This document shows, piece by piece, positions 1 to 64,000 of a stretch of 64,000 nt of DNA. The stretch is taken from contig NZ_CP094828.1 in the NCBI RefSeq assembly GCF_022865125.1, positions 4,829,219 to 4,893,218 on the forward strand, written 5' to 3'. Source of the stretch: Acuticoccus sp. I52.16.1 (GTDB lineage Bacteria > Pseudomonadota > Alphaproteobacteria > Rhizobiales > Amorphaceae). How positions within the stretch are numbered: the first letter of the stretch is position 1; each line of letters starts with the position of its first letter. Below the pieces are notes generated by a model, which was given only the letters and a program-made list of their open reading frames with translations, was not told the DNA's origin and searched no databases. The position numbers were made by a program, and so were the translations under genes.

Positions 1-1068
1 GTGTCCCGCCTCGGCACCGAGCACAACGTGCCGCTGCGCCTCTTGGGCGTCGGCTTGCCGGTGACCATGATCCTGGGCACCGCTGCCGCGCTTCTGCTGT
101 TTCCGGCGATGGAGCTGTGGGAGGCCGCCGTTCTGGGCGTCATCCTGTCCCCGACGGACGCCGCCCTCGGCCAGGCAGTGGTGACCAATCCCGCCGTCCC
201 GGTCCGGGTGCGTCAGGCGCTCAACGTCGAGAGTGGGCTCAACGACGGGCTCGCCTTCCCGGTTCTCCTCATCGTCCTCTCGCTGGCGGTGGAGGAAGAG
301 GCCGCGCGGGGGCTGGGGGCGTGGGCGCTGTTCGTCGCCGGCCAGCTGGCGCTGGGGCCGCTGGCGGGGCTCGCGGTCGGCGTCGTCGGCTCCTCGTGCG
401 TCGAATGGGCGGCGCGGCGCGGCGACATGAACCGCGCCTTCGTGCAGATCTCGGTGCTCAGCCTCGCGCTCCTGGCGTTCGGCACGGCGGAGGTGATCGG
501 CGGCAACGGCTTCATCGCCGCCTTCGTCGCCGGCGTGGTGGTCGGCACCCGCTCGCGCACGCTGCTGGACGCGGTAGAGGATTTCGGCGAGACCGAGGGG
601 CAGCTCCTCAATCTCGTCGTCTTCCTCCTCTTCGGCGCCGTGCTGGTGCCGACCTTGATCGACACGCTCACCGCCGCTCATGTCCTCTACGCGGTCCTTT
701 CGCTCACCCTCGTGCGCATGGGCCCGGTGGCGCTGTGTCTGATCGGCACGCGGCTGACGGCGGTCACGGTGGCGTTCATCGGCTGGTTCGGGCCCCGCGG
801 GCTCGCCTCCATCCTTTATGTGCTCATCATCACCGAGGGGGCGGGGGAAGGTCTGGCCGGGCTCTCCGAGATCGTCAGCGTCGCCTATCTGACCGTGGTC
901 CTCTCCATCGTGGCGCATGGGGTGAGCGCGTCGCCGTTCGCCGCGTGGTACGCCCGGCACATCCGCGGCCGTGAAGACGCCGATGCCGAGCACAACGCGG
1001 TCCTCGCCTTCCCGACGCGGTCGAAGCCGCGCCACGGGGCCGCGGGCGCGGCCGATTCATCTCCCTGA
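1..1068 (+). CDS. Cation:proton antiporter (CPA1/NhaP-like), 5' end outside the window
   Basis: The 355 visible residues are almost entirely hydrophobic helices broken by short charged loops, as in the monovalent cation:proton antiporter 1 superfamily, which exchanges Na+ or K+ for H+ across the inner membrane. The stretch LSPTDAALGQAVV near residues 49-61 is the family's SPTD helix, and NVESGLNDG (75-83) carries the acidic pair used in ion exchange. Family members usually have over 400 residues with several more N-terminal helices, so the GTG at base 1 is probably an internal codon and the gene starts upstream. The C-terminal tail (about 320-355) is hydrophilic and cytoplasmic in type. The specific ion cannot be read from the sequence. 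Confidence 0.85.
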   Translation: MSRLGTEHNVPLRLLGVGLPVTMILGTAAALLLFPAMELWEAAVLGVILSPTDAALGQAVVTNPAVPVRVRQALNVESGLNDGLAFPVLLIVLSLAVEEEAARGLGAWALFVAGQLALGPLAGLAVGVVGSSCVEWAARRGDMNRAFVQISVLSLALLAFGTAEVIGGNGFIAAFVAGVVVGTRSRTLLDAVEDFGETEGQLLNLVVFLLFGAVLVPTLIDTLTAAHVLYAVLSLTLVRMGPVALCLIGTRLTAVTVAFIGWFGPRGLASILYVLIITEGAGEGLAGLSEIVSVAYLTVVLSIVAHGVSASPFAAWYARHIRGREDADAEHNAVLAFPTRSKPRHGAAGAADSSP

Positions 1069-1147
1069 ACCTCAGCTAAAGAGCTCATTGCGACTTCATT
1101 CAGTCCGCGCGGCATAGGGTCGTCCCAACGAACCGGGAGTGAAGCTC

Positions 1148-1810
1148 ATGCACCGACTGACTGTCACCACGCTGGCCGCCCTCATGCTGATCCCGACGAG
1201 CGCGGCGATGGCGGACACCCGCCTGCCGGCCTCGGTCGCCGGCCATGGCGCCGAGGCGGTCCAGCTCGCCCAATATGGCGGCAACCGCCAGGATGCGCGG
1301 CGCGAGATCGAGGCGCTGCGCGAGGAGAACGCGCAACTGCGGGCCGAGCGCGACGCGATGGCGGCGCGCGACCACGGCCGCGGCCGTCACCGTGGCGCCG
1401 AGCTGCGCAGCGAGATCGACGCGCTGGAGCGCCGCAACGCCGCGCTGGAGCGGTCGCTGCGGGAGCGCACCGCGCAGCTCGACGAGGTCGCCGCCCGCGA
1501 CCGCGACCGTGCCGCGCAGATCCACCAGTTGCAGCGCGCCATGTCCGAGCGGGCCGAAAAGATCGGCCACCTCGAGACGGTGCTGGCCGAGACGCGCGAC
1601 ACGCTCGCCGAGCGCGACCAGCAGGTCGAGCGCTTCCAGGCGATCATGGATCGCATCCGCGATCGGCGCGAGGACGGCGGCCCCATGCGCGACCGCGTCG
1701 AGCGCCTGCAGGAGCGCCTCGCCCAGCGCGAGCAGGAGATCGCCCGCATGCAGGCCGCGCTCGACCGGTTCGAGCGGCGCCAGGACACCCGCTGGCGCCC
1801 GACGAACTGA
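1148..1810 (+). CDS. Secreted or periplasmic coiled-coil protein
   Basis: A 220-residue protein begins with a clear Sec signal peptide (about residues 1-22, ending SAAMA). The rest is almost pure charged heptad-like sequence rich in Arg, Glu, Ala and Leu, so one long coiled coil is predicted from about residue 45 to the end. No catalytic motif is visible. I chose the ATG at 1148 over the in-frame GTG at 1139 because GGGAG lies at a proper distance before 1148 but abuts 1139. It stands alone, with a hairpin terminator behind it. Function is not recognised; a scaffold or envelope spacer is only a guess from composition. Confidence 0.7.
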   Translation: MHRLTVTTLAALMLIPTSAAMADTRLPASVAGHGAEAVQLAQYGGNRQDARREIEALREENAQLRAERDAMAARDHGRGRHRGAELRSEIDALERRNAALERSLRERTAQLDEVAARDRDRAAQIHQLQRAMSERAEKIGHLETVLAETRDTLAERDQQVERFQAIMDRIRDRREDGGPMRDRVERLQERLAQREQEIARMQAALDRFERRQDTRWRPTN

Positions 1811-1856
1811 CGGCGGACAGGCCAGACCGGGGAGGCCGGCGCCGCCCCGACATGCG

Positions 1857-1888
1857 AAAGCCCGGCGGCCGGACGGCCACCGGGCTTT
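1857..1888. terminator. Hairpin terminator between convergent genes
   Basis: A perfect 9-bp stem (AAAGCCCGG pairing with CCGGGCTTT) has a 14-nt loop that can pair further. It sits between the coiled-coil gene and the convergent nrdJ. The T-run (TTTCTT) is short, and the leading AAAG gives some U-run on the opposite strand, so it may work in both directions. Confidence 0.65.
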
Positions 1889-1949
1889 CTTCATGATCGC
1901 GCCGCCATATGCGGCCGAGGCGGCCCCCCGGAGGGCGCCGCCGACAGGC

Positions 1950-5711
<3,762 letters not shown>

Positions 5712-6322
5712 CGTCTGTCCTTCACCAAACTAGGCCCGCTCTGGGCATGAGAAGGTGCTCAACGGGCGTTCCGAGAGCTAGGCCCCCATCCGCCCTCACC
5801 TGTGGACGAACGGGGTTTTCCCCGGCTTCCCGAACCGTCCCCACACACCATATATGGTGTCCGAGCCCCCTTGGTCCAACTAAATGGCGGGGTGAGGCGT
5901 AAACATTCCGTAAAGTACCACTGCCGGAACTAAAGGCAAACAAATCGGCACTCAGCTTCATGCCGTCCGCCGCTGTGGATGGGGCCGGCGCGGCGCTCTG
6001 TGGATGGCGCACGGGGCTCTCCGAGGCGCTGGAAGAGCGGCGGCCGGCCCGTCCAGAGTCGACAAAAGGGCGCGTCTTGCACACCCGTCCCGTACTCTTC
6101 GTCGAGTTATCAACATCCGAGCGCGGCACCGCTTGTGCGACGTGCGGTTTCGGTGGGTGAGGGAGCGATTCGTGACCCGGCTTAGCGTCGCCGGAGCGGC
6201 CGCGTCATACACAGGCCTCGAGGATCGACACGCCGGGCATTGACCTTTGCCATGGTTTGAATGATGGCCCGGTCGATCGGGTTCGGCGCCGGGCGGCGCA
6301 GCAGGCAGGAAAGAGGGACGAC
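5712..6322. other. Gene-free control region between divergent nrdJ and the DUF3830 gene
   Basis: About 600 bp lack a credible gene; the ORFs here show no family features. Besides the NrdR box the region holds several DnaA-box-like 9-mers: TTATCAACA at 6107-6115 (one mismatch to TTATCCACA), TGTGGATGG at 5974-5982 and 5999-6007, and TGTGGACGA at 5801-5809 (TGTGGATAA is the consensus complement). The section 5870-5950 is clearly more AT-rich than its surroundings, as expected for a promoter. This suggests replication-linked control of nrdJ but is weak evidence. Confidence 0.45.
5845..5860. promoter_or_regulatory. NrdR box upstream of nrdJ
   Basis: ACACCATATATGGTGT is a perfect 16-bp palindrome 134 bp upstream of the nrdJ start. 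It matches the published NrdR consensus (acaCwAtATaTwGtgt) in layout and in nearly all positions. NrdR is the ATP/dATP-sensing repressor of ribonucleotide reductase genes. NrdR sites often come in pairs about 31 bp apart, but only this copy is convincing here. Confidence 0.75.
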
Positions 6323-6742
6323 ATGACGAAGGTGAAGGTCGAGGCGGGGCCGTTCGTGTTCGACGCGGTCTTGGAGGAGGAGAACGCCCCCGAGACGTGC
6401 GCGGCGATCAAGGCGGCGCTGCCGTTCGAGAGCCAGTTCGTGCATGTGCGCTGGTCGGGCGAGGGCGTGTGGGTGCCGCTCGGCGACCTCGACTTCGGCG
6501 TCACCTACGAGAACCATACCAGCTATCCGGCGCCGGGGCAGATGATCCTCTATCCGGGCGGCATCTCCGAGACGGAGATCCTGCTGGCCTACGGCGGGGT
6601 CCATTTCGCCTCGAAAATGGGCCAGCTCGCGGGCAATCACTTCCTGACGCTGACCTCGGGCCTCGAGAACCTGCACGCGCTCGGCACCCGCTGCCTGTGG
6701 GAGGGTGCACAAGCGCTAAAAATTACGCTGGCCGAGGGTTGA
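6323..6742 (+). CDS. DUF3830 (cyclophilin-like fold) protein
   Basis: A 139-residue cytoplasmic protein without signal peptide or membrane segments. Its pattern, with ESQFVHVRWSGEGVWVPLG near residues 32-50, a YENHTSYPAPGQ loop and LAYGGVHFASKMG, is that of the DUF3830 family, which is related to the small cyclophilin-like fold of DUF369/TM1367. The biochemical role is unknown. The ATG at 6323 follows AAGAGGG by a normal spacing; the longer frame from 6257 adds an unlikely Arg-rich head. As I recall, the family often lies near peptidase and peptide-transport genes, and an M20 peptidase and Dpp-like operon lie 0.3-3 kb downstream, but a tRNA gene separates them. Confidence 0.75.
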   Translation: MTKVKVEAGPFVFDAVLEEENAPETCAAIKAALPFESQFVHVRWSGEGVWVPLGDLDFGVTYENHTSYPAPGQMILYPGGISETEILLAYGGVHFASKMGQLAGNHFLTLTSGLENLHALGTRCLWEGAQALKITLAEG

Positions 6743-6779
6743 GCTTGCGCCCAAACGCGGCTACATCGCTCCGCACAGC

Positions 6780-6856
6780 CGGAGTGTAGCGCAGCCTGGT
6801 AGCGCACCTCGTTCGGGACGAGGGGGTCGCAGGTTCGAATCCTGCCACTCCGACCA
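6780..6856 (+). tRNA. tRNA-Pro (anticodon CGG)
   Basis: A full 77-nt cloverleaf can be drawn: acceptor stem CGGAGTG paired with CACTCCG, anticodon arm CCTCG-TTCGGGA-CGAGG giving anticodon CGG, and T arm with GGTTCGAATCC. Discriminator A and CCA are encoded at 6853-6856. It reads proline CCG codons. Confidence 0.97.
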
Positions 6857-7038
6857 ATCATTCCATACCGTTAGAAGCCCGATGGCGCCGTGCGGCGCTC
6901 CTTCCGACGATCGTCGAACACGCTGCGGCGACGTGGACCCCCGTCTGCGTCGCCGCAGTCGTTTCGGCCCTCTGGAGCCCTGCCGGGTCGCCGCGCGTCC
7001 GACCGCGACGCGCCGCTGCGCGCCGCGTGAGAGAAGGA

Positions 7039-8424
7039 TCAGCGCGGGAGATTCGCGTCGCCGAGGTCGTAGTAGAGGCCGGCCATCAGGGCGAGGCCTT
7101 CGCGGGCGATCTCGGGCGGCAGGTGCTCGTTCGGGGCGTGCTGCGAGCAGCCGGGGTAGGAATGCGGCACCCAGATGGTGCGCATTCCCAGCACTTCCGA
7201 AAACGCGTCGTTGGGGAGCGAGCCGCCGAGATTGGGCAGGATCGCCGTCGGCTTGCCGGTGGTCTCGGCGATCGAGGCGGACGCGAACGTCACCCACGGA
7301 TCGTCCGGGTCGAGCCGGGTCGCCTGGAAGATCGCCTCCTTGGTGAGCGCCAGCTCGACGTTCGTCAGGCCGTGACGGTCGAGGTGGCGGCGCACGGCCG
7401 GGAGCACCGCGAACGGATCGACGTCGACCACGAAGCGCAGCTGCAACCGCGCCCAGGCCCGCGGCGGGATGGCATTGACCGGCGTCTTGGGCGTGCCGGC
7501 CTCGTAAGCCAGCACCTCCAGCGAGGACCAGCCGAAGACGCGCTCGCTCGGCGTGAGGCCCGGCTCGCCCCACCAGCGCTCGATCTCCTCGCCCTCGGGT
7601 CCCTCGGTGATGTCGGCGTCCTTCAGCACGCGGCGGACGGCGGCGGGAAGCTCCGGCGGGACCATCTCCGGCACGCGGATCTGCCCGGTCGGGCCGACAA
7701 GAATGGAAATCGCGTGCGCGAGCTGGATCGCCGGGTTCGACAACAGCCCGCCCCAGTTGCCCGAGTGGCGCCCGCCCTCGCGCGCGTCGATCCACATGTC
7801 GAAGTTGACGCCGCCGCGCGAGCCGAGGAAGAGCGTCGGCCGCCCGGCCGACAGGCGCGGCCCGTCCGAGCCCACCAGCGCATCGGCGGAAAGGCGCTCC
7901 GCGTGGTCGCGGCAGAATTCGCGCAGGCCCGGCGAGCCGACCTCTTCGCCCATCTCGATCAGGTACTTGGCGTTGAAGCCGAGCTTGCCGCGCGTCTCCA
8001 GGACCGCCTTCATGGCGGCGAGGTTGATCGCGTGCTGGCCCTTGTTGTCGACCACGCCGCGGCCGTACCACATCCCGTCCCGCTCGGTGAGGCGCCAGGG
8101 CGACAGGCCCTCGTCCCACATGTCGTCGAGCCCGCGGATCACGTCGCCGTGGCCGTAGCCCAGGATCGTCGGCAGCGCCGGATCCTCGATCCGCTCGGCC
8201 ACCAGGAAGGGGCCGGTCGCCAGCTCGTGGGTCAGGATCTCGGTCGAAAAGCCCAGTGCCTGCAACTCGGCGACCATCTCGTCTTCGAGGTAGGCGGCGA
8301 GGACGTCGGCGCGGTCGGGGTTCTGGCTCTCGGTCGGCATCGCCACGCGGCGGGCGAGGACGTCGCGGAAGGCGCCGGAATCGAAATGGTCTGTCGCACG
8401 CTTGATGGCGGCTTCGCGGCTCAC
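7039..8424 (-). CDS. M20-family metallopeptidase / dipeptidase
   Basis: A 461-residue di-zinc hydrolase of the M20/DapE/carnosinase group. GHGD at 91-94 supplies the first metal His, VVDNKG with Asp126 the bridging ligand, and MGEEVGS the general-base and metal Glu160-Glu161. The long lid insertion (about 190-370) is of the CNDP/M20 dipeptidase type. No signal peptide, so it acts in the cytoplasm. A GTG start at 8424 is preceded by AGGAG at the right spacing. It is transcribed in the same direction as, and just downstream of, the LysR gene and opposite to the hydrolase/ABC operon, so it may cleave an amide or peptide product imported by that transporter. The substrate cannot be read from sequence. 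Confidence 0.9.
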   Translation of the reverse strand: MSREAAIKRATDHFDSGAFRDVLARRVAMPTESQNPDRADVLAAYLEDEMVAELQALGFSTEILTHELATGPFLVAERIEDPALPTILGYGHGDVIRGLDDMWDEGLSPWRLTERDGMWYGRGVVDNKGQHAINLAAMKAVLETRGKLGFNAKYLIEMGEEVGSPGLREFCRDHAERLSADALVGSDGPRLSAGRPTLFLGSRGGVNFDMWIDAREGGRHSGNWGGLLSNPAIQLAHAISILVGPTGQIRVPEMVPPELPAAVRRVLKDADITEGPEGEEIERWWGEPGLTPSERVFGWSSLEVLAYEAGTPKTPVNAIPPRAWARLQLRFVVDVDPFAVLPAVRRHLDRHGLTNVELALTKEAIFQATRLDPDDPWVTFASASIAETTGKPTAILPNLGGSLPNDAFSEVLGMRTIWVPHSYPGCSQHAPNEHLPPEIAREGLALMAGLYYDLGDANLPR

Positions 8425-8570
8425 GGTCAGGCTCCTGTGGGAGGCCCCGTCGCGGGGGCGGGTGGGGGGACGCCGTCACGGCGGGCGGCCAACATCGGCG
8501 CTCGCCCGGAGGCCGTCAATTTCGTTCGGCGCATCATCACTTGCGCCCGGCGCAAGCTCGCCCCCTCGGC

Positions 8571-9491
8571 CTACCGCGCGCCCGGTGCGGGGCGGAAGAG
8601 GGCGCCGGCCTGACGCTCGGCGTTCTGGCGGATCAACCCGGCGAGGCGGGTCAGGAGGGGCGTGCGCGTCTGGAACTTGGGAAACATCATGACGTAGCCG
8701 AGCCGGATCGTCGGCTCGAACGGGCGGATCACCATGCCCGGCTGGAGGCTGGAGCGGGCGACGAACCCGTCCGCCACCGCGAGGCCGGGACCGCGCGCGG
8801 CCATCTCGCAGGCGATCTGCCCGTTCGGCGTCTCGAAGCGGATGTCCGGCTCGGCGCCGATACGCCGGAACGCCGCTTCGAGCGTCTGGCGCATCACCGT
8901 GCGCGGGCTGTTGGCGATCAGCGGAAGGTCGACGAGATCCTCGATCCGCACCACGGCGCGGGTCGCGAGCGGGTGGTCCTCGCGCATCACCGCGACCGCC
9001 TGCACGTCGACCAGCGGTTCGACCAGCACCGCCGGGTTCTCGATCGGCATCACGGTGATGCCGAGGTCGAAGGCCTCCTTGCCGAGCCACAGCTCGATGT
9101 CGAGCCGGGAGCGACTGTCGATCGTCGCGGTGAAGGTCGGCACTTCCTCGCTCATGACGGAGAGCGGCTCGACCAGGAGCGCGCCGACGACGTGCGGCGC
9201 GGTGAGGATCGTCACGTGCTGGTGCTGGTGCTCGCGCAGCCGCCGCGCCTCGTCGCGCGCCTCGTCCAGGCTGTAGAGCGCGTGCTGGACGCGCATGTAG
9301 AAGGTGCGCGCGTCGTCGGTCGGGATCAGCCGGCGCTTTTCGCGGTTGAAGAGGGGGAAGCCGACCTCGTCCTCCAGTGCCGACAAAAGCCGGCTCACCT
9401 GGGGCTGGGTGCGCCGCAACCGCTTGGCCGCCTCCTGCAGCGACCCACCCTCCATGAAGGCGCGCAAGGCTTCCAGGCCCTTCAGATTCAC
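8571..9491 (-). CDS. LysR-family transcriptional regulator
   Basis: A 306-residue regulator. The N-terminal winged helix-turn-helix includes GSLQEAAKRLRRTQPQVSRL, and a typical LysR effector domain occupies about 90-295. I start it at GTG 9491 (VNLKGLEALRAF), which has GGAGG just upstream. Longer starts at 9506 or 9554 would run across a palindrome that looks like this protein's own operator. It is divergent from the CocE-like hydrolase gene, the classical LysR arrangement, so it probably controls that operon and itself in response to the transported substrate or a breakdown product. Confidence 0.9.
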   Translation of the reverse strand: MNLKGLEALRAFMEGGSLQEAAKRLRRTQPQVSRLLSALEDEVGFPLFNREKRRLIPTDDARTFYMRVQHALYSLDEARDEARRLREHQHQHVTILTAPHVVGALLVEPLSVMSEEVPTFTATIDSRSRLDIELWLGKEAFDLGITVMPIENPAVLVEPLVDVQAVAVMREDHPLATRAVVRIEDLVDLPLIANSPRTVMRQTLEAAFRRIGAEPDIRFETPNGQIACEMAARGPGLAVADGFVARSSLQPGMVIRPFEPTIRLGYVMMFPKFQTRTPLLTRLAGLIRQNAERQAGALFRPAPGAR

Positions 9492-9504
9492 GGCGCCTCC
9501 AACC

Positions 9505-9519
9505 ATGCGAGAAACGCAT
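9505..9519. promoter_or_regulatory. Candidate LysR operator (T-N11-A palindrome)
   Basis: ATGCG-AGAAA-CGCAT is a perfect inverted repeat with 5-bp arms. It contains the LysR-type T-N11-A spacing (T9506, A9518). It lies in the 104-bp gap between the divergent LysR gene and hydrolase operon, upstream of a plausible promoter for the operon. Confidence 0.6.
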
Positions 9520-9540
9520 GAGATGCTGCGAAATTCGAAA

Positions 9541-9568
9541 TTGACGCACTTCAAATGCCACTTATCGT
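9541..9568 (+). promoter_or_regulatory. Probable sigma-70 promoter of the hydrolase/ABC operon
   Basis: TTGACG at 9541 and TATCGT at 9563 are separated by 16 bp, about 28 bp before the hydrolase start. The -10 element is weak, which fits activator dependence from the LysR site just upstream. Confidence 0.45.
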
Positions 9569-9595
9569 GGCCGGCTTAAAGTCTGTTCAGAGCCG

Positions 9596-11443
9596 ATGTC
9601 CGATACCGATACGACCACGCACGCCTGGTCCGTCTCCCCGAGCCAATACCTCGAGCGGCGCCAGAAGACCCATGCCGTCGCGGCGCCCACGTCGCGGTAC
9701 CTGATCATGCGCGACGGGTGCCGGATCGCCATCGACGTCTACCTGCCGGAGGGGGCGCTGCCGGAGGGGGGCGTGCCGGCGATCCTGATCCTGACGCCCT
9801 ACTACCGCCGCTTCGCCCGCACACCCGGCTCCGCCGCCGAGCCGACGCCCAACGCCGCGCGCTACCGCGACGCGTTCGTGCCCTACGGCTACGCGCTGGT
9901 GGTGGTGGACGTGCGCGGCACCGGGGCGAGCTTCGGCACCCGCGACAGCTTCCGCTCGCCGACCGAGCGGGACGACTTCACCGAGATCGCCGACGCCATC
10001 GCCGCCGAGCCGTGGTGCAACGGCCGCCTCGGCTCGACGGGTATTTCCTATCTCGGCGCGGCATCGTGCTTCCTGGCCACGACCGGGCACCCGGCGGTGA
10101 AGGCGATCGCGCCGCTCTTCGCGGTGTGGAACACCTGGGTGGACCACCAGTATCCGGGCGGCGTGCGCATGAACACGCTCCCCGCCAGCTACGACCGGTT
10201 GATGATCGGCCTCGATCACGACCGGCGCGACATCCTCGCCGAGACGGCCTACTTCGGCCATCCCGACTATCGCGGCCCGCAGCCGGTGGACGAGGACGAC
10301 GGCACGCTGCTCGCCGAGGCGATCGCCGAGCATCGCAACAACTTCCACATGCCGGACTTCATCGGCGAGTTCCCGTACGCGGACTCGACGCTCGCCTACG
10401 ACGACACGTTCGGCGCCTTCTCCTTCAGCCCCTACCACTATTCGGACGCCATCCGGCCGGACTGCGCGATCTACAACATCTCCGGCTGGATGGACGGGGC
10501 GGGGTTCGCCAACGGCGCCATCGCGCGCCACCTGACGCTCCCCAACCCGCAGCATCTGCTGCTCGGGCCGTGGGACCACGGGGCGCGGACCAACGTCTCC
10601 CCCTGGCGGGCCGAGACCGCCGCGCAGTTCCCGCTCTATGGCGAGATCCTGCGGTTCTTCGACACCTACCTGATGGAGCGGGATACCGGGCTGAAGGACG
10701 AGGCCCCGGTGCACTACTTCGCCCTTCACGAAGAGGCCTGGCACGCCGCCCCGTCCTGGCCGCCCGCGCCGGCGGCCGAGACGCTGCATCTCGCCGCCGA
10801 AGGTGCGCTGGGCGCCGCCAACGGCACCGGGACGGACGTCTGGCGGGCCGACTTCAACCGCGGCACCGGGCTCAACACGCGCCACGAGCGGCTCGCCGCC
10901 ATCGCCACCACCACCTACTACGACGACTGGGGCGCGCGGATGGAGGGGCTCAGCGCCTACACCTCCGCGCCGCTCGCCGCGCCGCTCGCCGTCGCCGGTC
11001 ACCCGGTGATCGAGGTGACCTTGAGCGCGGACCAGGGCGACGCGGTGCTCTTCGCGTACCTGTGCGAGGTCGAGGCGGACGGCACCGTGCGCTACGTCAC
11101 AGAAGGCCACCTGCGCGCGCTGCACCGGACGCTCGCCGAGCCGGACCCGCGGCAGGTCTGGTCCTGGCCCTTCCGCGACTATTGCGCCGCCAGCGCCCGC
11201 CCGCTGACGCCCGGCGCGCCCGAGGTGATGCGCTTCGCGCTGCTGCCGACGGCCTGGGAGTTCGCCGCGGGCAGCCGCATCCGCCTCGCCTTCGCGGGCG
11301 CGGACGCCGACCACTACGTCCAGCTGCCGCATGGACGGCCGCCGATGATTTCCATCCACTACGGTGCCGACACCGGCTCTCGCCTCGAATTGCCGGTGCA
11401 GGCTCCGACCGCTGGCGACGTCAACCGCAAGGAAGCACGATGA
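9596..11443 (+). CDS. CocE/NonD-family alpha/beta hydrolase (X-Pro dipeptidyl-peptidase-like)
   Basis: This 615-residue protein has the S15/CocE layout: an N-terminal alpha/beta hydrolase fold with nucleophile GISYLG (Ser151) and oxyanion region DVRGTGAS (105-112), an acid in GWMDGAGF and the catalytic His in WDHGARTN near 325, then a C-terminal jelly-roll X-Pro/CocE domain from about 390. Family members hydrolyse esters (cocaine esterase) or acyl and dipeptidyl amides. There is no signal peptide, so it would act on an imported substrate. It is the first gene of an operon: its TGA overlaps the ATG of the solute-binding protein gene. No strong ribosome binding site is visible before 9596. Confidence 0.9.
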   Translation: MSDTDTTTHAWSVSPSQYLERRQKTHAVAAPTSRYLIMRDGCRIAIDVYLPEGALPEGGVPAILILTPYYRRFARTPGSAAEPTPNAARYRDAFVPYGYALVVVDVRGTGASFGTRDSFRSPTERDDFTEIADAIAAEPWCNGRLGSTGISYLGAASCFLATTGHPAVKAIAPLFAVWNTWVDHQYPGGVRMNTLPASYDRLMIGLDHDRRDILAETAYFGHPDYRGPQPVDEDDGTLLAEAIAEHRNNFHMPDFIGEFPYADSTLAYDDTFGAFSFSPYHYSDAIRPDCAIYNISGWMDGAGFANGAIARHLTLPNPQHLLLGPWDHGARTNVSPWRAETAAQFPLYGEILRFFDTYLMERDTGLKDEAPVHYFALHEEAWHAAPSWPPAPAAETLHLAAEGALGAANGTGTDVWRADFNRGTGLNTRHERLAAIATTTYYDDWGARMEGLSAYTSAPLAAPLAVAGHPVIEVTLSADQGDAVLFAYLCEVEADGTVRYVTEGHLRALHRTLAEPDPRQVWSWPFRDYCAASARPLTPGAPEVMRFALLPTAWEFAAGSRIRLAFAGADADHYVQLPHGRPPMISIHYGADTGSRLELPVQAPTAGDVNRKEAR

Positions 11444-12981
11444 ACCTCAAGACCCTCTTTTCGGCCGCGAGCCTTGCCGTGCTCGCGGCGACGCCGGCCC
11501 TCGCCGGCAAGGCCGACGACACCTTCACGTGGACGACGTCCACCGAGATGGACACGCCGGACATCTACTACGGCAACCAGCGCGAGGCGCTGATCACCAC
11601 CTACGCGCAGTGCGACAGCCTCATCCACCGCGATCCGATCACCAACGAGTACGAGCCGCTGCTCGCCACCTCGTGGGAGTGGACCGACGACACGACGCTG
11701 GAGCTGAAGCTGCGCGAGGGCGTCAAGTTCCACGACGGCACCGACTTCGACGCCGAGGACGTGGCCTACACGCTGAACCACGTCGCCGCGCCCGATTCGG
11801 ACATGAAGCTGCGCGTCATCGTCGACTGGATCGACAACGTCGAGGCGGTGGACCCGCTGACGGTGCGCATCCACGCCAAGGGACCGACGCCGGCCGCGTT
11901 CGAGTACCTCACCGGCACCGCGCCGATCTTCCCCTCGGGCCACTACGACAGCGCGCCGGAAGTGCCGGGCGCCGACGGGACGCGCCGCGACTGGGGCGCC
12001 GTCGTCCCGGTCTGCACCGGCCCCTACAAGCTGACCGACTATCAGCCCGGCCAGTCGCTGACCCTCGAGATCAACGAGGACTACTTCGACGGCAGCCCCA
12101 AGGGTAAGCCGACGATCGGCAAGATCGTCTACCGCACGATCAAGGATCCCGAGACGCAGATGGCCGAGCTCGTGACCGGCGGCGTCGACTGGATCTGGGG
12201 CGTGCCGCCCGAGAACGCCGACATGCTGGGCTCGATGGACAACATCACGGTCGAGAGCGCGGCGACGATGCGCATGTCGTTCCTGGCGCTCGACGCGGCC
12301 GGCCGCACCGGTGCCGACAACCCGTTCACCGACAAGCGCGTGCGGCAGGCCGTCGGATACGCGATCGACCGCGAGGCGATTGCCAAGAACCTCGTCGGCC
12401 CCGGCGCGAAGGTGCAGGAATCGATGTGTGTGCCCGTTCAGGCCGGCTGCGCCACCGATGTGACGCAGTACGAGTACAATCCCGACAAAGCGCGCGAGCT
12501 GCTGGCCGAGGCGGGCTACGAGGGCGGCTTCTCCACCCCGTTCTACGCCTACCGCGACCGTCCCTACACCGAGGCGGTGCTGAACTACCTGCGTGACGTC
12601 GGAATCGAGACCGACCTCAATTTCCTGCAGTGGCGCGCGCTGCGTCCGCTGATCGTCGACGACAAGACGCCGATCGCGCACCTGACGTTCGGCTCCAACG
12701 GCATGCTCGACACGTCGGCCTCCACCGGCCACTACTTCCAGGGCTCGTCCGACGACTATGCCCGCGATCCGGACGTGATGGAGTGGCTCGCCGCCGCCGA
12801 GACCGAGACCGACACCGCCGAGCGCAACGCGCTCTACGCCAAGGCGCTCGGCAAGATCGCCGACGAGGCCTACTACATCCCGCTCTACGTCTACGGTCGG
12901 ACCTACGCGTTCAACTCCGAGTTCGAGTATCCCATCACGGACGACGAGATGGCACACTTCTATCTCGGCAACTGGAAGTAA
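11440..12981 (+). CDS. ABC transporter substrate-binding protein, family 5 (Dpp/Opp-type)
   Basis: A 513-residue periplasmic binding protein. The signal peptide (about 1-22, ending ATPALA) has no lipobox. The SBP family 5 signature is visible as LATSWEWTDDTTLELKLREG then VKFHDGTDFDAEDV near residues 70-108. It delivers peptides, opines, glycosides or similar solutes to the permease encoded downstream. The start ATG overlaps the stop of the hydrolase gene (ATGA) with AAGGAAG before it. A stack of hairpins follows the stop and may keep this message more abundant than the permease message. Confidence 0.92.
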   Translation: MNLKTLFSAASLAVLAATPALAGKADDTFTWTTSTEMDTPDIYYGNQREALITTYAQCDSLIHRDPITNEYEPLLATSWEWTDDTTLELKLREGVKFHDGTDFDAEDVAYTLNHVAAPDSDMKLRVIVDWIDNVEAVDPLTVRIHAKGPTPAAFEYLTGTAPIFPSGHYDSAPEVPGADGTRRDWGAVVPVCTGPYKLTDYQPGQSLTLEINEDYFDGSPKGKPTIGKIVYRTIKDPETQMAELVTGGVDWIWGVPPENADMLGSMDNITVESAATMRMSFLALDAAGRTGADNPFTDKRVRQAVGYAIDREAIAKNLVGPGAKVQESMCVPVQAGCATDVTQYEYNPDKARELLAEAGYEGGFSTPFYAYRDRPYTEAVLNYLRDVGIETDLNFLQWRALRPLIVDDKTPIAHLTFGSNGMLDTSASTGHYFQGSSDDYARDPDVMEWLAAAETETDTAERNALYAKALGKIADEAYYIPLYVYGRTYAFNSEFEYPITDDEMAHFYLGNWK

Positions 12982-12999
12982 CCGAGCCGACAGACTGCC

Positions 13000-13108
13000 G
13001 GCGAGGCCCCGCGGCCTCGCCCGTTCGCCGTTCGTGGCGGCCTCGCCGAGGCCGCCACGAACGGTGCCAAGGTTGCTTTCGGCCGTTCCGCGGCCGCTTG
13101 AGGCGGCC
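13000..13108 (+). promoter_or_regulatory. Stack of strong hairpins between binding-protein and permease genes
   Basis: Three inverted repeats fill the 148-bp gap. 13000-13021: 9-bp stem, GGCGAGGCC with GGCCTCGCC. 13028-13064: 18-bp perfect stem with essentially no spacer, CCGTTCGTGGCGGCCTCG pairing with its complement. 13092-13108: 6-bp stem, GGCCGC with GCGGCC. The first two share the GGCCTCG/CGAGGCC core, so strand exchange between them is possible. No T-run follows, so this is more likely an RNA-stability or partial-termination element than a full terminator. Confidence 0.6.
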
Positions 13109-13129
13109 ATCCTGTGAACCGGAGTATCG

Positions 13130-14047
13130 ATGGCCTTTTTCATTTTGAAGCGCCTCATCGTGACCGCGCTGGTGATCGGCGTGACGTCGGTCGTGGCGTT
13201 CCTGCTCGTGCATCTGTCCGGCGATCCGGCCGCGGCGATGGCCGGGGAGGGGGCGAGCCCGGCCGACGTCGCCGCCGTCGCCGAGGCCTACGGCTTCAAC
13301 CGTCCGATCGTCGTGCAGTATGCCGACTGGGTCGGCGGCATCCTCTCGGGCGACTTCGGCCGCTCCTACTACCTGCGCATGGACGTGGCGGACGTGTTGG
13401 CCGAGTACATGCCCGTGACCGCACGCCTCGGCATCCTGGCGCTCGCCTTCGCGATGTGCCTGTCGATCCCGCTGGGCGTCGCCGCGGCGCTGAAGCCCAA
13501 CACGCTGATCGACCGGTTCGCGCTGTGGCTCGCCGTCGCCGGGCAGGCGCTGCCGTCCTTCCTCTTCGCGCTCGGGCTCATCTACCTCTTCGGCGTCTAC
13601 CTGCGCGTGCTTCCGATCTCCGGCGGGTCGACCTGGGCGCACTACATCATGCCGGCGATCGCGCTCGGCTACTACGCGACGCCCGCCATCATGCGCCTGA
13701 CGCGCTCGGGCATGATGGACGTCATGCAGTCCGACCACGTGCGCACCGCGCGGGCCTACGGGCTGTCGCCGTGGCGCGTGGTGGTGCGGCACGGGCTGCG
13801 CCACGCGATCATTCCGGTGGTCTCGCTCGGCGCGGTGCAGCTCGGCTTCATGCTGGGCGGGTCGATCGTCATCGAGTCGATCTTTTCGCTGAAGGGCATC
13901 GGTTATCTCGCCTGGGAGTCCATCCAGCGGGCCGATATCGAGGTGATCCAGGCGATCCTCCTGGTGATCGCCGCGTCCTACGCGCTGCTGACCCTCCTCG
14001 GCGACCTCCTCAACGCCGCGCTCGACCCGCGCATCCGGATCTCGTGA
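13130..14047 (+). CDS. ABC transporter permease (DppB-like)
   Basis: A 305-residue inner-membrane protein with six predicted helices. The binding-protein-dependent transport signature is near residues 200-225 (ARAYGLSPWRVVVRHGLRHA), where the EAA loop contacts the ATPase. The N-terminal MAFFILKRL is typical of DppB/OppB/NikB permeases. The ATG at 13130 follows a weak ribosome site, GTGAACCGGAG. The stop overlaps GTG 14044, close to the next permease start. Confidence 0.93.
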   Translation: MAFFILKRLIVTALVIGVTSVVAFLLVHLSGDPAAAMAGEGASPADVAAVAEAYGFNRPIVVQYADWVGGILSGDFGRSYYLRMDVADVLAEYMPVTARLGILALAFAMCLSIPLGVAAALKPNTLIDRFALWLAVAGQALPSFLFALGLIYLFGVYLRVLPISGGSTWAHYIMPAIALGYYATPAIMRLTRSGMMDVMQSDHVRTARAYGLSPWRVVVRHGLRHAIIPVVSLGAVQLGFMLGGSIVIESIFSLKGIGYLAWESIQRADIEVIQAILLVIAASYALLTLLGDLLNAALDPRIRIS

Positions 14048-14052
14048 GCGCC

Positions 14053-14945
14053 ATGAGCACAGTTTCGCAAAACGTCCCGCGCGAGGTCGCTCGCTCTCCC
14101 GGCCGGATCACCGTGCAGCGCGCCTTGCGCCACGGCTCGTTCTGGGTCGGCGGCACGATCATCCTCGCCATCGTCTTCGCCGCGCTGTTCGCCCCGCTGC
14201 TGACGAGCTACGACCCCGGCGCGCAGGATCTCGCCTCGCGCTACGTGCCGCCGTTCTGGGCCGCGAATGGGTCGACCGAGCATCTCCTCGGTACCGACGG
14301 CCTCGGCCGCGACGTGCTGGCGCGGCTGCTCTACGGCGCCCGCATCTCGCTGCTGATCGGCTTCCTGACGGTGGTCATCTCCGGCTTCATCGGCACCGTG
14401 ATGGGCGTCGCCGCCGGCTACTTCGGCGGCACGGTGGACCTCGTCGTCAACTTCGTCATCACCATCCGCCTGACGATGCCGGTGGTACTGGTGGCGCTCG
14501 TCGTCGTCGCGCTGGTCGGCTCGTCGCTGTGGCTGATGATCATGGTGATCGGCCTCCTGTTGTGGGACCGGTTCGCCATCGTCGTGCGCGCCTCCACCCA
14601 GCAGCTCGCTCAGCGCGAGTACATCACCAGCGCTCGGACGATCGGCTCGTCCACCTGGCGCATCCTCGTCAAGGAGATCCTGCCCAACATCACCGGGCCG
14701 CTGGTCGTCGTCGGCTCCATCGAGCTGGCGCACGCGATCCTTCTGGAGGCCGCGCTTTCCTTCCTCGGCCTCGGCGTGCAGCCGCCGAGCGTGTCGTGGG
14801 GGCTGATGGTGGCGGAGGCGAAGAACCAGCTCCTGTTCCGGCCGTGGATGATCGCGGTGCCGGGCGTGGCGCTGGTGCTGCTCATCTTCGCGATCAACCT
14901 GGTGGGCGACGCCATCCGCGACGTCACCACGCCGGAGGGCAAGGC

Positions 14946-14949
<4 letters not shown>
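14053..14949 (+). CDS. ABC transporter permease (DppC-like)
   Basis: A 298-residue second permease with six helices and the DppC-type sequence HLLGTDGLGRDVLARLLYGA near residues 75-95. The EAA-like loop lies near 190-210 (YITSARTIGSSTWRILVKEI). An alternative GTG start at 14044, in frame and overlapping the previous stop (GTGA), would add VSA. The stop overlaps the ATPase start by ATGA. It pairs with the preceding permease to form the heterodimeric channel. Confidence 0.92.
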
Positions 14950-15961
<1,012 letters not shown>

Positions 15962-15965
<4 letters not shown>

Positions 15966-16933
15966 CCGACGCACTCGTCATGCAGGGCGTCACGCGCGAC
16001 TACGCGGTCGGCGGGGCGTTCGCACGCAAGAAGACCCTGCGCGCGCTGCGGGGGATCGACCTCGACATCGCCAAGGGCACCACGCTCGGCCTCGTCGGCG
16101 AATCGGGGTGCGGCAAGTCCACCCTCGCCAAGGTGCTCCTCGGCATCGAGCCGGCGACCTCGGGCGAGGTGCTCATCGCCGGCAAGCGCGTCGCCGACTA
16201 TGGCCGCACGGAGCGGGCGCAGCTCGTCCAACCGGTGTTTCAGGATCCCTATTCCTCGCTCAATCCGCGCCAGACGGTCGCCGCGATCATCGCCGCACCG
16301 CTGGAGGTGAGGGGGATCGGCAATTCCCGCACCCGGCGCCAGAAGGTCGACGCGCTGGCGGCCGAGGTGGGTCTGCCGCGCCATCTCGTCGACGCCTATC
16401 CGAGCCAGCTCTCCGGCGGGCAGCGGCAGCGCGTGGCGATCGCGCGGGCGTTGATCGGCGAGCCGGAGATCCTCATCTGCGACGAGCCGACATCGGCGCT
16501 CGACGTCTCGGTGCAGAGCCAGATCCTCAACCTCCTTCACCGGCTGAAGGCGGAGTTGAACCTGACGATGATCCTCATCAGCCACAATCTGGCGGTGGTT
16601 CACCACCTCGCCGACGAGGTGGCGGTGATGTACCTCGGCCAGATCGTCGAGCGTGGGCCGGCGGCCGAGATCTTCGCCCGCTGGCGCCACCCGTACAGCG
16701 GCGTGCTCCTGAAGGCCGTGCTGCCGCCACGCGCGGGAGCCCGCCTGCCGGACCTGGCGCTGGAGGCGGAGTTTCCGAGCCCGCTGTCGCCGCCGCCAGG
16801 CTGCGCCTTCAACCCCCGCTGCCCGAGCGCCACCGCGCGGTGCCGCGAGGAGGCGCCCGCGCCGCGCGGCACGGCGCACGTCTACCGCTGCCATCACCCC
16901 GATCATACACCGGCCGCTGCGGCCGCGGACTGA
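15962..16933 (+). CDS. ABC transporter ATP-binding protein (DppF-like)
   Basis: A 323-residue second ATPase that pairs with the DppD-like subunit. Walker [10 protein letters not shown] is near residue 48, signature [15 protein letters not shown] near 150, Walker [13 protein letters not shown] near 172, and H-loop LISHNL. The C-terminal extension contains CAFNPRCP, the oligopeptide ABC C-terminal motif. It starts on an ATGA overlap and is followed after 4 bp by the second hydrolase gene, so all six genes form one operon. Confidence 0.94.
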
Positions 16934-16937
16934 CCCC

Positions 16938-18959
16938 ATGCTGACCATCACGATCCATGAAACGGTCCCGTTCGCGGACGGGGCGCCCTTCGCCGAGACC
17001 GGCGCCTACGAGCTCTTGAACGGCCGCGTCGACTTCCGCATCGACCCGGCCGACCCCGCCCAGGCCGCCGTGACCGACATCGCCTACGCGCCGCGCGACG
17101 CGGACGGCCTCGTCGCCCTGTCCGCCGACGTGACGATCCTGCGCCCGGCGGACCCCGCCCGCGGCAACGGGCGGCTCTTCTTCGATTACGGCAACCGCGG
17201 CAACAAGCGCGCGCTCCAGTTCTTCAACGACGCGCCCGCCTCCAACGACTTGCGCACGCTCGCCGACGCCGGCAACGGCTTCCTGATGCGCCGCGGCTAC
17301 ACCATCGCCTGGCTCGGCTGGCAGGGCGATCTCCTCCCGGGCGACGGACGCATGCTGCTCGACGTTCCGGTCGCGACCGACGGCGGCGAGCCGATCACCG
17401 GCGTCACCCGCGCCGAGTATATCGCCGTCGCCGAGGGGACGACGACCTTCCCGCTGTCCACGCTGATCTCGACGCGCTCCAACCCCGCCGCCTCGCTCGA
17501 CACCACGAAGGCCCGGCTCACCCGCCGCCGCTTCGCGATGAGCGAGCGGGAGGAGATCGCGCCGGACCGCTGGGCGTTCGCGCGGGTCGACCGCGGCGGC
17601 GGTGTCGACAATCAGGGGATGGAACGGGCCGTCATCCCGTCCGACAGCCACATCCATCTCCCCGAAAGCTTCGTGCCGGGCTGGATCTACGAGCTGGTGT
17701 ACCAGGCGAAGGACCCGCGGATCCTGGGCCTCGCCCACGTCGCGGTGCGCGATTTCGTCGACCATCTGAAGTCGGGCGCGGCGGACGCGGCCGGCAACCC
17801 GTCGCCGGTGACGGTCGACACCGCCTACGCCTGGGGCCGCTCGCAGACCGGCCGCTGCATCCGCGACTTCCTCCACCTCGGCTTCAACGACGCGGGCGGG
17901 CGGCGCGTCTTCGACGGGGTGCTGCCGCACGTCGCCGGGGCGGGGAAGATGTGGATGAACCACCGCTTCGCCAACGTCGTCCTACTGCCCGGCCAGGAGC
18001 ACGAGAACCACTTCACCCCGGCCGACCGCTTCCCCTTCGCCTACGCGGTCTCGACCGACCACTTCACCGGCATCACCGACGGCATCTGCAAGCGGCCCGA
18101 GACCGACCCGAAAGTGATGCACACCGACACCGCGTCCGAGTATTGGCACCGCCGCGCCTCGCTGGTGGTGACCGATACCGAGGGGCGGGACCTCGCGCCG
18201 CCGGACAACGTGCGCGTCTACCTCTGGGCGTCCTCGCAGCACTTCGCCTCGCCGACCGCGACGCCGACGACGGGCCTCGCCCTGGAGCCGATCAACGTGG
18301 TGGCGACGTCGGCCTTCTTCCGCGCCACGCTCGATGCGCTGGACGCCTGGGTGAGCGAGGGGACCGAGCCGCCGGCGAGCCGCTATCCGACCGTGGCCGG
18401 CGGCACGCTGGTCGACGTCGACACGTGGCGGGTCGCCTTCCCGGCGATCCCCGGCGTCGTCACACCGCGCGGCCCCTCCACGCTGGAGCGGCTCGACTTC
18501 GGGCCGGAGGTCGAGCGCGGCATCATCGCTCACGAGCCGCCGCGCATCGTCGAGGGGGAGAGCTACCCCGTGCTGGTTCCGGCGGTCGACGCCGACGGCA
18601 ACGACGTCGCGGGCGTGCGCGCGCCGATGGTCGAGGCGCCGCTCGCCACCTACGTCGGCTGGTCGGTGCGCCGGCGGGGCGCCGGGTACGGGGCGATGCT
18701 CGGCATCACCGGGTCCACCCTGCCGTTCCCCGAGGATGACGACGAGCGCGCCCAGCTCCGCGACCCGCGCCCGTCGATCCTCGCGCGCTACGGGTCCGCG
18801 GAGGCCTATGTCGCCGCCATCCGTGCCGCGGCCGAGGCACTCGTCGCCGAGCGCCGGATGCTCGCCGAGGACGTCGACCGCGCGGCCGATATGGCGAGGG
18901 ACTGGAGCCGCCCCCGCCACGACCTCACCCTCTCCGGTGAGCCCGCGCCCGGCCGCTGA
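16938..18959 (+). CDS. Alpha/beta hydrolase-domain protein (Abhydrolase_10-like)
   Basis: A 673-residue protein of the large alpha/beta hydrolase-domain family (PF20091 type). The nucleophile elbow is GRSQTGR with Ser302. LFFDYGNRGNKRALQFFNDA near 80-99, WLGWQGD near 125 and LPHVAGAG near 335 are characteristic family blocks. No signal peptide is visible. Substrates of the family are poorly known; esterase or lactonase activity is expected. It begins 4 bp after the DppF-like stop, so it is co-transcribed with the transporter. Two unrelated serine hydrolases flanking one transporter suggest stepwise hydrolysis of the imported compound. Confidence 0.85.
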   Translation: MLTITIHETVPFADGAPFAETGAYELLNGRVDFRIDPADPAQAAVTDIAYAPRDADGLVALSADVTILRPADPARGNGRLFFDYGNRGNKRALQFFNDAPASNDLRTLADAGNGFLMRRGYTIAWLGWQGDLLPGDGRMLLDVPVATDGGEPITGVTRAEYIAVAEGTTTFPLSTLISTRSNPAASLDTTKARLTRRRFAMSEREEIAPDRWAFARVDRGGGVDNQGMERAVIPSDSHIHLPESFVPGWIYELVYQAKDPRILGLAHVAVRDFVDHLKSGAADAAGNPSPVTVDTAYAWGRSQTGRCIRDFLHLGFNDAGGRRVFDGVLPHVAGAGKMWMNHRFANVVLLPGQEHENHFTPADRFPFAYAVSTDHFTGITDGICKRPETDPKVMHTDTASEYWHRRASLVVTDTEGRDLAPPDNVRVYLWASSQHFASPTATPTTGLALEPINVVATSAFFRATLDALDAWVSEGTEPPASRYPTVAGGTLVDVDTWRVAFPAIPGVVTPRGPSTLERLDFGPEVERGIIAHEPPRIVEGESYPVLVPAVDADGNDVAGVRAPMVEAPLATYVGWSVRRRGAGYGAMLGITGSTLPFPEDDDERAQLRDPRPSILARYGSAEAYVAAIRAAAEALVAERRMLAEDVDRAADMARDWSRPRHDLTLSGEPAPGR

Positions 18960-19210
18960 CCGGCGCCTGAGCCCGGCCGGTCGACCGTCACCGCCTTCGC
19001 GGCGAGGTCGGCGCGGCTTGCGCGTCGGCGGGAGTGTGCGCGGACACGGCGACCTTCCGTGCCGCGCGGCGGGCGGCGTAGCGCCACGGTCACATTCCGG
19101 AAAAATGATTTTGGATGAATGTATTGGCGAGGGAAGTTCTGCTTTCCTGCTGCCAATATAGAAACGATCGAAGCATCCGCCGGAACGCTGGCCGTCGGGA
19201 GGGGGACTTG

Positions 19211-22200
19211 ATGGCCGACGACGGATTGCGCCTCCGCTTCTTCTCGGCCCTCCGCCGGGGCCGACGTGTCCTGACGGCGTGCGTCGCCGGCGCGGGGATC
19301 GCGCTCACCCAAGCCGCACACGCCCAGGTCCAGAACCCGGTCCTCTATCCGCAGAGTGCCGACTGCACCCAGACAACGCAGGGCGGCACGGATTATGTCA
19401 CCCAGCTCGCGACCTGTCAGAACGACGTGTCGCAGAGCGGCGCCCTGCCGTTCACCGCATCCTACTCGAACGGGCAGGACGTTTTCGGTTCGCCGTCGAC
19501 GATCTACGCCCTGAGCGGCAACGTCTCCGGCGTCGGCGCGTCCTCCGGCAACGACTACATGCTGTTCTACGGCTCCTTCGGTCAGCCGCCCAACGACACC
19601 TACAAGTTCCTGCCGATCTGGACCGACGGTTCGTCGGTCACCGTGACCAACACCGCGGACCTCACCTGGACGAACGCGGTCGGCGGCCCGCCGTTGACGA
19701 CGATCGTCGGGACCGAGAACGACGGTCTGCAGTTCGTCTTCGGCGGCTCGGGAGGCGGGGCCGTGGTGGGGCTGTCGCAAGGGGCGCCCGGCATCGCCGA
19801 CGATGAACCGAACGCGGCCAACTTCAACGCCGGGGCCGGCGGCGCGGTCACCATGACCCATAGCGGCGCCCTCTCGGTGTCGGGCAACGGCACCGGCGTC
19901 GTCTCCCTCGCCGGGATCGCCGCCTATTCGCTCGGCGGCAATGGTGCCGCGAACAAGACCCACGACGACGACTTCGCCGGCGACGGCGGCGACGGCGGCA
20001 CCATCGATCTCACCAACACCGGGACCATCTCGATCTCGAACACCGCCGACACGCTGATGCCCAACGTCGGCATGCTGGCCGTGTCGCGGGGTGGGGCGCC
20101 GGGCGCGCTGACCTCCGGTGACCACGCCAATCTCTACGGCAACTCCGGCGCCGGCGGGGCCATTCGCGTCGACCATTACGGGACCATCACCGGATCGGCG
20201 ATCAACACCATCGGCATCGGCGCGTTCTCGATCGGCGGCGACGGTGGGCTCGACACCGGGCACGGCGTCGGCTCCGCACCCGGGATCTCGGGATCCGGCG
20301 GCTCGGTCGACGTCACGCTGCACGGCGGCTCGACGATCGCGCTCGAGGGGGCGAGCGGCATCGGTGTGCTGGCGGCGAGTTCGGTCGGCCCGTCCGCCCA
20401 ATCCAACGTGACCAGCGCCATTTCCGGCGGCCCCGTCAGTGTCACGATCGAGGAAGGCGCGAGCATCAGCGTCAACAGCAACGGCGCGTTCGGCATCGGC
20501 GTCGCCGCCATCAGCACCGGCAGCCCGGACATCCTGCGACCGTTCCAATCCTCCGTCGTCAGCCCCGCGGGCAGCGGCTACAGCGGTGCCGTCGGCGTGA
20601 CCAACGGCGGCACCATCGAAACCTCCGGCTCGCTCGCCATCGGCATCCTCGCGCTCTCCGCCGGCGGGTCCACCGTCATGACGAGCAACAGCGGCGGTGT
20701 CAGCGATTTCGGCAATTATGCGCCGGCCCCGCTCATTCGGGCGCAGAACACCGTGTCCGTCGTCAATACCGGCAGCGTGACGACCAACGGCGGCTCCGCG
20801 TTCGGCATCTATGCCGCCAGCAACGGAGCCGGCGGCATCATCAACATCGCGCAGGCTGCCCAGTGGGCCGACGCCACCACTCCGGCCTCGGGCGTCTATG
20901 TCGGCGGTCTCGACGGCACCGGCGCCTACGGCGGCACCGTGAGCGTGACCCACTCGGGCACGATCGTGACCGGGGACGGGACCGGCGGCGGCAACCTCGC
21001 CATCGGCATCCTGGCGCAATCGCTCGGCGGCAGCGGGGGCACGACCGGCGGCCCCTCGGCGCCGATCCTCGTCGGCGACAGCGGCGGGACCGGCGGCGAC
21101 GGCGGCACGGTCACCGTCACGACCACCGGGGCGAGCCCCATCACCACCTACGACAAGGGCGCCATCGGCATCCTGGCGCAATCGGTCGGCGGGGGCGGCG
21201 GCAACGGCGGCAACGCCTCCGGCATCTTCGTGCCGACGGGCGGCGCCGGCGGCACCGGCGGCGACGGCGGCGCCGTGTCGGTCAGCCTCTCCGACGCGCC
21301 GGGAAGCGGGATCGCCACCTACGGCGATTTCGCGGCCGGCGTCATCGCCCAGTCGGTCGGCGGCGGGGGCGGCAACGGCGGCTACAGCGATTCGGTGGGC
21401 TTGGCCATCAGCACCTCCATCGGCGGGACGGGTGGCGACGGCGGCGAAGGCGGCAGCGTCACCGTGACCAACGGCTACGTCATCACCAGCGCCGGCAACC
21501 AGTCGCACGGTGTGGTGGCGCAGTCGGTCGCGGGGGGCGGTGGCAACGGCGGTGCGGCGAACGCCTACAGCGCCGGGGTGCTGTCGGTCTCGCTCGCGGT
21601 CGGCGGAAGCGGCGGCAACGGCCAGCAAGCCGGCGCCGTCACCGTCTACAACAACGACCACATCTATACCGGCTGCGCCGATCCCGGCACCGTCGCATGC
21701 GGCTATCGCATTGCGGCGACCCAGTCGCCCGACGGGGCGGACGCGATCGGGATCCTCGCCCAGTCCGTCGGAGGTGGCGGTGGCACCGGGGGGGCAGCGA
21801 CCGCCAAGTCGCTGTCGCTTCCGTCCGACGATATCCCGGTGAGCTTCGCGGCCAGCTTCGCCAGCGGCGGCACCGGCGGCGGCGGTGGGGACGGCGCCGG
21901 GGTCGGCGTCTCCAACTCCGGCGAGGTCTGGACGGGCGGTGACGGCGGCTATGGCATTCTGGCCCAGTCGGTGGGGGGAGGCGGTGGCAACGGCGGCGAT
22001 TCCACCGCGGCGAGCTACGCCATCGAGGGCGGCGCGCCGTCGATCAAGCTGAGCGCCGCGCTGGGCGGGACCGGCGGGATCGGCGGCAGCGGCGGCGCCG
22101 TCACGGTCACCAACGGCGCCTCGGCCGAGTGTCCCGGTTGCGACGGACAGATCTACACCTTCGGCCAGTCCGCGACCGGCATCCTCGCCCAGTCCATCGG

Positions 22201-25200
22201 CGGCGGCGGCGGGACCGGCGGCACCGGCAACGCCAGCGCATCGAGCCCCAACCTCGGCGGCAAAACCGGCACCTCCGTCACCGCCACGTTCGGGATCGGC
22301 GGGAGCGGCGGGGGCGGCGGATCCGGCGGCACCGTCATGGCGACGAACCAGGCCGGCTCGACGATCATCACCGTGGGACCCGCCGCGCAGGGCATCCTTG
22401 CCCAGTCCATCGGCGGCGGCGGTGGCGTCGGCAGCGGTGGCCAGGCCGCAGCGAGCGGCGACAACTACGAAATCAACACCAGCGTCGGCGGGAGCGGCGG
22501 GGCCGCCGGCGCCGGCGGCGACGTCACCGTGACCAATCACGGCACCATCTCGACCGGCGCCGTCTACACCAACGCGGCCAACCTCGGCGTTACGATGGGC
22601 GGCGACAGCGTGGGCATCTTGGCGCAGTCGATCGGCGGCGGCGGTGGGGTGGCCGGCACGTCCGACGCGGCCGCCACCATCGACACCGCCGGCCAGGTGG
22701 AGAATGCGCTCAACGCGCCGTCGGCGAGCTATTCGGCGGACCTCGCGATCGGCGGTTTCGGCGGGGCGGGCGGCGATGGCGGAACCCTCGCCGTCACCAA
22801 TTCCGGCACCATCACCACCCTCGGGGCCCGTGCCTTCGGCATCGAGGCGCAGTCGATCGGCGGCGGCGGCGGTACCGGCGGCGCCGCAACCTCGACCTCC
22901 AACGCCGCCAAGGGCAAAGGCGCGGGCGGGACCTATTCCGCCGATGTCTCCGTCGGCGGCTACGGTGCGGCGGCCGGCGACGGTGGCTCGGTCACCGTCA
23001 CGAACACGGGCACCATCCTGACCTCCGGCTATTCGGCGCACGGGCTCCTGCTGCAGTCGATCGGCGGCGGCGGCGGCAGCGCCGGCGAGGGCACCGTCGA
23101 CAACTCCACCACCATCGGGATCGGCGGCGGCGCGACGCTGGCGGACGGCGCTTCCGGCAACGGGGGCAGCGTGGACGTCATCGACAGCGGCGCAATGTCG
23201 ACCGCCGGAGACGACGCCTACGCGGTCCTCGCCCAGTCGATCGGCGCGGGCGGCGGGCACGCCAGCGCCGGCTGCACCAACTCGGCCGCCAACAGCAAGC
23301 AGCGCTACAGTGCGACGCTGTGCCTCGGCAATTCCCGCGTCGGCGTCACGGTGTCGGGAAGCGACTGGAGCGATCCGTCGGACTTCACCCTCGACGTCGG
23401 CGGCAAGCAGGGCTCGAACGGCGACGGCGGCTCGGTCGCGATCGCCAAGAGCGCGGGGTCTATCGTGACCACCGGTGCGCGCGCGATCGCCATCGCGGCA
23501 CAGTCGATCGGCGGCGGCGGCGGCCTCGTCGCCGCCTCGTCCGACAACGTCGCGGGCGTCGGCTATGGTGACGGAACGTCCAGCGGTACGGGCGGCCAGG
23601 TCAGCATCGACCTATCGAGCGGCGTCGACGTCACCACCTACGGCGACGGGGCGTTCGGCGTTCTCGCCCAATCGATCGGCGGCGGCGGCGGCTTGGCCGG
23701 CGATACGTCCCAGGCGCTCAGGGTCGGCAGGGTCAACGTGGCGGCGTCCGGCACGGCCACCTCCGCGGCGAATGCGGTGTCGATCACGACCGGCGCCACG
23801 ATCGCGACGTCCGGTGCCAACGCGCACGGCCTGTTCCTCCAATCCATCGGCGGTGCCGGCGGCGCGTTGGGCCGCGCGTCCGCCCTGGTGGCGGGGAACG
23901 CCCGGACCGCGCCCGGCCAGCTCGGCAGCGGTGGAGCGATCACGGTCGACCAGACCGGAGGCTCGATCAGCACGAGCGGCGCGGGGGCGATCGGCATCTT
24001 CGCCCAGTCGAGCGGCAACGCCATCACGCAGAACGCGATCGCGATCGCGGTGGGTGGCACCGTCTCGGGCGGTACCGGAAGACGGGCGGCGGGCATCGTG
24101 GTGTCGGGCGGCGTATCGCCCGGCGGGACGACCCTCGAGCCGTCCGCCGGCAACACGATCACCATCGACGCCGGCGGCACGGTCACCACCGCGGACGGCA
24201 CCTCCGGCACCGCCGTGGTGGCCTACGACAGCATCACGTCGCTGAGCAACGAGGGCACTCTCACCGGCAGCGTCGACCTCACTGCGAGCGGGAGAACGCG
24301 CGCCGCTCCCGCAACCACCACGCTGAGCGCCCACGATGGTCCCGCCCGGTTGCGCGGCACCGTCGCGAACGCCGGGCTCTTCGAGAGCGGCGCCAGGGTG
24401 AGCGCGGCCAGGTTCACCAACACCGGGATATTGTCGCCCTTCGGCGCGGGGACGATCGGCACCACCGCCATCGCCGGCGACTTCACGCACGAGCGCGGCG
24501 GCACGCTCGAGATCGATATCGACGTCCTCGCCGAAGACGGACCGAGCGACAGCCTCTCGGTGGGCGGGACCGCGCGCGTCGACGGCACCATCGCCCCGGT
24601 GGCGGCGAACCTCCTGCCCGGCCGCTATGCGGTGATCTCGGCAGGCACCCTCACAACGGAGGCCACGGCGCTCTCCTCGCTCCTCGTCGATTGGGAGGTG
24701 GCGCGCGATGCCGCGACCCTATCCCTCACGCCCGATGCCCGTTTCCAATCCGAAGCGGCGGCGCTGCCGGACAACGCGGCCTCGGTCGGCGCCTACCTGC
24801 AACGCACGTGGGATGTCGGCGGATCGGCGGCGCTGGCGCCGCTCTTCGGGACCCTGGCCGGGGTCGCGTCGGGGCCGGACTATCAAGCCTTGCTGGAAAA
24901 CCTCTCCGGGGAGAACCGGGCCGCCCATGCCAGCGACCAGATCTTCGCGAGCCGCGAAGCGCTGGACGCCACGTTCAGCTGCCCCGTTTTCGTCGACGAG
25001 GGGACGCTGCTCGGCGAGGACGAATGCGCCTGGGCGAACGTGTCCGGCGGCGTCGCCAATCGCTGGGGCCAGCCGAGCTATCGGCGCGACGCCATGAGCT
25101 TCCGCATCGGCGGCCAGGCCGAGATCGCGGACGGCTGGTACCTCGGAGCGACAGGCGCCTATGGGTTCGACAGCGCCTCCGGCGGCGGTAGCAGCAGCAC

Positions 25201-25837
25201 CGGCGACAGCATCGACGGCGGCGTCGCCCTCAAGCGCTCGGCGGGCCCCTGGTATTTCGCCGCGGGCGCCAACGTCGGCTACAACTGGTACGACGAGGCG
25301 AGGATGGCGACCGTCGGCGGTGTCACCTATCGCCTCGACGGGGACTCCAGCGTGTTGACGGTCGGCGGCCGGGTGCGCGCCGCCTACGAGTTCGCGTTCG
25401 ACAGGGTCTACCTCCGCCCCTTTGCCGATCTCGACGTCCTGTTCAGCCACCTGCCGCAGCACACCGAGAGCGGTCCGCCGGGCGTCGCGCTCAGTCTCGA
25501 GGAGGAGAACGAGGTCACGATCGGCGTCTCGCCGATGCTGGAGGCCGGCGGGCGGATCGATCTCGGCGACGGGTGGCGGTTGCGCCCCTATGCGGCAGCG
25601 GGGCTGGTGCTGCTCTCGCAGGACGGTTACGCGTCGCACGCCGGTCTGGTCGGTGCGCCGGAAGGTGCCGGAACGTTCGAGGTCGAGAGCGACGCGCCCG
25701 ACGTCCTCGGCCGCCTCCGCCTCGGCGCCGAGATCTATGCCCCGCAGAACTTCGACTTGAAGGTCGAATACGACCTGCAGTCCGGCAAGGACTACCTCAC
25801 CCAATCAGGAAGCCTGCGCCTGGAATACCGGTTCTAG
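19211..25837 (+). CDS. Giant glycine-rich autotransporter (type Va)
   Basis: A 2,208-residue surface protein. Residues 1-39 form an extended signal peptide with an Arg-rich n-region (ending QAAHA). The passenger (about 40-1900) contains roughly 16 copies of a module built around GILAQSIGGGGG, alternating with TVTNTGTI-type strands, as in beta-helical passengers. The C-terminal barrel (about 1937-2208) ends in an aromatic residue (LRLEYRF), as BAM substrates do. The ATG at 19211 follows GGGAGGGGG; the frame runs on to 19115 but lacks a better start. It is monocistronic. Adhesion or biofilm is the usual role of such proteins; no protease triad or integrin motif was seen. Confidence 0.93.
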   Translation: MADDGLRLRFFSALRRGRRVLTACVAGAGIALTQAAHAQVQNPVLYPQSADCTQTTQGGTDYVTQLATCQNDVSQSGALPFTASYSNGQDVFGSPSTIYALSGNVSGVGASSGNDYMLFYGSFGQPPNDTYKFLPIWTDGSSVTVTNTADLTWTNAVGGPPLTTIVGTENDGLQFVFGGSGGGAVVGLSQGAPGIADDEPNAANFNAGAGGAVTMTHSGALSVSGNGTGVVSLAGIAAYSLGGNGAANKTHDDDFAGDGGDGGTIDLTNTGTISISNTADTLMPNVGMLAVSRGGAPGALTSGDHANLYGNSGAGGAIRVDHYGTITGSAINTIGIGAFSIGGDGGLDTGHGVGSAPGISGSGGSVDVTLHGGSTIALEGASGIGVLAASSVGPSAQSNVTSAISGGPVSVTIEEGASISVNSNGAFGIGVAAISTGSPDILRPFQSSVVSPAGSGYSGAVGVTNGGTIETSGSLAIGILALSAGGSTVMTSNSGGVSDFGNYAPAPLIRAQNTVSVVNTGSVTTNGGSAFGIYAASNGAGGIINIAQAAQWADATTPASGVYVGGLDGTGAYGGTVSVTHSGTIVTGDGTGGGNLAIGILAQSLGGSGGTTGGPSAPILVGDSGGTGGDGGTVTVTTTGASPITTYDKGAIGILAQSVGGGGGNGGNASGIFVPTGGAGGTGGDGGAVSVSLSDAPGSGIATYGDFAAGVIAQSVGGGGGNGGYSDSVGLAISTSIGGTGGDGGEGGSVTVTNGYVITSAGNQSHGVVAQSVAGGGGNGGAANAYSAGVLSVSLAVGGSGGNGQQAGAVTVYNNDHIYTGCADPGTVACGYRIAATQSPDGADAIGILAQSVGGGGGTGGAATAKSLSLPSDDIPVSFAASFASGGTGGGGGDGAGVGVSNSGEVWTGGDGGYGILAQSVGGGGGNGGDSTAASYAIEGGAPSIKLSAALGGTGGIGGSGGAVTVTNGASAECPGCDGQIYTFGQSATGILAQSIGGGGGTGGTGNASASSPNLGGKTGTSVTATFGIGGSGGGGGSGGTVMATNQAGSTIITVGPAAQGILAQSIGGGGGVGSGGQAAASGDNYEINTSVGGSGGAAGAGGDVTVTNHGTISTGAVYTNAANLGVTMGGDSVGILAQSIGGGGGVAGTSDAAATIDTAGQVENALNAPSASYSADLAIGGFGGAGGDGGTLAVTNSGTITTLGARAFGIEAQSIGGGGGTGGAATSTSNAAKGKGAGGTYSADVSVGGYGAAAGDGGSVTVTNTGTILTSGYSAHGLLLQSIGGGGGSAGEGTVDNSTTIGIGGGATLADGASGNGGSVDVIDSGAMSTAGDDAYAVLAQSIGAGGGHASAGCTNSAANSKQRYSATLCLGNSRVGVTVSGSDWSDPSDFTLDVGGKQGSNGDGGSVAIAKSAGSIVTTGARAIAIAAQSIGGGGGLVAASSDNVAGVGYGDGTSSGTGGQVSIDLSSGVDVTTYGDGAFGVLAQSIGGGGGLAGDTSQALRVGRVNVAASGTATSAANAVSITTGATIATSGANAHGLFLQSIGGAGGALGRASALVAGNARTAPGQLGSGGAITVDQTGGSISTSGAGAIGIFAQSSGNAITQNAIAIAVGGTVSGGTGRRAAGIVVSGGVSPGGTTLEPSAGNTITIDAGGTVTTADGTSGTAVVAYDSITSLSNEGTLTGSVDLTASGRTRAAPATTTLSAHDGPARLRGTVANAGLFESGARVSAARFTNTGILSPFGAGTIGTTAIAGDFTHERGGTLEIDIDVLAEDGPSDSLSVGGTARVDGTIAPVAANLLPGRYAVISAGTLTTEATALSSLLVDWEVARDAATLSLTPDARFQSEAAALPDNAASVGAYLQRTWDVGGSAALAPLFGTLAGVASGPDYQALLENLSGENRAAHASDQIFASREALDATFSCPVFVDEGTLLGEDECAWANVSGGVANRWGQPSYRRDAMSFRIGGQAEIADGWYLGATGAYGFDSASGGGSSSTGDSIDGGVALKRSAGPWYFAAGANVGYNWYDEARMATVGGVTYRLDGDSSVLTVGGRVRAAYEFAFDRVYLRPFADLDVLFSHLPQHTESGPPGVALSLEEENEVTIGVSPMLEAGGRIDLGDGWRLRPYAAAGLVLLSQDGYASHAGLVGAPEGAGTFEVESDAPDVLGRLRLGAEIYAPQNFDLKVEYDLQSGKDYLTQSGSLRLEYRF
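20990..24020 (+). repeat. Passenger repeat module, about 16 degenerate copies
   Basis: The protein-level unit runs from about 55 to 90 residues and centres on A-Q-S-[IVL]-G-G-G-G-G. Copies begin near 21000, 21169, 21336, 21511, 21749, 21953, 22180, 22389, 22615, 22840, 23041, 23224, 23491, 23659, 23829 and 23995. The last copies decay (QSIGGAGG, then QSSGNA). At DNA level the cores are long runs of GGCGGCGGC-like sequence, which invite slippage and recombination. Confidence 0.8.
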
Positions 25838-25939
25838 AGCGCGTTCAGGAAAAGTGGAGCCGGTTTTCCGCCCGGAACGCGCGCATACCAAACGTCTGGA
25901 GCGCGGGCGGTGAACGCAAGTTCATTGAACGTGCTCTAG
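25834..25939. repeat. Palindromic intergenic repeat, 106 bp
   Basis: Terminal inverted repeats of 13 bp, CTAGAGCGCGTTC and GAACGTGCTCTAG (12 of 13 match), enclose an inner hairpin, GGAAAA with TTTTCC inside GCGCGTTC with GAACGCGC. The left half strongly resembles a palindromic repeat found in many copies in Rhizobiales genomes. The left terminus supplies the TAG stop codon of the autotransporter gene. The rest of the gap to the tRNA (25940-26143) holds nothing I can assign. Confidence 0.65.
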
Positions 25940-26143
25940 GCTCCGGCGGCGGGGGCCAGCGTCGCCGCCCGGGCGTTTGAGCCGCGACGCTGCGAGCCGC
26001 CGCCAGCCGATGCGTCGACCGCGCGGTCACGGAGAGGTGCCTGAGAGGTGCGTCGGATGTTGGGTGTCGTCGCAAATCGCTGCCCCGGCGCGCGCCCGAG
26101 ACGGGGCGTCCGAGCCGCTGTCGCACGCAATCGGGGGGAATTT

Positions 26144-26218
26144 TGGCACGCCCTAGGGGAGTCGAACCCCTCTTTCCAGAATGAAAATCTGGCGTCCTAA
26201 CCGATAGACGAAGGGCGC
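26144..26218 (-). tRNA. tRNA-Glu (anticodon TTC)
   Basis: The minus strand folds into a 75-nt cloverleaf: acceptor GCGCCCT with AGGGCGT (one G-T pair), anticodon arm CCAGA-TTTTCAT-TCTGG giving anticodon TTC, and T arm with GGTTCGACTCC. Discriminator G and an encoded CCA are at the 3' end. Confidence 0.95.
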
Positions 26219-26313
26219 GCAGGGCCGGACCAGCCGGTCCGGGCGTTATAGGGAGACGGCGCCGCCGACACAAGAGCGTCACACCGCGAAATGGGCCGAA
26301 AAGTCAGGCTCAG

Positions 26314-27147
26314 TCAGCCCGATTTGACGCAGGACGCCGGCGCGCCGGCCGTTACGCGGAGCGGCTTGTCCACAGCTTGTGCATCGTCCCGCCTCGTCCA
26401 GACGGCGCGCGCGGCGGCGAGCGCGTCCGCCAGCGCCCGCGCGGCGGCGAGCGTCGTACCGCTGGCGTCCCGGCCGACCCGCTCGGGCAGATGGCGGCGG
26501 TGAAAGGCGTTGATCACCGGCGCCGGGTCGTCGCCGCTCTCCAGCACGTAGCCGCAGGCCGCCAGCACCTCGACGAGCGGCGGCACGATGTCGCCCGTGG
26601 GTTGATCGCCCGCCGCCGGCTCGGCCGCCAGCACGTGGCCGGCGCAGGCGAGGCGGTGCCAGGGGAAGGCCTCGCCGGGGTCGATCTTGCGGGTCGGCGC
26701 GATGTCGGAGTGGGCGACGACGTTCCATGGCGGGACCGCCCAGCGCGCCCGCAGGTCCGCCAGCAGCGCCAGGAGCGCCTCCACCTGAACGTCGGGGAAA
26801 GTGGGCGCGTGCGGGCGGTGGCCGGGATTGTCGAGCTCGATGCCGATGGAGCGGCTGTTGAGGTCGCGCGCGCCGAACCAGGCGCTCACCCCCGCGTGCC
26901 ACGCCCGCCGATCCTCCTCGACCATCTGCACGACCGCGCCGTCGGCGCCGATGAGGTAGTGCGCGGAGACCTTCGCGTCCGGGTCGCACAGGAGGCGCAC
27001 GGCGGCCTCGGCGCTGGTCATGTCGGTATAGTGGATGACGATCATGTCGGGCGCGGCGACGCCCTTGCGCTCGTTGTGATTGGGGGACGGCACCCAGCGC
27101 ACCGGGCGCCCGTCGCCGAGGCGCCGCTGGGCCGTGGCCGTCCTCAT
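26314..27147 (-). CDS. N-acetylmuramoyl-L-alanine amidase (Amidase_2, AmpD/AmiD-like) with peptidoglycan-binding domain
   Basis: A 277-residue zinc amidase that splits the bond between N-acetylmuramic acid and L-alanine in muropeptides. The zinc ligands of the AmpD fold are visible as VIHYTD (His39), AHSDI (His146) and KIDPG (Asp156); WHAG near 83-86 lines the substrate site. Residues about 185-230 resemble a small peptidoglycan-binding domain (LAACGYVLES, then INAFHRRHLP). No signal peptide, so cytosolic peptidoglycan recycling (AmpD) is more likely than periplasmic action. Its ATG overlaps the TGA of the TerB/DnaJ gene. Confidence 0.9.
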   Translation of the reverse strand: MRTATAQRRLGDGRPVRWVPSPNHNERKGVAAPDMIVIHYTDMTSAEAAVRLLCDPDAKVSAHYLIGADGAVVQMVEEDRRAWHAGVSAWFGARDLNSRSIGIELDNPGHRPHAPTFPDVQVEALLALLADLRARWAVPPWNVVAHSDIAPTRKIDPGEAFPWHRLACAGHVLAAEPAAGDQPTGDIVPPLVEVLAACGYVLESGDDPAPVINAFHRRHLPERVGRDASGTTLAAARALADALAAARAVWTRRDDAQAVDKPLRVTAGAPASCVKSG

Positions 27148-27830
27148 GACAGGTGGGCCATCGCCGCGTCGTAGGCGCTGTTGATCGCGGCGAGACGGTC
27201 GGTCGCGATGCGGACGAACTCCTCAGGAACGCCGCGGGCGATGAGGCGGTCGGGGTGATGCTCGCGCACCAGCTCGCGATAGCGGCGCGTGATCGTCGCC
27301 CGGTCCGCGTCGCGCGCCAGGCCGAGCACCGCGAACGGGTCGCCGTCCGGCTCCAGGTGCCGCGCCTTGATGCGGCTCCACATGACCCCGTCGACGCCGA
27401 AGATCTCGGCGACGCGCTCCAGGAAGTCGAGTTCATTCTCGTGGATCACGCCGTCGGCGGCGGCGATGGTGAAGAGGATGTCGAGGATGTCCTCGTGCAC
27501 GGCGTCGTCGTCGGGGAAGAGCCGGGCGATCTTGCGCGCATAGGCCTCGAACCCGGCGACGTCCTGCTGGGCGAGGTCGAACAGGCGCCGGATCGGCCGT
27601 TGCGCGCTGTCGGGAACGTCGAACCGGTTCCAGAAGCTGGCGGCCTCGCTCATCGTGACGACGCCGTCGGCCTTGGCCATCTTGGCCGCCAGCGCGACGA
27701 CGGCCATCGAAAAGTCGGCTTGGCGGCTCTGCGGGCCGGAGCCGGTGACGCCGCGCATGCGATCGAAGATGTCGGCGCCGACCGCGCCGACCGATTGCAC
27801 CGCCTGTCCGATCGTCTCCCAGACGGCCAT
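27144..27830 (-). CDS. TerB/DnaJ-domain co-chaperone (DjlA-like)
   Basis: A 228-residue protein. A TerB-like helical domain (about 40-155) has two acidic clusters, KADGVVTMSE and AADGVIHENE, of the metal-binding type. A C-terminal J domain (about 164-228) carries the HPD motif at 192-194, which stimulates Hsp70 ATPase. Unlike E. coli DjlA it lacks an obvious N-terminal membrane helix. The start at 27830 (MAVWETIG) is chosen because upstream in-frame sequence is a shadow of the preceding gene. It is sandwiched between that hydrolase gene (1-bp gap) and the amidase gene (ATGA overlap), so the three are one transcript. Confidence 0.9.
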   Translation of the reverse strand: MAVWETIGQAVQSVGAVGADIFDRMRGVTGSGPQSRQADFSMAVVALAAKMAKADGVVTMSEAASFWNRFDVPDSAQRPIRRLFDLAQQDVAGFEAYARKIARLFPDDDAVHEDILDILFTIAAADGVIHENELDFLERVAEIFGVDGVMWSRIKARHLEPDGDPFAVLGLARDADRATITRRYRELVREHHPDRLIARGVPEEFVRIATDRLAAINSAYDAAMAHLS

Positions 27831-27831
27831 G

Positions 27832-30800
27832 TCAGCGGCGCCGGGGTAGCCGCTGGCGCGACGGCAACAGGCGCCGGCCGGGGCGGATGGGGCCGCGCGG
27901 GCGATGCGGCGTCTCGTCGTCGTCCTCCGGTGCTTCGGGCTGGGGCGCGGCGGGCGCCGGCTCGTCGATGGCACGGAACGGGCCGGGCTCGGCGGGGGCG
28001 GCGGCACTCGCGGCCTGGCGCCCGGGCAGCGGGACCCAGACCATCGCGTCGTCGCCGCCGCGCACATCGCCGCCGCGCGCATCGTCGCCATGCGAACCGA
28101 GGGCGACGGGGTGATGGGTGCCGAGCCAGTCGGTCGAGAACAGGCCGTGCGCGCCGCTCAGGTCCTCCAACCCGGCCGGCAGCGCGTCGTTGGCGAACTC
28201 GCCCCCCGGAATGGGGACCGAGCCGTCCATCGCGGTGCCGACGGTGGGGTCGCCGAAGGTCGGGGCGTCCTCGTCGGTCGCGATCGGGCTCTCGGCAAAG
28301 CCGGGCGCCTGGGCGGTGCCGGCGTCGAAATTGCCGTGAACCTCGCCGAACGGGCGGTGATCAGGCGACGGCGTCTCGGCCCGCATCGGCGGGATCGACG
28401 GCTCGGGCTCCTGGACGATCCCTTGGCTCGGCTCGTCCTGTGGCACCGCGGCGTCCACGCGTGCGGCGGACGGGGCCGGTTCGTGCGGAGGCGGCGCGGT
28501 GTGCTGCTGCGCGGCGGCGGGTCGGGGCGCTTCCGGCACGGCCGGGCGAGCCGTGGTGGTGCCGGGTTTCGCCGCGACGAACATCGGGCGCGGCGCGGGC
28601 GCAGCGGGACGATTGCCCGGCGCAGCGGGCGATGGCTCGCGCGAACGCTGCGCCCCGCTCTGCCCGGCCGGCGGCGTCGTCGCCTCCGGGACGGTCGGTC
28701 TCGCCGCAGGGGCATCCGGCGCCGAATGCCCGCTAGGCGAGGTGCCGTCCGCTGCGTGGGGCTCGGCCGCGGTCGCGGGGGGACGCGCTCCGCCCGGCTT
28801 CGCCCCCTCGCGCGGCGCCCCCTCGCGCGGCGTCGGCACGCCAGCGGCCGGCGGCGCCTCGGCGGCGGCACGCGCGGGCTGCGTCTCGCTGGCTGCGACC
28901 TTGGCGACCCTGTCCGGCTTCGCGTGAGGTGCGTCAGGCTCGGTGGGTGTCTTGACGGACGGTGTCGTGGCGACGGGGGCGCTGGTGCCGGCCGGTTGCG
29001 GGGGCGCTGTCCGAGTTCCGGCGGGCGTCCCGGCCTGGAGGGGCGGCGCAGGTGAGGTCGACGGCGCGGCCGTGCCGGGCTCCGCGCGGCCGGCTGGCGG
29101 CGCGACCGGAGCGGGAGCGGCTTCGCCGGCGCCGACGCGGGTCGACGGTGACGGCGATTCCGGGATCGGCCCTCCGGCCGCCGGGGCGGGTCGCTCTGGC
29201 GCGCCGTTTGCGGACGTTCCGCTGGCGGCGGCCTTCGGCGTGGGCGCAACCGTGTGTCCGCCTCGGTTCTCGGCCGTGGACGACGCGTGGGTCGCGGTCG
29301 GGGCGCGCGGCGTGGTCGAAGCGGGTTCGGTGCTCGGTGCGGCGGCGGCTCGGGCGCTCGCCCGATGCGGTGCGCGCTGGGCCTCACCGTCGGGGGCGGC
29401 GTGCGGCGGCGTCACCCCCTCGGGTGCCGCAGCCTTCGCGGATCCGATCGCTGCCGCGGCCGGGCGGGCGGGCGCACTGTCGCGCCCCGCGGCGGTCGGC
29501 ACGTCCCGCGGAGGGGGCGCCTGCGGGGCGGCGGCGGCCTTCGCGGTATCGGCGCCCGGCGCGGGCGTTTCGTCGCCCGACTGACGCTCCGCGGCCTTCT
29601 GGCGGCGCAAGGCGCGGGCAGCGGCGCGGCGCTTCTCGACCACGGGATCCAACGGCGGCACGCCGGGGCGGCCGCTTTCGGCCTTTGCGGACTGCGCGGC
29701 CGGGGGTGGGGCCTCGGAGCCGGGTGAGGCAGCCGCGTCTGCGCGCCGCGGCGGCTCGACCTTCGGGTCGATCCTGGCCTCGGCCTTCGTCGGCGTCCGG
29801 GGAGGCGGGGTCTTGCGCGCCGTATCGGCGACGACGCGTTGGGCCGCTGCGATCAACTCGGTGGCGCTCGGCTCCGGTTTGGGCTCTGCGGCGGGCTTGC
29901 CGCTGGAGCGCGCGCGCGGGCGGGATTCGGCCGCCATGCTCTTGCGCGCCAGAAGCCGCTTGCGCAGCCGCTCCGAGCCCGCCTGGAAGGTCGCGGCCGG
30001 AAGGCCTTCGCCGGAGGTGGCGCCCGATTTCGTCCCCTCGGGCGGGGGCGTCCTGCCGGGTGTCGCCGTCGCCGAGGCGGCCTCCGCCGACTTCGGCAGC
30101 GTTGCGGGGGGCGCAGTCCGGGCGGCGTCGTCGGACGCCGGCTTCGGCTCCGCCCGCAGCGGTGGCGCGACATCGGCGGCCGCGGGCTGGGACACCGCAG
30201 GCATCGCGGGGGTCGACACCGTGGCCGCCTCGCTGGGGGACGGAGGCGCGGCGGGCGAGGGCGACGCCTCTGGCGACGAGGCCACCGGTGGGGACGTCTC
30301 TGGCGAGGATGACGGCGGCGATGACTGTGGCGACGATGACTGTCGTGGTGAGGCGGCCGGACGCGCGCCGGGAACTGCACCCGGCATCCCTCGGGCGCCG
30401 TTCGGTGCCGCGTCGATACCGGCGGAGGCCGTCGCCGCTGCGGCGAACGGCACGGAGCCATCCCCCTCGGGGGTAAATGTCGCCATCTCCTCGGAGCCGG
30501 CCGGCGTCTTCGCACTCGTGGCGGGCGTCGTCTTCGCCACGGTCGCAGGCGCTGCTGTCGACGGTGCCGCGGGAGGGGCGGGGCGGGGCGGAACGAATGC
30601 CTCGGCGGTAGCCGGGGCCTTCGGCGCCGCGCGGGGGGCGAGCGCCGCGGCGGCGGCCGCTGTCGGCATGGTGGCGGCGGCGGCCGTCGGAGCCGGGGCG
30701 GCGGAGATGCGCGCGCGCGGCATCACCGGTGGCGGGGCGACGCGGGCGCCCGGCGCGGCGTCGAAACGCAGGGCGCGGCCGAGGCGCGACGAACGACGCG

Positions 30801-31740
30801 CGGCACCCTGCGCGCGGCTCCGGGCCGGGGGGGCGTCGAGGATGAAGGCGTCCATCGCCGCGAAGGCGAGGTCGCGCAATTCGTCCCGCTCGAGCAGCAC
30901 CTGGTGGCGTGCGCCGGGGATCAGCACCGCGCCGCCACCCGGCGCGGACCGGGCGAACCGGTCGATCACCGGGGTCGACACGATCTCGTCCCGCCCCGAG
31001 GCGACGAACAAAGAGGGGATCGGCAGCGGCAACCCCACCTGGCGCTGGACCCTGCGGCCCGCGGCGATCGTCGCCCGCACCCAGCCCAGCGTCGGCCCGG
31101 CGATGGCGAGGTCCGGGTTGGCGTCCGCGAGGCGTTGCAGCTGCTGGTAGCGCTGCGGGTCGCTGGTGATGCGGTTCTCCTCGAACGGAGTCGGTCCCTC
31201 CGGCGACCGGCGCACGCGCATCCGGTCGAGCCCGAACAGAGCCGCCGCGCCGCCGATCAATCCGATCAGCCCGGCCGGCAGCGGCAGTTGCGAGATCTGC
31301 AGCACCGGGGCGAGGAGGACCATGCGCTCCACCTCGTCGGCGAGGCGGGGGGCGGCGGTGAGGGCGACGAGCCCGCCCATGGAGTGGGCCACCACGTAGA
31401 ACGGGCGCGGCAGGCCCTGCTGCGCGGCGAAGCGCACCACGGCGCTCAGATCGTCGGCATAAGCCTTGTAACTGCCGATGTGGCCGCCGTTCTGACGAGG
31501 CCGTTTCGAGCCGCCTTGGCCGCGGTGGTCATAGGCGACGACCGCGAAACCGCGCTGGCAAAAGTCGGCCGCCGTCTCGCCGTAGATCTCGATGAATTCG
31601 CCCAGGCCCTGGACCAGGATGACGGTCCCCGGACCCTCCGTCGCACCCGGCCAGAAGGCCAGGCGCAGCGGGGCGCCGGCGTTCAGGATTCCGATGGTTC
31701 CGCCGAGGTCGATGGATCCCCAACTCGCAGGTCCGGCCAC
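27832..31740 (-). CDS. Alpha/beta hydrolase (lysophospholipase/monoacylglycerol-lipase-like) with a very long disordered tail
   Basis: Residues 1 to about 305 form a serine hydrolase of the PldB/monoglyceride-lipase group: AYDHRGQGGS oxyanion region, nucleophile AHSMGG (Ser120), acid in SGRDEIV (Asp251), and His279 in GARHQ. About 1,000 further residues are extremely rich in Pro, Ala, Ser, Thr and Glu and predicted disordered. Two short basic helices break the pattern (RLRKRLLARKSMA and VEKRRAAARALRRQK), and the extreme C-terminus is Arg-rich. I start at GTG 31740, with GGAG five bases upstream. The TTG at 31788 would run through the divergent heat-shock promoter. It is first in a transcript with the TerB/DnaJ and amidase genes. 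Confidence 0.8.
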   Translation of the reverse strand: MAGPASWGSIDLGGTIGILNAGAPLRLAFWPGATEGPGTVILVQGLGEFIEIYGETAADFCQRGFAVVAYDHRGQGGSKRPRQNGGHIGSYKAYADDLSAVVRFAAQQGLPRPFYVVAHSMGGLVALTAAPRLADEVERMVLLAPVLQISQLPLPAGLIGLIGGAAALFGLDRMRVRRSPEGPTPFEENRITSDPQRYQQLQRLADANPDLAIAGPTLGWVRATIAAGRRVQRQVGLPLPIPSLFVASGRDEIVSTPVIDRFARSAPGGGAVLIPGARHQVLLERDELRDLAFAAMDAFILDAPPARSRAQGAARRSSRLGRALRFDAAPGARVAPPPVMPRARISAAPAPTAAAATMPTAAAAAALAPRAAPKAPATAEAFVPPRPAPPAAPSTAAPATVAKTTPATSAKTPAGSEEMATFTPEGDGSVPFAAAATASAGIDAAPNGARGMPGAVPGARPAASPRQSSSPQSSPPSSSPETSPPVASSPEASPSPAAPPSPSEAATVSTPAMPAVSQPAAADVAPPLRAEPKPASDDAARTAPPATLPKSAEAASATATPGRTPPPEGTKSGATSGEGLPAATFQAGSERLRKRLLARKSMAAESRPRARSSGKPAAEPKPEPSATELIAAAQRVVADTARKTPPPRTPTKAEARIDPKVEPPRRADAAASPGSEAPPPAAQSAKAESGRPGVPPLDPVVEKRRAAARALRRQKAAERQSGDETPAPGADTAKAAAAPQAPPPRDVPTAAGRDSAPARPAAAAIGSAKAAAPEGVTPPHAAPDGEAQRAPHRASARAAAAPSTEPASTTPRAPTATHASSTAENRGGHTVAPTPKAAASGTSANGAPERPAPAAGGPIPESPSPSTRVGAGEAAPAPVAPPAGRAEPGTAAPSTSPAPPLQAGTPAGTRTAPPQPAGTSAPVATTPSVKTPTEPDAPHAKPDRVAKVAASETQPARAAAEAPPAAGVPTPREGAPREGAKPGGARPPATAAEPHAADGTSPSGHSAPDAPAARPTVPEATTPPAGQSGAQRSREPSPAAPGNRPAAPAPRPMFVAAKPGTTTARPAVPEAPRPAAAQQHTAPPPHEPAPSAARVDAAVPQDEPSQGIVQEPEPSIPPMRAETPSPDHRPFGEVHGNFDAGTAQAPGFAESPIATDEDAPTFGDPTVGTAMDGSVPIPGGEFANDALPAGLEDLSGAHGLFSTDWLGTHHPVALGSHGDDARGGDVRGGDDAMVWVPLPGRQAASAAAPAEPGPFRAIDEPAPAAPQPEAPEDDDETPHRPRGPIRPGRRLLPSRQRLPRRR

Positions 31741-31761
31741 TGTCACTCCACACGAAAAGGT

Positions 31762-31790
31762 CTTGAAGAGGGTACGGGGGGCCACCAAAT
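31762..31790 (+). promoter_or_regulatory. Probable RpoH (heat-shock sigma) promoter
   Basis: CTTGAA at 31762-31767 and CCAAAT at 31785-31790 are separated by 17 bp. This fits the alphaproteobacterial RpoH pattern (CTTGAA, 17-18 bp, C-rich/AT -10). It would start a leader of about 87 nt that contains the ROSE-like hairpins. Confidence 0.6.
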
Positions 31791-31794
31791 CACC

Positions 31795-31883
31795 GGTGCG
31801 GTCGCCACACTCGGGGCCGCACCGAAGACTGGGATACTGGCCGTTCGGCAGTATCGCAAACGTTGCTTCTCATGGAGGACACA
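31795..31883 (+). ncRNA. ROSE-like RNA thermometer leader
   Basis: Three consecutive hairpins can be drawn in the leader. 31795-31823: GGTGCGG with CCGCACC. 31833-31855: GATACTG with CAGTATC. The last, about 31863-31880, pairs TTCTC with the ribosome binding site GAGGA around a 3-nt loop. The final one has TTGCTTCTCATGGAGGA, closely matching the ROSE element's conserved TTGCT followed by GGAGGA, which masks the ribosome site at low temperature. Layout and length fit ROSE elements of rhizobial small heat-shock genes. Confidence 0.65.
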
Positions 31884-32342
31884 ATGCGTCAATTCGATCT
31901 CACCCCCCTCTATCGCTCCACCGTCGGTTTCGACCGCCTGTTCTCGCTGCTCGACAATGCGTCGGCCGTGAATCAGACCCAGACCTATCCGCCGTACAAC
32001 ATCGAGCGTACCGCCGATGACGAGTACCGGATCACCATGGCCGTCGCCGGGTTCACCGAGAACGAGCTCACCGTCGAGGTGAAGGAAAACACCCTCACCG
32101 TAACCGGTCAGAAGGCCGAGACCGAGAGCGAAAACGACAACTTCCTGTATCGTGGTATCGCCGCTCGTGCGTTCGAGCGCCGTTTCCAGCTCGCCGATCA
32201 CGTCCATGTGACGGGCGCGTCGTTGGATCACGGCCTGCTCCACGTCTCGCTTCGGCGCGAGGTTCCGGAGGCCAAGAAGCCCCGCACCATCGCGATCGAG
32301 GGCGCCGGGCAGCCCAAGGCGATCGACGCCCAGGCCGCGTAA
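31884..32342 (+). CDS. Small heat-shock protein, Hsp20/IbpA family
   Basis: A 152-residue ATP-independent holdase. The alpha-crystallin domain covers about 35-130. It starts with YPPYNIERTADDEYRITMAV, contains the VEVKENTLTVTGQK strand pair, and ends with LDHGLLHVSLRREVPE. The C-terminal TIAIE provides the I-x-I oligomer motif. The N-terminus MRQFDLTPLYRSTVGFDRLF is typical of rhizobial class A (IbpA-like) proteins. The ATG at 31884 is five bases after GGAGGA, inside the ROSE-like hairpin. Expression is probably controlled both by RpoH and by temperature-dependent opening of the leader. Confidence 0.95.
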   Translation: MRQFDLTPLYRSTVGFDRLFSLLDNASAVNQTQTYPPYNIERTADDEYRITMAVAGFTENELTVEVKENTLTVTGQKAETESENDNFLYRGIAARAFERRFQLADHVHVTGASLDHGLLHVSLRREVPEAKKPRTIAIEGAGQPKAIDAQAA

Positions 32343-32380
32343 CGTGGCCTGACGGCCAGACGCCGAGTTGTCGTCGTCGG

Positions 32381-32410
32381 GGCGCCCCGGGAGACCGGGG
32401 CGCCTTTTTT
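32381..32410 (+). terminator. Rho-independent terminator of the heat-shock gene
   Basis: A perfect 10-bp stem, GGCGCCCCGG with CCGGGGCGCC, closes a GAGA tetraloop and is followed by six T. It lies 38 bp after the hsp20 stop. Confidence 0.95.
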
Positions 32411-32502
32411 GCGTCGCACGTCCGCCCCGCCCCCGGCCCGCCCCGCCCCGCCCCGGGCGCCGGCCCGCGCCACGCCCGCCGGAGGGCTCCGGCCGGGAGG
32501 CG

Positions 32503-33570
32503 TCAGTCGTCGGCGCCGAGCGTCCGAGCGACCGCGTCGATTTCCTCGTCCGTGGTGCGGAAGCTCGCCACGAAGCGGTGGAGGCCGGCGCCCGGCAGGT
32601 CGGCCGGTGCGGTCGGCGCGTGGGCGGAGCGCATGTCGGCCCAGGGGGCGAAGGTGATCTCGGCCGCCCGCAGCCGCTCGGCCATCTGCGGCCTCAGCCA
32701 GACGAAGATCTCGTTCGACTGCGACGGGTAGGCGGCGGGGGCGCCGGCCGCGGCCAGCCGCGCGGCGAGCTTCGCCGCCATCGCGTTCGCGTGGGTGGCG
32801 AGGTCGAGCGCGTGGCCGTCCTCCAGCAGGGCGCAGGCCTGCGCCGCGGCGAGGCGGTTCTTGGAAAACAGCATCGCCGCCTGCTTGTGGCGGTACGCGG
32901 TGTCCTCGGCGAGCGCATCGTCGAACAGGACGACGATCTCGCACGCCCAGCCGCCGACCTTGGTGAGCCCCAGCGACACGGCGTCCACCCCCGCGCGCCA
33001 CGTCAGGTCCGCGGCCGACACGCCCAGGTGCGCCAACGCGTTGAAGAAGCGCGCCCCGTCCATGTGCACGGCGACGCCCTGCGCCTTGGCCATCGCGGCG
33101 AGGGCGGCCACCTCCTGCGCGCCGTAGCACTGGCCGGCCTCGGTGACGTTGGTGAGGCTGAGCACGGTCGGGCGCCCGTTGTGCACGTTGGCGGGCCGAT
33201 AGTCGGCCAGGCGGGCGGCGAGCGCGGCCGGGTCGATCCGTCCGCCCGGCCCGTCGAGCGTGTCGATCAGCTGCGGGGCGAACTGAAGCGGCGCGCCGGC
33301 TTCGTCGCGGGCGATGTGCGAATCGCGGTGAGTGAGGACGACGCCGCCCGGCCGGCTGTAGGCCGCCAGCGCCAGCGAGTTGGCCGCGCTCCCGGTGGCG
33401 ACGAAGAAGGCCGTCACCTCCCGCTCGAAGAGCGCGGCGAGCGCGGTCCTCGCGCGCCTGGTCCAGGGGTCGTTGCCGTAGGCGGGGGCGGGGCCGGCGT
33501 TGGCCTGCGCGAGGCAGGCCATGACGCGCTCGGACGCGCCGGCCCAGTTGTCGGAAGCGAAGGAAATCAA
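32503..33570 (-). CDS. Threonine-aldolase-family PLP enzyme
   Basis: A 355-residue fold-type I PLP enzyme of the beta-eliminating lyase/threonine aldolase family, which splits L-threonine or L-allo-threonine to glycine and acetaldehyde. Visible sites are HMDGARFFNA (PLP Asp171 and phosphate-side Arg174), SLGLTKVGG with Lys204 as the Schiff-base lysine, and HIARDEAGAP near 85-94. The start is a TTG at 33570 that overlaps the stop of the DoxX gene (TTGA) with GAGG upstream, so it is translationally coupled to the buf operon. Upstream in-frame residues do not resemble the family. Whether it has a role in the metallopeptide system is unknown. Confidence 0.85.
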   Translation of the reverse strand: MISFASDNWAGASERVMACLAQANAGPAPAYGNDPWTRRARTALAALFEREVTAFFVATGSAANSLALAAYSRPGGVVLTHRDSHIARDEAGAPLQFAPQLIDTLDGPGGRIDPAALAARLADYRPANVHNGRPTVLSLTNVTEAGQCYGAQEVAALAAMAKAQGVAVHMDGARFFNALAHLGVSAADLTWRAGVDAVSLGLTKVGGWACEIVVLFDDALAEDTAYRHKQAAMLFSKNRLAAAQACALLEDGHALDLATHANAMAAKLAARLAAAGAPAAYPSQSNEIFVWLRPQMAERLRAAEITFAPWADMRSAHAPTAPADLPGAGLHRFVASFRTTDEEIDAVARTLGADD

Positions 33571-34115
33571 AAGTGACCTCGGCGAGTGAAGAACCGATCG
33601 AGCGAGATGGGGCCGGGCCCCGTCATCACCAGCGTCAGCAAGAGGTAGGCCCATAGCGCGCGCTGGTCGGCGATGGCCGAGGTCGCCACGTTGTCGAACC
33701 AGGAACCGATCGTCGTCGCATCGACTGTATGCCCTCGAATGTCCACGTACGTCATCACCGCGATGAAGCCGATCATGCCGAGCGCCGCAAGCCGCGTGAA
33801 GAGGCCGACCACAATCAGGATGGGCAGGACGATCTCCGCATAGGTCCCGGCGGCGACGATCGCGACGTCGAGCCCCGAAAGGGCGGCCCGGTCGTAGCCG
33901 GCGGCCTCGAACGTCAGCGGCAGGATCTGGACGTAGGCGCCGTCGCTGAGGGTGAGGAAGCCGAACACGCCGTCGCCCAGCTTGGTGCGCGCGCTGTTGA
34001 GGAAATAGACGAGGAAGACCCCCGCGAAGACGATCCGCCCGAGCGTGCCGAGCAGCCAGGGACCGAACAGCCGTTCAGCCGAGCGGAAGACGGAGTTGTG
34101 GAGACGCACCAGCAT
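33567..34115 (-). CDS. bufD: DoxX-family membrane protein of the buf operon (BufD-like)
   Basis: A 182-residue inner-membrane protein with four predicted helices (about 25-45, 82-105, 108-130, 150-170) and the DoxX-type RIVFAGVFLVYFLNSARTKL segment. DoxX proteins are regular members of DUF692/DUF2063/DUF2282 operons; a redox or respiratory-chain-linked role is assumed. The ATG at 34115 has GAGGAC upstream. The same frame stays open upstream through the 15-bp tandem array, where it would read as His- and Asp-rich pentapeptides, but no standard start codon lies there. The stop overlaps the TTG of the aldolase gene. Confidence 0.85.
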   Translation of the reverse strand: MLVRLHNSVFRSAERLFGPWLLGTLGRIVFAGVFLVYFLNSARTKLGDGVFGFLTLSDGAYVQILPLTFEAAGYDRAALSGLDVAIVAAGTYAEIVLPILIVVGLFTRLAALGMIGFIAVMTYVDIRGHTVDATTIGSWFDNVATSAIADQRALWAYLLLTLVMTGPGPISLDRFFTRRGHF

Positions 34116-34163
34116 GTCGCGGTCCTCGGGTCTTTGGTGATGGTCGGGCGGTGCCGCACCGGT

Positions 34164-34328
34164 CGCGCGGTCGTCGGACGCGCGGTCGTCGGTCGCGCGG
34201 TCGTCGGACGCGCGGTCGTCGGTCGCGCGGTCGTCGGTCGCGCGGTGGCGGATCGCGCGGTGGTGGATCGCGCGGTGGTGGATCGCGCGGTCGTGGATCG
34301 CGCGGTGGTGGATCGAGCGGTCATGGCC
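34164..34328. repeat. 15-bp tandem array (11 units) between bufC and bufD
   Basis: The unit CGCGCGGTSGTSGRW repeats without spacers: units 1-5 are CGCGCGGTCGTCGGA/T, units 6-10 are CGCGCGGTGGTGGAT-like, and unit 11 is degenerate and contains the bufC stop codon. The divergence gradient shows two sub-families. Because the unit is a multiple of three, each frame gives a pentapeptide repeat; the bufD frame gives (A-T-D-D-R)n then (A-I-H-H-R)n in genomic order. Confidence 0.95.
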
Positions 34329-35061
34329 GGTCGGCGAAGGCGCCGGCGGCGAGGAGGGCGGCCAGCGTCTCGGCGAGGGCGAGGCCCTCGACCGCCGCGG
34401 CCTGCGCGAGCGGTTCGCCCGCCATGAGCGCCGCGGCGAAGGTGGCGCCGGCGGGGTCGAGCGGGGCGACGTGGACCTCCATCGCCGGCCGGGTGACGAG
34501 GGCGGCAGCGGCGCTGCACGGGCTCCCCGCACGCCATGCGCCGTGACCGCCGCCCGGCGTCGCGACGAGGCGGGCCGCGGGGTGCGGCGCGAGGGTCAGG
34601 GCAGCCAGCGCGGCCGGCGCCAGGGCGAGGCGCTCGGGCCGCAGCGCGGCGGCGTCGGCGGCGTGGAAGGCGGCGACGCGCGCATACTCGAGTCGCGCGC
34701 ATTCGCCGACGTGCGCGGCGAGGTGGCCGGGGCGCATGAGGAAATCGGCGAACGCGTCGCCATAACGGAGCAGCACCGGGCTGCGCGGCCTGTGCGCGGC
34801 GGCGTAGGCGATCGCGGCGCCGCGGAAGTCGTCCGCGCCCATCAGCCGGCGTGTCTGCGGGAAGGTCGCTGCCAGGGCTTCGGCGAGCGAGTGGGCGACG
34901 TTGTTGCGGTAAACGGCGAAGCGGTCGCCGGCCGGGCACCCGTGCCCGTCGACCAGCCCCGCGACGGGGCCGCCGCGACGGGCGAGCGCGGCGACGAAGC
35001 CGGCTTCGGTGGCTGCGTCCGGCGCCGCTACGGTCTCGAAGATCTCCCTGTCAGTCGACAT
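34321..35061 (-). CDS. bufC: DUF2063-domain protein, partner of the MNIO enzyme (BufC-like)
   Basis: A 246-residue protein with the DUF2063 (HvfC/BufC) N-terminal domain: F-V-A-A-L near 25, GDRFAVYRNNVAHSLAEAL near 48-66, TFPQTRRLMGADDFRGAAIAY, and a PRSPVLLRYGDAFADFL helix. This domain was formerly called a putative DNA-binding domain but now appears as the partner that presents the precursor peptide to DUF692 enzymes. The ATG at 35061 lies inside the bufB coding end (11-bp overlap). The C-terminal half is Ala-rich. The stop sits in the last unit of the tandem array. Confidence 0.88.
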   Translation of the reverse strand: MSTDREIFETVAAPDAATEAGFVAALARRGGPVAGLVDGHGCPAGDRFAVYRNNVAHSLAEALAATFPQTRRLMGADDFRGAAIAYAAAHRPRSPVLLRYGDAFADFLMRPGHLAAHVGECARLEYARVAAFHAADAAALRPERLALAPAALAALTLAPHPAARLVATPGGGHGAWRAGSPCSAAAALVTRPAMEVHVAPLDPAGATFAAALMAGEPLAQAAAVEGLALAETLAALLAAGAFADRP

Positions 35062-35932
35062 CGGCCCGCGCGTCGGATGCATCGGCGAGGGCGGCGGCCA
35101 TCGTCCGGTCCGCCTTGGCCGCCTCCGCGGCGAGCACCGGGAAGGACGGCACGGCATTGTCCCACTCGATCAACGTCGGCACCGGGCGGCCCATCCGGGC
35201 GATGAGCGCGCGGTAGAGCGCCCAGACCGACGGGCCGACCTCGCGGTCGTGCGCGTCGATCAGGAGGGGGGCGCCGGCGGCGTCGACCTCCTCGGCGTGC
35301 CCGGCGAGGTGGATCTCGCCGACCGCCTCCAGCGGAAAGGCGTCGAGATAGGCCTCGGCCGGCGTCCCGAGATTGACCGCCGACACCACCACGTTGTTGA
35401 CGTCGAGGATCAGGCCGCACCCAGTCGCCGCGACGATCCGACGGATGAACGTCACCTCGTCCATCGTCGAGGCCTCGAAGGCGGCGTAGCTCGACGGGTT
35501 CTCGAGCAGCATCGGCCGGCCGAGCGCTTCCTGCACCTGGTCGATATGGGCGACCACGCGGGCGAGCGCCGCCTCGGTATAGGGAACCGGCAGGAGGTCG
35601 TTGAAGTAGGCGCCCTCGTGGGTGGACCAGGCGAGGTGTTCGGAGACGAGGCCGGTGTCGTAGCGCGCGGCGAGGGCGGCGAGGCGGGCGAGGTGCGCCG
35701 CGTCGAGCGGGCCTTCGCCGCCGATCGACAGGCCGACGCCGTGGAGCGACACCGGCAGCTTCTCGCGGACGGCGGCGAGGGCGCGGTGCGGCGGGCCACC
35801 CTCGCCCATATAGTTCTCGGCGTGGACCTCGACGAAGCCGACCGCGGTGGGATCGGCGAGGAGCGCGTCGGCGTGGGCGAGCTTGAAGCCGATGCCGGCG
35901 CGGGCGGGGATCGTGGCGTCGATGATGTCCAT
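35051..35932 (-). CDS. bufB: DUF692 multinuclear non-heme iron oxidative enzyme (BufB-like)
   Basis: A 293-residue TIM-barrel enzyme of the MNIO family (MbnB, TglH, BufB), which uses an iron cluster to modify cysteines in ribosomal peptides. The family's ligand motifs are all present: FVEVHAENYMG (33-43), LHGVGLSIGG (63-72), SEHLAW (97-102), LENPSSY (143-149), ILDVNN (175-180), HLAGH (208-212), DAHD (226-229) and IEWD (255-258). The likely substrate is the DUF2282 peptide encoded just upstream, with the DUF2063 protein as recognition partner. ATG 35932 follows GGAGG. Subfamily assignment rests on the neighbours. Confidence 0.93.
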   Translation of the reverse strand: MDIIDATIPARAGIGFKLAHADALLADPTAVGFVEVHAENYMGEGGPPHRALAAVREKLPVSLHGVGLSIGGEGPLDAAHLARLAALAARYDTGLVSEHLAWSTHEGAYFNDLLPVPYTEAALARVVAHIDQVQEALGRPMLLENPSSYAAFEASTMDEVTFIRRIVAATGCGLILDVNNVVVSAVNLGTPAEAYLDAFPLEAVGEIHLAGHAEEVDAAGAPLLIDAHDREVGPSVWALYRALIARMGRPVPTLIEWDNAVPSFPVLAAEAAKADRTMAAALADASDARADVD

Positions 35933-35942
35933 GGCACCTCCG

Positions 35943-35972
35943 GCCGTGCCGCCTCCGGCGAGGCGGCACGGC
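35943..35972 (-). promoter_or_regulatory. Intercistronic hairpin between bufA and bufB
   Basis: GCCGTGCCGCCTC (35943-35955) pairs perfectly with GAGGCGGCACGGC (35960-35972) around a 4-nt loop. It fills most of the bufA-bufB gap and has no T-run. Such a structure could stabilise the short bufA message or dampen read-through, giving much more precursor than enzyme. Confidence 0.6.
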
Positions 35973-35989
35973 GTGAAACGAGACCGGCG

Positions 35990-36346
35990 TCAGGCGGGCT
36001 GGGCGACCGGCTTCAGCTTGGCGGCGTCGGTGCCGTCGGGGAGGTCGCGCGCCAGGCCTTCGAACCCGCCGGCGTCGAGTTCGGCCTTGGTGGCGCCGGC
36101 GCGCCCGCCCGGCAACTCGGTGTCGGCGCAGGTGCCCGCCGGCACCAGGGTCCAGGCGTTACCCTGGTAGTCGACCGTGGAGGTTCCCGCGCACGTCGTG
36201 CCGGGGCCGGCCGCGCAGTCGTTCTCGCCGGCCAGCGACACGCCGAAGCACTTCTCCTTGGCTTGGGCCAGCCCCGGGGCCGCGGCCATCGACGCGGCGG
36301 CGGCCACGGCACCGGCGAGCGCGGCGTAGGATATCGTCTTGCTCAT
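35990..36346 (-). CDS. bufA: DUF2282 precursor peptide (bufferin-1-like BufA)
   Basis: A 118-residue secreted small protein: Sec signal peptide about 1-29 (ending GLAQA), then a core with four conserved cysteines, Cys33 (KEKCFGV), Cys44 (ENDCAAGPG), Cys52 (TTCAGTS) and Cys73 (PAGTC), and the DUF2282 signature [10 protein letters not shown]. In bufferins the MNIO enzyme converts core cysteines to heterocycles that chelate copper, and the mature peptide acts outside the cytoplasm. It is first in the bufABCD operon; 159 bp of upstream sequence hold its promoter, which I could not define. AGGAGA precedes ATG 36346. Confidence 0.9.
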
Positions 36347-36505
36347 GCGATCGTCTCCTGATGGCGCGGTGATGTTTTTTGATGGACGCGCCTTGCACCC
36401 AACGTGGTGGAGGGGGGTGCTCACGCCCTATTCAACATGCCGCGAGCATACCGTGGGTTGGCGTGATCGTGCCATGAAGCGGGCAGGGCGCGGCGACCGG
36501 CGGTA

Positions 36506-37447
36506 TTATCCGGCGGCGCCGGCAGCGGCGGCGCTGGTCTGGCGCTCGCGGGCCGCGCGGCGCAAACTGTCGGCGAAGGCGGCGGCGTCGGGCGACAACG
36601 TGTCGCCCGCGCGCGTGGTGAGACCGATGGGGCCGAGGGTCGACGCGGTGTCGAGCGGGAGGGCGGCGAACTCGCCTGCCGCGAGTTCGGGCGCGACGAC
36701 GTTGGACGAGATGATCCACACCGCCGAGTAGCGTCGCAGGAAGGCGCGGCCGAAGCTGTCGGACACAGTCTCGATCACGTGGCGCGGGCGCGGCAGGCCA
36801 AGCTCCATGAAGAGGCGGTCGACGACCGGGCGGATGATGCTCCCCGCCGGCGGCAGGAGGGTGACGACGTCGCCGAGGGCCTCGCGCGGGGCGGTCCGGA
36901 AGCGCTCCACGTCGCGCGCGGCGACGACGAAGACGACCGAATCGTGCGACAGCGGCTCGAACGCGAGGCTTACCATGTCCTCCGGCGCCGGCAGGCGGCC
37001 GACCACGAGGTCGAGCCCGCCGCGGCGCAGCCGGTCGATCAGCATGTCCTGTTCGCCCGACGCGATCGACAGCCGCGCCGACGGGTTGAGCCGCAGGTAG
37101 CGCCACGCCGCGTCCGGCACCAGCGCGGTCGCCACCGTCGGCAGCGCGCCGACGCGCACCGGCGCGGCGTCCCGCTCGCCGGCCACCGCCGCCACCCCGC
37201 CGCGCATCGCGTCGAGACCGGCGATGGCGTGGCGCAGGAAGACCTCGCCCCCCGCCGTCAGCCGCACGCCGCGCCCGAAGCGCTCGACCAGCGGTGCGCC
37301 GCACGTCGCTTCCAGTTCGCGCAGGGTGCGGCTGACGGCGGGCTGGGTGAGGTTGAGCCATTCGGCCGCCCGGCTGACGCTGCCGAGACGGGCGGTCTCG
37401 ACGAAGACTTCCAGGTGGCGCAGGCGCAGGCGGCTGGGTGAATTCAT
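36506..37447 (-). CDS. pcaQ: LysR-family regulator of protocatechuate catabolism (PcaQ)
   Basis: A 313-residue LysR protein with helix-turn-helix GSVSRAAEWLNLTQPAVSRT near 22-41 and a PcaQ-like effector domain (LPTVATALVPDA, then TLLPPAGSIIRP). It is divergent from pcaDCHGB, the classical place of pcaQ in alphaproteobacteria, where the protein activates the operon in response to beta-carboxy-cis,cis-muconate-type intermediates. The ATG at 37447 opens MNSPSRLRLRHLEVF. The buf operon lies downstream on the same strand but is separated by 159 bp and is probably independent. Confidence 0.92.
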   Translation of the reverse strand: MNSPSRLRLRHLEVFVETARLGSVSRAAEWLNLTQPAVSRTLRELEATCGAPLVERFGRGVRLTAGGEVFLRHAIAGLDAMRGGVAAVAGERDAAPVRVGALPTVATALVPDAAWRYLRLNPSARLSIASGEQDMLIDRLRRGGLDLVVGRLPAPEDMVSLAFEPLSHDSVVFVVAARDVERFRTAPREALGDVVTLLPPAGSIIRPVVDRLFMELGLPRPRHVIETVSDSFGRAFLRRYSAVWIISSNVVAPELAAGEFAALPLDTASTLGPIGLTTRAGDTLSPDAAAFADSLRRAARERQTSAAAAGAAG

Positions 37448-37465
37448 ACCATTATTGTTATGGAT
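37448..37465. promoter_or_regulatory. Candidate PcaQ operator
   Basis: ACCATTATTGTTATGGAT contains the inverted repeat CCAT-N7-ATGG. On the minus strand the segment reads ATAACA-N4-TGGTAT, close to the ATAACC-N4-GGTTAA motif reported for rhizobial PcaQ sites. It abuts the pcaQ start and lies 68 bp upstream of pcaD. Confidence 0.5.
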
Positions 37466-37533
37466 CCGGCTCAGAATGTCATTTCCTATCTGCGGGCGAT
37501 GATGGCAATCTCGCCAACGCGTTGGGAGGAAAC

Positions 37534-38334
37534 ATGCGCTTCATAAAAACCAACGGCGCGACGCTTCACGTGGACCACCGGCCCGCGGAGGCCGGATCGC
37601 CGACGATCGCGTTCTCGAACTCGCTGGGAACGGACATGCGCATCTGGGACGGCGTCGTCGCCGCGCTGCCGGCCGCATGGGGCATCCTGCGGTACGACAC
37701 GCGCGGGCAAGGGCTGTCCACGCTCTCGCCCTCCGGCGACGTCGCGACCAACGCGGACGACCTCGCCGGCCTGTGCGACGCCTTGAAGCTCGACAAGGTC
37801 GTGCCGTGCGGTCTGTCCATCGGCGGGCTCATCGTCCTGAAGTTCGCGCTCGACCATCCGGACCGGGTGGCGGGGCTGATCCTCACCTGCTCCGGCGCGC
37901 GCATCGGCGCCCGGCACGATTGGGAGGCCCGCATCGCCACCGTGCGCTCGCAGGGGCTCGCGGTGCTGGGCGAGGCGACGATGGAGCGTTGGTTCTCGCC
38001 CGCCTTCCGCGCCGGCGCCGCCGACGTGATCGACGGGATGCGCGCGATGCTGGAGCGCCAGCCCGTCGCCGGCTATGCGTCGCTCTGCGCGCTCCTACGC
38101 GACACCGACCTCACGGCCGAGACCGGCCGCATCGCGGTGCCGACGCTGGGGATCGCCGGCAGCCTCGACCAGGCGACCCCGCCCGATCTGCTGAAGGAAA
38201 CCGTCGCGGGCATCGCCGACGGCACATACGTCGAGCTCGAGGGGCTGGCACACATCCCGTGCGTCGAGGATCCGGACCGGCTCGCCGGGGCGATCGCGCG
38301 CTTCATCGCCGAGAAGGGGATCGCCGGTGCCTGA
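37534..38334 (+). CDS. pcaD: 3-oxoadipate enol-lactonase
   Basis: A 266-residue alpha/beta hydrolase that opens beta-ketoadipate enol-lactone to beta-ketoadipate, the last step encoded in this operon. The nucleophile is Ser95 in CGLSIGG, RYDTRGQG near 53-60 is the usual family block, and the catalytic His is in EGLAHIPCVEDP near the C-terminus. ATG 37534 follows GGGAGGA. It overlaps pcaC by 8 bp. Confidence 0.95.
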   Translation: MRFIKTNGATLHVDHRPAEAGSPTIAFSNSLGTDMRIWDGVVAALPAAWGILRYDTRGQGLSTLSPSGDVATNADDLAGLCDALKLDKVVPCGLSIGGLIVLKFALDHPDRVAGLILTCSGARIGARHDWEARIATVRSQGLAVLGEATMERWFSPAFRAGAADVIDGMRAMLERQPVAGYASLCALLRDTDLTAETGRIAVPTLGIAGSLDQATPPDLLKETVAGIADGTYVELEGLAHIPCVEDPDRLAGAIARFIAEKGIAGA

Positions 38335-38707
38335 CGACATCTACGAGACCGGCCTCGCCACCCGCCGCAAGGTGCTGGGGGAGGCGCACGTCGATCGTGC
38401 CTCCGCCGGCATCACCGCCTTCGACGAGACCTTCCAGCGGATGATCACCGAGGCGGCTTGGGGCCGCACGTGGTCCTCCGGGGGCCTGCCGATGCGCGAG
38501 CGCTCGATGATCACGCTGGCGCTGCTCGCCGCGCTCGGCCACTGGGACGAGTTCCAGATGCACCTGCGCGCCACCCGCAACACCGGCGCCAGCGAAAAGG
38601 ACATCGCCGAGGTGCTGATGCATGTCGCCATCTATGCCGGCGTGCCGGCCGCCAATCACGCGATCAAGCTCGCCAAGGCGACGCTGAACGCGGACACCGA
38701 AGCCTGA
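38327..38707 (+). CDS. pcaC: 4-carboxymuconolactone decarboxylase
   Basis: A 126-residue AhpD-like helical protein that decarboxylates gamma-carboxymuconolactone to the enol-lactone used by Pca[14 protein letters not shown] near 13-25, [15 protein letters not shown], then [18 protein letters not shown] are typical. It starts on GTG 38327 inside the end of pcaD and is a stand-alone PcaC, not fused to PcaD as in some actinobacteria. Confidence 0.95.
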
Positions 38708-38712
38708 CCGTC

Positions 38713-39450
38713 ATGCGAAATTATACCGAAGCCAAGCCCTTCGTCCCCCGCGATCTCGACGCGCATCCGCCGTCCTACGCGCCCGGATACAAGACGAGCG
38801 TGCTGCGTTCGCCGCGGCTGGCGCTGGTCTCGTTCACCAACTCGCTGACCGAGGCGACCGGGCCGGTCTTCGGCCACGCCACGCTCGGCCCCGACGACCA
38901 TGACCTCGCGGTCAACTACGCCGCGCCCGGCGAAAGCGCGATCGGCGAGCGCATCATCGTGCACGGCCGGGTCGTCGACGGGGACGGCAAGGCGGTGCCG
39001 GGGGCGCTGCTGGAAGTGTGGCAGGCCAACGCCGGCGGGCGCTACCGCCACATCCGCGACGGCTACCTCGCCCCGCTCGATCCCAACTTCGGCGGGTGCG
39101 GGCGCGTCATCACCGACGAGAACGGCTACTACTGGTACCGCACCGTGCGGCCGGGCGCCTATCCGTGGCCCAACCGCGCCAACGACTGGCGTCCCGCGCA
39201 CATCCACTTCTCGGTGTTCGGCTCTGGGTTCGCGCAGCGGCTCATCTCGCAGCTCTATTTCGAGGGCGACCCGATGATCGCGCAGTGCCCCATCGTCGGC
39301 ACACTGCCCGACCCGGAGGCGGCCGACCTGTTGACCGCGACGCTCGACATGGACAACACCGTCCCGTTCGACGCGCGCGCCTACCGGTTCGACATCGTCC
39401 TGCGCGGTCGCCGCTCCACACCGTTCGAAAACAAGCTGGAGGGGAATTGA
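38713..39450 (+). CDS. pcaH: Protocatechuate 3,4-dioxygenase, beta subunit
   Basis: A 245-residue intradiol dioxygenase subunit carrying the catalytic ferric iron. Expected ligands Tyr111, Tyr150, His163 and His165 have exactly the 39-13-2 spacing of the Pseudomonas enzyme (Tyr408, Tyr447, His460, His462), in [19 protein letters not shown] and RPAHIHF. It cleaves protocatechuate between its hydroxyls to beta-carboxy-cis,cis-muconate together with PcaG. The stop overlaps the pcaG start. Confidence 0.97.
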
Positions 39451-40055
39451 TGGCGAGGCTGCGCGAGACCCCGTCGCAGACGGCCGGCCCCTACGTCCAC
39501 ATCGGCGCGGTGCCGACCTTCGCGGGCCTCGACGGCGTCTATCCGCAGGATCTGGGATCCGGCCCGCTCTATGAAGACGGCGCCAAAGGCGAGCGGATCA
39601 CCATCCGCGGCCGCGTCATCGACGGGACGGGCACGCCGCTGCTCGACGGCATCGTCGAGATCTGGCAGGCCGACGCGGACGGGCTCTACAACTCGCCGAT
39701 GGAGCCGCGCGGGCCGGCCGACCCGAAGTTCAAGGGCTGGGGCCGCGCCGCGACCATGGGGACCGACGGGGTCTTCACGTTCGAGACGATCAAGCCCGGA
39801 CGCGTGCCGTGGCCGGACGGGCGCGTCCAGGCCCCCCACGTCGCGCTGTGGATCGTCGCGCGCGGCATCAACATCGGCCTGCACACCCGCATGTATTTTC
39901 CCGACGAGGCGGAGGCGAACGCCAACGACCCGGTGCTCGGCCGGATCGAGCAGAAGGTGCGCCGCGACACCCTGGTCGCCGAACGGCGCGACGGGGTCTA
40001 TGTGTTCGACATCCACCTGCAAGGGGAAGCCGAAACCGTGTTCCTGGATATCTGA
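39450..40055 (+). CDS. pcaG: Protocatechuate 3,4-dioxygenase, alpha subunit
   Basis: A 201-residue partner of PcaH with the same beta-sandwich fold but without the iron ligands. The start LRETPSQTAGPYVHIG and the block VIDGTGTPLLDGIVEIWQAD near 55-74 are typical of alpha subunits. The ATG is the second base step of the pcaH TGA (TGATG arrangement), and its own TGA overlaps the pcaB ATG, so subunit synthesis is coupled. Confidence 0.97.
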   Translation: MARLRETPSQTAGPYVHIGAVPTFAGLDGVYPQDLGSGPLYEDGAKGERITIRGRVIDGTGTPLLDGIVEIWQADADGLYNSPMEPRGPADPKFKGWGRAATMGTDGVFTFETIKPGRVPWPDGRVQAPHVALWIVARGINIGLHTRMYFPDEAEANANDPVLGRIEQKVRRDTLVAERRDGVYVFDIHLQGEAETVFLDI

Positions 40056-41140
40056 TGTCGATCAGCGTCTTCCAAGACCCGCTGCTGAAGGGCCTCTTCG
40101 GCGACCCGGAGGTGGCGGCCGCGTTCGATGCCGAGGCGACGCTGGCGCGCTACAACCTCGTCGAGATGGCGCTGGCCCGCGGGGCCGAATCGGTCGGGCT
40201 GGTGCCGAAGGGGGCGGCCGACGCGATCTGCGCCATGCTGGAGCGCTTCCGGCCCGACATGGCCGACCTCGCCGCGGGGACGGTCAAGGACGGGATCCCG
40301 CTGCCGCGCTATGTCGCCCAGATCAAGGCCGCCGCCGGCGAGAACGCGCGCTATGTCCACCTCGGCTCCACCAGCCAGGACATCATGGACACCGCGCTGG
40401 CGCTGACCCTCGTCGAGGTGAACAACCTCTTCGACGCGCGGCTGATCGATATCCTCTCCAAGCTGCAGGCGCTGGCGCGGGCGCACGGCTCGCGCTCGAT
40501 GATGGGGCGCACGCGCATGCAGGCGGCCCTGTCGATCACCGTGGCGGACCGGCTGCGCGAGTGGTCGCTGCCGCTGGAGCGCCAACGCGAGCGGCTGGTC
40601 CGCCTGCGGCCACGCCTCGAGATCGTGCAGTTCGGCGGCCCGGTCGGCACGCGGCGCGGCTGGAACGGGCACGGCGACGCGATCGCGACGCACATGGCCG
40701 GCACGCTCGGTCTCGCGGACCCCGGCGCGGCCTGGCACACCGCGCGCGACGGCCTCGGCGCCTACGTCGGCTGGCTGACGCAGATTTCGGCGGCGCTCGG
40801 CAAGATCGGCGAGGACGTCTTCCTCATGGCGCAGCAGGGGATCGGCGAGATCCGCCTCGCCGGCGGCGGCGCCTCCTCGGCGATGGCGCACAAGAAGAAC
40901 CCGATCGACGGCGAGCTTCTCGTCACGCTCGCCCGGTTCAATGCCGCGCAGCTCGGCGGCTTCGCGCAGTCGCTGATGCACGAGCAGGAGCGTTCGGGCG
41001 TCTCCTGGGCGCTGGAGTGGATGATTTTGCCGCAGATGTGCGCCGCGACGGGGGCGTCGCTGCTCACCGGATCGCGGCTCCTCTCGGCGATCGAGCAGAT
41101 GGGTGCGCCGGAGGGCACCGTGCTCGACGGGGCGACCTGA
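40055..41140 (+). CDS. pcaB: 3-carboxy-cis,cis-muconate cycloisomerase
   Basis: A 361-residue member of the fumarase/aspartase superfamily that lactonises beta-carboxymuconate to gamma-carboxymuconolactone. The superfamily signature GGGASSAMAHKKNP is near 268-281 and the STSQDIMDTA catalytic block near 106-115. It is shorter than the roughly 450-residue Pseudomonas enzyme, as is normal for rhizobial PcaB, because the C-terminal domain is reduced. It ends the pcaDCHGB set, which together converts protocatechuate to beta-ketoadipate; pcaIJ and pcaF are not in the window. Confidence 0.95.
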   Translation: MSISVFQDPLLKGLFGDPEVAAAFDAEATLARYNLVEMALARGAESVGLVPKGAADAICAMLERFRPDMADLAAGTVKDGIPLPRYVAQIKAAAGENARYVHLGSTSQDIMDTALALTLVEVNNLFDARLIDILSKLQALARAHGSRSMMGRTRMQAALSITVADRLREWSLPLERQRERLVRLRPRLEIVQFGGPVGTRRGWNGHGDAIATHMAGTLGLADPGAAWHTARDGLGAYVGWLTQISAALGKIGEDVFLMAQQGIGEIRLAGGGASSAMAHKKNPIDGELLVTLARFNAAQLGGFAQSLMHEQERSGVSWALEWMILPQMCAATGASLLTGSRLLSAIEQMGAPEGTVLDGAT

Positions 41141-41177
41141 ACGACAAGACCCATAACAACGAAACGGGAGGACGATT

Positions 41178-42209
41178 ATGAAGACCACACTCATCGCGGC
41201 CGCCGCCGCTCTCGTCGGCGTGGCGCTCGCGACGCCCGCCTCGGCGCAGGAGGTGACGCTCACGCTTCACCATCTCCTCGGCCCCAAGGCACCGGCCCAC
41301 TCGCAGATGCTGGTTCCCTGGGCCGAACGGATCGAGAAGGCCTCCGACGGGCGCATCAAGATCGAGATCTATCCGGCGATGTCGCTCGGCGGCACGCCGC
41401 CCCAGCTGATCCGCCAGGTGCGCGACGGCGTCGTCGACATCATCTGGACCGTGAACGGCTACACGCCGGGCCTCTTCCCGCGCTCGGAGGTGTTCGAGCT
41501 GCCGACGGTCTTCACCAACGACGTGAAGGCCACCAACCTCGCCATGCGTGACCTCTTCGAGGAGGACCTGTCGCAGGACTACGAGGGCATGCACGTCCTG
41601 TGGAACCACGTCCACGCCGGGCAGGCGCTGCAGATGCGCGACAAGCTGGCCCGCTCGCCGGCCGACACCGCCGGGCTGAAGCTGCGCGTGCCGGGGCCGA
41701 CGGGGACCACCGTCGTCGAGGCGTTGGGCGCGACGCCGGTCAACATGCCGGTGCCCGACCTGCCGCAGTCGCTGTCCACCGGCGCGGTCGACGGGGCGCT
41801 GATCCCCTGGGAGATCATCCTGCCGCTGCAACTCCAAGAGGTGACGCAGTACGACATCGAAGGGCCGGACATGGAGCGCTTCGGCACCACCGTGTTCCAG
41901 GTCTCGATGAACCAGGACCGCTGGGATTCGCTCCCCGACGATCTGAAGCAGGTCTTCATCGACAACACCGGGCCGGACTGGCTCGCCGAAGTCGCCGACG
42001 TGTGGGTCAACGCCGACAAGAAGGCGATCGGCGTCGCGGTCGAATCGGGCAACGAGCACGTGGTGCTGACGCGCGAGGAGATGGACGCCTTCAATGAGGC
42101 GATGAAGCCGGTGGTCGACCAGTGGATCGCCGCGCATCCCGACTTCGACGCCGCGGGCCTCGTCGAGAAGGCGCGCGAGGCGATCGCGGCGCACGCGTCC
42201 GGGTCGTAG
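41178..42209 (+). CDS. TRAP transporter substrate-binding protein (DctP family)
   Basis: A 343-residue periplasmic protein with a Sec signal peptide (1-23, ending ASAQE) and the DctP fold: MLVPWAERIEKASDGRIKIE near 44-63 and the selectivity Arg in GLKLRVPG near 172. It begins 37 bp after pcaB, behind GGGAGGAC, so it is probably co-regulated by PcaQ and may bind protocatechuate or a related aromatic or dicarboxylic acid. Confidence 0.93.
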   Translation: MKTTLIAAAAALVGVALATPASAQEVTLTLHHLLGPKAPAHSQMLVPWAERIEKASDGRIKIEIYPAMSLGGTPPQLIRQVRDGVVDIIWTVNGYTPGLFPRSEVFELPTVFTNDVKATNLAMRDLFEEDLSQDYEGMHVLWNHVHAGQALQMRDKLARSPADTAGLKLRVPGPTGTTVVEALGATPVNMPVPDLPQSLSTGAVDGALIPWEIILPLQLQEVTQYDIEGPDMERFGTTVFQVSMNQDRWDSLPDDLKQVFIDNTGPDWLAEVADVWVNADKKAIGVAVESGNEHVVLTREEMDAFNEAMKPVVDQWIAAHPDFDAAGLVEKAREAIAAHASGS

Positions 42210-42216
42210 GCGCCCC

Positions 42217-42804
42217 TTGCGCACCACCTTCCATGGGTCGGGCGAGCCTCGCCCGACCGGCGGGGCCGGGCGCCTGGCGCGCGTGGCCGCCTCGGCGATC
42301 CGCCTGTGGGCGATCCTGGGCGGCCTCGGCGCCACCGCGCTCGCCCTCATGACGGCCGCGAGCGCGGTCTCGAACCTCGTGTTCGCGGCACCCTTCGCGG
42401 CCGATCACGAACTCATCAAGCACGTCATCGCCGTCGTCATCTTCATGTTCCTGCCCTACTGCCAGCTCGCCGGCGCCAACGTCACGGTCGACATCTTCAC
42501 CGAGGGGATGGGCGCGCGGACCAAGGCGCTGATGGCCGCGTTCGCCGCGCTGATCGCCATCGCCTTCGCGGCGGTGCTGTCGCGCCAGATGTATCTGGGC
42601 CTTCTCGACTACCGCCAATATGTCGAGATCACGCCGGTGCTGAAGCTGCCGCTCTGGACGGCCTTTCCGCCGATCCTCGTCTCGCTGGCGCTGCTTGTCG
42701 TCGCCGCGGTGCTGACGCTGGTGGACGCGCTCCGCGCCATGCGCGGCCTGCCGACCTGGTTCGGCGAGGCGGGCGAGGCCGCGGCCGCGGAGGACGGCGT
42801 CTGA
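42217..42804 (+). CDS. TRAP transporter small permease (DctQ family)
   Basis: A 195-residue protein with four predicted helices and the DctQ-type FLPYCQLAGANVTVDIFTEG segment near 87-106. The TTG at 42217 has only a poor ribosome site; GTG 42283 would still keep all helices, so the start is uncertain. The stop overlaps the DctM start (TGATG). Confidence 0.9.
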   Translation: MRTTFHGSGEPRPTGGAGRLARVAASAIRLWAILGGLGATALALMTAASAVSNLVFAAPFAADHELIKHVIAVVIFMFLPYCQLAGANVTVDIFTEGMGARTKALMAAFAALIAIAFAAVLSRQMYLGLLDYRQYVEITPVLKLPLWTAFPPILVSLALLVVAAVLTLVDALRAMRGLPTWFGEAGEAAAAEDGV

Positions 42805-44141
42805 TGGACAATCTCGTCCTCGGGTTCGGCGGCCTCGGCGCGCTGTTCCTGCTCATCGCGATCCGCGTTCCGATCGCCTACTCGATGATCCTCGTCGGCC
42901 TGGTGGGAACGGTGCTCGCCATGCCGCGGGCCGAGATCGGGCTGCGGATCGTCCTCAACCAGCTCAAGGACCTGGGCTACGCGCAGTTCTCCAACTACGA
43001 CCTGTCGGTGCTGCCGATGTTCATCCTCATGGGTGGGCTCGCCTCGCGCACCGGGCTGTCGCGCGATCTCTTCCGCGCCGCCAACGCGTGGCTGGGGCGT
43101 ATGCGCGGGGGCGTGGCGATGGCCGCGCTGGTCGGCTGCGCGGGGTTCGGCGCGCTGTGCGGCTCGTCGACGGCGACAGCCTCCACCATGGGCCAGGTCG
43201 CGCTGCCGGAGCTGAAGCGCTACAAGTTCTCCAACGCGCTGGCGACCGGGACCGTCGCCGCCGGCGGCACGCTGGGGATCCTCATCCCGCCGTCGGTGGT
43301 GCTGATCGTCTACGCCATCATCGTCGAGGCCAACATCGTGACGATGTTCGCCGCGGCGCTCATTCCGGGCCTCCTGGCGCTCGTCCTCTTCATGGTGACG
43401 GTGGCGATCTACGTGCGCGTCTTCCCCGGCTCGGGGCCGGAGGGGGAGAAGGTCCCGCGGCACGAGCTGGTGGCTGCGACGCTCGGCGTGATCCCGGTGG
43501 TGGTGATCTTCGGCATCGTCATAGGCGGCATCTATGCCGGCATCTACAACCCGACGCCCGCGGCCGCGATCGGCGTCGTCCTGGTGGCGCTCTACGGCAT
43601 CGTCCACGCCGGCCTCTCCTGGCGCGCCTTCGTCGACGCGCTGCTGGAAACCGCGCGCACCACCGGGATGATCTACCTCATCCTCTTCGGCGCCGAGCTC
43701 TTGAAGATCTTCATGGCCCGGGCCGGGGTGCCGCAGGCGGCGGCCGACTACCTGATGAATTCGGGGATGGGGCCGTACGAGATCCTCACCCTCGTCATCG
43801 TCGCCTTCCTGATCTTCGGCTGCCTGATGGACTCGCTGTCGATGGTCATTCTGGCGATCCCGTTCTTCTGGCCGGTGATCGCCGGGCTCGACTTCGGCCT
43901 CACGCCCTACGACACCAAGATATGGTTCGGCATCGTCATCCTGATCGTGGTCGAGCTGGGGCTGATCACGCCGCCGGTCGGCCTCAACGTCTTCATCATC
44001 AACCAGATCGCGAAGGATGTGCCGATGCGCCAGACCTTCGCGGGCGTCATGCCCTTCTTCGCCACGGAGATCGTGCGGGTGGTGCTTCTGGTCGCGTTTC
44101 CGGCGATCACGCTGCTCCTGCCGCGTCTCCTATCGAACTAG
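42804..44141 (+). CDS. TRAP transporter large permease (DctM family)
   Basis: A 445-residue polytopic membrane protein, the Na+- or H+-coupled translocation subunit of the TRAP system. DctM landmarks include IRVPIAYSMILVG near 20-32, GALCGSSTATASTMGQVALPE near 115-135, GGTLGILIPPSV near 153-164, and PPVGLNVFIIN near 391-401. It completes the DctPQM set next to the pca operon. Confidence 0.95.
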   Translation: MDNLVLGFGGLGALFLLIAIRVPIAYSMILVGLVGTVLAMPRAEIGLRIVLNQLKDLGYAQFSNYDLSVLPMFILMGGLASRTGLSRDLFRAANAWLGRMRGGVAMAALVGCAGFGALCGSSTATASTMGQVALPELKRYKFSNALATGTVAAGGTLGILIPPSVVLIVYAIIVEANIVTMFAAALIPGLLALVLFMVTVAIYVRVFPGSGPEGEKVPRHELVAATLGVIPVVVIFGIVIGGIYAGIYNPTPAAAIGVVLVALYGIVHAGLSWRAFVDALLETARTTGMIYLILFGAELLKIFMARAGVPQAAADYLMNSGMGPYEILTLVIVAFLIFGCLMDSLSMVILAIPFFWPVIAGLDFGLTPYDTKIWFGIVILIVVELGLITPPVGLNVFIINQIAKDVPMRQTFAGVMPFFATEIVRVVLLVAFPAITLLLPRLLSN

Positions 44142-44154
44142 CAGAGTGGAACCC

Positions 44155-45273
44155 ATGCCCACGCCACCTTATCGCGCCGACCATGTCGGCAGTCTCCTGC
44201 GCCCCAAGCCGGTCCAGGACGCGCGCAAACGTGTCGCCGAGGCCCCGAGCGCGGAGGCCAAGGCCGAGCTGAAGGCGGCCGAGGACGCCGCCATCGTCGA
44301 CCTCGTCAAGATGCAGGAAGACGTCGGCCTGCTGGCCGTGACCGACGGCGAGTGCCGCCGCTCGTTCTGGCACTTCGACTTCATGGGCGAGCTGACCGGG
44401 CTCGACATGGTCTCCTCCGACGAGGGGATCCAGTTCGCCGGGGTGCAGACCAAGGCGATCCGCCCGACGATCACCGGCAAGCTCGACTTCCCGGCCGACC
44501 ACCCGCACCTTAAGCATTTCGAGTTCGTCGCCGCCAACACCAAGGTGACGCCGAAGATCTCGATCCCCGGCCCGTCGTGCGTCCACTTCCGCACCAACCC
44601 GAAGGACATCGGCCCGGCCGAGTACCAGGACGTCGACGCCTTCTGTGCCGACATCGCCGCCACCTACAAGAAGGCCGTCGACGCCTTCTACAAGGCCGGC
44701 TGCCGCTACCTCCAGATGGACGACATCTTCTTCGCCTACCTCTGCGATCCGAAGCAGCGCCAGGTCCGTGCCGACATGGGCCAGGACCCGGACATGCTGA
44801 TCGACAAGTATGCCTGGATGATGCACGAGGCGATCAAGGACCGCCCGGCGGACCTCGTCATCGGCATGCACATGTGCCGCGGCAACTTCAAGTCGACCCA
44901 CGTCGCCGAGGGCGGCTACGACCCGGCGGCGGACGCGATCTTCAACAAGACCGGCGTCGACATCTTCTTCATGGAGTACGACACCGAGCGCGCCGGCGGG
45001 CTGGAGCCGCTGCGCCTCTTGCCGAAGGGCAAGCAGCGCGTGATGCCGGGCTTCATCACCACCAAGACCGGTGCGCTGGAAAGCCTCGACGACCTGAAGG
45101 CCAAGTTCGACGAGGCGGGCAAATACGCCGACATCGACCAGCTCGGCATCGCGCCGCAGTGCGGCTTTTCCTCCACCGAGGAGGGCAACAACATCACCCC
45201 CGAGGATCAGCGCCGCAAGCTGGAGCTGGTGGTGCAGACCGCCGAGGCGGTGTGGGGCGGCGTCGACGCCTGA
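44155..45273 (+). CDS. MetE C-terminal-like methyltransferase (cobalamin-independent methionine synthase family)
   Basis: A 372-residue protein covering only the catalytic barrel of cobalamin-independent methionine synthase. The zinc ligands are present: His239 and Cys241 in GMHMCRGN, Glu274 in FFMEYD, and Cys336 in PQCGFSS. The N-terminal folate-binding half of full MetE is missing, as in YxjG/YxjH and other short MetE-like proteins, so the methyl donor is uncertain. It follows the DctM gene by 13 bp on the same strand. A link to methoxylated aromatic compounds is possible but only inferred from context. Confidence 0.85.
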   Translation: MPTPPYRADHVGSLLRPKPVQDARKRVAEAPSAEAKAELKAAEDAAIVDLVKMQEDVGLLAVTDGECRRSFWHFDFMGELTGLDMVSSDEGIQFAGVQTKAIRPTITGKLDFPADHPHLKHFEFVAANTKVTPKISIPGPSCVHFRTNPKDIGPAEYQDVDAFCADIAATYKKAVDAFYKAGCRYLQMDDIFFAYLCDPKQRQVRADMGQDPDMLIDKYAWMMHEAIKDRPADLVIGMHMCRGNFKSTHVAEGGYDPAADAIFNKTGVDIFFMEYDTERAGGLEPLRLLPKGKQRVMPGFITTKTGALESLDDLKAKFDEAGKYADIDQLGIAPQCGFSSTEEGNNITPEDQRRKLELVVQTAEAVWGGVDA

Positions 45274-45299
45274 GGCGCGGCACGGCCATGTGCGCAACT

Positions 45300-45333
45300 G
45301 CCCGGCGGCCTTGACGCGGTACGGCCGCCGGGC
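45300..45333 (+). terminator. Strong hairpin after the pca/TRAP/MetE-like gene block
   Basis: GCCCGGCGGCC (45300-45310) pairs perfectly with GGCCGCCGGGC (45323-45333) around a 12-nt loop, 26 bp after the MetE-like stop. No T-run follows, so it may be a pause or RNA-end protection structure rather than a classical terminator. Confidence 0.45.
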
Positions 45334-45443
45334 GCCCTATGAACGTCGGCGCGCGTCCTCGCGCGCCGGGCTACGGCAATTCCGGCGCGACCCCGCGCGC
45401 CGGGCGGAGGCAACGGCCCGCTGATCGAGAAAGGGCCGGCCCC

Positions 45444-46193
45444 ATGGACTACGATGCGCCGACGCTCGCCTTCGTCGGCCTCGCCTTCTTCGTCTCGGGC
45501 GTCGTCAAGGGCGCCACGGGCCTCGGCTACGCGACCTCGTGCATCCCGATGCTGGCGCTGGTGCTGGGCATCAAGACGGCGCTGCCGCTGGTGCTGGCAC
45601 CGTCGGTGGCGTCGAATTTCACGCTGCTCGTCTCCACCGGGCCGGTCTTGCCCACCATCCGCCGGTTCTGGCCGATGCTGCTGCTGGCGCCGGTCGGGGT
45701 CTTCCTCGGCGCGGCGCTGCTGGGCTCGGTGGACGGGGCGACGGCGGGCGCGGCCCTCGGCGCCGCGCTGATCGCCTGGTGTGCGTTCTCCTTCCGGCGG
45801 ATGGACTGGCGCCTGCCGCCGCAACTGGAGCGTCCGCTCGCCCCCGCGGTCGGTTTCTCAACCGGCCTCGTCAACGGGCTGACGGGAAGCCAGGTGATGC
45901 CGCTGGCGCCGTTCGTGATGGCGCTCGGCCTCGCCCCGGCGATGCTGATCCAGGTGATGAACCTCTCGTTCACGATCTCCAGCGCGGCGATGGCGACGGC
46001 GCTCACGCGCATCGGCCTGATGACGGTGCCCGCCGCGGCCGTCTCGCTGGCGGGGGTGGCGCTGTCGGTCGGCGGGGTGCGGCTCGGCTCGCGCGTGCGC
46101 CGGCGGCTGCCGGAGACGACCTTCCGCCGCGCCATCCTCGTGGTGCTGACGGTCGCGGGCGCGGCGCTCATCGTCAAGGGCCTCTGGTCGTGA
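45444..46193 (+). CDS. TSUP-family (TauE/SafE) transporter
   Basis: A 249-residue membrane protein with seven to eight predicted helices and the TSUP pattern GVVKGATGLGYA near 18-29 and GLVNGLTGSQVMPLAPFV near 140-157. The family exports sulfite, sulfoacetate or other organic anions. ATG 45444 follows GAGAAAGGG. The TGA stop is the first codon of a 15-bp tandem repeat. Confidence 0.9.
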   Translation: MDYDAPTLAFVGLAFFVSGVVKGATGLGYATSCIPMLALVLGIKTALPLVLAPSVASNFTLLVSTGPVLPTIRRFWPMLLLAPVGVFLGAALLGSVDGATAGAALGAALIAWCAFSFRRMDWRLPPQLERPLAPAVGFSTGLVNGLTGSQVMPLAPFVMALGLAPAMLIQVMNLSFTISSAAMATALTRIGLMTVPAAAVSLAGVALSVGGVRLGSRVRRRLPETTFRRAILVVLTVAGAALIVKGLWS

Positions 46194-46265
46194 CGGGTAA
46201 GGGCGTGACGGGTGGAAGCGTAACGGGCGCAGGGATGACGGGTGCGGGCATGACGCGCGCGGGAC
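46191..46265 (+). repeat. 15-bp tandem repeat, five copies, starting at the stop codon
   Basis: TGACGGGTAAGGGCG, TGACGGGTGGAAGCG, TAACGGGCGCAGGGA, TGACGGGTGCGGGCA and TGACGCGCGCGGGAC follow each other without spacer. The first copy begins with the stop codon of the TSUP gene, and each following unit again begins with TGA or TAA in the same frame. Confidence 0.85.
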
Positions 46266-46313
46266 GCTGCACGCGGAACGGCCCAGCTCGGGCCGCGGGG
46301 CACGGCTGAGCTC

Positions 46314-47174
46314 GTGGAGCCGCTCCTCGTCCTCGTCGCCCTCGTCTCGGCGTTCTTCTTCGCGCTGTCGTTGGTGCTGACCCCGTTCGCGCTGCGCGGC
46401 GCCGGGCCGCTGGTGGGCGGCAGCATCAGCGTGCCGACCTCGGCGATCCTCTTCCTGGCGCTCTCCCCGTTGACGGTCGACTGGTCGGCCTGGGCGATGC
46501 CGGGGGCGGCGATCTTCGTCGCCACCGGGGCGCTTTTCCCCGCGGCGGTGACCTTGCTCTCCTTCGCCAGCAACCGGCACAACGGCCCGAACCTCACCGG
46601 AGCGATGGGCAACCTCTCGCCGATCTTCGCCATCGCCATCGCGGCGGTGATCTTCGGCGACGTGCCGCGCCTGACGCAGATCGTGGGCATCGTCGCTCTG
46701 ATCGGCGGGCTGACGTTGCTGGCGCTGGAGCGCTCGCGCGCGGTGCCGCGGGCCGCGCTCCTGTTCCTGGCGCTGCCCGTTCTCTCGGCGATGATCCGGG
46801 GCGGGGTGCAGCCGTCGATCAAGCTCGGCATGGAGAGTTGGCCCGACCCGTTCGCGGCGGTCACCATCGGCTACGTCATGTCGGCGCTGGTGCTGTGGGG
46901 CGTGCGCCTCGGCGTGGCGCCGCGCGGGGTGGCGGTGGGGCGCGGGGCGCTGTGGTACGTGCCGGTGGGGCTGTGCAACGGCGCGGCGGTTCTGCTCCTC
47001 TACAATGCGCTGTCCCTGGGGCCGGTGACGATGGTCGCGCCCATCGTCGCCACCTATCCGATCTTCACCCTGGTTCTGGACCGCCTGATCCACCGCGGCC
47101 GGCCGCTCACGCTCGCGACCGTCGCCGGTGTCGCCATTTCGGTCTGCGGCATCGCCGTGGTGCTCGCGACGTGA
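46314..47174 (+). CDS. DMT-superfamily (EamA) transporter
   Basis: A 286-residue protein with about ten predicted helices arranged as two EamA repeats; VTLLSFASNRHNGPNLTGAM near 80-99 and NALSLGPVTMVAPIVATYP near 238-256 are equivalent parts of the two halves. Substrate unknown; metabolite or amino-acid efflux is typical. It starts on GTG 46314. It is convergent with the tusA-like gene, leaving a 13-bp gap. Confidence 0.9.
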   Translation: MEPLLVLVALVSAFFFALSLVLTPFALRGAGPLVGGSISVPTSAILFLALSPLTVDWSAWAMPGAAIFVATGALFPAAVTLLSFASNRHNGPNLTGAMGNLSPIFAIAIAAVIFGDVPRLTQIVGIVALIGGLTLLALERSRAVPRAALLFLALPVLSAMIRGGVQPSIKLGMESWPDPFAAVTIGYVMSALVLWGVRLGVAPRGVAVGRGALWYVPVGLCNGAAVLLLYNALSLGPVTMVAPIVATYPIFTLVLDRLIHRGRPLTLATVAGVAISVCGIAVVLAT

Positions 47175-47187
47175 CGCCGCGGGCCGT

Positions 47188-47427
47188 TCAAGCCTTGGCG
47201 ATGAAGAATGCCAGCGTGGCGTCAGCCTCGGTCGTTTCCAAGAGGGTGTGGCCGTCCTCGCGGCAGAAGTTGGCAACGTCGAGGCGTGAGAGCGGGTCGT
47301 CGCTCAACAGGCGCAGAACGGCGCCGCTGGGGAGAGGCTTCAGCCGTTTGCGGGCCTTCAGCACGGGGATGGGGCAACGCTGGCCGCGCGTGTCGCAGTC
47401 TGCGTCGAAGGGGGGAGGGTCGGCCAT
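47188..47427 (-). CDS. TusA-family sulfur carrier/sulfurtransferase
   Basis: A 79-residue protein with the TusA/SirA/YeeD signature RCPIPVLKARKRL; Cys18 in CPxP is the persulfide carrier. TusA-like proteins pass sulfur for tRNA thiolation or molybdenum cofactor maturation. ATG 47427 follows AAGGAG. It is divergent from fdhD, whose product also transfers sulfur (to the formate dehydrogenase molybdenum cofactor), so it may be a sulfur source for FdhD. Confidence 0.9.
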   Translation of the reverse strand: MADPPPFDADCDTRGQRCPIPVLKARKRLKPLPSGAVLRLLSDDPLSRLDVANFCREDGHTLLETTEADATLAFFIAKA

Positions 47428-47521
47428 CGTCTCGCTCCTTGGACCCCTTGCCGCCGGGCGGGGTGGGGTGGTTGCCACCCGGGGGCCGATCGCTTCATAT
47501 CTCAGCGCGAAGGGAGACGTC

Positions 47522-47551
47522 ATGGCAACCACGCGCTGGGCCGCAACATGA
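47522..47551 (+). CDS. Nine-residue upstream ORF (possible leader peptide) overlapping the fdhD start
   Basis: MATTRWAAT is encoded behind a strong ribosome site (AAGGGAG, five bases before ATG), and its TGA overlaps the fdhD ATG (ATGA). The fdhD start itself has no ribosome site, so fdhD translation probably depends on this short ORF. A small hairpin (GGGTGG-TTG-CCACCC, 47466-47480) lies upstream. Confidence 0.5.
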   Translation: MATTRWAAT

Positions 47552-48432
47552 GCGAGGGGCTGACCGCACCGGGGCTGGTCGTGGCGCCCGATCCCGCCGA
47601 CCCGCGCCTGACCCGTACGATCGCGGCGACCGACGAGACCGGCACGCGGCGCGAGATCCGCGTCGTCGAGGAACGGCCGCTGACGATCTTCCTCAACGGC
47701 CGCGAGATCGTCACCACGATGACGATCGGCGATTACCCCCGATATCTGGCGCTGGGCTTCCTCAAGAACCAGGGGATGCTACGGGAGGGCGAGAGCGTCA
47801 CCGGCGTCGACTTCGACGAAGAGCTGGAGACCGTCGTCGTGCGCACCGACGCGCCGACCGATTTCGAGGAGAAGCTGGCCAAGAAGACGCGCACCTCCGG
47901 ATGCGCCGTCGGCACCGTCTTTGGCGACATGATGGAGGGGCTCGAGGGGCTGACCCTGCCGGCGACGCCGGTGCGCACCTCCTGGCTCTACGCGCTGGCG
48001 CGGCAGATCAACACGATGCCGAGCCTCTATCTGGAGGCGGGCGCGATCCACGGCACGGTGCTGTGCGCGCAGGATCGGCCGCTCGTCTACATGGAGGACG
48101 TCGGCCGCCACAACGCGGTGGACAAGATCGCCGGCTACATGGTGGCCGAAGGGATAAAGGCGGCCGACAAGATCCTCTACACCACCGGCCGGCTGACCTC
48201 GGAGATGGTCATCAAGACCGCGCTCATGGGGATCCCGGTGCTCGCCTCGCGCTCCGGCTTCACCGCCTGGGGCGTCGAGATCGCGGGCGAAGTGGGGCTG
48301 ACGCTGATCGGGCGGATGCGCGGCGAGCGGTTCATGTGCGTCTCGGGCGAGGCGCGGCTGGTGCGTGACGCCGATCCCGCGCACGCCGGCGCGGAGGAGG
48401 CGCGGCATCGTCGCAAGGGGGCGCGCGATTAA
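47548..48432 (+). CDS. fdhD: Formate dehydrogenase accessory sulfurtransferase FdhD
   Basis: A 294-residue FdhD, which transfers sulfur from a cysteine desulfurase to the molybdenum cofactor of formate dehydrogenases. Diagnostic blocks are EERPLTIFLNGREI near 41-54, MEDVGRHNAVDKIAGY and LYTTGRLTSEMVIK, then ASRSGFTAWGVEIA. The usual CxxC loop reads TSGCAVGTVF: Cys119 is present but the second cysteine is Gly122. No formate dehydrogenase structural genes are in the window. Translation is probably coupled to a nine-residue upstream ORF. It overlaps mobA. Confidence 0.95.
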   Translation: MSEGLTAPGLVVAPDPADPRLTRTIAATDETGTRREIRVVEERPLTIFLNGREIVTTMTIGDYPRYLALGFLKNQGMLREGESVTGVDFDEELETVVVRTDAPTDFEEKLAKKTRTSGCAVGTVFGDMMEGLEGLTLPATPVRTSWLYALARQINTMPSLYLEAGAIHGTVLCAQDRPLVYMEDVGRHNAVDKIAGYMVAEGIKAADKILYTTGRLTSEMVIKTALMGIPVLASRSGFTAWGVEIAGEVGLTLIGRMRGERFMCVSGEARLVRDADPAHAGAEEARHRRKGARD

Positions 48433-49030
48433 CGTTCCGGGTGTTATTCTGGCCGGCGGCCTCTCGCGCCGCATGGGCGGCGGCAACAAGTGGCAGCGTC
48501 CGCTCGGCGGCCGGCCGGTGATCGCACGCGTGATCGAGCGGCTGGGCCCGCAGGTGGGCGCGATCGCGCTCAACGCCAACGTCGCGCCCGGCGAGGCGGG
48601 GGTCGACCTGCCCCTCGTCGCCGACCGGGTGGCCGATCGGCCGGGTCCGCTCGCCGGCATCCTGGCGGCGATGGAGTGGGCGGCGGGCGAGGGCGCGACG
48701 CGGGTCGTCACCGTCGCTGCCGACACGCCCTTCTTCCCCATGGACCTCGTCGCCCGCCTGGTGGCGGCGGCGGATGCGGCCGGCGCACCGATCGCCCTGG
48801 CGGCGACGCACGCCGACGGCCGGCGTCATCCCACCTTCGGCCTCTGGTCGGTCGACCTCGCGGCGGACCTCGCGGCGGCGCTGGAGGAGGGCACGCGCAA
48901 GATCGTCGTGTGGACGGACGCACACGGGGCGGTCAGCGCGATGTTCGACGGCGACCCCTTCTTCAACCTCAATACCCCGGACGACTTCGCGCAGGCGGAG
49001 GCGATGGTGGCCGGCGAGCGCGCCTCATGA
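48428..49030 (+). CDS. mobA: Molybdenum cofactor guanylyltransferase MobA
   Basis: About 200 residues of a nucleotidyltransferase that attaches GMP to molybdopterin. The GTP-binding start is VPGVILAGGLSRRMGGGNKW, then LPLVADRVADRPGPLAGILA and AADTPFFP follow. The N-terminus is unclear: no ATG or GTG occurs close to the motif. The best ribosome site, AAGGGGG, stands seven bases before an ATT at 48428 that overlaps the fdhD TAA (ATTAA). The nearest conventional codon is GTG 48365, which would add 21 Arg-rich residues inside fdhD. The stop overlaps the mobB ATG. Confidence 0.9.
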   Translation: MNVPGVILAGGLSRRMGGGNKWQRPLGGRPVIARVIERLGPQVGAIALNANVAPGEAGVDLPLVADRVADRPGPLAGILAAMEWAAGEGATRVVTVAADTPFFPMDLVARLVAAADAAGAPIALAATHADGRRHPTFGLWSVDLAADLAAALEEGTRKIVVWTDAHGAVSAMFDGDPFFNLNTPDDFAQAEAMVAGERAS

Positions 49031-49542
49031 AGGTGTTCGGCGTGGTCGGCTGGAAGAACGCCGGCAAGACGACGCTGGTGGAACGCCTGGTGACGGAGAT
49101 CGCCGGGCGGGGCCTCACCGTGTCGACCATCAAGCGGGCGCACCACCGGGTCGACGTCGACCAGGAGGGGACCGACTCGTGGCGCCACCGCCAGGCGGGA
49201 GCGCGCGAGGTGATGCTCGCCTCCAGCCGCCGCTGGGCGCTGATGCACGAGCTGCGCGAGGAGGCCGAGCCGTCGCTCGACATGCTGCTGGGGCAGATGA
49301 GCGCGGTGGACCTCGTGATCGTCGAGGGCTTCAAGCGGGGCGGGCATGCCAAGGTGGAGATCCACCGGGTGGCGAGCGGCGGGCCGCTGCTGGCGCAGCA
49401 GGACGAGACCGTGCGCGCCGTCGTCACGGACGCCGCGTTGACGGGCCTCGCCCGCCCGCTCCTGGGGCTCGACGACATCGCCGGCATCGCCGACTTCATC
49501 CTCGCCGACGTCGGCCTCGCCCGGGTGGAGGCGGCGCGGTGA
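49027..49542 (+). CDS. mobB: Molybdopterin-guanine dinucleotide biosynthesis adaptor MobB
   Basis: A 171-residue P-loop GTPase-like protein. Walker A GWKNAGKTTL is at 8-17, followed by STIKRAHHRVDVDQEGTDSWRH, cut here to its conserved core HHRVDVDQEG, and a Walker B-like DLVIVEGFK near 95-103. It assists MobA in making the bis-MGD cofactor. It is joined by ATGA to mobA and GTGA to moeA. Confidence 0.95.
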   Translation: MKVFGVVGWKNAGKTTLVERLVTEIAGRGLTVSTIKRAHHRVDVDQEGTDSWRHRQAGAREVMLASSRRWALMHELREEAEPSLDMLLGQMSAVDLVIVEGFKRGGHAKVEIHRVASGGPLLAQQDETVRAVVTDAALTGLARPLLGLDDIAGIADFILADVGLARVEAAR

Positions 49543-50783
49543 GCGGGCGGCTGCCGCACGACTGCTTCGCCCTGCCGCCGGGGATCGACTGGACGCCGGT
49601 CGACGTCGCGCTGGAGCGGCTGCGCACCCGCCTCGCACCGGTAACGGGCACGGAGCGGGTGTCACTCGCCCAGGCCGCCGGCCGCTTCCTCGCCGAGGAC
49701 GTCGGCGCGCGGCGCGCCAACCCTGCCGCCGGCAACTCCGCGGTCGACGGCTACGGTTTCGCGCGTGCCGCCGCCACGCCGACGATGCGACTGGTCGCCG
49801 GCCGCGCCGCTGCCGGCCGGCCCTTCGCCGGCGCGGTTCCGGCAGGGGCCGCCGTGCGCATCCTCACCGGGGCGGCGCTGCCGGAGGGGGTCGACACCGT
49901 CGCCATGCAGGAGGACGCATCGATCGACGGCGCGGCACTGACGCTGGCGGCGCTCCCCAAGGCCGGGGCCAACACGCGCCGCGCCGGCGAGGATGCGGCA
50001 CAGGGGCAGACCATCCTCACCGCCGGCGCACGGCTGCGGCCGCAGGACTTGGCGCTGCTGGCAGCGTGCGGGCACGACGGGGCGCCGGTGCGCGCGCGCC
50101 TGCGCGTCGGCGTCCTGTCGACGGGAGACGAGATCGAGGCGCCAGGCGCGCCGGCGGCCGAGCACCAGGTCTACGACGCCAACCGCCCGATGCTCCTCGC
50201 CCAGATCGCCGCCTGGGGCTTCGAGGCGGTGGACCTCGGCCACGCCGCCGACGCGCCGGTGGTGGTGCGCGAGCGGCTCGACGCGGGGGCCGCGGCGGCG
50301 GATGTGATCCTGACGTCCGGCGGCGCGTCGACGGGCGACGAGGACCACGTGGCGGCGCTCCTGAAGGCGGAGGGCTTGTTGGCGGTGTGGCGCATCGCTG
50401 TGAAGCCCGGGCGCCCGCTGGCGATGGCGCTGTGGCGCGGGGTGCCGGTGTTCGGCCTGCCGGGCAACCCGGTCGCGGCGTTCGTGTGTACGCTGGTCTT
50501 CGGGGCTCCGGCCTTGCGGGTGCTGGCGGGCGGCGAGTGGCGCCTGCCGCGCGGCTGGATGGTGCCGGCCGGCTTCGCCAAGGACAAGAAGCGCGGCCGG
50601 CGGGAGTACCTGCGCGCGCGCCTCGGCACGGAGGGCACGGCCGAGGTCTTCCGCTCGGAAGGCTCGGGCCTCATCAGCGGCCTCACATGGTCCGACGGGC
50701 TGGTCGAGCTTCCCGACGAGGGCATGTCGATCCAGCCCGGCACCCCGGTGCGCTACATCCCCTATACCGCGTTCGCGCCCTGA
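49539..50783 (+). CDS. moeA: Molybdopterin molybdenumtransferase MoeA
   Basis: A 414-residue MoeA that inserts molybdate into adenylylated molybdopterin. Landmarks are NSAVDGYGFA near 64-73, ILTGAALPEGVDTVAMQED near 107-125, STGDEI near 190, TSGGASTGDEDH near 255-266 and GLPGNPVAAFV near 307-317. It begins with GTG overlapping the mobB stop and ends the fdhD-mobA-mobB-moeA operon. Confidence 0.96.
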   Translation: MSGRLPHDCFALPPGIDWTPVDVALERLRTRLAPVTGTERVSLAQAAGRFLAEDVGARRANPAAGNSAVDGYGFARAAATPTMRLVAGRAAAGRPFAGAVPAGAAVRILTGAALPEGVDTVAMQEDASIDGAALTLAALPKAGANTRRAGEDAAQGQTILTAGARLRPQDLALLAACGHDGAPVRARLRVGVLSTGDEIEAPGAPAAEHQVYDANRPMLLAQIAAWGFEAVDLGHAADAPVVVRERLDAGAAAADVILTSGGASTGDEDHVAALLKAEGLLAVWRIAVKPGRPLAMALWRGVPVFGLPGNPVAAFVCTLVFGAPALRVLAGGEWRLPRGWMVPAGFAKDKKRGRREYLRARLGTEGTAEVFRSEGSGLISGLTWSDGLVELPDEGMSIQPGTPVRYIPYTAFAP

Positions 50784-51024
50784 TGGCCGATCCACGCCGG
50801 CTTCCGAAGGACCGGGGGAGGGACGCGCCCGCACCCCGGCCCGGCGCGCGACCAGACGAACGCCGCGCACCGCGAGCCGATCGCTCGCGGACCCGCGGGG
50901 CGGAAGGCCACGGCCGGAGTGAAGCGCGGGGAGGGTATGCGCGGTCGCGCGACGCCATGCCGGGCCGGACCGCACTGCCCGCCGCCCGATGCCGGCCCCG
51001 CCCAACACGAGGCACCATGGCACG

Positions 51025-52332
51025 ATGAGCGATCACATCTCCCACGAGGCGGGCGGCTGGCGCGAGGCGGTGGCGGTCTACACCAGCCGGCGGCAGCTCG
51101 TCATCTTCCTGATGGGGTTCTCCAGCGGGCTGCCCCTGCTGCTGGGCTTCTCGACACTGTCCTTCTGGCTCCGGGAGGCCGACGTCAGCCTCGCGGCGAT
51201 CGGCGGCCTCCTCACCGTCGCGACGCCCTACAGCCTGAAGTTCCTGTGGGCACCGCTGCTCGACCATGTGCGGCTGCCGGTTCTGACGCGGTGGCTGGGG
51301 CTGCGGCGCAGCTGGCTCCTCGTCGTGCAGCTCCTGTTGATGGGCTCGATCGTCGTGGTGGGGCAGGCCGAGCCGCCCGGCGGGTTGGGCTTCCTCGCCA
51401 TGGCGGCGCTCGTCATGGCGTTCCTTTCGGCCACGCAGGACATCGTGGTGGACGCCTACCGGATCGAGATCCTCGACGAACACGAGCAGGGCGCGGGCGC
51501 GGCGATGACGCAGGCGGGCTATCGCGTCGGCATGCTGGCGTCCGGGGCGGGGGCGCTGGCGCTGGCGGACTTCATGGGTTGGGGCTGGGTCTATGCCATC
51601 ATGGCGGGGCTCGTCGTCATCGGCATCCTGGGGACGCTGATCGCCGAAGAGCCGGTCAGTCGCCGCCCGGCCGCGCCCGACAAGCCGCTCGCCTTCCTGC
51701 GCCACGCGACACTCGATCCGCTGAAGGATTTCGCCACCCGCAAGGGCTGGGTGCTGATCCTCGCCTTCGTCCTTCTCTACAAGTACGGCGACTCGGTCGC
51801 GGGGGCGATGGCCAACCCATTCTACGTCGATCTCGGCTTCAGCGGGGTCGAGATCGCCAGCGTCACCAAGGTCTTCGGGGTGGTGATGACGATGGTGGGG
51901 GTGTTCTTCGGCGGGGCGCTGGTGGCGCGGCTTGGCATCCTGCCGGCGCTGGCGATCGGCGGTGTGCTGCAGGCGGCGACGAACCTCATCTTCGCCTGGC
52001 TCGCCACCTTGGGGCACGACATGACCGCCCTCGCGATCGCCGTCGGTGCGGACAACTTCACCGGCGGGCTCGGATCGGCCGCGTTCGTCGCCTACCTGTC
52101 CTCGCTGTGCAATCTGGCCTTCACGGCCACGCAGTACGCGCTGCTGACGTCGCTGATGGCGTTCGGACGCACGATGCTGGCGGCCTCGTCCGGCTGGCTG
52201 GCGCAGGGGCTCGGGTGGCCGGGCTTCTTCATGGCGACGGCGCTCCTCGCCATCCCGGCGCTGGTGCTCCTCTACTTCCTGTCACGCCTCTACGCACCGC
52301 CGGCGCCGGAGGGGGAGGCGCCCGCCGGCTGA
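51025..52332 (+). CDS. MFS permease, AmpG-like
   Basis: A 435-residue transporter with twelve predicted helices. FLMGFSSGLPLLLGFSTLSFW near 30-50 (first part FLMGFSSGLPLLLG), SLKFLWAPLLDHVRLP near 71-86, and ATQDIVVDAYRIE near 145-157 are the AmpG (muropeptide permease) pattern. It would import anhydro-muropeptides, whose breakdown uses an AmpD-type amidase like the one at 26.3 kb. A three-codon ORF (ATG 51017, M-A-R) behind GAGG ends in TGA overlapping the start, so initiation may be by reinitiation. The preceding 240 bp hold nothing else I can assign. Confidence 0.88.
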   Translation: MSDHISHEAGGWREAVAVYTSRRQLVIFLMGFSSGLPLLLGFSTLSFWLREADVSLAAIGGLLTVATPYSLKFLWAPLLDHVRLPVLTRWLGLRRSWLLVVQLLLMGSIVVVGQAEPPGGLGFLAMAALVMAFLSATQDIVVDAYRIEILDEHEQGAGAAMTQAGYRVGMLASGAGALALADFMGWGWVYAIMAGLVVIGILGTLIAEEPVSRRPAAPDKPLAFLRHATLDPLKDFATRKGWVLILAFVLLYKYGDSVAGAMANPFYVDLGFSGVEIASVTKVFGVVMTMVGVFFGGALVARLGILPALAIGGVLQAATNLIFAWLATLGHDMTALAIAVGADNFTGGLGSAAFVAYLSSLCNLAFTATQYALLTSLMAFGRTMLAASSGWLAQGLGWPGFFMATALLAIPALVLLYFLSRLYAPPAPEGEAPAG

Positions 52333-52349
52333 CCCGGCGGGCAGGGCGG

Positions 52350-53117
52350 TCAATCGCCGTAGACGTCGAACTCGAAGTATTTCTTCTGGATCTCGTCGTA
52401 GGTGCCGTCCGCGCGGATCGCGGCGATGGCGTCGTTGAACTTGCCGATCAGCTCCGTCTCGCCCTCGCGCACGGCGATGCCGGCGCCCGCGCCGTTGATC
52501 TCGGGGTCGAGCGTCAACGTCGTGAGAATCTTGCAGCAGGCGCCGTCTTCCGAGTTCAGCCAGTCGGACAGGACGACGACGTCGTCGATCGCCGCGTCGA
52601 TGCGACCGGAGGCGAGGTCGAGCTTGTACTCCTCGGGGGTGCCGTAGCGGCGAAGCTCGGTATCGGCGAAGTGCGCCGCGGCATAGTTGGCGTGGGTGGT
52701 GGAGGACTGCGCCCCCATGATGATGTCGGCGAGCGCCTCGGGCGTCGCCTCGGTCAGGTCGCTGTCCTTCGGGACTGCGATGGCGGGCGGGGTATTGTAG
52801 TACTTGTTGGTGAAGTCCACGACCTCGTCACGCTCGGGCGTGATCGACATGGAGGCGATGATGGCGTCGAACTTGCCGGCGCGCAGTGCGGGGATGATCC
52901 CGTCCCAGTCCTGCGCGACAAAGGTACACTCGGCGTTCATCTTGTCGCACAGCGCCTTGGCGATATCGACGTCGAAGCCGATCAGGTTACGGTCGGAATC
53001 ATAGTAGTTGAACGGGGGGTAGGCCCCCTCGGTCCCGATCTTCAACTGCATCTTGTCTTGGGCGACGGCGGGGCCTGCCAGGGCCAGCGCGCTCATCGCG
53101 ATCAGGAACTTTCTCAT
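52350..53117 (-). CDS. Amino-acid ABC transporter substrate-binding protein (family 3)
   Basis: A 255-residue periplasmic protein: signal peptide 1-19 (ending GPAVAQ), then the SBP family 3 signature GTEGAYPPFNYYDSDRNLIG near 28-47, GFDVDIAKALCDKM, and the ligand-anion block MSITPERDEVVDFTNKYYNT. It resembles ArtJ/HisJ-type proteins for polar amino acids. No cognate permease or ATPase is adjacent, so it is an orphan here. GGAGAGG precedes ATG 53117. Confidence 0.92.
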   Translation of the reverse strand: MRKFLIAMSALALAGPAVAQDKMQLKIGTEGAYPPFNYYDSDRNLIGFDVDIAKALCDKMNAECTFVAQDWDGIIPALRAGKFDAIIASMSITPERDEVVDFTNKYYNTPPAIAVPKDSDLTEATPEALADIIMGAQSSTTHANYAAAHFADTELRRYGTPEEYKLDLASGRIDAAIDDVVVLSDWLNSEDGACCKILTTLTLDPEINGAGAGIAVREGETELIGKFNDAIAAIRADGTYDEIQKKYFEFDVYGD

Positions 53118-53200
53118 GCGTCCTCTCCTTGAAGCATTGCCGCATCATGGCGGTTGTCGAATTTCATGCAAGCCGCGTGACAACCGTGGGCGGTGAGACG

Positions 53201-53965
53201 GTGAGGGTCGCCATCATCGGTCGGGGGCCGATCGCGCGATTCGTCGCCGGCCACCTGGCGCCGCCACTGACGCTCGCCCAGTTGCTGCTGCGGCCGGGCG
53301 CCGAGGCGCCGCACGACGTGCCGGTGGTGACCGACGCGGCCGACGTCGACGCCGATCTCGTCGCCGACTGCGCCGGGCTGGAAGGTCTGCGCGCCCACGG
53401 CCCGGCGCTGCTGGAGGCGGGGCACCGCGTGTTCACGCTGTCGGCGGCGGCCTTCGCGGATCCTGCGCTGGGCGATGCGCTGCGGGCGGCGGCCGAGCGC
53501 GGCGGCGGGCGAATCATCCTGGCGGCCGGCGCCATCGGCGCGATCGACACGTTGGCCGCCGCGAAGGTGGGTGGGTTGAGCGCGGTGCGCTATACTGGCC
53601 GCAAGCCCCCCGCGGGCTGGGCGGGAACGCCGGCGGAGGCGCACGACCTCGCCAACCTCACCGGGCCGCTGGTACACTTCGAGGGGACGGCGCGCGAGGC
53701 CGCGCTCGCCTATCCGAAGAACGCCAACGTCGCGGCGACGGCGGCGCTCGCCGGCATCGGCTTCGAGGGGACGACGGTCCGGCTGATCGCCGACCCCGGC
53801 GTCGAGGCCAACACGCATACGCTGGAGGCCGAGGGCGCGTTCGGGCGCTTCACGGCGACGTTCGAGGCGGCGCCGCTGCCGGGCAACCCGCGCTCGTCGG
53901 CGCTGGCGGCGATGAGCCTGGTGCGCGCGCTCGGCGCCCACGTCGCCGCGCTCAGCATCGTTTGA
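53201..53965 (+). CDS. nadX: L-aspartate dehydrogenase
   Basis: A 254-residue dinucleotide-binding enzyme that oxidises L-aspartate to iminoaspartate for NAD synthesis, replacing NadB. VRVAIIGRGPI at the N-terminus is the Rossmann loop, LAAGAIGAIDTLAAAK is the domain core, and ALAYPKNANVAATAALAGIG plus VEANTHTLEAEG (catalytic His) are the DUF108 blocks. I chose GTG 53201; ATG 53147 would add 18 unconserved residues. It is divergent from the binding-protein gene. nadA and nadC are not in the window. Confidence 0.85.
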   Translation: MRVAIIGRGPIARFVAGHLAPPLTLAQLLLRPGAEAPHDVPVVTDAADVDADLVADCAGLEGLRAHGPALLEAGHRVFTLSAAAFADPALGDALRAAAERGGGRIILAAGAIGAIDTLAAAKVGGLSAVRYTGRKPPAGWAGTPAEAHDLANLTGPLVHFEGTAREAALAYPKNANVAATAALAGIGFEGTTVRLIADPGVEANTHTLEAEGAFGRFTATFEAAPLPGNPRSSALAAMSLVRALGAHVAALSIV

Positions 53966-54155
53966 CGCGCGATGTCACAGAATGTGGACAATGATCATCT
54001 AATTGTTCGAGCACATCGGCTTGGAGCGCTTGACTGAGGGGCTGCGAGGCCGTACATGCACGCGTCCTAAGTCCAGTTCCCGCATGCGCTGCGCCACATG
54101 GCGACGCCGCGCAGGGCGGGCAATTGCGCGTGGCGTGGGCCGAACGAGAGGGAAT

Positions 54156-54473
54156 ATGTTCGCGGTAATCAAGACCGGCGGCAAGCAGTATAAAGTGTCG
54201 CCCGGGGACGAGCTCAAGGTCGAGACCGTCGAGGGGTCGGCTGGTGATTCGATCTCCTTTGACGACGTCCTCATGGTCGGTGACGGCGACAATCTCAACG
54301 TCGGCGCACCGCATGTTTCGGGTGCGTCGGTGAAGGCGGAGATCGTCGATCACGTCCGTACCCGGAAGATCATCATCTTCAAGAAGCGCCGTCGGCAGAA
54401 TTCCCGTCGTCGCAACGGTCACCGGCAGCCGCTGACGGTGATTCGCATCACCGATATTCAGGCGAGCGCCTGA
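54156..54473 (+). CDS. rplU: 50S ribosomal protein L21
   Basis: A 105-residue L21 with the canonical start [18 protein letters not shown] and the RNA-binding block [20 protein letters not shown] near 76-95. ATG 54156 follows AGAGGGA. The 190 bp upstream, including an AT-rich patch at 53970-54005, presumably hold its promoter. It is followed by rpmA. Confidence 0.98.
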
Positions 54474-54487
54474 TCGGATCGTTGATT

Positions 54488-54528
54488 CGGGGCGCGAGCC
54501 CCGAGAGTTGTCCTGGAGCGCGAGCTCC
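54488..54528 (+). promoter_or_regulatory. Two GNRA-loop hairpins between rplU and rpmA
   Basis: CGGGGC-GCGA-GCCCCG (54488-54503) and GGAGC-GCGA-GCTCC (54515-54528) both carry the stable GCGA tetraloop. They lie in the 75-bp intercistronic gap and lack T-runs, so RNA processing or stability is more likely than termination. Confidence 0.5.
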
Positions 54529-54548
54529 TCATAGTTCAAGAGATCGAC

Positions 54549-54833
54549 ATGGCTCATAAGAAGGCTGGCGGCTCCTCACGCAATGGTCGTGATACAGCGG
54601 GCCGACGCCTCGGGTTCAAGAAGTTCGGCGGTGAAGCCGTGGAACCCGGCAACATCATTGTGCGGCAGCGCGGTACGCGTTGGCACGCGGGCGACAACGT
54701 CGGCATGGGCAAGGATCACACCCTGTTCGCCCTGACCGAAGGGTATGTCGCGTTCCGCAAGCGCCTCGGTCGTACGTTCGTATCGGTGACGTCGGCACGC
54801 GCGACGGGCGACGTCCCGGCTGCGGCCGAATAA
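54549..54833 (+). CDS. rpmA: 50S ribosomal protein L27
   Basis: A 94-residue L27 with the standard [18 protein letters not shown] start and the [20 protein letters not shown] block. The N-terminus begins directly with the mature sequence, so no Firmicutes-type cleavable extension is present. It is co-transcribed with rplU. Confidence 0.98.
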
Positions 54834-57997
<3,164 letters not shown>

Positions 57998-58001
<4 letters not shown>

Positions 58002-59275
58002 CCGTCATCCCTCTCGCCCGCGACGGGTTCGACGCGGACACTCACATCGCAGAACTCGGCCGGAAGGCGCGCGCCGCCCAGGCCGTGGTCGCGCTCGCCT
58101 CGACCGCCACCAAACGCGCAGCCCTCGCCGCGATGGCGCACGAGGTCCGGACCGCGGCCGACGCCATACTGGCCGCGAACGCCAACGATATCGCCGACAT
58201 GGACACCGCCAGCGCCTTCCGAGATCGCGCGTCCATGACGGCCGAGCGTATCGAAGCGATGGCCGCTGCGATCGATGTCATTGCGGCGCTGCCGGACCCG
58301 GTCGGTCACGTGCTGGCCTCGTGGGAGCGGCCCAATGGGCTGAAGATCGACCGCGTCGCGACCCCGCTGGGAGTCGTCGGCGTGATCTACGAGAGTCGGC
58401 CCAACGTCACCGCCGATGCCGCGGCGCTGTGCCTGCTGGCCGGCAACGCCGTGATCCTGCGCTCCGGTTCGGAGACCCTCTCGACCGCTGCGGCAATCGC
58501 CGATGCGCTGCGACGCGGTCTCCTCGCCCATGCCTTGCCGGCCGACGCGATCCAGCTCGTGCCGACGAAGGATCGCGCCGCGGTGGGTGCCATGCTGGCC
58601 GGCGCCCATGGTGGAATCGACGTCATCGTACCGCGCGGCGGTCGATCCCTCGTCGAGCGGGTGCAGTCCGAGGCCCGGGTTCCGGTCTTCGCGCACCTCG
58701 AGGGGCTGTGCCACATCTTCGTTCACGGAACCGCCGACCTCGATATGGCGCGCGAGGTCGTCGTGAACGCCAAGATGCGTCGCCCCGGGATCTGTGGCGC
58801 GGTCGAAACCTTGCTCGTCGACACGGCATGTGCGGCGACCCACCTCCCTGCAATCGTGGAGGCTCTCGCCACCGCCGGATGTGAAGTCCGGGGTGACGCG
58901 CGCGCTCAAAGCCTCGCACCCATGGCGCCCGCGACCGACGTCGATTTCGCCACAGAATATCTGGCGCCGATCATCTCGGTGGCTGTCGTCGACGGCATCG
59001 ACGGCGCGCTCTCGCACATCGCGCGCTACTCCTCGCATCACACCGACGCCATTTTGACCAGTGAAGCAGAGGCCGCCGAACGCTTCCTCGCCGAGGTCGA
59101 TTCGGCCATCGTGATGGTCAATGCCTCGACCCAGTTCGCCGACGGAGGCGAGTTCGGAATGGGCGGCGAGATCGGCATTGCGACCGGCCGAATGCATGCC
59201 CGAGGTCCGGTCGGGGTGGAGCAGCTGACCACCTTCAACTACCGCGTCCGTGGGGCGGGCCAGATCCGTCCGTGA
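57998..59275 (+). CDS. proA: Gamma-glutamyl phosphate reductase
   Basis: A 425-residue NADPH-dependent enzyme that reduces glutamyl phosphate to the semialdehyde. [20 protein letters not shown] near 130, [13 protein letters not shown] near 211, and the catalytic Cys in [14 protein letters not shown] near 260-273 are diagnostic. It starts with GTG behind GGAGGA. Its stop overlaps the nadD start (GTGA), so obgE, proB, proA and nadD are coupled in series. Confidence 0.97.
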
Positions 59276-59931
59276 CTGGTGCGCTATTGCCGACGGGGTA
59301 TGCGGACGTTCCGCGGTCATATCTGAAGCCACCTGGGGCCGGGTTCGGCCAGCGGATCGCCTTGTTCGGCGGATCGTTCAATCCACCGCATCCGGGGCAT
59401 CGCGCAGTGGCCGACACCGCGCTTCGCAGACTCGGCGTAGATCGCGTCTGGTGGATGGTGACACCCGGCAATCCCTTGAAGTCCAACAAGGAACTGCTTC
59501 CCCTCCTGGAGCGGATCCGGCTCACTGAACGGCTTGCCGATCATCCCCGGATGATCGTCACCGCCTTCGAAGCCGCGGCGGGGGTGCGCTACTCCGCAGA
59601 TGCGATCGGGTATTTGACGAGACGTTATCCCGCCGTCCGCTTCGTCTGGCTGATGGGCGCCGACAATCTGGCAACGCTTCATCGGTGGCAGGGATGGAGG
59701 CGCATCGTGCGTACCGTTCCGGTTGCGGTGGTGGACCGGCCCGGCGCATCGCTGCCTGCGATCTCCTCGACCGCGGCACGTGCCTTCGCCGCTGCACGCC
59801 GCCCCGAATCCCAGGCCGGAGCTCTGGCCTGGGCCACGCCTCCCGCGTGGGTCTTTCTGCACGCACCGCTGAACCCGAACTCGTCCACAGCGCTCCGGGA
59901 GTTGCGCCGCAACGTATGTCGGCCGCAATGA
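59272..59931 (+). CDS. nadD: Nicotinate-nucleotide adenylyltransferase
   Basis: A 219-residue enzyme making deamido-NAD from nicotinate mononucleotide. The nucleotide motif [13 protein letters not shown] is near 31-43, with [17 protein letters not shown] near 124-140 and the PAISSTAAR motif near 162-170. The start is GTG in the proA stop. In most alphaproteobacteria rsfS and rlmH follow; here a convergent radical SAM gene follows after 24 bp. Confidence 0.96.
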
Positions 59932-59955
59932 AATGAGAGTGCTCCGCATCGTCCT

Positions 59956-61059
59956 CTAACCGAAGAGCTCGAGCTGAGGGGAGGGTGTGCGCGGGGCACA
60001 AAAGAGATCGGTGCGAAGCCTGACGGTGCCGATCGTCAGCGCATGTCGCTTGGCCGCAAGCTCGAATCTGGCCGCAATAGCCTTGGCGAACGGGCCCTCT
60101 CCCCGCTGCCGCAGACCCCAGGCCGCATCATAGTCCTTGCCCCCACGCATTGCTTGCATGATCGACATCACGCGGCGCGCCCTGTCGGGAAAATGGCGCG
60201 CCAGCCAGTCGCGTACGATGTCCTTCACCTCGTGCGGAAGGCGGAGCAGGACGAAATTCACATGGGTCGCACCGCGGCTTGCGACCGCGGCCAAAATAGC
60301 TTCGATCTCATGATCGTTAATCGACGGTACGATCGGCGCGACGAGCACCGAGACCGGAATCCCAGCCTTCGCCAGCGCTTCGATTGCCGCAAGCCTTTTT
60401 GCGGGGTGCGGCGCCCGCGGTTCCATAGTCCGCGACAGTTGCGCATTGAGGGTGGTGACGGACAGACCAACCTTTGCCAGCTGTTCCCCAGCCATTTGCG
60501 ACAGGATGTCGATGTCGCGAACCACGAGATCCGACTTTGTGACAATGCCGACCGGATGGCGTGTTTCGGCAAGAACTTCCAGAATCGACCGCGTAATGTT
60601 CCGCGTGCGTTCGATGGGTTGGTAAGGGTCCGTGTTCGTACCAATCGCGATTGGGCGGCAGCGGTATGAGGAACTCGACAGTTCTCTTCGCAGCAGGATG
60701 GCCGCGTCGGGCTTGGCAGTGAGCCGGGTTTCAAAATCAAGGCCGGGGGAGAAGCCGAGATAGGCGTGACTCGGGCGCGCGAAGCAGTAAACGCACCCGT
60801 GCTCGCAGCCGCGGTAGGCGTTGATCGATCGATCGAAGCCGATATCGGGCGAGGAATTGCGCGTAATGATCGTCTTGGCGCGCTCCTCCATCACGGTCGT
60901 CATCGGACGCACTGTCGCGTCCGTCGTCCAACCGTCGTCGAATTCCTCGCGTGCCTCCTTCTCGTAACGTGGTGTCGGATTGATGGTCGCCCCGCGGGAG
61001 CGCTTTTCCAAGCGCCGACCGTCGGCGCCCTTTCGCGGAACGTAGAGCGTTACAGCCAT
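59956..61059 (-). CDS. Radical SAM protein, PA0069 family
   Basis: A 367-residue radical SAM protein. The cluster motif CxxxCxxC is Cys85, Cys89 and Cys92 in AYRGCEHGCVYCFARPSH. GTNTDPYQPIE near 140-150 and TKSDLVVRDIDIL near 173-185 are typical of the PA0069/SplB-like family. The reaction is unknown. ATG 61059 follows GAGAGGGG. It ends 24 bp from nadD, in convergent orientation. Confidence 0.92.
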   Translation of the reverse strand: MAVTLYVPRKGADGRRLEKRSRGATINPTPRYEKEAREEFDDGWTTDATVRPMTTVMEERAKTIITRNSSPDIGFDRSINAYRGCEHGCVYCFARPSHAYLGFSPGLDFETRLTAKPDAAILLRRELSSSSYRCRPIAIGTNTDPYQPIERTRNITRSILEVLAETRHPVGIVTKSDLVVRDIDILSQMAGEQLAKVGLSVTTLNAQLSRTMEPRAPHPAKRLAAIEALAKAGIPVSVLVAPIVPSINDHEIEAILAAVASRGATHVNFVLLRLPHEVKDIVRDWLARHFPDRARRVMSIMQAMRGGKDYDAAWGLRQRGEGPFAKAIAARFELAAKRHALTIGTVRLRTDLFCAPRTPSPQLELFG

Positions 61060-61145
61060 GAACACCCCTCTCGATCCGGACGAGATATCACTACCCCTAG
61101 TAGCGGTCAATCATCTTTTGTTCTTGATTTGCGCCACGAGATCGG

Positions 61146-61676
61146 TCAACGTTCCGACAGACGCGGCATGATCTCGACGAAGTTGCAGGGGCGGAAGCGG
61201 ATGTCGAATTGGTCTCTCAGGATCTGGTCCCATGCGTCGCGGCATGCACCTGGCGAGCCCGGGAGAACGAACACGAATGTCGTTCCGATTAGCCCGGCAG
61301 TGCAGCGGGATTGCACCGTCGAGGTTCCGATCACATCGAACGAGATACGATGGAAGACCGCCGAGAAGCCATCCATTCGCTTGTCGAAGAGCGGCTCTAT
61401 CGTCTCGGGTGTAACGTCGCGACCGGTGAACCCAGTACCGCCCGAAGTGATCAGAGCGTCGATCGCGTGGTTTTGCACCGCCGATTCAACCACGACGCGT
61501 ATGGCCTCGGGATCGTCCTTCACAATGTGGCGCTCGACGACCTCGTGGCCGGCCTCGAGAATCCGGGCCTCGAGGAGATCACCCGACTTGTCGTTGGTCG
61601 CATCGCGCGTATCGGAAACGATGACCACCGCAAATCCGACCGGCTCGAAAGGGATGCTCTCGTCGATCTTCGGCAT
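61146..61676 (-). CDS. moaB: Molybdenum cofactor biosynthesis protein MoaB/MogA
   Basis: A 176-residue molybdopterin adenylyltransferase-type protein of the MoaB group. FAVVIVSDTRDATNDKSGD near 15-33 and LITSGGTGFTGRDVTPE near 75-91 form the MPT/ATP-binding site, and VFVLPGSPGACRDAWD follows near 141-156. ATG 61676 follows GAGAGG. It faces the malic enzyme gene divergently, 73 bp apart. It complements the mobA-mobB-moeA group 11 kb away. Confidence 0.93.
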   Translation of the reverse strand: MPKIDESIPFEPVGFAVVIVSDTRDATNDKSGDLLEARILEAGHEVVERHIVKDDPEAIRVVVESAVQNHAIDALITSGGTGFTGRDVTPETIEPLFDKRMDGFSAVFHRISFDVIGTSTVQSRCTAGLIGTTFVFVLPGSPGACRDAWDQILRDQFDIRFRPCNFVEIMPRLSER

Positions 61677-61749
61677 GAAACCTCTCGGATGGAAGTTCGT
61701 GTGTTGCTGGCGTCTGCGGCTGGGCTTATCCAGGGGAGACGGAGGGCCC

Positions 61750-64000
61750 ATGACCGACGAACCGACCGCTGCCGAAGAAGCAGCACTCGCCTACCACAAG
61801 CTCAATCCCCCTGGAAAGCTCGAGATCAGGGCGACGAAGCCGCTGTCGACACAGCGCGACCTCTCCCTGGCGTACTCGCCCGGAGTAGCAGCGCCGTGCC
61901 TCAGGATCGCCAAAGACCCCGACGCGGCGTACGACTACACATCACGCGGAAATATCGTCGCCGTGGTGACGAACGGTACGGCGGTGCTCGGCCTGGGGGC
62001 GATCGGCGCACTCGCGTCGAAGCCCGTGATGGAAGGCAAGGCCGTCCTCTTCAAGAAGTTCGCCAATATCGACGGGATCGATATCGAAGTTGACGAAACG
62101 GACATCGACAAGTTCGTCGAGGTCGTGGCGGCACTGGAGCCGAGCTTCGGCGGCATCAATCTGGAGGATATTCGCGGGCCGGATTGTTTCGCGATCGAAG
62201 AGAAGCTGAAGGCGCGGATGGCCATTCCGGTCTTCCACGACGATCAGCACGGCACTGCGATTATCGTCTCGGCGGCGATCCGCAACGGACTGCTGATCCA
62301 GGAAAAAAGCCTTTCGGACGTTCGAATCGTGACGGCCGGCGCGGGTGCGGCTGCGTTGTCGTGTCTGAAGCTCTTGGTCGAGCTCGGCGCCAAGCTGGAG
62401 AACATCATAGTCACCGATATCGATGGCGTGGTCTATGCCGGCCGGGATGCGGGAATGGATCCCTGGAAGGCAAAATTCGCGCGCGAGACGCCGTTGCGCA
62501 CCTTGTCCGAGGCGATGGAGGGGGCCGATATCTTCCTCGGCCTTTCCGCGGCGGGGGTCGTCAAACCGGAGATGGTCGCAAAGATGGCGCCCAACCCTCT
62601 GGTGTTGGCACTCGCCAACCCCAACCCGGAGATCATGCCGGAGGTGGTCGCAGACGTCCGGCCGGACGCTCTGATGTGCACCGGGCGGTCAGACTATCCG
62701 AATCAGGTGAACAACGTTCTCTGCTTCCCATACCTTTTCCGCGGTGCCCTGGACGTCGGCGCGGCGGGCATCGACGAATCGATGAAAAAGGCGGCCGTGG
62801 AGGCGATCGCGGGGCTGGCGCGCGAGCGGCCCAGCGAAGAGGTGGCCAAGGCCTACGGTGGAACGGCGAAGACCTTCGGTCCGGACTATCTGATTCCGGC
62901 GCCTTTCGACCCGCGGCTAATTCTTAGGATCGCCCCCGCGGTGGCGCGCGCGGCGGAGAAAGCGGGGCTTGCACGCCGGCCGATCACCGATATGGACGCA
63001 TACGTCGATCAATTGAACCGGTTCGTCTTCCGCTCTGGGTCGGTGATGAAACCCATTTTTGCCAAGGCCGTAGGGTCGGCGTGCCGAGTGGTCTATGCGG
63101 AGGGAGAGGACGAACGCGTTCTGCGCGCCGCGGAGATCGCGCTGGAAGAGGGGATCTGCTCACCGATCCTCATCGGCCGCCGCCGGGTGGTCGAGCATCG
63201 TGCGAAACGGGCCGGCCTGAAGCGGGTCCCAGACGCCTGCGAGGTGATCGACCCGGAGGACGACCCGCGCTACCGCGACTACGTCGACACCTATTTCGGT
63301 CTCGTCGGCCGGCGGGGCATCACGCCGGAAGCAGCCCGAACCGTCGTGCGCACCAATGCGACCGTAATTGCAGCCCTCGCGGTACGCCGGGGAGAGGCCG
63401 ACGCGATGCTGTGCGGGGCGGAGAGCCCCTTCAACCAGCACGTGAAGGCCGTTCGAGACGTGATCGGTGTCGCCGATGGTGTGAGCGAGTTGGCGGCCAT
63501 GTCGTTGCTGCTGGGGGATCGCTCGACGCTGTTCTTGCTCGACACCCAGGTGTGCGTCGAGCCGTCCGCGGACCAGATCGCCGAAATGACGGTCCTGGCA
63601 GCGGAACAGATCGCCGCTTTCGGTATCATCCCGAAGGTTGCGCTATTGTCGGCATCACGGTTCGGCTCACGCGAGACCGAATCCGCCCAGCGCATGCGCG
63701 AGGCGTTGGAACGATTGAGCCTTTCCGCGCCGAACCTCATCGTCGACGGCGAGATGACCGGTGAAGACGCACTCAACGAAGTCGTCCGACAACGGGCGAT
63801 GCCCGACAGTACACTGGACGGTGAGGCCAACCTCCTCGTTTTCCCGAACATCGACGCGGCCCATATCTCGATGACGCTCCTTAAGGAAGTGACAGGCGCG
63901 CTTCACGTGGGGCCAATGCTACTGGGCACCGCGCTACCGGCACACATCGTCACTCAATCATCCACGGCACGAGGTGTACTCAATATGACCGCGGTAGCGG
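61750..64000 (+). CDS. maeB: NADP-dependent malic enzyme with phosphotransacetylase-like domain, 3' end outside the window
   Basis: The frame is open for 750 codons to the window edge; full MaeB has about 760-770 residues, so only a few are missing. Order: malic domain ([12 protein letters not shown] near 38-49, [20 protein letters not shown] near 75-94), NAD(P) domain ([10 protein letters not shown] near 162-171, [15 protein letters not shown] near 198), then a PTA_PTB-like C-terminal domain from about 430 that is regulatory in MaeB. It decarboxylates malate to pyruvate with NADPH. ATG 61750 follows GGAGGG. Confidence 0.96.

Follow-up and report, generated by a model that had tools for sequence, protein, structure and literature searches.

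Sequence comparisons give good support to the presence of a Buf1-type bufferin operon, an already known kind, on the minus strand of the window, a stretch of 64,000 nucleotides from Acuticoccus sp. I52.16.1. The four genes occupy positions 33567-36346 in the order bufA (DUF2282), bufB (MNIO), bufC (DUF2063) and doxX, with the coordinates given in the original prediction, and its claim of a complete bufferin operon is well supported by the Pfam and NCBIfam matches, the invariant cysteines of BufA and the folds related to the BufC model. The full reading, in which the modified BufA would bind excess copper in the periplasm, is in our judgment very likely. The operon itself is one further bufferin cluster beside thousands.

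Organization of the operon

The bufA gene (36346-35990, minus strand) starts with ATG and encodes 118 residues. It is separated by 57 bases from bufB (35932-35051, minus strand; 293 residues), the gene for the MNIO enzyme. An overlap of 11 bases joins bufB to bufC (35061-34321, minus strand; 246 residues), which encodes a DUF2063 partner protein like those of PME-type 1. A spacer of 205 bases, mostly taken up by a tandem array, lies between bufC and doxX (bufD; 34115-33567, minus strand), which encodes a putative long-type DoxX membrane protein of 182 residues. The order bufA-bufB-bufC is kept in 20/20 loci fetched from relatives. The DUF2282 and MNIO families have one match each in the genome, both at this locus. 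The unit probably extends past 33567 to five genes, because the start of the next gene, for an aldolase, overlaps the doxX stop.

Beyond the aldolase gene is a convergent Hsp20 gene (31863..32342, plus strand; PF00011, 75.5 bits), a conserved flank that is also found in many related loci. Upstream of bufA is the gene of a PcaQ-type LysR regulator (36506..37447, minus strand; TIGR02424, 345.8 bits versus cut-off 303.8). It is probably unrelated to the buf operon, and a PcaQ gene is beside buf in two of the nine other loci fetched from the genus and family (G005 and G003).

The loci used for comparison are 80 named loci, the best 80 of at least 535 relatives by match to a BufB alignment led by the Acuticoccus BufB, together with relatives. 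Duplicates were dropped (L036, a duplicate of L089, and L046, a duplicate of L113), and other duplicates between the two collections may remain in the counts. Upstream regions were obtained from 94 of 99 loci, and linkage to the aldolase is coded as unknown for the 12 of the 99 that have too little flank. The BufB tree omits the BufB of L047, whose match is interrupted.

Structures of the maturase and its partner

BufB matches the Pfam family MbnB_TglH_ChrH (PF05114) with 340.7 bits (cut-off 25) and the NCBIfam model NF050167, "MNIO family bufferin maturase", with 366.4 bits (cut-off 310). As this model exists, the earlier remark that genes of this class are usually left as DUF annotations is outdated for BufB. 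The protein aligns with the solved MNIO structure 3bww over residues 12-218 and 221-270, and matches the entries of TglH and MbnB in the Protein Data Bank (PDB) more weakly.

BufC is recognized by PF09836 (DUF2063; 80.2 bits versus cut-off 27.2), and its 37.6 bits in NCBIfam are far under the cut-off of the HvfC model (142). A search of the PDB by sequence gave no match for BufC at E ≤ 0.1. The AlphaFold2 model of BufC has a pLDDT of 89.1, and the top two PDB folds found for it by Foldseek are both MNIO partner proteins, namely 8hci_A from the TglHI complex (E 2.4e-3 over 228 columns) and NGO1945 (3dee; E 3.6e-3 over 210 columns). The probability is 1.00 for both, and no Foldseek match of the model reaches E ≤ 0.001. 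The PF09836 match and the likeness in fold place BufC with the DUF2063 partners that have an RRE-like second domain (PME-type 1).

The BufA precursor and the proposed mechanism

BufA matches PF10048 (DUF2282) with 83.4 bits (cut-off 22.4) and has no match in NCBIfam. Its four cysteines are at positions 33, 44, 52 and 73, and these four columns are invariant in 100/100 BufA matches from 96 of the 99 loci. The N-terminus, read by eye only, is signal-peptide-like, with a short basic start, a hydrophobic stretch and AQA ahead of the core. The sole match of BufA to a solved structure is a low-complexity one to a designed protein and was set aside.

In published Buf1 operons the central cysteines are modified and the outer ones are in a disulfide (PMC12452194). 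By analogy with published bufferins, BufA would be synthesized with a Sec-type signal and presented in the cytoplasm by BufC to BufB, which would oxidize the central Cys44 and Cys52 to thiooxazoles. BufA would then be exported, the Cys33-Cys73 disulfide would form, and the mature protein would bind excess copper in the periplasm, with DoxX as a possible membrane accessory.

The choice of copper follows the bufferins and other characterized thiooxazole peptides, which bind this metal (PMC12452194, PMC13097082). However, publications also connect operons of this kind with chromium and cadmium, and perhaps with further stresses (PMC12452194), and therefore copper need not be the sole or the main metal here. 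The same chemistry could serve mainly against another metal or oxidative stress: sigma-F operons of like kind in Caulobacter respond to chromate and cadmium, other metals are also suggested by the bufferin landscape paper (PMC12452194), and the promoter class of the Acuticoccus operon, which is not sigma-F-like, may be counted on the same side. Set against the copper binding of the characterized peptides, such a main role is unlikely, and copper is retained as the favored metal.

DoxX and the tandem array

Matches to all four families had been expected. Those to DUF2282, DUF692 (MNIO) and DUF2063 are above their cut-offs, but DoxX falls just short, its 21.7 bits for PF07681 being 1.9 under the cut-off of 23.6. 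In the aligned DoxX set, the Acuticoccus sequence included, 20 of 21 sequences match DoxX at E ≤ 0.001, the best at 3.7e-9. The score in NCBIfam is 22.1 bits, far under the cut-off of the HvfX model (80). The DoxX gene is frequent in Buf1 operons and is not universal.

The spacer between bufC and doxX holds a 15-bp unit in about 11 tandem copies (34160..34322, no strand; Tandem Repeats Finder). The array is, as first proposed, particular to this locus, the only one in the 93 bufC-doxX junctions examined. No comparable array is found elsewhere in the genome, where its relatives are five weak matches of 30-77 bases. It is most likely a neutral expansion within the spacer. An array that tunes DoxX output, either as an intercistronic RNA structure or as an N-terminal repeat extension of DoxX, would fit the doxX frame, which stays open through the array with no stop, and the fold energy of the 208-nt spacer (-80.6 kcal/mol, z -3.35), which none of 200 shuffles equals. 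However, GC-rich repeats, being periodic, pair mutually; doxX starts at an ATG of its own, with a preceding GAGGA and in register with its relatives, and the other 92 junctions have no array. We regard a functional array as highly improbable.

The threonine aldolase neighbor

The last gene (32503..33570, minus strand; TTG start at 33570) encodes a putative threonine aldolase-like PLP enzyme of 355 residues, with a match to PF01212 (163.2 bits) and to solved L-threonine aldolases (E 1.5e-65 with 7yvr); in NCBIfam it stays under the cut-offs of both the GntG and the PRK10534 model. Four bases (TTGA) are shared by its start and the doxX stop, an overlap found in 7 of 8 genomes of the genus, and the gene is probably co-transcribed as the last of the buf unit.

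The association with an aldolase had been thought particular to this locus, but the gene adjoins buf in 8/8 genomes of the genus (this one included), in both further genomes of the family and in 8 of the 19 other-family genomes with both genes. Many Hyphomicrobiales beyond the genus share the arrangement. In the 34 loci scored as linked the aldolase is always on the buf strand, downstream in 26 and upstream in 8; one of them, L139, where it is ~5 kb away, was recoded as far after this scoring. Such recurrence, with the same strand in two orders and the four-base overlap, argues for a working fifth component, which would be co-induced with the bufferin and have a part in the response to stress, for instance through adjustment of glycine or removal of an aldehyde.

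The phylogeny, however, does not agree with this role. The aldolase tree (35 linked copies, 14 apart; 8 changes) fails to unite the buf-linked copies, so that a dedicated clade was rejected and the aldolase may therefore be just an inherited neighbor. In this tree L137, with its aldolase in two frames, was omitted, and L080 was coded as linked (BufC and DoxX present, no BufB seen). Moreover, 13/61 genomes carry the aldolase without BufB, and in 10 of 13 aldolase loci whose 1.5-kb flanks contain no buf gene, hsp20 is beside the aldolase anyway; the comparison covered 30 out of 45 aldolase matches. The gene is also the only match in its genome at E ≤ 1e-20, as expected of a housekeeping gene. 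A working component is thus improbable, and the aldolase is most likely an inherited neighbor with a metabolic job of its own.

In open-licence PMC papers, no mention of threonine aldolase and bufferin together was found, and the matches listed hold no joint mention of threonine aldolase with DUF2063, DUF692 or DUF2282, or with DoxX. Neither PMC12452194 nor PMC13097082 uses the word "aldolase" in its main text. The recurrent neighbor raises a testable question, namely whether bufferin production has a link to amino-acid metabolism.

Promoter regions

The regions upstream of bufA differ between aldolase-linked and unlinked operons. A sigma-F-type site, sought as GTAAC-N15-19-CGAA (looser than the published GTAACC-N16-CGAA), is found in 0/33 linked and 31/52 unlinked operons, whereas a TTGATTTYY box is found in 22/33 and 2/52, respectively. 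The two are never together in the 94 regions. The motif search used 60 random starts for the real set and 30 for each of eight shuffled sets, with L139 included. A longer pattern, TTGATTTYCNNNTGA, has eight matches in the genomes of four relatives, two of them buf promoters, and its reversed control has none. The box is clear in Roseibium and Martelella, where its regulator could be sought.

In the loci with an upstream aldolase, the box sits between the aldolase and bufA in 8/8, and none is found within 320 bases upstream of the aldolase, which also argues against a working role for this enzyme. In the count over the 94 regions these loci give 7/8, because L102 has two bufA genes, with the box before the first.

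In Acuticoccus itself, no sigma-F-type site is present in the 220 bases upstream of bufA. Sigma-F control of the operon was rejected on this ground, although an ECF sigma factor gene with NrsF (sigF-nrsF) is found ~3.6 Mb away along the contig. This sigma gene is preceded by a GTAACC-CGAA site; the pattern has 11 matches genome-wide and its reverse has 4, and therefore single sites are weak evidence.

The bufA upstream region (36347..36505, minus strand) has TTGA-N7-GTGA at about -90, with weak likeness to the box of the relatives. A box matrix was built from 19 sequences, none of them from the genus or from the two relatives in its family. By this matrix the best site of the window is not significant, being equaled by 95/500 shuffles. 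Within the genus the box stands out at L037 (1/500) and L033 (3/500), is weak at L089 (26) and L038 (55), and does not stand out against 500 shuffles at the remaining loci; the values for the family relatives are 0/500 (L039) and 7/500 (L042). A shorter pattern in the genus, TTTATT then GCGTGA, was noticed by eye after the fact, and no claim is made for it. No relevant paper on the box sequence was seen, by title, among the literature matches listed.

A broader scheme would divide the bufferin operons of Hyphomicrobiales into two regulatory classes. One would be driven by sigma-F. The other would use a TTGATTTCC box and another regulator, cut off from sigma-F even where sigF-nrsF is in the genome. 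Its DoxX would be longer, and in many lineages the aldolase would be a functioning element of the response to stress; the Acuticoccus operon would belong to this second class by kinship. We consider the scheme doubtful. The supported pairs that are phylogenetically independent number just 2 to 4 for the aldolase, the DoxX type and the promoter class, too few to conclude from. If the promoter contrast is real, two or more stress signals would be connected to bufferin.

Comparison with known systems

A close description is that of the Buf1 operon CC3254-CC3257 of Caulobacter, which is like the Acuticoccus operon in its DUF2282-DUF692-DUF2063-DoxX order, the four cysteines and the signal-peptide-like N-terminus. 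It is, however, controlled by sigma-F, whereas the Acuticoccus locus has neither a sigma-F site nor sigF-nrsF, and the long-type DoxX, the downstream aldolase and the 15-bp array set Acuticoccus apart.

Sinorhizobium meliloti, likewise of the Hyphomicrobiales, has a DUF692-DUF2063 operon in the RpoE7 regulon (SMb20530-20527), whose gene order we take to be membrane protein-DUF692-DUF2063-hypothetical. It is driven by RpoE7, encoded at the next locus number, from a GTAAC-type promoter, and such wiring is absent at the Acuticoccus promoter.

Methanobactin MbnB and pearlin TglH belong to the same MNIO family and have a partner protein, with weak sequence matches to BufB (60.8 bits for the MbnB model, far under its cut-off of 325). 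Their systems have leader-type precursors instead of Sec signals (PMC12452194).

The captophorins, or oxazolin-type EGKCG operons (HvfABC, fontiphorin), share the MNIO enzyme and the DUF2063 partner, and DoxX is often present. The Acuticoccus precursor is of the DUF2282 type rather than one with EGKCG repeats, and BufB, at 223 bits, is under the HvfB cut-off of 360. The captophorin class also includes DUF2282 precursors (PMC13097082), and its operons make a thiooxazole product, as is predicted for the Acuticoccus bufferin.

Family matches and structures of the buf proteins

The four genes bufA, bufB, bufC and doxX are located on the minus strand of the window, from 36346 down to 33567. BufA scores 83.4 bits against DUF2282 (cut-off 22.4), BufB 340.7 bits against MbnB_TglH_ChrH (cut-off 25) and BufC 80.2 bits against DUF2063 (cut-off 27.2). 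DoxX reaches 21.7 bits with Pfam DoxX, under the cut-off of 23.6, and 20 of 21 aligned sequences of its family match this model at E≤0.001. Of the four families in the original prediction, DUF2282, MNIO and DUF2063 are therefore found directly, and DoxX is recognised only through related sequences. Among NCBIfam models, BufB scores 366.4 with the bufferin maturase (cut-off 310) and 223 with HvfB, below the cut-off of 360. BufC and DoxX are far under the cut-offs of the HvfC and HvfX models, respectively, and BufA has no match in NCBIfam. The genome has a single MNIO hit and a single DUF2282 hit at E≤0.001, both in this operon.

The Cys residues of BufA are at positions 33, 44, 52 and 73, behind a putative signal peptide judged by eye alone. 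Across 100 BufA matches, drawn from 96 of the 99 loci, these four columns are invariant, as are Gly35, Gly40, Asn42, Ala46, Ser56 and Gly84 (whole-protein numbering). According to the landscape paper (PMC12452194), Buf1 peptides carry modified central Cys residues and a disulphide between the first Cys and the last. Four loci (L101, L102, L149 and L163) carry a tandem pair of BufA genes ahead of a single BufB.

Residues 12–218 and 221–270 of BufB align with 3bww, and weaker alignments are found with TglH (8hci) and the MbnB entries. The His, Asp, Asn and Glu positions that are conserved in the alignment are presumably the metal ligands. In one relative (locus L047, genome G006), the BufB match is split (residues 6–223 and 214–284) inside a single 409-residue open frame, explained either by an inserted segment in the enzyme or by the assembly.

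A sequence search with BufC finds no match in the PDB. Its structure model, made from 37 sequences, has a pLDDT of 89.1. A Foldseek search with this model gives no match at E≤0.001; only two PDB chains have a probability of 1.00, 8hci_A (TglHI complex) and 3dee (NGO1945), with modest E-values (2.4e-3 and 3.6e-3). Chain A of 8hci is presumably TglI, because the DUF692 chain there is D. TglI (8hi7) and NGO1945 are both named as MNIO partners in sections of the landscape paper (PMC12452194).

The threonine aldolase neighbour

A threonine aldolase-like gene directly follows doxX, and its nearest solved structures by sequence are L-threonine aldolases. When an identical set of 61 genomes was queried, BufB (E≤0.001) was matched in 43 and the aldolase (E≤1e-20) in 42. 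The two adjoin each other in all eight genomes of the genus (the window's own included), in both other genomes of the family, and in 8 of 19 genomes from other families that have both genes (G021, G022, G024, G029, G032, G048, G049 and G057); the remaining 11 have them apart or on separate contigs. Named genomes contributed a further 80 loci, the best 80 of 535 found in a scan. Among the resulting 99 loci, the aldolase is downstream in 26 (Roseibium, Labrenzia and Pannonibacter, for example; about 5 kb away in one), upstream in 8 (including Martelella, Nitratireductor, Oricola nitratireducens and Chelativorans), absent in 53 and undecidable in 12. The association is therefore not particular to this locus, contrary to the original proposal.

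Shared function is favoured by linkage in two different orders, by the location of every linked aldolase in this set (including the best 80 of 535) on the buf strand, and by the four-base overlap of the aldolase TTG start and the doxX stop (TTGA), present in seven of the eight genus genomes. However, the linked copies are not united in the aldolase tree, the aldolase occurs without BufB in 13 of the 61 genomes, and in upstream-type loci the TTGATTTYY box of the bufA promoter is located after the aldolase. Moreover, hsp20 is still beside the aldolase in 10 of the 13 aldolase loci examined that have no buf genes in their flanks; the aldolase-hsp20 pair thus appears to be an old arrangement, with buf placed within it or next to it. 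An inherited neighbourhood is the likelier explanation for the adjacency, and shared function the less likely one.

Two other loci have unusual arrangements. In L080 (genome G058), BufC-like and DoxX-like genes precede the aldolase and no BufB match was found there; BufB of this genome sits elsewhere, near NrsF. In L137, from a record titled Marinicella sp. W31, BufB and the gene order group with Martelella, and the aldolase is spread over two frames.

The repeat array and flanking genes

Most of the 205-base bufC-doxX spacer consists of a 15-bp unit repeated about 11 times; in the other seven genomes of the genus, the spacer ranges from 24 to 168 bases (with script-chosen start codons). As proposed originally, this array is particular to the locus, being found only at the window's junction among 93 examined. 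It leaves the doxX frame open, but doxX begins with an ATG of its own, preceded by GAGGA and in the same register as in relatives. The RNA fold of the spacer is stronger than those of shuffles (z –3.35); a GC-rich repeat without function may give such a fold. The array is most likely a neutral expansion.

Directly upstream of bufA (36506–38707) is a PcaQ-type regulator, with alpha/beta hydrolase and carboxymuconolactone decarboxylase genes on the opposite strand, a set as in protocatechuate pathways. Elsewhere, in a 1318-residue frame (27832–31788, minus strand), about 1000 Ala/Pro-rich residues come after an alpha/beta hydrolase (Hydrolase_4, 137 bits). The 96-base tRNA-Ala (ggc) call on the opposite strand inside this frame (29090–29185, plus) is probably a false positive.

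Two possible promoter classes

A motif search in 27 upstream regions, from the 34 linked loci after removal of near-copies, found tTTGATTTCCantTGA upstream of linked bufA with a log-likelihood ratio of 170.6; eight shuffled sets, run with half as many starts, gave 54.6 to 64.4. In a sample weighted toward close relatives, the box TTGATTTYY precedes bufA in 22 of the 33 linked loci (15 of the 25 with the aldolase downstream and 7 of the 8 with it upstream) versus 2 of 52 unlinked loci, and in none of the 8 whose flank is too short to class them. The linked loci are also those from which the box was derived. A putative second class has a sigma-F-type site, searched as GTAAC-N15-19-CGAA, a looser pattern than the GTAACC-N16-CGAA site described in PMC3511200. 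In the same sample, this site is found in none of the 33 linked loci versus 31 of the 52 unlinked ones, and in 4 of the 8 with too little flank. None of the 94 upstream regions has both; read on the reverse strand, 1 of them contains the box and 3 contain the sigma-F pattern. With respect to DoxX length, the box is found with 22 of 41 long and 2 of 48 short forms, and the sigma-F site with 0 of 41 and 34 of 48, respectively; aldolase linkage, DoxX type and promoter class all follow the phylogeny, and independent pairs are too few for a test. In the window's own bufA upstream region, the box is not significant.

NrsF is found in 16 of the 61 genomes (14 above the cut-off). It is less than 2 kb from BufB in six (G013, G035, G042, G050, G053 and G058), all with the aldolase elsewhere. 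Within the genus, only the window's genome and G005 have NrsF, both away from buf. In the former, an ECF sigma factor gene with NrsF (locus L169, near 1220436–1221047 of contig C1) lies on the same contig as buf at a distance of about 3.6 Mb, with a sigma-F-like site ahead of the sigma gene.

The possible division into two promoter classes is a lead worth following, in the relatives. In Sinorhizobium, RpoE7 drives a DUF692-DUF2063 operon via a GTAAC-type promoter, as described in PMC6180224. The operon in the window was correctly recognised in the original prediction as a bufferin operon, and it is an additional member of this already known kind.
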